Positions 1 through 25,295 of a stretch of 25,295 bases of DNA are shown in pieces. Made by a program: the position numbers and the translations under genes. The stretch is from a virus: positions 1-25,295 of the IMG/VR virus record IMGVR_UViG_3300031851_000167; one strand, written 5' to 3'. The notes under the pieces were generated by a model. It saw only the letters and a list, made by a program, of their open reading frames with translations, was not told the DNA's origin and did not search any database. The number at the start of each line of letters is the position of its first letter. Positions within the stretch are counted from its first letter, which is position 1.

Positions 1-120
1 GGTTTCTGAATCTCCATAGGTTGTCTGATATGTGAACTTAATCAGATAATCGTTAAGGCTCATACCCAGAAAGTCGTTGGCTCTTTTTGTCAGTCGGCGG
101 ATTGCGGTGTCTTGGCGCAT
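1..120 (-). CDS. unknown protein, C-terminus cut off by the left edge
   Basis: Forty open codons run from an ATG at 120 to the window edge with no stop; the protein begins MRQDTAIRRLTKRAND. The start is chosen because a complete class A promoter (141-170) puts its ATTGATATA box 31 nt upstream, the same spacing as at the other leaderless genes here. It follows the adaptor, tail-terminator candidate and 39-residue gene on the same strand, so a head-tail or tail role is possible. Its promoter is the accessory type rather than the structural type. I do not recognise the family, and too little is visible to assign a function. Confidence 0.6.
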   Translation of the reverse strand, partial: MRQDTAIRRLTKRANDFLGMSLNDYLIKFTYQTTYGDSET

Positions 121-140
121 ATCCTGTCGTAGCAACGACG

Positions 141-170
141 AGTATATCAATCCTTCGGAATCTCAATGTC
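141..170 (-). promoter_or_regulatory. class A promoter of the gene starting at 120
   Basis: On the minus strand the element TTGAGATTCCGAAG is followed by the box ATTGATATAC. The first A of the box lies 31 nt before the ATG at 120. The element sits inside the last codons of the 39-residue gene, and that gene's TGA stop lies within the TATA box. Confidence 0.75.
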
Positions 171-266
171 TTGAAACGCCAGTTCGAGCCATTCATTGAA
201 CCATCGACAACGACTGGCTGGTCTGGGTTCGACCTCGATTTTTGGTGGACAACACTCTTTGCTCAT
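147..266 (-). CDS. 39-residue hypothetical protein in the head-tail operon
   Basis: A short ORF begins MSKECCPPKIEVEPR and ends DIEIPKD. Its ATG overlaps the TGA of the preceding gene as ATGA (264-266), and a purine-rich GAGGTGGGG lies just upstream, so translational coupling is likely. Two adjacent cysteines near the N-terminus and one later do not form an obvious metal site. The last seven codons coincide with the class A promoter of the next gene. No family recognised. Its position after a tail-terminator candidate could suggest a small head-tail joining factor, but that is only context. Confidence 0.5.
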   Translation of the reverse strand: MSKECCPPKIEVEPRPASRCRWFNEWLELAFQDIEIPKD

Positions 267-769
267 TCGCCCCACCTCAATTGAACTGTATAATCGGTTC
301 GATAGCCGACGCAATCTCCTTTGCCTCCATCGGGTCCGCAATCTGGTTCTTCAAATCTCACGGGCTTGGATTCATCAGACCGAGTGATACGGACATATTG
401 ATACGCATTGTTCCCAGATGCCTCCAGACCCGCTGACGGCGATGTCAGGCCACCGTTATTCATCACGAGAAGGAACTTTCCCATCATACCCCATAAGGAG
501 TCACGAGATGGGGCGAATAGTGTCACTCGGCCAAACCAAAGTGATGTGCGAGCAACCGTCGGAGATGATGTGTCCAGATTCGCTTCTTCGGTGTAGCCAA
601 TCATGGGTTGAATGCAGATTTGATATGTTTTTTGCTTCTTGTATTCGAGCCAGCCTGAATTGACAATTGGATTCCAAGTTCCATCTGGTGATGTCATATT
701 GGACTCGATAAGGTTCTTGATAGTGTCATACGGTGAAACCGAAGGCAATCCTGTTTGTGTCAGCGACAT
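263..769 (-). CDS. tail-terminator or head-closure candidate
   Basis: 168 residues beginning MSLTQTGLPSVSPYDTI. The ATG at 769 overlaps the stop of the adaptor gene as TGATG, with GGGGG about eight bases upstream, so coupled translation fits better than longer versions starting at TTG 820 or ATG 793. The C-terminal part has alternating beta-type segments (YQYVRITRSDES, then DYTVQLRW), as in the small neck proteins that follow adaptor genes in tailed viruses. Two cysteines lie in a GP/GK-rich loop (DCGPDGGKGDC). The assignment rests on position directly after the adaptor plus overall character; I see no diagnostic motif. Confidence 0.55.
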   Translation of the reverse strand: MSLTQTGLPSVSPYDTIKNLIESNMTSPDGTWNPIVNSGWLEYKKQKTYQICIQPMIGYTEEANLDTSSPTVARTSLWFGRVTLFAPSRDSLWGMMGKFLLVMNNGGLTSPSAGLEASGNNAYQYVRITRSDESKPVRFEEPDCGPDGGKGDCVGYRTDYTVQLRWGE

Positions 770-1425
770 CAAATCGACCCCCGATAGAACCATTGATTCG
801 GCATCGAATGTTGACCCCAAGTCGCTACGGCAATTTTCGTATGGCTCTTGACCTTGACGAGCAATTGTTCGTATTCACGCAGGGTGTCTTTGATGAGTTC
901 TCTCCAGAAGTCTTTGACTCTCTCCATGCAGTTCTCGTCATTCATAGCAGCACGAGCCGCAGACCTGACGACATGAAGAATGGTTGCCATTTTGACATCG
1001 GCTGGTGGCGATGCAGCACCAGCGGTGAACTCGACTTTCAATCGACCCGTGATGGCTTCTGTCCAAGCATAATTGAATCGAACCAAACCCGATTCGGCAT
1101 CGGCCAAATAATAGTCTTGAGTGTTGCGAGTTCGACCTTGAATCAAAGCGGTTTCAGTTCCGTTTGAATCAATCGTCTTGAGCGAAGTCACGCTTTGAAC
1201 TGGTCGAGTTCCCAGAGTTATCGAAGCCAATCCATATGCGGTGTCAAAGTATTCTGTGTGAGATTCTGTTCCAGCGAACTGGTGTCCAGCATAAGCATCC
1301 ATCAATCTGGATGCGTTGCTAATCATCACACCAATTTGAGCATCGGTGGGTCCGATTCCGTCGGAGAAGTCAACACCAGCGTATGCTTCGACTTCGGCGA
1401 GTGTGCAGTAGTCGATTCCTGTCAT
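769..1425 (-). CDS. head-tail adaptor (gp6/gp15-type connector)
   Basis: 218 residues beginning MTGIDYCTLAEVEAYAGVDF, the helical N-terminus typical of phage head-tail connectors: 'T.AEV.AY.G' followed by a helix ending in ASRLMDAYAGHQF. A beta section (TEYFD, SITLGTRPVQSVTSLK) and a C-terminal helix follow. Such adaptors bind the portal ring and form the first ring of the neck. The gene lies 94 bp after the capsid gene and is coupled to the next one. Its ATG is 31 nt after a class C box, giving a leaderless start. The last ~40 residues (HTKIAVATWGQHSMPNQ) look disordered or accessory. The family call is by pattern, not by alignment. Confidence 0.7.
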   Translation of the reverse strand: MTGIDYCTLAEVEAYAGVDFSDGIGPTDAQIGVMISNASRLMDAYAGHQFAGTESHTEYFDTAYGLASITLGTRPVQSVTSLKTIDSNGTETALIQGRTRNTQDYYLADAESGLVRFNYAWTEAITGRLKVEFTAGAASPPADVKMATILHVVRSAARAAMNDENCMERVKDFWRELIKDTLREYEQLLVKVKSHTKIAVATWGQHSMPNQWFYRGSI

Positions 1426-1442
1426 GCTTCATCCTTGTCCTT

Positions 1443-1458
1443 CACGGTTTATCACGGA
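1443..1458 (-). promoter_or_regulatory. class C promoter of the adaptor gene
   Basis: Minus strand TCCGTGATAAACCGTG lies 31 nt before the ATG at 1425. It shares the CGTGAtAAACC core with boxes before the genes at 11926 and 18495. Confidence 0.6.
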
Positions 1459-1519
1459 GTCGCCCCGATTAGGGATGGCTCACGCTGTCCGTGTCGGAGA
1501 AGTCGACTCAAGTCAGGCT

Positions 1520-2590
1520 TCAGACGGTTGCGATACCGTGTAGCAGACAAAGTGCTTCGGCGTATCGGCAATTGAATGCGATGTCTTGGCGAGGGATTAA
1601 GACGAAGCGGTCTTTGGTTGGCTCGTCAAGGAATCCCATGCTGAATCGGCGGTCTGCATCGGTTGGGTTGCCAATCAATGGAGAACGGTTGTGAACCAAT
1701 AGTGCGACGGTCTTGTCTTGAACCGCTGTGACACCGTTGACAGTTCCAGTTTGGTATTTTCCTGTCCAGTTTAGGTTGGTTGGGATAACACCAGTTGCGA
1801 ACACACGGATGCCATAGATACGACCAAGTTCCCCAGAGAGGATGGTTGCGCCAGCACCGTATTTGTCGACGGTTTGGAGTTCTTCAAAGCCAAGCAATTG
1901 CACTTCAAGGTTGCGAGGAACAATCAGAGAGAGTTCGTCACGGTTGTCAGCGTGAATGCCCAGTTTGTTGATTGCGCTTCTCAAGTGAGTGAGAGCGAAT
2001 GTTCCAGAAACCGACACCGATGTGCCAGCCAATTTACGCATTCCGTTGAGTTCAAGCAGATAGTCGTTGACAAGAGAGCCACCAGTGTTGTTGATTCCTG
2101 TTGGGTTGCCACCGCCGTGTGTGCCGTTGATGTTGTCAGCGAGTGTTGTTTCTGTGTCGCCGTTGACAAGGAGTGATTCCTCATTGAAAGCGAGGCGAGA
2201 TGCGATGTCGTCACGAAGAACTGAAAGCAATCCTTCAACACCGTATGCAATCAGATAGTTCCCGATTGGAATGTTGGCAATCATAGTCACCAGAGTCAAG
2301 TCGACTTCGGTGGTGGATTGGCGTGATTCGTCAGTTGCAGTTCCCGCTGTGGTGTCAGCGAGTGTCTGGGAGTGGAATGCAACGCTGTTCGTCAATTTTG
2401 GAACTTTGACAGTTCTGGTTGACATTGGCATTGATGGGAAAAGACTTCGCATGAAGTTCCTCTCATAGACGATTTGAATAATCTCATCTGCTGTTTCCGT
2501 TGGGAACATTTGAGAACCGTGATTTCCGACACCTGCGAGGGCATCCTTAACTCGTGCGACCATTTCATTAAATTGTATTTCGTCTGACAT
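1520..2590 (-). CDS. major capsid protein, HK97 fold
   Basis: 356 residues beginning MSDEIQFNEMVARVKDAL. The layout fits an HK97-type capsid protein: a helical N-terminal arm, then a conserved hydrophobic segment (TRTVKVPKLTNSVAFHSQTLA), a spine-helix region (IPIGNYLIAYGVEGLLSVLRDDIASRLAFNEE), a glycine-rich P-loop region and a C-terminal beta section ending in IAFNCRYAEALCLLHGIATV. ATG 2590 is chosen because a strong archaeal Shine-Dalgarno GGTGA (2596-2600) stands five A's upstream; a GTG at 2599 would erase this site. It follows the protease-scaffold gene by 39 bp, the usual protease-scaffold-capsid order. A weak box (AGGATAACA, 2610-2619) could give an extra transcript. Confidence 0.88.
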   Translation of the reverse strand: MSDEIQFNEMVARVKDALAGVGNHGSQMFPTETADEIIQIVYERNFMRSLFPSMPMSTRTVKVPKLTNSVAFHSQTLADTTAGTATDESRQSTTEVDLTLVTMIANIPIGNYLIAYGVEGLLSVLRDDIASRLAFNEESLLVNGDTETTLADNINGTHGGGNPTGINNTGGSLVNDYLLELNGMRKLAGTSVSVSGTFALTHLRSAINKLGIHADNRDELSLIVPRNLEVQLLGFEELQTVDKYGAGATILSGELGRIYGIRVFATGVIPTNLNWTGKYQTGTVNGVTAVQDKTVALLVHNRSPLIGNPTDADRRFSMGFLDEPTKDRFVLIPRQDIAFNCRYAEALCLLHGIATV

Positions 2591-2629
2591 TTTTTTCACC
2601 TTTAATTTTGTTATCCTGATGGATTATGA

Positions 2630-3214
2630 TTATTGCCCTCTCGATGCAATTTGGGATTCCAACCATCCAGCGAGTCCGTTCATTCCTTTGCTCACGGCTG
2701 GGGTTGGGTCATGGCGTGTGACCGATTTGTTTTCGACTTTCACGCCTGTGGATGATAGGCTCTTTGGGTTTGCTTCAGCGGATGGTGCGCTTGGCACTTC
2801 TCCGACGAGAGCAGCGACACGCTTGGCGACTTCTGCCTCGACCTTTGCTTCTGCTTCAGCAGCCTCTTTTTCGGCCTTCATGGATTCAAGTTCAGACTTG
2901 AGTGTGTCAATGTCCTCGCTTGATTTAATGTGATTTTCGATGTCGCTCAAACGACCTTCGACTTTGGATAGCACCTTAACGACTTCAAAGAGAACTTCGG
3001 TGGAGGTTGGTTCTCCAGATGATTCCTCTTCGGTTGCTTCAGCGACTTCTTCAACGACTTCTTCAGGGAGTTCTTCAGCCGCCACTTCGGTTGCTTCGAC
3101 TTCTTCGCTCTTTACATTAAGAGCAGGTTCTTCGATGACTGGTTCACTGATTTCAGCGCCCTCAACGAGAACTTCTTCGGTTGCTTCGGATTCAAGAATT
3201 GTATCGTCTGTCAT
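2630..3214 (-). CDS. possible nested scaffold protein from an internal start
   Basis: In the same frame as the protease-scaffold gene, the ATG for residue 316 (MTDDTILESEATEE) follows a purine stretch AAAGGGG about nine bases upstream. It would yield a 194-residue acidic coiled-coil protein lacking the protease domain. Nested scaffold genes inside protease genes are established in tailed phages such as lambda (C/Nu3). Here the start is supported only by position and the purine run; nothing shows it is used. Confidence 0.35.
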   Translation of the reverse strand: MTDDTILESEATEEVLVEGAEISEPVIEEPALNVKSEEVEATEVAAEELPEEVVEEVAEATEEESSGEPTSTEVLFEVVKVLSKVEGRLSDIENHIKSSEDIDTLKSELESMKAEKEAAEAEAKVEAEVAKRVAALVGEVPSAPSAEANPKSLSSTGVKVENKSVTRHDPTPAVSKGMNGLAGWLESQIASRGQ

Positions 3215-4159
3215 GGTGTTGTTCCCCTTTGGTTGTCCTAACGACTCGTCAATGGGGGTATTAAGTGAATCGGTATCTCCAGATTCCGACTTTTGGGATT
3301 TTGATTTGTCTGAAATGTCGTTCAGTATTGCTTTCAAAGCATCCAGTTCTTCACGAAGTTCAGCAATCTCGTCATTTGCAGGCTGCGCTTCGGTGGGGGT
3401 ATCGGACTCGATATGTTTTCCACCGCAACCGCAGGATGATTTTGCAGATTCCTCAACGGGCGATTCAATGTCGCCGCCAGTTGGAGGTTCTTCGGATGGT
3501 GATTCCTCCATCTCCTTCTCAAAGAGGATGGCGATTGCATCTCCCATGTCCTCATATCCAATGATGTGCTTCTCAACATTGAAGAGAGCGTTTGGTGAGG
3601 CTGGAACATCAACGACGCTGGTTTCAAGCCAATCAATCTCGGTGAATGTCAGATAGCATGTGTCGTCGTCTTTACACTCCTTGACAGCCGCACGAGCGAT
3701 GAATCCGATAGAGAACGCACGAAGCAATCCTTTGCGGATTTTCCTGACGATAGACTTCTCGCCACCATCAATGAGTGCTCTGCCGATTGGAACTGAACCT
3801 TCGATTCCATCCCATTCGCCCATCTCAACATCAAGCATTTTTCCAATCACGCCAGAGTCTTTGGAATGGTTGTATAGAATAACTGGGTTCTTGGCATAAT
3901 TGTTCCACGCTGCGAGAATCGCATCTGGCGCAACCAGTTCGTTATGACGGTCAAGCATCTCCGAGTTCCCGACATATACGGGTCCACGAACAATCACATC
4001 ATCGTCGGATGCGGTGTAGCCATCCTCATCCTTCACTTGGTCGGAGAAGTATTTGGTGTCTATCTCAAATGGAATCTGGAACTCCAGTTTGACCTCGACA
4101 TCACGAGAGTCGCCGCCCTTTGAATCGAAGTCGTCGGAGTCAAGGAGAACTGCCTTCAT
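2630..4159 (-). CDS. prohead protease fused to acidic scaffold
   Basis: 509 residues in two parts. Residues ~25-200 match an HK97-type (U35) prohead protease: DRHNELVAPDAI, then NPVILYNHSK with the likely catalytic His98, then KGLLRAFSIGF with likely nucleophile Ser150, then LETSVVDVPASPNALF. Residues ~210-509 are highly acidic and low in complexity, with a predicted coiled coil near residues 380-450 and a basic tail (SVTRHDPTP). This is typical of scaffolding that binds capsid subunits and is then degraded. A CGCGG-type cysteine cluster (SSCGCGGKH) near residue 245 is unusual and may bind metal. ATG 4159 lies ~30 nt from a class C box. An internal ATG at 3214 may give a separate scaffold. 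Confidence 0.85.
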   Translation of the reverse strand: MKAVLLDSDDFDSKGGDSRDVEVKLEFQIPFEIDTKYFSDQVKDEDGYTASDDDVIVRGPVYVGNSEMLDRHNELVAPDAILAAWNNYAKNPVILYNHSKDSGVIGKMLDVEMGEWDGIEGSVPIGRALIDGGEKSIVRKIRKGLLRAFSIGFIARAAVKECKDDDTCYLTFTEIDWLETSVVDVPASPNALFNVEKHIIGYEDMGDAIAILFEKEMEESPSEEPPTGGDIESPVEESAKSSCGCGGKHIESDTPTEAQPANDEIAELREELDALKAILNDISDKSKSQKSESGDTDSLNTPIDESLGQPKGNNTMTDDTILESEATEEVLVEGAEISEPVIEEPALNVKSEEVEATEVAAEELPEEVVEEVAEATEEESSGEPTSTEVLFEVVKVLSKVEGRLSDIENHIKSSEDIDTLKSELESMKAEKEAAEAEAKVEAEVAKRVAALVGEVPSAPSAEANPKSLSSTGVKVENKSVTRHDPTPAVSKGMNGLAGWLESQIASRGQ

Positions 4160-4179
4160 AGCATACTCGTTGCCAGATG

Positions 4180-4194
4180 CGGGTTAAAACGGTT
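4180..4194 (-). promoter_or_regulatory. class C promoter of the protease-scaffold gene
   Basis: Minus strand AACCGTTTTAACCCG, with its A/T core about 30 nt before the ATG at 4159. It resembles the boxes at 10650 and 9027 (TTAAACC core). Confidence 0.5.
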
Positions 4195-4199
4195 CGGAT

Positions 4200-4442
4200 G
4201 CCCCAGATGGGCTGGAATACTGATGCCGAGCCTTTACACCCGACCTATCTCTGCGCCGAAGCGCATGACTTTTCGCCATCATTTCAGGCGTGTCGGGGCG
4301 ACTCTCCCCCTCTTTTCGTCAAGGTCAGTCTTGATTAGCCGAAGGCGTGAGCCGTAGCATATCCCCATCCAAGTCGACTGGGGAGAGGTTCACAGAGGGG
4401 GTCTTACCAATCGTTGATTGGAGTGCGCCATGTGTTGCTCTC
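4200..4442 (-). ncRNA. possible structured RNA between divergent promoters
   Basis: No convincing gene fills 4160-4518. A class A box on the minus strand (4461-4490) predicts transcription from about 4442 leftward. In this stretch 4239-4244 can pair with 4292-4297 (CCCGAC/GTCGGG), closing two hairpins: TGCGC-TTCG-GCGCA (4252-4265, a UUCG tetraloop on the minus strand) and CGCC/GGCG (4274-4290). A leaderless TTG start at 4444 would also give a 39-residue ORF ending at 4325, but it has no recognisable features. RNA or a leader for the protease gene seems as likely. The call is inference from promoter plus pairing. Confidence 0.3.
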
Positions 4443-4460
4443 AACCCTCCGAGCGATAGG

Positions 4461-4490
4461 AAGTATATCAATGTTTCGTATCACAATGTT
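4461..4490 (-). promoter_or_regulatory. class A-like promoter facing left, no obvious gene
   Basis: Minus strand TTGTGATACGAAAC is followed directly by ATTGATATAC, a close match to the class A motif. No ATG lies at the expected 30-32 nt. It overlaps the promoter region of the plus-strand gene at 4519, making a divergent pair. Confidence 0.5.
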
Positions 4491-4518
4491 TATGTGCATC
4501 AATGCTTTGGGTCGACCC

Positions 4519-5019
4519 ATGAACATATTCATCACCGACACGAACCCACGAACTGCTGCTGAAAACCTCGCTGATGTTCACGCAATCAAGATGGCATTGG
4601 AGTCAGCCCAAATGCTCTCGACGGCGTTGTATCACCATGAAGTCGAAGAGAATGAAATGCCATTGACTAAATCTGGAACTGCATACAAACCCACCCATAA
4701 GAATCATCCATGCACCATTTGGGCGCAATCGAGTCGTGGCAATTTTATCTGGTTGGCTCAACACGGTTGGTGGATATGCCAAGAATACACTCACCGATAT
4801 GGAAAAGTTCACGCTTGTCAATCTCCAATCGAGCAAATGTGGTCGCTGGCACATCTCATCCCCGAAGGTGAGATGACACCATTTGCTCAAGCCATGCCTG
4901 ACGAGTTCAAGCACGAGAGTGCTGTTGTTGCTTATCGCCAATACTACATCGAGGGCAAATCTGGAATCGCCAAGTGGGAGAAGTCCAGACCTGCACCAAC
5001 ATGGTTCAAAGGACATTGA
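4519..5019 (+). CDS. pyrimidine dimer DNA glycosylase-like protein (tentative)
   Basis: 166 residues beginning MNIFITDTNPRTAAENLADV. This N-terminal pattern (MNIF.tD.dP..AA..l.D.H.vKM.LE.AQML.TA), then KPTHKNHPCTIWAQ, WLAQHGWWICQEYTHRYGKVH and a C-terminal YRQYYIEGK...PTWFK, belongs to a protein family common in phages. From memory its members have been linked to T4 endonuclease V-type pyrimidine-dimer glycosylases; the link to DNA repair is tentative and the family assignment firmer. ATG 4519 has a TTTATGT box 30 nt upstream, as does the gene at 9242; an upstream in-frame ATG at 4492 is the alternative. First of three plus-strand genes interrupting the minus-strand structural block. Confidence 0.7.
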   Translation: MNIFITDTNPRTAAENLADVHAIKMALESAQMLSTALYHHEVEENEMPLTKSGTAYKPTHKNHPCTIWAQSSRGNFIWLAQHGWWICQEYTHRYGKVHACQSPIEQMWSLAHLIPEGEMTPFAQAMPDEFKHESAVVAYRQYYIEGKSGIAKWEKSRPAPTWFKGH

Positions 5020-5043
5020 GATTCCAAAGAATTGATAAAGGTG
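5012..5043 (+). promoter_or_regulatory. class A promoter of the gene at 5061
   Basis: TTGAGATTCCAAAG is followed by ATTGATAAAGGTG; the box begins 30 nt before ATG 5061. It starts inside the end of the preceding gene, whose TGA (5017-5019) lies in the upstream element. Confidence 0.75.
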
Positions 5044-5060
5044 AATCCCCACGCAGGAAC

Positions 5061-5516
5061 ATGACCCGAAGTAAAGTCAAGCCAAACGCATGGGCTAAAG
5101 CCCGTAATTATGAAGTATATTTTCATGGCAGTCAGATTGGAAACACACTGAATGGAAAGCCACATGGAAAACAAAACATCGAGGAATGCCTCGTTGAGAT
5201 GAAAGAACAATTCGACGCTGCTGAAGCAAATGATACCCACTTTAGTGCGACCATGATGTTCCAATTCGGCCACTTGAAGGTCGATATGGATAAGGCTGAA
5301 AAAGTCACTGATGACTTCATCGCTCTATTCCCAAAGTATGTGAAACTGGCAAAGACATCGTGGAGTGGTGCTGAATACACTCGCAATCCTCAAGGTGGAT
5401 TCGGATGCACTTTTGGCGTTTCTTATGATTCTGGCCGTGATGGAAAAGCAAACGAAACTGGTCGAAAGCGATTCAATAAGTTCTGCCATGTCCTTCGTCA
5501 TTGGAACATGGTTTGA
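5061..5516 (+). CDS. unknown protein, plus-strand accessory gene
   Basis: 151 residues beginning MTRSKVKPNAWAKARN. ATG 5061 is chosen, not the upstream in-frame starts, because it stands 30 nt from a full class A promoter. The protein is polar, with a basic N-terminus, a central helical part (EECLVEMKEQFDAAEA), an aromatic middle (ATMMFQFGHLKVDMDKAEK) and a glycine-rich beta segment (GGFGCTFGVSYDSGRDGK). No signal peptide, membrane segment or metal site is visible, and I do not recognise the family. Its own promoter and opposite orientation to the capsid genes suggest an independently expressed accessory gene. Confidence 0.7.
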   Translation: MTRSKVKPNAWAKARNYEVYFHGSQIGNTLNGKPHGKQNIEECLVEMKEQFDAAEANDTHFSATMMFQFGHLKVDMDKAEKVTDDFIALFPKYVKLAKTSWSGAEYTRNPQGGFGCTFGVSYDSGRDGKANETGRKRFNKFCHVLRHWNMV

Positions 5517-5522
5517 ACAAAA

Positions 5523-5553
5523 GACATTGAGATTCCGAAGCATTGATATAGTC
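5523..5553 (+). promoter_or_regulatory. class A promoter of the gene at 5572
   Basis: The best copy of the motif: GACATTGAGATTCCGAAG, then C, then ATTGATATAG. The box begins at 5542, exactly 30 nt before ATG 5572. Confidence 0.8.
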
Positions 5554-5571
5554 GAGTGCGTAGCATTAGAT

Positions 5572-5802
5572 ATGACCCAATTCATAGCAGGCCAAACATA
5601 CCGAGCAACCTCCGTTTGCGATTCAGAATGCCATTGGTATTTCACCATTGAACGCCGAACTGCTGGTTCAATCTGGACAACAATCGACGGCGTTATGTGT
5701 CGCCGAGTCGTCAAGCAATCATACTTTGACGATAGCGAATACTTCATGCCCTTCGGAACTTATTCGATGGCGGCTTCTTGTGGCTCTGGCAACATTGTTT
5801 GA
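5572..5802 (+). CDS. small conserved phage protein (PFGTYSMAA-type)
   Basis: 76 residues beginning MTQFIAGQTYRATSVCDSEC. The pattern of a 'G.TY...S.CDs.C...f.i.~RTa.s' beta N-terminus and a 'PFGTYSMAAS' C-terminus is one I recall from small hypothetical proteins in many marine phages. Its function is unknown. It is likely an all-beta domain; the CDSEC pair is the only metal-site hint. ATG 5572 is fixed by the class A promoter 30 nt upstream. Its 3' end overlaps the minus-strand gene 5744-5899 by 59 bp, an antisense arrangement. Confidence 0.72.
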   Translation: MTQFIAGQTYRATSVCDSECHWYFTIERRTAGSIWTTIDGVMCRRVVKQSYFDDSEYFMPFGTYSMAASCGSGNIV

Positions 5803-5899
5803 GGCTACGCTTCACCATCTGGCGACAACCGTCGCACCATTTGTAGTCAGCATCACGGCTGCATAGGTTCGACATAGGTTGTCCTCGTCGCCCACCCAT
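5744..5899 (-). CDS. small Cys-rich (zinc ribbon-like) protein
   Basis: 51 residues beginning MGGRRGQPMSNLCSRDADYK, containing C...CDGC...CC.SH spacing that could hold one zinc ion. The ATG at 5899 stands one base after the TGA of the gp10-like gene, so it would be translated as part of the portal operon. A longer version starting inside the gp10 gene is possible but would overlap heavily. It ends inside the convergent plus-strand gene. Support is moderate: position, start/stop spacing and cysteine pattern, with no family match. Confidence 0.45.
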   Translation of the reverse strand: MGGRRGQPMSNLCSRDADYKWCDGCRQMVKRSLKQCCQSHKKPPSNKFRRA

Positions 5900-5900
5900 A

Positions 5901-6281
5901 TCAGCGTGTTGACCCAGCACGAGCCATCGCTCGTAGCACTCTGTTGCCATCCGACTTGAACATTTTCCTGATGTTCTTGGATTCGGCAACAACCGCTGGT
6001 TCTAAGAAGGGTTGAGGGCGTTGTTTGAATGTTCCCAGTTCGACGGCTTGGGCGTAGTTCACTCCAGTTCCAGCACCGCCGAATTGCACGATTCGTTGAT
6101 GTTGATTGACACGCTTGACTCGACCAGATGCACGAAGCGCACCAGTATCGACCACGACTAATTTTTTCGCTTTCGTCAGGATTGCTTGTGCGACCTTATC
6201 GAGAGTCTTTTCACCGACGGTCTTATTGAACTCGACAGTTCCAACACTCACGGCCATTTGAGCCTTCACGAATGGATTCAT
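5901..6281 (-). CDS. HK97 gp10-like head-tail/tail completion protein
   Basis: 126 residues. The core pattern matches the HK97 gp10-like family: a helix, then VVVDTGALRASGRVKRV, then IVQFGGAGTGVNYAQAVELGTFKQRPQPFLEPAV, then a C-terminal helix. The TG.L..S and Y...VE.GT......PF..PA motifs are all present. These proteins act at the head-tail junction or in tail assembly. ATG 6281 overlaps the portal stop as ATGA, and GGAGG lies seven bases upstream, so its translation is coupled to the portal. In most phages this gene sits after the adaptor; here it follows the portal, far from the adaptor at 769-1425. Confidence 0.85.
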   Translation of the reverse strand: MNPFVKAQMAVSVGTVEFNKTVGEKTLDKVAQAILTKAKKLVVVDTGALRASGRVKRVNQHQRIVQFGGAGTGVNYAQAVELGTFKQRPQPFLEPAVVAESKNIRKMFKSDGNRVLRAMARAGSTR

Positions 6282-9007
6282 TCTTCAGCCTCCACCGCAC
6301 GAGATAATTTTCCAGCCCATGACAGACCTGCACGACCTCCCCAGAGCATCGCCGCTGTCCACGCTGGGCTATCCTTCGGCTCGTCGAGGAATCGAGCGTT
6401 GCGACCCCACCATCGAATCATTTTCTTCGCTTTGGCAACCGTGATTGCAGTTCCTCGTGCGATGGCTCTCGCTTCACGCAGAGTGGCCGCTTCGAGTCCA
6501 GAGCCACCATACCCATCCTCGAACAATTTGATGCCCGTTTGACACGCTTTACGCACTCCAGCGGGTGGAGTCAAATCCTTCTTTGTCAATGCTCGCTTTT
6601 GGTCGAGAACTGGAACGAGAACATCACTGGCTGGAACGACCTCATCTGCGGGTGGCTCATCGTCGACGGCCACGAATGTGCATCTGCAATTTGGATGCGC
6701 TGGAACAACGCCCTTCGATTCCTCGATGCGATACTTCGCACCTTCATACGGGGCGCATAGGTCACGGTCTGTTCTATCGTCAACCGTCACCAACCTCTCG
6801 ACATATCTGAATCCTGCTCGTCGCATCCCAGCGATGTGGGAGTTCTCGACGACTCTTCGGGTTTCAGTTCGTGCGATTCTTTCATAATAATATGCTGGAT
6901 ATTTTGAGCCATTCGGGTCAATCAAATCCTTCATTTGACCCTTCGCCCATTTCCATGATTCGCCTCGACCAACCATGTTCTCAAAGACTCCGATGATGTT
7001 CTCTCGATGTGAACCGAGTGTGTTCCTCAACGCTGGGAGAACCCATCGCCTTCGCCAGAATGCAATTGCCGCAACATCGTCGGCCATCAAAGCCGAAGCG
7101 ATTCCAGTTGGTGCGAGTGTCATTCCAAGAGATGCGCCATAAACATCGGTCAGGAGAATCTCGGCCTCGACAATCTGCCTTTCCACTGTTGCTGCGATAT
7201 TGGTGTCGATACGACCAACAGCAACCCTGATGTCTGCGATTCCAATTTTGTCCTTTCGTCGAAACATCTTGACGGGAATGTCAAGGTCGACATCTGGAAT
7301 CTCAACCGCCTCGTCACCAGCGGAGAACATTTTGTCCAGTTCGTCAATAACATCGTCGGCGAATTGTTGTTGTTGATTATTCAATTCCGATGTCAGCGCC
7401 AGTTGCGACTTTGAGATGAGAGCATCGTATTCGTCGGCAGCCTTGATTCTTCGAGATTTCATATCGAGCCGAATATCGTCAGAAAGTTCAGGCTGCGATA
7501 TTTCATCGACCCAATCTGGAATCGAACCTGCACCTTTTCCTTCGTCGGCTGGAGATTCATCAGCGGGGAATAATTCCGAGAGTGTGGGTGGTGTCGATGG
7601 AGATTCGGATTCTCCACCCAGATTATCAGCACCAGCGTTGATGGATAACTTCGGAGATAGATAGAACGGGTCGTCGGCTTCAGGCTCGCTCAAACGCTCA
7701 AGACCCAGCATGGCTCTGGCCTCGTTGATACTGACGACGCTCTCTTGACGGAGGTTGCTGATTGCATCCGACTCCGATTTTCGTGTGTCGGCCATCTCCT
7801 TCTCACGGCTTGGGCGAATCGTAGTGAACGAGAACTCCCAATCTGTGATTCCCAGAAGTGGGAGAAGTCGGTTGTTGATAACGGCCTCGATACGGCGGTG
7901 GAATGATTCAATGACATCATACCACGCATCCAATTGTTGTTCTGGATTGGACATTTTTCCAGTTTGAACCCAGCCCAATTTCATTGGTGGGATTCCAAAC
8001 ACGGCGCATATCTCTTCACGATAATAATAGAGCAAATCCAATTGCGCCCCTTCACGAGTCGAGTCCAAAACACGGTGCATATTGAAGCCAGTTCCTCCGT
8101 TGACAGCGACCAATCCGAATGGAGATTTTCCACCAGTCAATTGTTGTTCAAGCAGGGAGAGCATCGCTTTCATCTCGGCGTTGGATATATCACCGACATT
8201 GAGGATGGTCTTAGGGAGAGTTCCAGTATACAGTTCGTTCAGATAGTTCGAGAGATTCAAATGTCCAGCAATCACATTCAGCAGCGAGATGAGGGGAGAT
8301 GTTCCGTATGCTCGGCCATGTTTGAACTTGGAGATGTGGATAACTTTGTCAGATGAGAACTCACGGGTTTCGCCATTGAGTTCTTGACTATATGCCATCT
8401 TGGGTGGTGCAGGTCTGCGATTCCCTGCGGTCAGTTTCATTTGCTCTGCTGGGATAGGCCACACGCTGGTGAGTTCGCCGCCGAATGTCCACTTGACCCC
8501 TTTTCCATCGAGGTTGACATCTGCGGACCCGTCGAGTTCCAGATAAGCGTCACCGAATAGAGCCAAGTCATAGATGAGGGTTTCAAGCCACTCATTCCCG
8601 TTGTCGTCAGGATTCGGATTCTTGAACCATTGTCGAACTTTTTCCAATTGACCCGTGTCGCCAGTTTCCTTTCCATCTGGCAATTTGAAATGATACCCAT
8701 TCCCCAGAGTGTCGTCGACAGTTCGTCGCAGAATTGCGTTCACGACTTCGGATTTCAAACTGATGTCACGAAGCAATTGATACGACACTTTTGTTTCAGT
8801 TCCAGATGATTGTTTCCCTCGACCTTTGGCGGTGGCTTGTCCGATTTTGCTCATGGATGCGAGGCTCTTATAATCCCAATCCATGTTCTCCCATTCGGAT
8901 TTATGAGCGTCATTCACCATGTTCGATAACTTCGCCAAATCCGCTGGGTCAGCGTCACGGTTGCGACCAAGCAGTTTGTCAGCGAGGGTGCGCTTACGCT
9001 CGGCCAT
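6278..9007 (-). CDS. portal protein fused to Mu F-like head morphogenesis domain
   Basis: 909 residues, about twice a normal portal. Residues ~60-450 form a phage portal domain: LKSEVVNAILRRTVDDTLGNG, DLALFGDAYLEL, FSSDKVIHISKF, GTSPLISLLNVI, then REEICAVFGIPPMKLGW. An acidic, Ser/Pro-rich linker follows (~465-515). Residues ~620-780 contain a Mu F/SPP1 gp7-type domain with YYYERIARTETRR at 706 and the terminal DLCAPYEG...HPNCRCTF motif. Residues ~816-900 are a third domain ending in SPAWTAAMLWGGRAGLSWA, a motif I recall from other phage head proteins. The portal ring is the DNA entry channel; MuF-like proteins are packaged minor head proteins. The start is ~30 nt from a TTAAACC box. Confidence 0.9.
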   Translation of the reverse strand: MAERKRTLADKLLGRNRDADPADLAKLSNMVNDAHKSEWENMDWDYKSLASMSKIGQATAKGRGKQSSGTETKVSYQLLRDISLKSEVVNAILRRTVDDTLGNGYHFKLPDGKETGDTGQLEKVRQWFKNPNPDDNGNEWLETLIYDLALFGDAYLELDGSADVNLDGKGVKWTFGGELTSVWPIPAEQMKLTAGNRRPAPPKMAYSQELNGETREFSSDKVIHISKFKHGRAYGTSPLISLLNVIAGHLNLSNYLNELYTGTLPKTILNVGDISNAEMKAMLSLLEQQLTGGKSPFGLVAVNGGTGFNMHRVLDSTREGAQLDLLYYYREEICAVFGIPPMKLGWVQTGKMSNPEQQLDAWYDVIESFHRRIEAVINNRLLPLLGITDWEFSFTTIRPSREKEMADTRKSESDAISNLRQESVVSINEARAMLGLERLSEPEADDPFYLSPKLSINAGADNLGGESESPSTPPTLSELFPADESPADEGKGAGSIPDWVDEISQPELSDDIRLDMKSRRIKAADEYDALISKSQLALTSELNNQQQQFADDVIDELDKMFSAGDEAVEIPDVDLDIPVKMFRRKDKIGIADIRVAVGRIDTNIAATVERQIVEAEILLTDVYGASLGMTLAPTGIASALMADDVAAIAFWRRRWVLPALRNTLGSHRENIIGVFENMVGRGESWKWAKGQMKDLIDPNGSKYPAYYYERIARTETRRVVENSHIAGMRRAGFRYVERLVTVDDRTDRDLCAPYEGAKYRIEESKGVVPAHPNCRCTFVAVDDEPPADEVVPASDVLVPVLDQKRALTKKDLTPPAGVRKACQTGIKLFEDGYGGSGLEAATLREARAIARGTAITVAKAKKMIRWWGRNARFLDEPKDSPAWTAAMLWGGRAGLSWAGKLSRAVEAEE

Positions 9008-9026
9008 ACTTAGGCGGTGGGTTGCT

Positions 9027-9039
9027 GGGGTTTAATTGC
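9027..9039 (-). promoter_or_regulatory. class C-like promoter of the portal gene
   Basis: Minus strand GCAATTAAACCCC, core about 30 nt before ATG 9007. It shares the TTAAACC core with the box at 10650. Confidence 0.5.
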
Positions 9040-9179
9040 ATTGGGGGTTGAATAGAAGTGTCAACGACAGGATGGACCCTCGCCACCGACCTCTCGATGG
9101 TGAGTCATTAACTTTCAGGGGGCAATCACCCCGTCGTCAGACAATCTATCCCAGCAGCCACCACTATAAGAACATTCCT

Positions 9180-9220
9180 ATTGAGATACCGAGTATTGAT
9201 ATTGAGATACCTTTATGTAT
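9180..9220 (+). promoter_or_regulatory. double class A-type promoter for the gene at 9242
   Basis: TTGAGATACCGAG is followed by ATTGATATTGAG, and the overlapping second copy TTGAGATACC is followed by TTTATGTAT. The TTTATGT box lies 30 nt before ATG 9242; the ATTGATATT box would start transcription near 9225. Confidence 0.55.
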
Positions 9221-9241
9221 GACCGAGTGCTGGTTCACATC

Positions 9242-9457
9242 ATGGACAACCGAACACCAAACCACCTCGCAGATTGGGGAACAGGCCAAAGCAAAATACA
9301 TCTCGTGTCAAAACATACAGGTCGATGCTTAGGATGCAAAAAACAAGCAACCCGCTGGCAAACCAGCACTGAAACCGTTGATGAAGTCAAAGCAACCGAC
9401 TTCGGACTATGTGCATTCGTCAGCAATTTTTGGCTTGACCGAGCCACTTCAGAGTGA
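9242..9457 (+). CDS. small hypothetical protein, plus-strand accessory gene
   Basis: 71 residues beginning MDNRTPNHLADWGTGQSK, with a single CLGC pair in HTGRCLGCKKQATRW and an isolated later cysteine, so a metal site is uncertain. ATG 9242 is preferred because a TTTATGT box stands 30 nt upstream; ATG 9215 in the same frame (MYDRVLVHIMDN) would place the box inside the gene. It ends two bases from the end of the convergent gene 9460-9606. No family recognised. Like the three genes at 4519-5802, it is an isolated plus-strand unit with a class A-type promoter. Confidence 0.6.
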   Translation: MDNRTPNHLADWGTGQSKIHLVSKHTGRCLGCKKQATRWQTSTETVDEVKATDFGLCAFVSNFWLDRATSE

Positions 9458-9459
9458 GT

Positions 9460-9606
9460 TCATCCCCAATCTGGCTTCTCGTCAGATTCGACGATACGCA
9501 TATTCCCGTAGCGTCGAGGGCATTGAACAGCGTTGCACTTAGGTCTGGGAGAGCGTGTCCATTTGGTGCGCCCACAGGCCTCGCATAGAGCATGTCGGAG
9601 AGGCAT
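9460..9606 (-). CDS. small zinc-ribbon-like protein
   Basis: 48 residues beginning MPLRHALCEACGRTKWTRS and carrying CEAC...KCNAVQC, a plausible four-cysteine zinc site in the style of small viral zinc ribbons. The start is uncertain: ATG 9606 puts the cysteine motif near the N-terminus and has TATCAAG about 30 nt upstream; ATG 9624 is an alternative, and the frame is open to a TTG at 9687. It lies between the membrane-protein operon and the convergent gene at 9242. Function unknown. Confidence 0.5.
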   Translation of the reverse strand: MPLRHALCEACGRTKWTRSPRPKCNAVQCPRRYGNMRIVESDEKPDWG

Positions 9607-9733
9607 TAGTATGGCCTCCCCCATTGTTGGGCTTGATACACGACACACTTGATGCACATTCTGGATAGTCTGATTTTTCCTAAACAAAAGTGATAGCCAT
9701 TCGGACAGGCTGGCAATCGTTTAGGATGGTCGC

Positions 9734-10018
9734 TCATATCATCTCAACCGCCATAGGTGCGCCAACAGCAGCACCAATAGCAGTGATGATTCCCAAGAAT
9801 ATACGGCCTGAATACCGTCGAAGAACTGCGATGGCCTCATCCTTGAGTCCTTTCAATTCTCCAATGTCTTTCTTCATCATATCAACATCGTGCTTGAGGG
9901 TTGTCAAGTCCTCTTGAATATGAGCCAAGTGATTATCTCGCAGGTTGCTCAAGTCACGGTGGATTGCTTGAGTCCATTGAAATGTCGGGTCGTTTTTCCA
10001 ATCTGGTTGGGTTGCCAT
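9734..10018 (-). CDS. coiled-coil membrane protein, holin/XhlA-like candidate
   Basis: 94 residues beginning MATQPDWKNDPTFQWTQ. Residues ~20-60 form a heptad-type helix (LRDNHLAHIQEDLTTLKHDVDMMKKDIGEL) and residues ~72-94 a single hydrophobic segment (IFLGIITAIGAAVGAPMAVEMI). A coiled coil followed by a C-terminal membrane helix is the layout of haemolysin XhlA-type phage proteins involved in lysis. ATG 10018 lies just after the stop of the previous gene with AGAGTGA upstream; an overlapping GTG at 10027 is the alternative. It is the last of three small membrane proteins in a row, a likely lysis or envelope module. Confidence 0.6.
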   Translation of the reverse strand: MATQPDWKNDPTFQWTQAIHRDLSNLRDNHLAHIQEDLTTLKHDVDMMKKDIGELKGLKDEAIAVLRRYSGRIFLGIITAIGAAVGAPMAVEMI

Positions 10019-10023
10019 GATAA

Positions 10024-10431
10024 TCACTCTTCGCTGGTTTCGCCACTTATGAGTCCGAGTGAAACCTTCTGGGCTTCGGCCTCCAGTTCACGAATGTGAG
10101 CCGCTTGGCGGTCATTCATCTCTCGCAGATGGAGTGCTTCGGTTTCAGATTCTCTTTGTCGGGCTGTCCACATTTCAGGCATCGAAGTGATTTCCTGATT
10201 CTGTTCGGATTTCCAAAGTTCGAGTATCGAAGTCAATATCAAAAGTGCGGGTCCTCCGATGATTGCGATGAGAGTCGTATATCCGTCGATGTTGTTCATC
10301 ACTTTGTCATCTTGGAGTCCAGACCAGATAACCAAACATGCGAAAGCCATCCAACAGAGCACGACTGGAACTCCAACCAGCAACATCATTCTGTCATTGA
10401 CAGAACTCCCACTACGGTTTGGTTTAGCCAT
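10024..10431 (-). CDS. two-helix membrane protein with coiled-coil tail
   Basis: 135 residues beginning MAKPNRSGSSVNDRMM. Two hydrophobic segments are visible: residues ~15-38 (MLLVGVPVVLCWMAFACLVI) and ~52-70 (TLIAIIGGPALLILTSIL). A charged helical tail follows (RQRESETEALHLREMNDRQAAH). ATG 10431 is preferred because GAGG lies ten bases upstream; an ATG at 10440 overlapping the previous stop as ATGA is also possible. Position between two other small membrane proteins and below the surface-protein gene suggests a role at the host membrane, perhaps lysis. No family recognised. Confidence 0.6.
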   Translation of the reverse strand: MAKPNRSGSSVNDRMMLLVGVPVVLCWMAFACLVIWSGLQDDKVMNNIDGYTTLIAIIGGPALLILTSILELWKSEQNQEITSMPEMWTARQRESETEALHLREMNDRQAAHIRELEAEAQKVSLGLISGETSEE

Positions 10432-10436
10432 GTGAA

Positions 10437-10631
10437 TCATTCCTCTTCGAGAATCTCTTCAACCTGCTCTTTGACTTCTTCGGCCTTTTCTCCGAGTGCT
10501 TTCACTTCGTCGATAACTTCGTCGAGAGTGATTTTTCCATCAGCCATCAAGCGAGTGTATCGCTCTTTCAACCAGAGAATTGTCGGGATAGCGACAGCGG
10601 CAATAATCAGCATGATGGTTTCAAGTTCCAT
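10437..10631 (-). CDS. small membrane protein with acidic coiled coil
   Basis: 64 residues. An N-terminal membrane segment (residues ~4-20, TIMLIIAAVAIPTILWL) is followed by a strongly charged heptad helix (ITLDEVIDEVKALGEKAEEVK...EILEEE). ATG 10631 stands ~30 nt from a class C box, so the transcript of the three-gene membrane cluster likely begins here and is leaderless. Size and topology (single anchor plus cytoplasmic or external coiled coil) are compatible with a holin-associated or spanin-like function, but no family is recognised. Confidence 0.6.
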   Translation of the reverse strand: MELETIMLIIAAVAIPTILWLKERYTRLMADGKITLDEVIDEVKALGEKAEEVKEQVEEILEEE

Positions 10632-10649
10632 GACAATCCGTGTGTCGTT

Positions 10650-10664
10650 GCGGTTTAAGACCGT
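10650..10664 (-). promoter_or_regulatory. class C promoter of the membrane-protein cluster
   Basis: Minus strand AACGGTCTTAAACCGC contains the near-palindrome CGGTcTTAAaCCG and the TTAAACCGC core; it lies about 30 nt before ATG 10631. Confidence 0.55.
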
Positions 10665-10669
10665 TTTCT

Positions 10670-11926
10670 TCAGGGTGTGGATTCATCGGAATGAATCACA
10701 TCGTCAGTTCTTCGCCAGCCTGCATCTGATTCCCACCAAATATCGAGATGGATAGAATAGGTTTCGTTTGCTGCTGCACCAGACCAAGTGATACTTCGCC
10801 AATCCAGTTCAGTTCCAGTTATGTTGAATCCGAATGTCTGGGCGAATGCGGTTTGGTTCGTCGAGTTCTTGATGATAATATCGACTTCGATATATTCTGT
10901 TTCCTCCGAGCACAGTAAATCTGCATCCAATCTGACTTTCATTTCAGTCGTGTTATTCTCAACATTCCAAACGATTTCACTCGCATAGAAAAATGGATTT
11001 TCTTCGCAGGCTGGCTCTTGTTCTTCAATGTCAATCGCCCAGAAGTTCACATTCTCCTTCGGCTCTCCTTGAACTCCAGCCTTGATTTTTGGAATCCAGT
11101 TCCCAACGGGAATGTCATCAAAGACATGGCTCACATCGGATTCCATTCCTCCCATCACATTCGTTTGGTGGGTGTAGTTCGGCGCATGTCCATTCTGGAA
11201 CAGTTCGATGGATAAGTCGATGTCGAAGTCGTCGCAATCATCTGGAACGACACGGAATGATACCATTATGGCATCCTGCTCTGCGTCATTGGCCTCGTGG
11301 CCTCGATAGTGGTTATGGATGCCAACGGTGCAATCCTCGACGCTTGGGGCATACTCACACGACCCATCATCCTCTTCGGCCTCTGGGTCGTAGTTATCAG
11401 CATCAGAATCGGTGCATCCTTTGATGTCCTCGTGTTCAGGTTCACATGAACCATCCTCGACGGTTGCTGACTCATCATAATTTGAAGCCGCTGGATTCAT
11501 GCACCCATAGATAGGCCATACGCACGAGCCATCGTCGTCGGTGGCGTATGGGTCATAATTGTCAGCATCCACCGCCATACAGCCCCAGATTGGCTCGTAT
11601 GGAGGTTCGTAGTAGTATTCGTCGTCGTCGTCACCGTTCATACCCGTGAAGTCGGTGATTCCAAGCATTTCAGCACCCCCTCCGCCCAAGAGAATGGCTA
11701 TGACGGGCATCAAGGTTATCAGGAGGGTTTTGGCCTTCTCCGCTTGTTCATTGGCTTTGTCGAGGATTCCTTTTTCAATAACGGCATCTGCACCAGATGA
11801 GAAGTTCAGTTCACCATCATCCAGCAGGTCTGCCAAAACATCTGATTTGTCACGACCAGTAGCCTCCGCCAGCAGTTCCGCCTTCTCGGTCAGGGCGACT
11901 AAATCCACATCATCCGCTACGCTCAT
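10670..11926 (-). CDS. membrane-anchored surface protein with three DGSC repeats
   Basis: 418 residues beginning MSVADDVDLVALTEKAEL. A helical acidic N-terminus (1-65) is followed by one membrane segment (~67-85, TLLITLMPVIAILLGGGG), an Asp/Tyr-rich linker and three ~21-residue repeats at 115-135, 141-161 and 170-190. Each repeat reads GC(M/T)...A.NYDp.A..dDGSC, with paired cysteines and Asp-rich Ca-binding-like spacing. Residues 191-418 look beta-rich and carry several N-x-T sequons (NYT, NNT, NST, NQT, NIT, NET), fitting archaeal extracellular glycosylation. Such repeats are frequent in surface proteins of marine planktonic microbes. It could be a virion surface or host-envelope protein. 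The start is fixed by a class C box 31 nt upstream; a small hairpin covers the start. Confidence 0.7.
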   Translation of the reverse strand: MSVADDVDLVALTEKAELLAEATGRDKSDVLADLLDDGELNFSSGADAVIEKGILDKANEQAEKAKTLLITLMPVIAILLGGGGAEMLGITDFTGMNGDDDDEYYYEPPYEPIWGCMAVDADNYDPYATDDDGSCVWPIYGCMNPAASNYDESATVEDGSCEPEHEDIKGCTDSDADNYDPEAEEDDGSCEYAPSVEDCTVGIHNHYRGHEANDAEQDAIMVSFRVVPDDCDDFDIDLSIELFQNGHAPNYTHQTNVMGGMESDVSHVFDDIPVGNWIPKIKAGVQGEPKENVNFWAIDIEEQEPACEENPFFYASEIVWNVENNTTEMKVRLDADLLCSEETEYIEVDIIIKNSTNQTAFAQTFGFNITGTELDWRSITWSGAAANETYSIHLDIWWESDAGWRRTDDVIHSDESTP

Positions 11927-11942
11927 GGTGAGCAATTCACCA
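11926..11942 (-). promoter_or_regulatory. hairpin over the start region of the surface-protein gene
   Basis: TGGTGA and TCACCA are perfect inverted repeats around a five-base loop, ending on the A of ATG 11926. The left arm contains the Shine-Dalgarno-like GGTGA, so the hairpin could mask it if the transcript has a leader. Confidence 0.35.
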
Positions 11943-11944
11943 GT

Positions 11945-11958
11945 GCGGTTTTTCACGG
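11945..11958 (-). promoter_or_regulatory. class C promoter of the surface-protein gene
   Basis: Minus strand CCGTGAAAAACCGC, 31 nt before ATG 11926. GATTCCG just upstream resembles part of the class A upstream element. Confidence 0.55.
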
Positions 11959-11972
11959 AATCGCTTGGGAGT

Positions 11973-12287
11973 TCAAGCCCTTGACTGCAATTCGATGACA
12001 GCGCCACCGTGAATCATTTCAACGCAGGCTGGGTGAACGGTTGTTCCCGCCTTCTTGGTTGAGCGATGATAAACGATGTCACCATCGGAATCGGTGAACT
12101 TCTGGACATCAGCGATAACTTCGATAGTCAAGTATTCGGTGTCAGATGCACCCCATTCGATGTTGCCACGAGCAACAATTTTTCCAAGAATCCATGCGTT
12201 ATCGCTGAACTGGCTGTGAAAAGAGCGAACAATGTCGCCTTCAAATAATTCCATTCCGCTTCTGTCTGTGTAAAGGTATTCGCCCAT
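11973..12287 (-). CDS. unknown protein with beta-barrel-like pattern
   Basis: 104 residues beginning MGEYLYTDRSGMELFEGDIV. The opening 'G..L..GDIV' and the following 'WILGKIVARGNIEWG...YLTIEVIADV' alternate like a small SH3 or YopX-type beta barrel, which is common in phage small proteins; this is pattern only. ATG 12287 is 31 nt from a full class A promoter. The gene sits between the terminase and the surface-protein unit but has its own accessory-type promoter, so it is probably not a structural protein. Function unknown. Confidence 0.65.
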   Translation of the reverse strand: MGEYLYTDRSGMELFEGDIVRSFHSQFSDNAWILGKIVARGNIEWGASDTEYLTIEVIADVQKFTDSDGDIVYHRSTKKAGTTVHPACVEMIHGGAVIELQSRA

Positions 12288-12306
12288 GTTTTAGTCCAGC
12301 AGGTTT

Positions 12307-12336
12307 CCCCTTATAACACCTTCGGAATCTCAATGC
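12307..12336 (-). promoter_or_regulatory. class A promoter of the gene at 12287
   Basis: Minus strand CATTGAGATTCCGAAG is followed by GTGTTATAAGGGG. The upstream element is perfect, the box is a variant (GTTATAAGG), and spacing to ATG 12287 is 31 nt. Confidence 0.75.
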
Positions 12337-12349
12337 TATTGTTCCTTAA
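12336..12349 (-). repeat. 14-mer shared with 19739-19752
   Basis: TTAAGGAACAATAG occurs here on the minus strand just upstream of a class A promoter, and again on the plus strand at 19739-19752 just upstream of an ATTGATAAGG box. An exact 14-mer twice in 25 kb, both times next to a promoter, is unlikely by chance. Confidence 0.5.
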
Positions 12350-12350
12350 T

Positions 12351-13886
12351 TCAAGCACCGAAGGTTCTCATCGTTGGAAGCCCGCCGCCCTCATCCATCA
12401 TATCGACGGCGATAAGCGCATAGAGCAGGCTGTGGAATGCGTGGTCGTCACCATCTCGACCATACTTCGTCAGGGATTGGGAACGGCGTTGCCTCCCAGA
12501 CTTCATGTCATCCTCGACGGATGAATTGATGGCACACCATTCGTGAATGACCCATTCCAGTTCACGGTCTTTGAACGGCAATACAATCTCTTTGTTCTTA
12601 ATTATCTCCAGTGTCTTTTCGATGTATGTTGTTCGGTCAATGACCGCCATGTTGATGATGTTTCGATTGTTGTCACGCTTCTTGAACTCGTATGGAGTCA
12701 TTGGTCGACTCGAATAATAGCACGAGCAAACACGCTCTCCGAACTCTTCCTGCAGTTCCTTGACCTGCCTCGCACCATACCCAATATCACACACGACCTT
12801 TCGAGAATTGTATCGAAGAATGAGTTCTTTGATGCGCCCGACTTCATCCAGTTCGCCCTCGCCTCTGGCTTCAATTCGCATCGCATTCAATATCCGTTTT
12901 CCATCTGCCGAGAGAATCACGACGGTTGTTGTCAACCCCCAATCAATTCCCATCACGGATTCTTCTGGAATCTGCACCGACTCGACTGGGAACATATCGG
13001 AGTCGATAACTCCCAGCGCAACATCGAATGTCAGCGGCTTTGCTGACCCAGCGAAGAACTCGCCGAGAACTTCATTTTGGAATCTGCGGGGAGTGTATGT
13101 TCCTCGCTTTTGTTCGATGTCAGCAGCACTGACATCTGGGTGCATGACTTGGGTGATGTGATACCCGATGATGTTGTGAACCTGCGTGTCGTGGCCGTGT
13201 GAGTGAATCCATTGTTCACCATCCCATTCGGCCTTCGTGCTGGATTCCCATAGCCTCCAGAACTCCGAGCCTTGTTCACGGGCTGTTCCAGATACGAGAA
13301 CCAATTTGTAGTTCGATTGGGTGAGCATCTCGATTAGCATTGGGAGAACATCGGGGTCCGAATCCTGATATTCGTCGATGCAACACATATCGGCGGCGAT
13401 ACCGAGCAAACCGTGAGCATCGCCCCAGTTCGAGTAAGCATAGAAGTGGTTCAACGACTTTGCACCGACATCGAATGTCTGGTGACTCACGCTGGACTTG
13501 ATTCGTTGCTTTAGAAGGCATCCGTTGTTGACGCTGGACATCATCGCCCCATTGAACCGTTCCTCGACGAATCTGGACACCTGTGGTTGTCTGGGGGCGG
13601 TATAGACGGCATTGAAGTATGGAATGTTCAACAACCCATAGAGAAGGAGGTTGCATATCGTTTCAGTCTTTTCGACTTTACGAGAGCACTTGAGAACGAT
13701 GACCTTCGTCGTGTCATTGTTTTGAGATGCACCGAAGTGGCGATACACTTCTTGGAGATATGGTCGCTCGTGAAGAAGGAACGCTTTCCCTTCGATGGTT
13801 CTGAAATACTGCGCCCAGCGGTCTGGATAGAGAGCAATCTCTCGTGCCTGTTGCTTGGTTAAAGCCTGTCCAGCACCCTCGCCCAT
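12351..13886 (-). CDS. terminase large subunit
   Basis: 511 residues, normal for the family. This is the ATP-driven DNA packaging motor with C-terminal headful/cos nuclease. The ATPase shows a Walker A-like KCSRKVEKT at 66-74, Walker B MCCIDEYQD with D171 and E172, and a coupling motif VSGTA near 199. The RNase H-fold nuclease shows D315 in MGIDWG, D367 in VVCDIGYG and D480/D481 in RDGDDHAFHSLLYAL. The Walker A has Glu where most ATPases have Gly before Lys-Thr. ATG 13886 lies 32 nt from a GGTTGATGG box (13910-13920), a variant of class B. It is separated from the portal by over 3 kb of other genes, whereas terminase and portal are usually adjacent. Confidence 0.93.
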   Translation of the reverse strand: MGEGAGQALTKQQAREIALYPDRWAQYFRTIEGKAFLLHERPYLQEVYRHFGASQNNDTTKVIVLKCSRKVEKTETICNLLLYGLLNIPYFNAVYTAPRQPQVSRFVEERFNGAMMSSVNNGCLLKQRIKSSVSHQTFDVGAKSLNHFYAYSNWGDAHGLLGIAADMCCIDEYQDSDPDVLPMLIEMLTQSNYKLVLVSGTAREQGSEFWRLWESSTKAEWDGEQWIHSHGHDTQVHNIIGYHITQVMHPDVSAADIEQKRGTYTPRRFQNEVLGEFFAGSAKPLTFDVALGVIDSDMFPVESVQIPEESVMGIDWGLTTTVVILSADGKRILNAMRIEARGEGELDEVGRIKELILRYNSRKVVCDIGYGARQVKELQEEFGERVCSCYYSSRPMTPYEFKKRDNNRNIINMAVIDRTTYIEKTLEIIKNKEIVLPFKDRELEWVIHEWCAINSSVEDDMKSGRQRRSQSLTKYGRDGDDHAFHSLLYALIAVDMMDEGGGLPTMRTFGA

Positions 13887-13909
13887 GTGGACAAGGGTGC
13901 GGATGCTTC

Positions 13910-13920
13910 TCCATCAACCT
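13910..13920 (-). promoter_or_regulatory. variant TATA box of the terminase gene
   Basis: Minus strand AGGTTGATGG, about 32 nt before ATG 13886. It resembles GGTTGATAAGG at 16959 but with G in place of the last A of TGATA. TTGAGTCGACAG upstream partly resembles the class A element. Confidence 0.4.
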
Positions 13921-13926
13921 GTCGAC

Positions 13927-15030
13927 TCAAATCGACTCAACGAGTGAGAACTGGTCGGCGAATGCGTTGGCCTTCTCACGGCTATCGAATGTTGCGATGG
14001 TTTCGCCAGACTCACGGTCTTTGACGGCGAAGTTCCCTTTGTCATCCTGCATGATGAGGACTTCAAGCACCTTTGCTTCGATAACGCCTTCGATGACTCG
14101 TGCGGTTGCACGACTCCATGCGAGTCCGTAGTGTCCAGCGCATATTTTTCCATAGCCGTGTGCGGTTGAACGCTCGTCGGTCAATGGGAGAGAGCAGAAG
14201 CAACATCGGCCAGACTTTCGACCCATGTCGATAACTGTCTGAACTGGGTTGTCACGGAATGTTGCCATGACCGCACGAACTTCTTCGGAGGTTGCTGGGG
14301 TGTAGTTCCAAGCGGCGGTGTCTTTGGTGATGTGACCGAACTGTGCGTCACGGTTGCTCTTTTCAGCACCGTGATGGTGGACATAAAGAACGCTGTTGGA
14401 TTCAGCCTTTCGACGGTTGGAACGGACAACGACTTCGTTTCCACTATCAGTTATCAAGTGGATTTTAGTGCGTGTGAGTGTTGAGCCAGCCGCATCAAAG
14501 AGTTCCAGAACTGCTTCGTAGCCTTCTTCAGCATCCTCGTCGCTAACTGGGGTTGTAGCGATGCGATGTGCTTCACGAGCCGCCGCACGAGCCGCCCTAT
14601 CAGCGGCGTATTTTGCATCACGGGTTGCTCGACCTGCTTTGGATTCCTCTGCTTCAGCAATCATCTTATGGACAAATGGCATTTGCTTATCGGAGAGCCA
14701 TCCTTTGTTGCGACCTTGACGAATCAAGGATTGAGCGAAGTTCTGACTGTTGGCCGATAGGTATGGGCGAAGTGAGTCCAGTTTGTCGACCAGTTCGCCA
14801 ACGGGTTCGGAACTGGGTGTTGACTTTGGTTTTGAATCCGACACGGTTGCTTCGCCAGATACTTCAGCGACGAACTTGTTGACAAAGAACATTTGCTTGT
14901 CAGATAGACTCCACTTTTGGCCTTTACGCACCAAGTCCGATGCGAACTTGAGGTTTCTTGGGTTCAGTTTGTCCAGACCCGCTTCGAGGGTCGATATTGC
15001 TTTTTCTTGGGTTTCGCTAATGCTCGCCAT
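13927..15030 (-). CDS. SDKQ-repeat protein with DUF6011-like zinc finger
   Basis: 367 residues beginning MASISETQEKAISTLEAG. Two related helical repeats, FASDLVRKGQKWSLSDKQMFF (~29-50) and FAQSLIRQGRNKGWLSDKQMPF (~97-120), contain the phrase LSDKQ.(A/F)FV.K known from many phage DNA-metabolism proteins. An Ala/Arg-rich helix follows (RAARAAAREAHRIATT). Residues ~285-305 hold CCFCSLPLTDERSTAHGYGKICAGH, a DUF6011-type zinc finger. The C-terminus ends in a small beta-alpha unit (GNFAVKDRESGETIATFDSR). Function is unknown; nucleic-acid binding is a reasonable inference. The start is set by a class A promoter 31 nt upstream. It is upstream of the terminase but in a different promoter class. Confidence 0.72.
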   Translation of the reverse strand: MASISETQEKAISTLEAGLDKLNPRNLKFASDLVRKGQKWSLSDKQMFFVNKFVAEVSGEATVSDSKPKSTPSSEPVGELVDKLDSLRPYLSANSQNFAQSLIRQGRNKGWLSDKQMPFVHKMIAEAEESKAGRATRDAKYAADRAARAAAREAHRIATTPVSDEDAEEGYEAVLELFDAAGSTLTRTKIHLITDSGNEVVVRSNRRKAESNSVLYVHHHGAEKSNRDAQFGHITKDTAAWNYTPATSEEVRAVMATFRDNPVQTVIDMGRKSGRCCFCSLPLTDERSTAHGYGKICAGHYGLAWSRATARVIEGVIEAKVLEVLIMQDDKGNFAVKDRESGETIATFDSREKANAFADQFSLVESI

Positions 15031-15049
15031 GTAGTGTCCACACTGGGCG

Positions 15050-15079
15050 CACTATATCAAGGCTTCGGAATCTCAAGTG
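15050..15079 (-). promoter_or_regulatory. class A promoter of the gene at 15030
   Basis: Minus strand CTTGAGATTCCGAAG is followed by CCTTGATATAGTG; the box begins 31 nt before ATG 15030. Confidence 0.8.
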
Positions 15080-15087
15080 TTGGAATA

Positions 15088-15591
15088 TCACTTCTTCATG
15101 GGTGAATCGTCTTTCCAATCACGCTTTCGCTCGGCCATTTTAGCCTCACGAGTGACACGCTCGGTTGCCCTGCGTTCATCTGCCTTTCGACGGGTGATTG
15201 TTTTGTTGAGTCTTTCACGACCTGCATTGACGGTTGCTTCAACGCATGGCATAATCAATTGAGAATCTGGCTTGTCAAAGTGAACAGCCCATTGGAATCC
15301 TCTTCGGAACATGGCAACATCTTCGACAACGGCATCGTGTTTCAGCAGTATTGGTTTGACCTGCTGGAATGCAGATTCCTTCATCCATAACGAAGCGCAA
15401 CCTTTGATTGAGCCATAGATTGCGGCTACGATTTGGTTGGGTTCGCCATCGAATCTGGCGACGGTATATTCAATCGAACCTGCTTTCATGTTCTCACATT
15501 CGAGTCCATGAGCCTCCAGTTCAGACTGGATTTTGGTTCTTGTCATTCTCTTCAATTCACGCTTCCCGATAGCGGGCTTCTTTCTTGGCAT
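15088..15591 (-). CDS. unknown basic protein
   Basis: 167 residues with basic ends: MPRKKPAIGKRELKRMTRTK at the start and a long Arg/Lys/Glu helix at the end (RRKADERRATERVTREAKMAERKRD). The middle is an alpha/beta unit (VARFDGEPNQIVAAIYGSIKG, then VEDVAMFRRGFQWAVHFDKP). Basic termini suggest contact with nucleic acid, but no family is recognised. ATG 15591 lies 32 nt from a class B box, so it is leaderless. It ends 57 bp before the start of the gene at 15030 and shares the operon direction with the metalloprotease gene upstream. Confidence 0.68.
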   Translation of the reverse strand: MPRKKPAIGKRELKRMTRTKIQSELEAHGLECENMKAGSIEYTVARFDGEPNQIVAAIYGSIKGCASLWMKESAFQQVKPILLKHDAVVEDVAMFRRGFQWAVHFDKPDSQLIMPCVEATVNAGRERLNKTITRRKADERRATERVTREAKMAERKRDWKDDSPMKK

Positions 15592-15607
15592 GTGTCGAGC
15601 GACTATT

Positions 15608-15623
15608 CCCCACCTTTATCAAT
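15608..15623 (-). promoter_or_regulatory. class B promoter of the gene at 15591
   Basis: Minus strand ATTGATAAAGGTGGGG, 32 nt before ATG 15591. No TTGAGATTCC element lies upstream. It overlaps the end of the metalloprotease gene. Confidence 0.65.
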
Positions 15624-16194
15624 TCTTCTGTTCTATCAACACATAAGACTCACACCAAACACCGTCGTTGAATGATTTGCAGCATTCTCGACACGCCGAC
15701 TCTTCGGCCATTCGTCTGGTTCTGAATAGGATTTTTTTGCAGTTCGGACACGCATACTTGAACAGATTCCCGTTATCACGCTCGATACGCTCAACAGACC
15801 TGACGAACTTCGCTCGCTGATACCGATACTCGTCGAACAGTTCCCACTCGGATTCGAGTCTGGTGAACATGGGTCCATGACCTTCTTCACTCCCACATAC
15901 GATGTGAAGCAGTTCGTGATGAATCAATCCTTTCAATAGGAGAGGTTGCATGAGATGATACTGGTCGAAAGCATACCGATTCAAAGACAATGTGAAGTCA
16001 TCTTCACGGAATCGAACTTGAGCCATCGTGCGGATTGTTCCTGCCTTGAGGTATCTCCAGCGAAGCCAGCCTGTGCCACTTGGCAATCCACCAAGCACAT
16101 CTGGTCGTTCAGCACGAAGTTCTCGATACAATCGTCGACAAATTAAGAGATGGTCGACGGACAATGGGTTCGTTAATCGGTCACTCGTTGCCAT
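15619..16194 (-). CDS. SprT-like zinc metalloprotease
   Basis: 191 residues. The family signature is HHELLHIVCGSEEGHGPMF: the HExxH zinc site (H93, E94, H97) followed by a third His at 106. A C-terminal zinc ribbon, CPNCKKILFRT...CRECC, is also typical of SprT proteins. The N-terminus (DHLLICRRLYRELRAERPD) is the usual helix before the beta sheet, which ends FTLSLNRYAFDQYH. SprT/Spartan-type proteases cleave DNA-linked proteins; a viral copy may process DNA-protein complexes or host proteins, but the substrate is inference. ATG 16194 has a perfect GGTGA three bases upstream and overlaps the end of the preceding gene by 22 bp, so it is an internal operon gene translated by Shine-Dalgarno. Confidence 0.85.
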   Translation of the reverse strand: MATSDRLTNPLSVDHLLICRRLYRELRAERPDVLGGLPSGTGWLRWRYLKAGTIRTMAQVRFREDDFTLSLNRYAFDQYHLMQPLLLKGLIHHELLHIVCGSEEGHGPMFTRLESEWELFDEYRYQRAKFVRSVERIERDNGNLFKYACPNCKKILFRTRRMAEESACRECCKSFNDGVWCESYVLIEQKN

Positions 16195-16385
16195 TCTTCA
16201 CCCTCGACGGCGGTGATAAAAATAATGTCGTCTGCTCTGAACATACGGAACACCTGCTGTGGGTTCGCCATAGTGAGCATCAACACCTTATCTCCGATGG
16301 TTGATGGCGGGGATAGTGCGTTCATCTCCCAAGAATGGTGGGTGACTCCGTTGACTTCGATTTGCTTCTCGTCATCCTCGCTCAA
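16173..16385 (-). CDS. small hypothetical protein, TTG start
   Basis: 70 residues beginning (M)SEDDEKQIEVNGVTHHSW and ending GEEWQRVTD. The TTG at 16385 is preferred because GGAGG stands about seven bases before it, the same spacing as at the gp10-like (ATG) and methyltransferase (GTG) genes. A TTG at 16391 overlapping the previous stop is the alternative. It has a short beta-type C-terminus (DDIIFITAVEGEEW). It lies between a winged-helix candidate and the metalloprotease gene in one operon. No family recognised. Confidence 0.55.
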   Translation of the reverse strand: MSEDDEKQIEVNGVTHHSWEMNALSPPSTIGDKVLMLTMANPQQVFRMFRADDIIFITAVEGEEWQRVTD

Positions 16386-16387
16386 CC

Positions 16388-16927
16388 TCAAGCCTCCACG
16401 AATAAATTGACGACTCCGTTCTTGACTTCGACGGTGAACTCTCGACCATCACGAGTCCATGACAAATCGCCATCCGACCTGTCGCCAATGATAGCATTCA
16501 CGAACTGCATGATGTCGGTGAGGTTCAATCGAATCGAACCAGCATTGAGGATTTGCTTTGCTCGGTCAGAGAACTTCTCGTTGATGTAGTCGTTGTTTGT
16601 TGGAACGAATGAGATGTTTGGGTCAAATTGAACCATTCCAGCATTGACAAACCTGTTGTTTGATTCAGGCTGTGATTCAGATTGGAACATTTGCTCTTGA
16701 AGCCAGTTCATTCCATTTCGAGTAGCCATCCAACGACGACTATTCTCTGGAGTGTTCGTGATGAGATTCATACCTTTCAATGCCGACATCGTGTGAGAAT
16801 ACGACTTCTCTGGGAGGTTGGATTTGATGATAATGCCTGTCTTATTTTGAGGCTGGTTGGAGTTATTGATGAGCATTGTCAGCACATCTCGCATCTTGTT
16901 CTTGGTGGTTTCACGGATTCCCGTCAT
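16388..16927 (-). CDS. possible winged-helix regulator
   Basis: 179 residues beginning MTGIRETTKNKMRDVLTM. Residues ~1-75 look like a winged helix-turn-helix: helix (KMRDVLTMLINNSN), helix (IIIKSNLPEKSYSHTMSALKGMNLI) and wing (NTPENSRRWMATRNG). The remaining part has a glutamine/serine-rich linker and a small alpha/beta C-terminal unit ending VEVKNGVVNLFVEA. A DNA-binding, possibly regulatory role is inferred from the fold pattern only. ATG 16927 lies 32 nt from a class B box; a TTG at 16942 is out of the expected spacing. It is the first gene of a three-gene operon with the 70-residue protein and the metalloprotease. Confidence 0.6.
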   Translation of the reverse strand: MTGIRETTKNKMRDVLTMLINNSNQPQNKTGIIIKSNLPEKSYSHTMSALKGMNLITNTPENSRRWMATRNGMNWLQEQMFQSESQPESNNRFVNAGMVQFDPNISFVPTNNDYINEKFSDRAKQILNAGSIRLNLTDIMQFVNAIIGDRSDGDLSWTRDGREFTVEVKNGVVNLFVEA

Positions 16928-16943
16928 GTATCTCGCAGGCAAT

Positions 16944-16959
16944 CCCCACCCTTATCAAC
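16944..16959 (-). promoter_or_regulatory. class B promoter of the operon starting at 16927
   Basis: Minus strand GTTGATAAGGGTGGGG, 32 nt before ATG 16927. Nearly identical to the box at 23856-23870. Confidence 0.7.
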
Positions 16960-16996
16960 CAAATGGTTGCGATTGCGAACTATGGTGGGAACATTC

Positions 16997-17788
16997 TCAT
17001 TCAACAGTTATCGAACCGCCTTCATTCTTGGTCGGGTCGTGTTCCATCAATTGTTGAGCAACCGATAGCATCAATTTGTTGCTGGATTCGATGTTGATTT
17101 TAGTCTGGGGAGTCATGCTCATCCACCTATCGGAGTCAATATCTGGTCGAATGCAATACGCCATTTGACCCTGCTCTCGAAGAACATGGGGAGATGAGAT
17201 TGCGATGAGTTCATTCTTGAGTGAATGATGAGCAAACAAATCTCGACCTGCATCTGGATGGTCGCCACGAGGCCATATTATCAAATCTCGATACTCGTCT
17301 GGGAGAGGTTGACACGATGCCGCTGGGAACACGATATAATCCTTAGAATGCACTTTCATTTTGGGTCTGTGGAATTGATTGGCGGTTGCATCAATCATGT
17401 AGCCATTAGCCTCGACAATGACATGGCCGTCATATCCTTCTGCATCGACAGCCTGTTCGTGGAACACGCATAGATAGTATGGCCGAAGGTCTGGTCTGGT
17501 TTTCCCTCGACGCTTTCGTTGAGGGTGTCTTGGATTGGGCTTGGGCGGTTTGATTGGCACTCCAGCGGCGTGAGCAACCATGTCGTGATTCCAAGCATAC
17601 ACATCGCAGGCAATTGCTCTGGCATTCTCGTCGAACTGGAGTTCACGCAATACATGGGCGATGCCTTCGGAGATTTGATAACACGATACTGGGAGAGTGT
17701 CACTTTGAGCCAACATCATGGCAGCATTGATTGTAGCCTCGACTTCTTTTGGAAAGTGGGGCATCCGTTCATACACTAAATCGGCCAT
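16997..17788 (-). CDS. transglutaminase-like cysteine enzyme candidate
   Basis: 263 residues beginning MADLVYERMPHFPKEVEAT. A Cys at 36 starts a helix (SCYQISEGIAHVLRELQF) followed by a beta segment (ARAIACDVYAWN). Much later comes GYDGHVIVEANGYMIDATANQF with His122 and Asp133. This Cys-helix...GH.vv...g.liDaT.dQf arrangement is that of transglutaminase/papain-like hydrolases, and I recall bacterial proteins with this layout. A basic patch (PRHPQRKRRGKTRP) sits between the two. Substrate is unknown: peptide cleavage, amide hydrolysis or crosslinking are options. ATG 17788 is exactly 30 nt from a class B box; GTG 17809 lies too close to it. Single-gene unit. Confidence 0.6.
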   Translation of the reverse strand: MADLVYERMPHFPKEVEATINAAMMLAQSDTLPVSCYQISEGIAHVLRELQFDENARAIACDVYAWNHDMVAHAAGVPIKPPKPNPRHPQRKRRGKTRPDLRPYYLCVFHEQAVDAEGYDGHVIVEANGYMIDATANQFHRPKMKVHSKDYIVFPAASCQPLPDEYRDLIIWPRGDHPDAGRDLFAHHSLKNELIAISSPHVLREQGQMAYCIRPDIDSDRWMSMTPQTKINIESSNKLMLSVAQQLMEHDPTKNEGGSITVE

Positions 17789-17806
17789 GCCGTTCCCAGC
17801 GCATTC

Positions 17807-17818
17807 CACCTTATCAAT
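17807..17818 (-). promoter_or_regulatory. class B promoter of the gene at 17788
   Basis: Minus strand ATTGATAAGGTGG, 30 nt before ATG 17788. Confidence 0.65.
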
Positions 17819-17834
17819 GATTTGGTTCTCGCAA

Positions 17835-18194
17835 TTATTTGGGAGGGTTGATTGCTGGTGATTCTGTCGTCAGGCTGACGATGATTGCATTGTTTTCATC
17901 TGGGTGCGCTGCGTGATTCAGCACCCACTTGGATATTGACTTCGATACATTGACAATCTGGGTTGGCTGGGAAATGAGAATCGGATTCATCGAACTGTTG
18001 CCGACGGCGAACTTCTCCCAAAGTGCGACTTCACATATTTCGAGTGCATCTCCATACGAACTGGAATCGACTTCGGCGATTTTGTCTTTGGAATCATCCC
18101 AAGTGTGGATTTGGATTTTGCTCTCGTTCTTCACCAGAAGCAATATCGGTGTCAATACAGATGAAGCCATCGTCGATTGCAGGTCTGAACTCAT
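17835..18194 (-). CDS. unknown protein, partner of the upstream gene
   Basis: 119 residues beginning MSSDLQSTMASSVLTPIL. ATG 18194 lies seven bases after the stop of the preceding gene, with GGGAGTGA overlapping that stop as a weak Shine-Dalgarno site. The sequence has a beta-type first half (LLLVKNESKIQIHTWDDSK), a central helix (GDALEICEVALWEKFAVGN) and a C-terminal beta part (NAIIVSLTTES). Its partner has a similar size and also starts with a short hydrophobic helix, so the two may be related or form a complex. The unit is led by a class C box, which suggests a virion or late protein. No family recognised. Confidence 0.55.
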   Translation of the reverse strand: MSSDLQSTMASSVLTPILLLVKNESKIQIHTWDDSKDKIAEVDSSSYGDALEICEVALWEKFAVGNSSMNPILISQPTQIVNVSKSISKWVLNHAAHPDENNAIIVSLTTESPAINPPK

Positions 18195-18201
18195 TTGCAG
18201 T

Positions 18202-18495
18202 TCACTCCCATTCGATGTTGGCGGTGAAAGCAGCGTTTGGTGCGGCTTCAGTAAAAACGGCAACGAGTCCTTTCAAGAATAATACTCCCTCGAATCTAAA
18301 ATTGACTCCTTGAGGGAACTGGGCTTTTGATTCCCACACTTTGTTTTCAGCAGATATATCAGCGACTTCAGCGCAATCATGTAGTGCCATTGAAAGCAAA
18401 TCGCCAGCAGCATCGAGGCCGTTCAGCATGGCTAATGTGGGTGCAATCAACAATTGGGTCGTGCCTGTATCTGACACATTCGTGATTTGACTCAT
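18202..18495 (-). CDS. unknown protein with late-type promoter
   Basis: 97 residues beginning MSQITNVSDTGTTQLLIAPT. A helical first half (LLIAPTLAMLNGLDAAGDLLSMALHDCAEVA) leads to a beta-rich second half (VNFRFEGVLFLKGLVAVFTEA...FTANIEWE). The ATG at 18495 lies 31 nt from CGTGATAACCCCC, a class C box, whereas longer in-frame versions (to 18666) have no promoter. Neighbouring genes are preceded by other box types, so this pair may be structural. No family is recognised. Confidence 0.58.
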   Translation of the reverse strand: MSQITNVSDTGTTQLLIAPTLAMLNGLDAAGDLLSMALHDCAEVADISAENKVWESKAQFPQGVNFRFEGVLFLKGLVAVFTEAAPNAAFTANIEWE

Positions 18496-18513
18496 GTCAA
18501 TAGGGTTGGGTTG

Positions 18514-18527
18514 GGGGGTTATCACGG
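18514..18527 (-). promoter_or_regulatory. class C promoter of the two-gene unit at 18495
   Basis: Minus strand CCGTGATAACCCCC, 31 nt before ATG 18495. Confidence 0.55.
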
Positions 18528-18538
18528 TATTGGATGAT

Positions 18539-18727
18539 TCAATCCAGATTAGTGCGGTCTGAATACTCGGAATCGGGTTCGAGAATTGCCACCGCTTCTT
18601 TGATGGTTTTGGCATCTCGAAGTGCTTCTCTTTGTTTAATCTCCATCCATCCTTTGCAGGATTCACACACTCGGAATCCCTTTCGTGGTGTTTGCTCGCA
18701 TCCTTTCTTCACGCAGGTTCTCGCCAT
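18539..18727 (-). CDS. small zinc-finger protein
   Basis: 62 residues beginning MARTCVKKGCEQTPRKGFRV. CVKKGC...CESC is a four-cysteine zinc finger of a type common in small viral proteins; it is followed by a charged helix (KGWMEIKQREALRDAKTIKEA). ATG 18727 lies ~30 nt from TTTGAATATCC, an alternative TATA box. Function unknown; nucleic-acid binding is plausible. Confidence 0.62.
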   Translation of the reverse strand: MARTCVKKGCEQTPRKGFRVCESCKGWMEIKQREALRDAKTIKEAVAILEPDSEYSDRTNLD

Positions 18728-18754
18728 AGATTGAGAGCGAACTGGTTCGGATAT

Positions 18755-18988
18755 TCAAACCCATCCCATCCAATCCGAAGGAGAGCCAGCGTGAATCCAC
18801 GACTCGAACTTTCGTTGAGCAGACCCCAGTTGTTTGGGTGCTTCACACGCTTCAACGCCGTCAATTGTCATAACCCATCGGTTGGCTATCTGTCGGATTC
18901 GCACCCGTTTAATCTCCAGCCTGAAACCAGTATTGGGGCAGGTTGCTGAATAAACTGAATACTGGTCGTAGTGCCATTTGACCTGCAT
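18755..18988 (-). CDS. unknown protein coupled to upstream membrane protein
   Basis: 77 residues beginning MQVKWHYDQYSVYSATC. ATG 18988 overlaps the TGA of the previous gene as TGATG, suggesting coupled translation; longer versions from 18997 or 19036 would overlap it more. The pattern is beta-rich: HYDQYSVYSATCPNTGFRLEIKR, then NRWVMTIDGVEACEAPKQLG, ending in a Trp-rich tail (SWIHAGSPSDWMGWV). No family recognised. Confidence 0.5.
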   Translation of the reverse strand: MQVKWHYDQYSVYSATCPNTGFRLEIKRVRIRQIANRWVMTIDGVEACEAPKQLGSAQRKFESWIHAGSPSDWMGWV

Positions 18989-19161
18989 CAAAGCCATCCC
19001 TTGAGGATTGGATATGAGAGCCACATATTGAGGCATATGGAGATGAATGCGACGACTTTCCAGCGGTTGCCACGAGTGAGAGCATAACCCTCCTTCTCGG
19101 CCATCCAGTTCAGCAGTTCGTCAGTTTGTTGAAGTTCTTCGTTCTTGAGGTATCGACCCAT
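18988..19161 (-). CDS. small single-pass membrane protein
   Basis: 57 residues beginning MGRYLKNEELQQTDELLN. A charged helix is followed by a C-terminal membrane segment (~35-57, VVAFISICLNMWLSYPILKGW). ATG 19161 follows the previous stop by one base, with GGTGAG eight bases upstream, a good Shine-Dalgarno. It is the middle gene of a three-gene operon with genes at 19163 and 18755. Function unknown. Confidence 0.6.
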   Translation of the reverse strand: MGRYLKNEELQQTDELLNWMAEKEGYALTRGNRWKVVAFISICLNMWLSYPILKGWL

Positions 19162-19162
19162 A

Positions 19163-19402
19163 TCACTCACCACTCGTTTCGAGAATCTCGGCGAGTTCCA
19201 GATACTTCTTCATGTTGGTTGACCCAAATGATACATCGCAATTGACTCCTTCTTTGTCGTTAATCATTCCAATGCCTTGAGCGAGGAACATGGCGACTTC
19301 ACCAATCGGGATGCTCATGTCTGGAGGGAGATTCCCTTCGGCTCTGAACTGGAGAACAATGGTCGGATATGATTCTTCGATGGGGCGATTTTCCTTCGGC
19401 AT
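19163..19402 (-). CDS. unknown protein, first gene of a three-gene operon
   Basis: 79 residues beginning MPKENRPIEESYPTIVL. A beta strand (YPTIVLQFRAEG) precedes a segment IPIGEVAMFLAQGIGMIND and a C-terminal helix (NMKKYLELAEILETSGE). ATG 19402 is 32 nt from a class B box; a GTG at 19414 is only 20 nt away and less likely. No family recognised; it could be a small regulatory or scaffold-type protein. Confidence 0.6.
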   Translation of the reverse strand: MPKENRPIEESYPTIVLQFRAEGNLPPDMSIPIGEVAMFLAQGIGMINDKEGVNCDVSFGSTNMKKYLELAEILETSGE

Positions 19403-19420
19403 GATTCGAGCCACATTTGC

Positions 19421-19434
19421 ACACCCTTATCAAT
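19421..19434 (-). promoter_or_regulatory. class B promoter of the operon at 19402
   Basis: Minus strand ATTGATAAGGGTGT, 32 nt before ATG 19402. Confidence 0.65.
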
Positions 19435-19581
19435 GGCTTGGTTCTATCAACGAGTTCAATCTCGAACTGGCACATTCCAATCATTGTTTTCGAGTTCCAG
19501 ATGCAGATGATGAAATGTCATAGATGCTCAAGAACAATGATGCAGATGTCATACAGACCGTTCTCGGCCAGTTCCAATGAT

Positions 19582-19602
19582 TATCCCCCCTATGGGGGGA
19601 TA
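19582..19602. repeat. perfect 9-bp inverted repeat with C6/G6 arms
   Basis: TATCCCCCC and GGGGGGATA flank a three-base TAT loop. The stem would be very stable. No T tract follows on either strand, so it is not a standard terminator; it could be a protein-binding site, a replication signal or an RNA end. Confidence 0.6.
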
Positions 19603-19612
19603 GGCCAAAGAA

Positions 19613-19684
19613 TCAAGCCAGACCCCCTCTTGATGGACATACACACCCATATTCACACGGTTGCCGCTTAGTGTAGTGTTTCAT
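19613..19684 (-). CDS. possible 23-residue Cys-containing micro-protein
   Basis: A frame of 24 codons starting MKHYTKRQPCEYGCVC. A GGTATAGG box (about 19707-19714) lies roughly 31-33 nt upstream of ATG 19684, close to the spacing of other leaderless genes here. The frame ends 11 bases before the C6/G6 palindrome. Evidence is only position and box spacing; the C-tract box differs from the three main classes. It may be noise. Confidence 0.22.
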   Translation of the reverse strand: MKHYTKRQPCEYGCVCPSRGGLA

Positions 19685-19738
19685 TGATTTTGTAGTATGT
19701 GTGTGTCCTATACCCCCCCTTTGTTTGTTTAATTTATT

Positions 19739-19752
19739 TTAAGGAACAATAG
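19739..19752 (+). repeat. second copy of the 14-mer TTAAGGAACAATAG
   Basis: Identical to 12336-12349 on the opposite strand; here it lies just before the ATTGATAAGGTG box at 19760. Confidence 0.5.
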
Positions 19753-20128
19753 TAGTAAGATTGATAAGGTGATAAGTAGTGGAGAGATGGAACGGGAACA
19801 TTGTGATTCCGAAAAACATAGTCAAAAAATTGAAATCTATTTCGAGAGGATATTCAAAGCGAATCGAAAATGAACATGGCTGTCGAGTTCGATAGGGGGG
19901 GTCACGCACCCAGTCCAGCATACGCCAGCCTGATATTTGTCGAGCATTTGCTTCGATGCCCCGACACGCCAGTTCGTGAATCTCCATCTGGATGGATGCA
20001 CACCCACCCACCCATGCACACGCACGAGTGAACGCTGGTGATACCCACCCACTATATCGGCGACACCATATCGACAGTTCGTCAACACATCTCGGACAAT
20101 TGCAGGCTGGAGAATCCAGACCTGTCAC
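19739..20128 (-). CDS. weakly supported Cys-rich protein, GTG start
   Basis: 129 residues beginning MTGLDSPACNCPRCVDELSI, with CNCPRC and further cysteines (WCRRY, ACAWVGGC). The GTG at 20128 is 31 nt after GGTGAACAACCG (20148-20159), similar to class C boxes, which supports a leaderless start. The first ~85 residues look protein-like; the last ~45 (SFSIRFEYPLEIDFNFL) cover an AT-rich stretch and look less so. It overlaps a plus-strand promoter-like box at 19758. Alternatives are a non-coding region or a shorter real gene. Function unknown. Confidence 0.33.
   Translation of the reverse strand: MTGLDSPACNCPRCVDELSIWCRRYSGWVSPAFTRACAWVGGCASIQMEIHELACRGIEANARQISGWRMLDWVRDPPYRTRQPCSFSIRFEYPLEIDFNFLTMFFGITMFPFHLSTTYHLINLTTIVP
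19758..19772 (+). promoter_or_regulatory. class B-like box on the plus strand
   Basis: AGATTGATAAGGTGA faces right. An ATG at 19787, 27 nt downstream, opens a 28-residue frame to 19873 (MEREHCDSEKHSQ). The copy TTGTGATTCCGAA (19801-19813) of the class A element lies within it, followed by a poor TATA. A short plus-strand transcript is possible; coding is uncertain. Confidence 0.35.
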
Positions 20129-20284
20129 TATCAGATAGCATCCAGCGACGGTTGTTCACCATCGCATCGGGCGCACCCAGATGGCACACCCACCACGCCT
20201 CTTCATCGAGAGGCTCTCGACTCTGAATCCCCCCACCCCCATCTGGAGATGAGGGGAGAATCCCAGTCAAAGGTTGAGTTCGAC
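20129..20284. other. gene-free stretch with a candidate promoter
   Basis: No gene is visible. The class C-like box at 20148-20159 lies here, as does CTATCAGATAG (ending at 20138), a C-rich stretch (20229-20237) and CATCTGGAGATG near the end of the neighbouring gene. Confidence 0.4.
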
Positions 20285-20824
20285 TCAAGCCTTTGGTGCT
20301 GTGAATTGCTGGCGACCAGACTTCATTCCACGAGTGTCGTTCTCGACTTCTTTCAACAGTTTGTCAGCGAGTGCGAGGCGTTCTTCATCAATGCTGATTC
20401 CAAGAAGGCCAGCGACGGTTGCGATGTCACCGTTGATTAGGGATTCGCTCATCTTGTTCGCCATAGCAACAGATGTGATTTTGTTTTGTTGCATAAGCAT
20501 TAGGCGAGCGAGGCTCTTTGTTCCCAGTTTTTGGGTGATGATTGCATCTGGGTTGTCAACACCAACGGTTGAAGTTCCCTTGATGGTTGATGTTGCGCCA
20601 GTGATGTTGTCAATGACAGTAAGGTCAACGAGGTTGGACACCTTTTCAGCAGGTGCGGTGTTGACGGTTTGGCGGTCAGTTTTCTTTTGTTCTCCAGCGA
20701 ACTTAGCGAGAGCAGCGCCAGCACCAGTAGTGAATACTGGAGAAGCAGGAACGAGAGTTCCAGTTGCTCGGTTTAGTTCAAGGGTTGTCGGCTCGGTTTC
20801 AATGGCTGCGGTTGTTGCGGTCAT
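20285..20824 (-). CDS. unknown protein with double-box promoter
   Basis: 179 residues beginning MTATTAAIETEPTTLELNR. It lacks cysteine and membrane segments. The first half is Thr/Ala/Val-rich (GTLVPASPVFTTGAGAALAKF, then LVDLTVIDNITGATSTIKG). The second half is helical (SLARLMLMQQNKITSVAMANKMSE, then EERLALADKLLKEVEND). It could be a virion-associated or DNA-binding protein, but no family is recognised. ATG 20824 lies 30 nt from ATTGATATAG, and a second ATTGATATT lies upstream in the place of the class A element. Such a double site may mean strong or specially regulated expression. Confidence 0.68.
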   Translation of the reverse strand: MTATTAAIETEPTTLELNRATGTLVPASPVFTTGAGAALAKFAGEQKKTDRQTVNTAPAEKVSNLVDLTVIDNITGATSTIKGTSTVGVDNPDAIITQKLGTKSLARLMLMQQNKITSVAMANKMSESLINGDIATVAGLLGISIDEERLALADKLLKEVENDTRGMKSGRQQFTAPKA

Positions 20825-20840
20825 GTTTGTCGCTGTCGAT

Positions 20841-20873
20841 ACTACTATATCAATGCTTTGTCAATATCAATGC
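20841..20873 (-). promoter_or_regulatory. class A-like promoter with duplicated box
   Basis: Minus strand CATTGATATTGACAAAG is followed by CATTGATATAGTAGT. The upstream half resembles TTGAGATTCCGAAG at several positions and could itself be a TATA box. Spacing to ATG 20824 is 30 nt. Confidence 0.65.
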
Positions 20874-21087
20874 TTTTTGTTCATAATCGTTTGATTCGAG
20901 AGTCGCCAGCAAGCAGGATTCCAGCAGCATTTGCTATCGAACTCAATATGCGGTTTTTCTTCTGGATAGAACTGACTTTTTTAGCAAAACATTGAGCAAA
21001 ATATCAGGCTCGCAGTATCACGGTTTTTTTGGACAGATATTCTCTTCTGTATGTTTTTGGCGGCATCCACTTCAGATTGCCAGTTCA

Positions 21088-21687
21088 TCACTCGTCAGTT
21101 ATCGAGTCCGATTCGTTTTCATCCCCTTCATCATCTGCAGGCTGCGGTTCAACATCAATCGTATTGAGTTCCTCTTGGATGACTTCTCGGAATTGTTGAA
21201 GTGGGTCATATCCGACATTGACAACAACCTGCGGTGCGGCTTCTTGAGCACCAGTGAACTTATCCAATGATTCCTGTGCTTTGATTAGTCCACCAACCAT
21301 GAATGACACGGAGTTCAGTTTGCTGACGCTATCTGCTTGAGTGTGTGCTGATTCGATGACCGCCTCCAATCTGCCAATTGCTCTGCGTCGTCTGGCGTAT
21401 GAATCCAATCTCTGATGTTCAACATCATCCATCTCCGCCTTAGCCACGACCATGTATCGAATGTCGTCAGCAACAATGCTGGCCTGTCGAATAAGAGAAC
21501 GGAACTTCGAGGGTGGGCTGCGAGAGTTCAAGAGGCTATTTTCAACCAATGCTCGTCGCACTTCTTTCTCTGATTTACCTCGCACCAATTGATGTGCGAT
21601 GAATCGAACCAACGCCTCATCGAACTTCGAGGGAACTAATTTGTCCACCGCATCAATGTCGTCAGCATCGTCTATTGGATTCTCCAT
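21088..21687 (-). CDS. possible terminase small subunit
   Basis: 199 residues beginning MENPIDDADDIDAVDKLV. An N-terminal helical region FDEALVRFIAHQLVRGKSEKEV...LLNSRSPPSKFRSLI looks like helix-turn-helix DNA binding. A long central helix follows (AEMDDVEHQRLDSYARRRRAIGRLEAVIESAH), then a hydrophobic segment and an acidic tail (ADDEGDENESDS). This order (DNA-binding head, oligomerising helices, acidic tail) is that of small terminases, but there is no specific motif and it is 7 kb from the large subunit. ATG 21687 lies ~31 nt from GTGAATAACC, a class C-like box, supporting a late role. Other options: structural or DNA-binding protein. Confidence 0.5.
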   Translation of the reverse strand: MENPIDDADDIDAVDKLVPSKFDEALVRFIAHQLVRGKSEKEVRRALVENSLLNSRSPPSKFRSLIRQASIVADDIRYMVVAKAEMDDVEHQRLDSYARRRRAIGRLEAVIESAHTQADSVSKLNSVSFMVGGLIKAQESLDKFTGAQEAAPQVVVNVGYDPLQQFREVIQEELNTIDVEPQPADDEGDENESDSITDE

Positions 21688-21709
21688 GATTGCTGTTCTA
21701 TGTCTATGT

Positions 21710-21719
21710 GGTTATTCAC
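21710..21719 (-). promoter_or_regulatory. class C-like promoter of the gene at 21687
   Basis: Minus strand GTGAATAACC, about 31 nt before ATG 21687, similar to CGTGATAACC at 18514-18527. Confidence 0.45.
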
Positions 21720-21743
21720 ACTTTCGTAGTATTGAGGTTGCGA

Positions 21744-22001
21744 CTATTCGACCAATTTGAGTAGTCTGAACGAGATGGTTGTTCCCGATTTGACTTCGGT
21801 TCTTTCGAGGATTCCATTGTTCGCATACTCCTTCAAAATCATGGCAACCCGTTGGTCGGGTTGACGCATTGTTGGTCGACGAACTGGAACTTTTCTATTC
21901 ATCATATCGGTGACGATTGATTCCAGAGTGAACTCTTGACCGACGCTCATCGAAGATAATACTTCACGCAATTGACTCCGACATTGTTTGTTCCTCGTCA
22001 T
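21744..22001 (-). CDS. winged-helix DNA-binding protein candidate
   Basis: 85 residues beginning MTRNKQCRSQLREVLSSM. The pattern helix (QLREVLSSMSVGQEFTLESI), helix (DQRVAMILKEYANNGIL) and wing (ERTEVKSGTTISFRLLKL) fits a winged helix. It lies directly after the methyltransferase stop; ATG 22001 is preferred to a GTG at 22010. It could regulate the methyltransferase operon or viral promoters; no family is recognised. Confidence 0.58.
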   Translation of the reverse strand: MTRNKQCRSQLREVLSSMSVGQEFTLESIVTDMMNRKVPVRRPTMRQPDQRVAMILKEYANNGILERTEVKSGTTISFRLLKLVE

Positions 22002-22010
22002 GGCAATCAC

Positions 22011-23447
22011 TCACTTGAACCATTCATCCATCGTGTCTTGAGCGACGACAACGCCATCCTTGACACCAGTTAGCACTCTCGTCTTTTCATCTGGCATTGG
22101 AACATGGGGAACATGAGCATCGACGGCTTCAATTCTCTCTCCGAGCCAACGGATAACTGGAACGGCCATCGAGTTCCCACACGCTTTGTATCGGTGTCCA
22201 TCTGGACACTCGGATTCGGGTTTTCCATTCCATTTGATTCGAGTCCAGTTGTCGGGGAATCCCTGCAATCGCTCACACTCAAGTGGAGTCAATCGACGAA
22301 CAATCATCTCTCGCTCGACTATCGCAATCCCACCTTGATTCAAGGTCGGATTAGGTGCAACCGCCGTCAGCGTTGGTGCGACTCCATCGGTCACATTTTG
22401 CAGACCTGAATCTGGATTTGACGACTTCATAGAATTGGAGTTCTTGGCATCGAAGTTCCAGACCGCAGTTCCACATGGATGAGTCAATTCTTCAATCGGT
22501 TCGGGTTCAGGCTGGGCGATGAATGAGTTCCCTCCCCTTGACCCATCCGATGCCGTGAGTGATGATGCAGTTCCTCCGTCGATACCCGACAATCGTATCT
22601 CATCTCGTGAGTTCACCGAGAATCCAATGCCTTCGACTTCATGTGCTACGAGAGCGCAATCGGATTGACAATGAAGTGTTGGTGCGAGGTCTGGTGCTGG
22701 ATTAGACCACTGGGCGGCTTGACCGCCACCGATGCCGTATGTGTCTGGAGTTATTCCTCTTCGTCGCTCGGTTGGTTCAATCCCATCGAACCACGAGTCA
22801 AAGCCTTCTCCAACACCGCTGGCATTTTCTTCGCCCCTGATTCGGAGTGCCTTCGGAGAATCCCGTCGCAGGCTTCCCGACTCAAATAATACCGCTGCGG
22901 AATGTCGCCAATCGCCTCCAAGATGTCCAACAACGAACACTCTTCTGCGTCGTTGTGGAACTCCGAAGTGTTGAGAGTCAAGAATCCGATAGGAGAACCC
23001 ATACCCGCATTCCCCCATGAGTGCGAGAAGGCTTCCAAAATCCCTTCCTCCGTCAGCCGACAAGAGTCCTGCCACATTCTCAAGGATGAACCATCTGGGG
23101 CGAACTGTGTCAATAATGCGGATGAACTCGATTGCCAAGTTCCCACGAGGGTCATCCAATCCAAGTCTTTTACCCGCAACAGAAAACGATTGGCAGGGAG
23201 AGCCGCCGATGATGAGGTCGATGTCTTTGTCTTTCCACTCATCCCAATTCACCTTCGTGATGTCACCCAGATTGGGAACTGTCGGATAACGCTGTGCGAG
23301 GACAGCGGATGGAAATGGTTCAATCTCGCAGAATGCTTGGGGTTGCCACCCAAGTTCATCCCAAGCGACAGATGCGGCTTCAATGCCACTAAAGCACGAG
23401 ATATATTTGATTGGCTTCTTTGGTTTTGATATGTATTCGTCTGACAC
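22011..23447 (-). CDS. DNA (cytosine-5) methyltransferase
   Basis: 478 residues. It transfers a methyl group from S-adenosylmethionine to C5 of cytosine in DNA. Motifs in order: I, SCFSGIEAA at 17-25; IV, GGSPCQSFS with catalytic Cys85; VI, ENV at 123-125; VIII, QRRRRVF at 165-171; IX, RRLTPLECERLQGFPDNW; X, YKACGNSMAVPVIRWLGERI. Between VIII and IX lies a long (~200 residue) target-recognition region with SLTASDGS and APTLTAV phrases seen in phage Dcm-type enzymes. GTG 23447 is chosen because GGAGG stands seven bases upstream and motif I lies near the N-terminus; a GTG at 23483 would be longer and lacks this site. Likely protects viral DNA from restriction or marks it. Target sequence cannot be read from the sequence. 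Confidence 0.93.
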   Translation of the reverse strand: MSDEYISKPKKPIKYISCFSGIEAASVAWDELGWQPQAFCEIEPFPSAVLAQRYPTVPNLGDITKVNWDEWKDKDIDLIIGGSPCQSFSVAGKRLGLDDPRGNLAIEFIRIIDTVRPRWFILENVAGLLSADGGRDFGSLLALMGECGYGFSYRILDSQHFGVPQRRRRVFVVGHLGGDWRHSAAVLFESGSLRRDSPKALRIRGEENASGVGEGFDSWFDGIEPTERRRGITPDTYGIGGGQAAQWSNPAPDLAPTLHCQSDCALVAHEVEGIGFSVNSRDEIRLSGIDGGTASSLTASDGSRGGNSFIAQPEPEPIEELTHPCGTAVWNFDAKNSNSMKSSNPDSGLQNVTDGVAPTLTAVAPNPTLNQGGIAIVEREMIVRRLTPLECERLQGFPDNWTRIKWNGKPESECPDGHRYKACGNSMAVPVIRWLGERIEAVDAHVPHVPMPDEKTRVLTGVKDGVVVAQDTMDEWFK

Positions 23448-23451
23448 ACTT

Positions 23452-23838
23452 TCATGCCTCCTGTGTTGACGGAGAAGGTTCACCTTCTTGACTGTTTTGC
23501 TCGGAGATTATCATGTCGATTGCCTCCAGATTGAAGTCGACTTCGTTGAGTGCTGCGATAATTGGGTTGAGAATCGCACCCAGAATCAGTTCTTGGGGAT
23601 TCGCTTTCACGATGTCGTTGATGCTATTGCGATATGTCTGTGCAATCGCTCGCTCGTTCTTGATTGCATCTGCTTGAACGATTGATTTGTAGTTCGGCAT
23701 CCTGTCGAGAAGGCCGATTATCTGTTCCAGTTCGCTCTTGGCTCGCTGCGTTTCAGCCTCCAAATACTCTTCGTATTGCGCCCCAAGTCGCTTGTCCTCT
23801 TCACGGTGCGCTTCATAGTCGAATCTGTCGTATGCCAT
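23452..23838 (-). CDS. coiled-coil protein leading the methyltransferase operon
   Basis: 128 residues beginning MAYDRFDYEAHREEDKRLG. Long charged helices (QYEEYLEAETQRAKSELEQIIGLL and KNERAIAQTYRNSINDIVK) suggest a coiled-coil or structural role. A more hydrophobic segment (ILGAILNPIIAALNEV) lies near residue 85-100 but is too short and polar for a clear membrane span. ATG 23838 is 32 nt from a class B box. Its stop is five bases from the methyltransferase GTG, so they are co-transcribed. No family recognised. Confidence 0.62.
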   Translation of the reverse strand: MAYDRFDYEAHREEDKRLGAQYEEYLEAETQRAKSELEQIIGLLDRMPNYKSIVQADAIKNERAIAQTYRNSINDIVKANPQELILGAILNPIIAALNEVDFNLEAIDMIISEQNSQEGEPSPSTQEA

Positions 23839-23855
23839 GCTTCAACCAGTGACTC

Positions 23856-23870
23856 CCCACCCTTATCAAG
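23856..23870 (-). promoter_or_regulatory. class B promoter of the methyltransferase operon
   Basis: Minus strand CTTGATAAGGGTGGG, 32 nt before ATG 23838. Confidence 0.65.
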
Positions 23871-23944
23871 CACTCACTCCCCAAACCGCCAGCGATTGAA
23901 TCTAATGGCTATGCCGATTAACCACTCTGTCAGGCTCATAATGG

Positions 23945-24181
23945 CTAATCAAGAGGGTGAACGATAGTCTTGTCGCCCAGAGTCCAACGAAGCGTCTTAA
24001 CGACCCCTTGAAGGGCTTTGTAGTTCCTCGCATGATACGCCCATTCCTTACTTCGTGCTTTACAGTTCGTCATCGCAACATGATGTCGGTTCAATGTGAG
24101 TTCGGCTCGCATCAACATCGCTTCGATGTCATCCCATGATTTGTCATAAGCAAATTGTTCAGGCTGTGAAATAGATTCCAT
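23945..24181 (-). CDS. small helical hypothetical protein
   Basis: 78 residues beginning MESISQPEQFAYDKSWDD. Mostly helical (DIEAMLMRAELTLNRHHVAMTN, then YKALQGVVKTLRWTLGD). The ATG at 24181 lies about 30 nt from TTCAAATAGGTGG, a weaker class B-like box. No metal site or membrane segment; no family recognised. Confidence 0.58.
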   Translation of the reverse strand: MESISQPEQFAYDKSWDDIEAMLMRAELTLNRHHVAMTNCKARSKEWAYHARNYKALQGVVKTLRWTLGDKTIVHPLD

Positions 24182-24225
24182 AATCCCAGCGGCGAGAACC
24201 ACCTATTTGAATATCGAGCCGAATA

Positions 24226-24447
24226 TCATTGAAGGCCGAGTCTTTTCCTCTCTGCTGCTTTCCATTTCAGATAGCATTTTCCACATCGGCATCCACCGAC
24301 TCTCCCCTTTGCGGCGGCGGTGTTGTATCGGTTAATCTCTAATCCGCAATCCTGACAAATGTTGCCATTGAACACGCCTTTCTTAGATGGAGTATTGGCT
24401 TTTTTTCGACTCAATGTATGAGTGTATTCACGAGATTCTTCTGACAT
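24226..24447 (-). CDS. small zinc-ribbon protein
   Basis: 73 residues beginning MSEESREYTHTLSRKKAN. Residues ~31-60 carry CQDCGLEI...GCRCGKCYLKW, at least four cysteines in zinc-ribbon spacing, next to a basic tail (KAAERKRLGLQ). This is typical of small viral nucleic-acid-binding proteins. ATG 24447 is 31 nt from ACATATAGTG (about 24471-24478); an upstream in-frame start at 24471 would overlap that box. It follows the tail fibre-like gene. Confidence 0.62.
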   Translation of the reverse strand: MSEESREYTHTLSRKKANTPSKKGVFNGNICQDCGLEINRYNTAAAKGRVGGCRCGKCYLKWKAAERKRLGLQ

Positions 24448-24499
24448 GGAATTAGTCCGATGAGATTGCACTATATGTTCTTAACGGGTTTGAACCCAA

Positions 24500-25294
24500 T
24501 CAGAAGTCGAGGTCGAATGGCAGACGACGACCATCGCCTCCAGTATAACCAGTCACACGGTATCGAGGTTGTCCAGTTCCATCGTCGGGTATGAACATCA
24601 AGTCAACCCCCGCTTGGGGATTGATTACCATTGTTGACCCCTCAACGGTTGTTCCCGCATCGGGGTGAAAGAATGTGAACAACGCCCCACTCTCAAGCGC
24701 AATAACCTGCGTTCCCTCTGGGTTGTCGCAATAAATCGTCAGCATCCAATTGGTCGATGGCAAATCCCCAATCTCAACGGGTGCGTTGGAATCGGTCACG
24801 ATTGCTTTAGTCCATGTCGCTGGAATCGGATTCCCTCCAGATATGGGTCCGCCAACTGGCGGCGGCATTAGTCCTCCACCGCCTCCACCAGAGGCGAAGT
24901 CAAGACCATCCTCTGTTCCATTGACAATGACCGTTTTCCCAGCCGCACCAGCGTATGCTGCTGGAGTATCTGTCAAACCGATGAAGTCGCTCGCACCACC
25001 GCCTCCACCACCCGTTGCGGAGAGTGTGTTGCCAGTTAGCGAGAGATTTGCACCAATCACCACTGGCTTGATGTCGCCATCACCGTCGGTATAGAGCATT
25101 GAGTTCGGTATTGCTTGGCGAATGATTCCATCGAATATCACATTCCCACCGACTCTCATACCGCCTTGAAATATGAAAGTCAAATCGACGGTTTCAGCAA
25201 CGGTGAACTGTGAATAATTATTGTTGTAGCCCAACCCCCATTCTGCGGTTGATGGGTCTATCGCATCGGCGACGGGTTCGTCTAATACTCTCCA
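24500..25294 (-). CDS. tail fibre-like glycine-rich protein, N-terminus beyond the edge
   Basis: The frame is open to the right edge (264 codons visible; first visible residues WRVLDEPVADAID), so the gene starts outside the window. A start at 25234 would be an internal TTG. The visible part has TDGDGDIKPVVIGANLSLTG, SDFIGLTDTPAAYAG, GKTVIVNGTEDGLDF and two six-glycine runs (ATGGGGGG and ASGGGGGG). The 'DGDI.PV..G.nL.l.gn.L.A' and 'GLTDTP..Y.G..GK...VN' phrases are hallmarks of phage tail fibre and receptor-binding proteins. A C-terminal beta domain ends RYRVTGYTGGDGRRLPFDLDF. Probably contacts the host surface. Confidence 0.75.
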   Translation of the reverse strand, partial: WRVLDEPVADAIDPSTAEWGLGYNNNYSQFTVAETVDLTFIFQGGMRVGGNVIFDGIIRQAIPNSMLYTDGDGDIKPVVIGANLSLTGNTLSATGGGGGGASDFIGLTDTPAAYAGAAGKTVIVNGTEDGLDFASGGGGGGLMPPPVGGPISGGNPIPATWTKAIVTDSNAPVEIGDLPSTNWMLTIYCDNPEGTQVIALESGALFTFFHPDAGTTVEGSTMVINPQAGVDLMFIPDDGTGQPRYRVTGYTGGDGRRLPFDLDF

Positions 25295-25295
25295 A

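Follow-up and report, generated by a model that had tools for sequence, protein, structure and literature searches.

Lineage-specific promoter words suggest private gene-control systems in tailed viruses probably infecting marine archaea

In the halovirus HF2, repeat promoters fall into two classes (PMC8707807). In the crenarchaeal rod virus SIRV2, the early genes share a consensus consisting of a near-identical TATA/BRE with conserved surroundings (PMC11065993), and in SIRV1 and SIRV2 a short virus-specific cis element, the GTC motif, accompanies a canonical archaeal core promoter (reviewed in PMC5569661). Among bacterial viruses, cluster A mycobacteriophages carry stoperators, many oriented, asymmetric and dispersed copies of a word that varies among related phages (PMC9283540, PMC6550527). 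Here we describe a repeated element in 25,295 nucleotides of viral DNA (the window; the whole stretch analysed, from IMG/VR record IMGVR_UViG_3300031851_000167) and compare it with these systems.

The window carries HK97-type head genes and covers 25.3 kb of the genome of a tailed virus of that type (Table 1); IMG/VR contigs with relatives of its capsid reach up to 82 kb. The relative G003 encodes a family B polymerase whose best matches in the phage collection are haloarchaeal tailed viruses, together with an RFC-like clamp loader and primase-like and CobS/CobT-like genes; CobS/CobT have been reported for magroviruses (PMC10160649). The group is probably related to magroviruses. Because G003 combines archaeal-type replication genes, a haloarchaeal-virus-like polymerase and CobS/CobT, the host is likely a marine archaeon, probably of the Poseidoniales, an assignment that comes from gene content. 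The virus MCP found no match in GTDB and 293 Poseidoniales genomes.

Several other features of the window deserve mention. The C-5 cytosine DNA methylase may protect viral DNA. Adjoining the head genes, positions 15619-16194 encode a 191-aa protein, kept in all clades, with an HHELLH motif, a zinc-ribbon-like C-terminal part and a weak SprT-like match, which makes it a candidate SprT-like metalloprotease. A conserved non-coding stretch at 19690-19910, GTGTGTGTCC...CCCTTTGTTTGTTTAATTTATTT and then a pair of class I motifs in degenerate form (19755 and 19801), recurs in G001 (L057 16206-16070), G003 (L054 14381-14554) and G002 (L061 13390-13219). An Rfam search of the window, this stretch included, returned no match; the stretch may be an origin of replication or may encode a non-coding RNA.

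An earlier note on this DNA had described a repeat family in which TTGAGATTCCGAAG is followed at a fixed spacing by ATTGATATAG. The family is real, with counts far above those in shuffled or simulated sequence. The 14-mer TTGAGATTCCGAAG (E1) occurs exactly at four sites and with one mismatch at a fifth (Table 1), and at up to three mismatches it has 13 sites in the window versus 3.9 +/- 1.9 expected (maximum of 100 shuffles, 8). We defined a composite as at least 10 of 14 element matches, a box 15-18 nt further on and an ATG 28-31 nt after the box. Nine composites lie in the window, versus a total of five over 200 Markov-simulated windows (0.025 per window expected), so that the motif is far from equally frequent in random sequence. 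Two of the nine are doubtful, one at 8760 within the portal gene and one at 19450, where a class II box is also present. The remaining seven are good units, hereafter class I promoters, with 45-46 nt between the start of the 14-mer and the ATG. Orthologues of the gene at ATG 120 carry E1 in G001, G003 and L009, those of the gene at ATG 5572 have class I promoters in G001, G002 and G003, and the site at 15063..15076 is kept at the G002 and G003 orthologues. The best score of a position weight matrix (PWM) in the window, 43 bits, falls on the site at 12320..12333.

Most of the eight places listed in the earlier note proved good, including the variant at 20841-20873, where the element lies at 20870. 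The site given as 9180-9220, however, was registered one repeat unit off: TTGATATTGAGATA at 9196 with a box at 9212 is the better reading, and we prefer it because the start at 9242 is supported by the homologue L059 8425, which matches the product MDNRTPNHLADWGTGQ and itself has a class I promoter. Nor is 4461-4490 a full site, since its element is degenerate and the ATG follows at +55 instead of +45/46. The second element is a TATA-like box, as proposed, but ATTGATATAG is not its constant form (TTATAAGG at 12316, for example).

Table 1. Promoter elements and genes located in the window (positions on the 25,295-nt stretch)
Feature	Position	Strand	Sequence	Box	ATG	Remarks
E1, exact	153..166	-	TTGAGATTCCGAAG	TTGATATAC, 142-150	120	good unit; gene runs off left end
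E1, weak and doubtful	4473..4486	-	TTGTGATACGAAAC	4463-4472		ATG only at +55
E1, 1 mismatch	5016..5029	+	TTGAGATTCCAAAG	TTGATAAAG, 5032-5040	5061	good unit
E1, exact	5527..5540	+	TTGAGATTCCGAAG	TTGATATAG, 5543-5551	5572	good unit
E1 variant	9196..9209	+	TTGATATTGAGATA	TTTATG, 9212-9217	9242	good unit
E1, exact	12320..12333	-	TTGAGATTCCGAAG	TTATAAGGG, 12308-12316	12287	good unit; full upstream part AAGGAACAATAGCA
E1, exact	15063..15076	-	TTGAGATTCCGAAG	TTGATATAG, 15052-15060	15030	good unit
E1 variant	20857..20870	-	TTGATATTGACAAA	TTGATATAG, 20845-20853	20824	good unit; ATG at +46
Class II promoter	15605..15622	-	TTGATAAAGGTGGGG		15591	
Class II promoter	16941..16958	-	TTGATAAGGGTGGGG		16927	
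Class II-like promoter	17800..17817	-	TTGATAAGGTGGAA		17788	
Class II promoter	19416..19433	-	TTGATAAGGGTGTG		19402	partial E1 (19450) too
Class II promoter	23852..23869	-	TTGATAAGGGTGGGG		23838	
Class III (putative late) box	9026..9035	-	TTAAACCCCA		9007	portal; same spacing at G001, G002 and G003 portals
Class I gene, 151 aa	5061..5516	+				no Pfam/PHROG match
Class I gene, 76 aa	5572..5802	+				no Pfam/PHROG match; family common to four viruses
Class I gene, 71 aa	9242..9457	+				no Pfam/PHROG match
Class I gene, 104 aa	11973..12287	-				no Pfam/PHROG match
Class I gene, 367 aa	13927..15030	-				DUF6011 / phrog_4046
Class I gene, 179 aa	20285..20824	-				no Pfam/PHROG match
Capsid	1520-2599	-				
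Protease	2630-4159	-				
Portal	6278-9007	-				
Terminase	12351-13886	-				
C-5 cytosine DNA methylase	22011-23483	-				PF00145, E=1.7e-59; G003 also has one

In the window, as in three of its relatives (65-82 kb), the extended form of the element reads GGAACAAAACCA-TTGAKATTCCGAAG, followed after 1-2 nt by a TATA-like box (TTGATAWAG, TTTATAGGG, TTATAAGGG or TTCATATAG). Conservation thus continues about 12 bp upstream of the 14-mer (GGAACAAAACCA) and extends to some 30 bp ahead of the box, in agreement with the earlier suggestion that the element is longer than a normal BRE. A purine-rich, BRE-like CGAAG/CGATA is conserved immediately upstream of the box. Scanning four clade A viruses with the PWM gave 78 matches of at least 12 bits, whereas the reversed control gave 0 and Markov sequence 4; 38 of the 78 have an ATG at +45/46, a count that is partly circular, since such sites had served to train the matrix. 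Because of this training, the independent evidence comes from the scans of viral collections and from the pile-up of TATA-like boxes, which in the four viruses peak 28-31 nt before the ATG (54 in total versus about 1 per position elsewhere). This spacing fits leaderless archaeal transcripts, whose predicted start lies at or near the ATG. The element is best read as the upstream, extended-BRE part of leaderless archaeal promoters (GGAACAAAACCA-TTGAKATTCCGAAG-TATA), and the evidence supports a family of predicted promoters at the seven units in the window.

Two further promoter classes emerged. Among 100 leaderless TATA promoters of clade A, the upstream element is present at 45, and at 36 TATA is directly followed by a GGTGGG-like sequence (class II); the two are anti-associated (p=7e-4), and 8 of the 100 promoters meet both definitions. 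The class II signal, TATA-AGGGTGGGG, precedes genes for replication, among them the RFC-like gene and that of a PD-(D/E)XK nuclease. In class III, TTAAACC or TTAATACCC lies 27-31 nt before the ATG, at the portal gene in each of the four clade A viruses and at clade B capsid genes; from these small numbers, class III is putatively the late class. The clade B capsid genes (L208:1720, L211:7950, L217:4871) have TTAATACCC and an AGGAGA ribosome-site-like sequence upstream, and because of the latter, late genes may be leadered instead of leaderless.

The genes behind class I promoters are accessory. The 35 class I proteins fall into 22 families with zero related pairs inside any one virus, as expected of a promoter family acting on both strands at unrelated genes, the view taken in the earlier note. 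Homologues in clades B/D were found for 10 of the 35 class I genes versus 20 of 25 class II genes (p=1.8e-4), and it is this shortage that marks the former as accessory. Nine of ten tested class I products have no Pfam match and all ten lack a PHROG match; the sole family match among the ten is a zeta-toxin/AAA_33 kinase-like product in G003 (L052:11338-11829).

We scanned all 2.9 million IMG/VR viral contigs with two composite patterns. Matches came from this virus group and one unrelated contig (L204), where neither box nor ATG accompanies what is a chance match; exact E1 forms are almost confined to this group. Within it, E1 is present at 39 of 98 clade A promoters and at 9 of 27 clade C promoters, versus 0 of 91 in clade B and 2 of 89 in clade D. 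Clade B has GAATAGGCGATAC (E2; 36 of 91) or CTTTGACCGATAC (11) in the same slot. The two clade D genomes examined have TTCACAAAACnwACATG (G310) and CATATAACnwACATG (G309) at a handful of promoters; whole-genome counts of E4 and E5 barely exceed the reversed control, both words being drawn solely from promoter-placed copies. GGTGKG downstream of TATA occurs in every clade and in no control. The class II and III signals and this replacement of words between lineages are absent from the earlier note.

The likely hosts appear to lack the signal. The exact composite of E1 and TATA occurs in 0 of 293 genomes of the Poseidoniales, the inferred host group, and the bare 14-mer at one mismatch gave 27 matches in 15 of their genomes versus 12 for the reversed control, roughly background. 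On these counts we rejected a Poseidoniales origin of the motif. In sampled Poseidoniales pieces we saw AATTGAT-like boxes near -30 and GGAGGTGA ribosome sites, and did not see the element. Because the signal appears to be missing from the likely hosts and related lineages use different words, our sequence comparison suggests that each lineage has its own private gene-control system.

As to what reads the element, the earlier note had offered a virus-specific regulator or a special TFB. Neither the window nor any of six relatives (65-83 kb) yielded a TFIIB or TBP domain, while a Poseidoniales genome used as positive control matched; a special viral TFB is not supported by these sequences, and a putative virus-specific DNA-binding regulator remains the best option. 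A small candidate protein (158 aa for the G003 homologue), whose locus lies outside the window fragment, is encoded by every relative whose contig covers that locus and is absent from two host genomes. The N-terminal half is a predicted winged helix (pLDDT >90 over most of it); Pfam support is weak, and the fold search gave weak winged-helix matches (E about 0.04). In clades A/C it ends in a ribbon-helix-helix (RHH)-like tail, LKQITVNLP...LIRAD, with two predicted helices and the strand unformed in the monomer model. The tail is missing in the E2/E3 clades and divergent in G309 and G310, which use other words. This winged-helix and RHH protein is our candidate for the reader of E1, although the parallel between element and tail spans very few phylogenetic events and may reflect shared descent, and the protein could instead serve replication. 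The window itself encodes a winged-helix-like product at 16388-16927 (HTH_45, E=5e-4, below the curated cut-off) behind a class II promoter. Its identity to the G003 counterpart is only 44%, and G001 and G002 lack such a gene there; with a distribution confined to the window and G003 we rejected it as the general reader.

We consider it reasonably probable that the element is a virus- and lineage-specific promoter/operator serving an accessory regulon. It would form the upstream half of a leaderless archaeal promoter, the half that is specific to the class, and be bound by a viral factor, in a system where promoter class encodes phase. Host TBP and TFB would read the TATA-like box and the adjoining BRE-like CGAAG, and transcription would begin about 29 nt past the box, either on the ATG or immediately ahead of it. 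The additional upstream stretch, GGAACAAAACCATTGAKATTC, continues into the BRE and would be recognised by a viral factor with sequence specificity. This factor, which is most likely a small DNA-binding protein, would switch the accessory genes on or off as a set. Class I, class II (GGTGGG right after TATA) and class III (TTAAACC/TTAATACCC) would each specify an expression phase, and each lineage would fill the slot with its own word, as though element and reader had changed jointly. In this model we infer promoter activity, viral-factor binding, temporal order and the choice of activator or repressor. As a tentative extension, a private cis word per lineage with its matched winged-helix/RHH reader, laid over constant class II/III signals, might amount to an orthogonal promoter code in archaeal viruses, with an evolution resembling that of immunity or compatibility groups.

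An activator is slightly favoured because the distance from TATA varies by no more than 1 bp, and Ptr2 and TFB-RF1, activators contacting TBP/TFB (PMC5569661), would provide the model. The main alternative, possible if somewhat doubtful, is an Aca8- or stoperator-like repressor operator that silences early accessory genes. The common regulatory sequence of the SIRV2 early genes is thought to be Aca8-repressed (PMC11065993), most of the RHH proteins known from archaeal viruses act as repressors (PMC5569661) and the sites overlap the BRE; the strict 16-17 bp offset to TATA, however, suits contact with TBP/TFB, whereas occluding operators are free in position, which is an indirect argument.

It is unlikely that the element is an extended core promoter only, a strong BRE and flanks read by host TFB/TBP without a viral factor. 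The CGAAG by the TATA box does resemble a BRE, E1, E2 and E3 all finish in CGA(A/T) before the box, and the HF2 repeats are active without other viral genes (PMC8707807). Yet conservation runs past the usual TFB contacts, the exact form is missing from the Poseidoniales genomes, core viral genes go without the element, and related viruses swap the upstream part while retaining CGA.

Recombination handles of mobile gene cassettes, with the promoter signal travelling with its cargo, are an improbable explanation. The accessory genes are single, two of them oppose the main operon direction in the window, and two unrelated clade C genes (L202 6501 and 6914; 223 and 116 aa) have an identical promoter stretch of >40 bp, which suggests promoter copying or cassette exchange there. 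Against this, conservation is per base and tied to the TATA/ATG spacing rather than laid out in long identical blocks, orthologues keep the element in place across viruses, and we saw no repeat flanking the opposite end of the genes. Chance repeats are ruled out by the shuffles, Markov windows and reversed controls, and duplicated genes by the protein comparison, leaving this explanation practically no probability.

To our knowledge, almost nothing is known about gene timing in tailed viruses of uncultured marine archaea, and our literature search found no promoter work on magroviruses. A readable promoter code would make the class of a gene predictable from metagenomic sequence alone, and would flag accessory candidates for anti-defence screens. 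Related viruses that differ in this cis element but retain the remainder of the promoter also offer a natural series for studying element–reader co-evolution.

HF2 is likewise an archaeal tailed virus with at least two repeat-promoter classes at different gene modules, kept among relatives and with viral regulators suspected. Its repeats, however, are 58 and 29 bp long, differ in sequence and have reporter-proven activity, whereas here a lineage-specific word is swapped at a fixed slot and the targets are scattered accessory genes. The SIRV2 early consensus resembles class I as a promoter-marked regulon of small, unrelated, poorly conserved genes, although its TTTAWATA core is common to host genes and its sequence is unrelated; early timing and an anti-defence role are features of SIRV2, and the likeness here lies in the promoters. 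The GTC motif of SIRV1/SIRV2 is also a virus-specific cis element by a canonical core promoter, but it lies downstream of TATA, where the viruses studied here place the GGTGGG of class II, class I being defined by a long upstream element. Stoperators share with class I a two-domain reader (here a candidate), but stop elongation at many places, while nearly all good copies here stand at one TATA/ATG distance. The promoters would work like those of HF2 and SIRV2; what sets them apart is the class II and III signals and the replacement of words between lineages.
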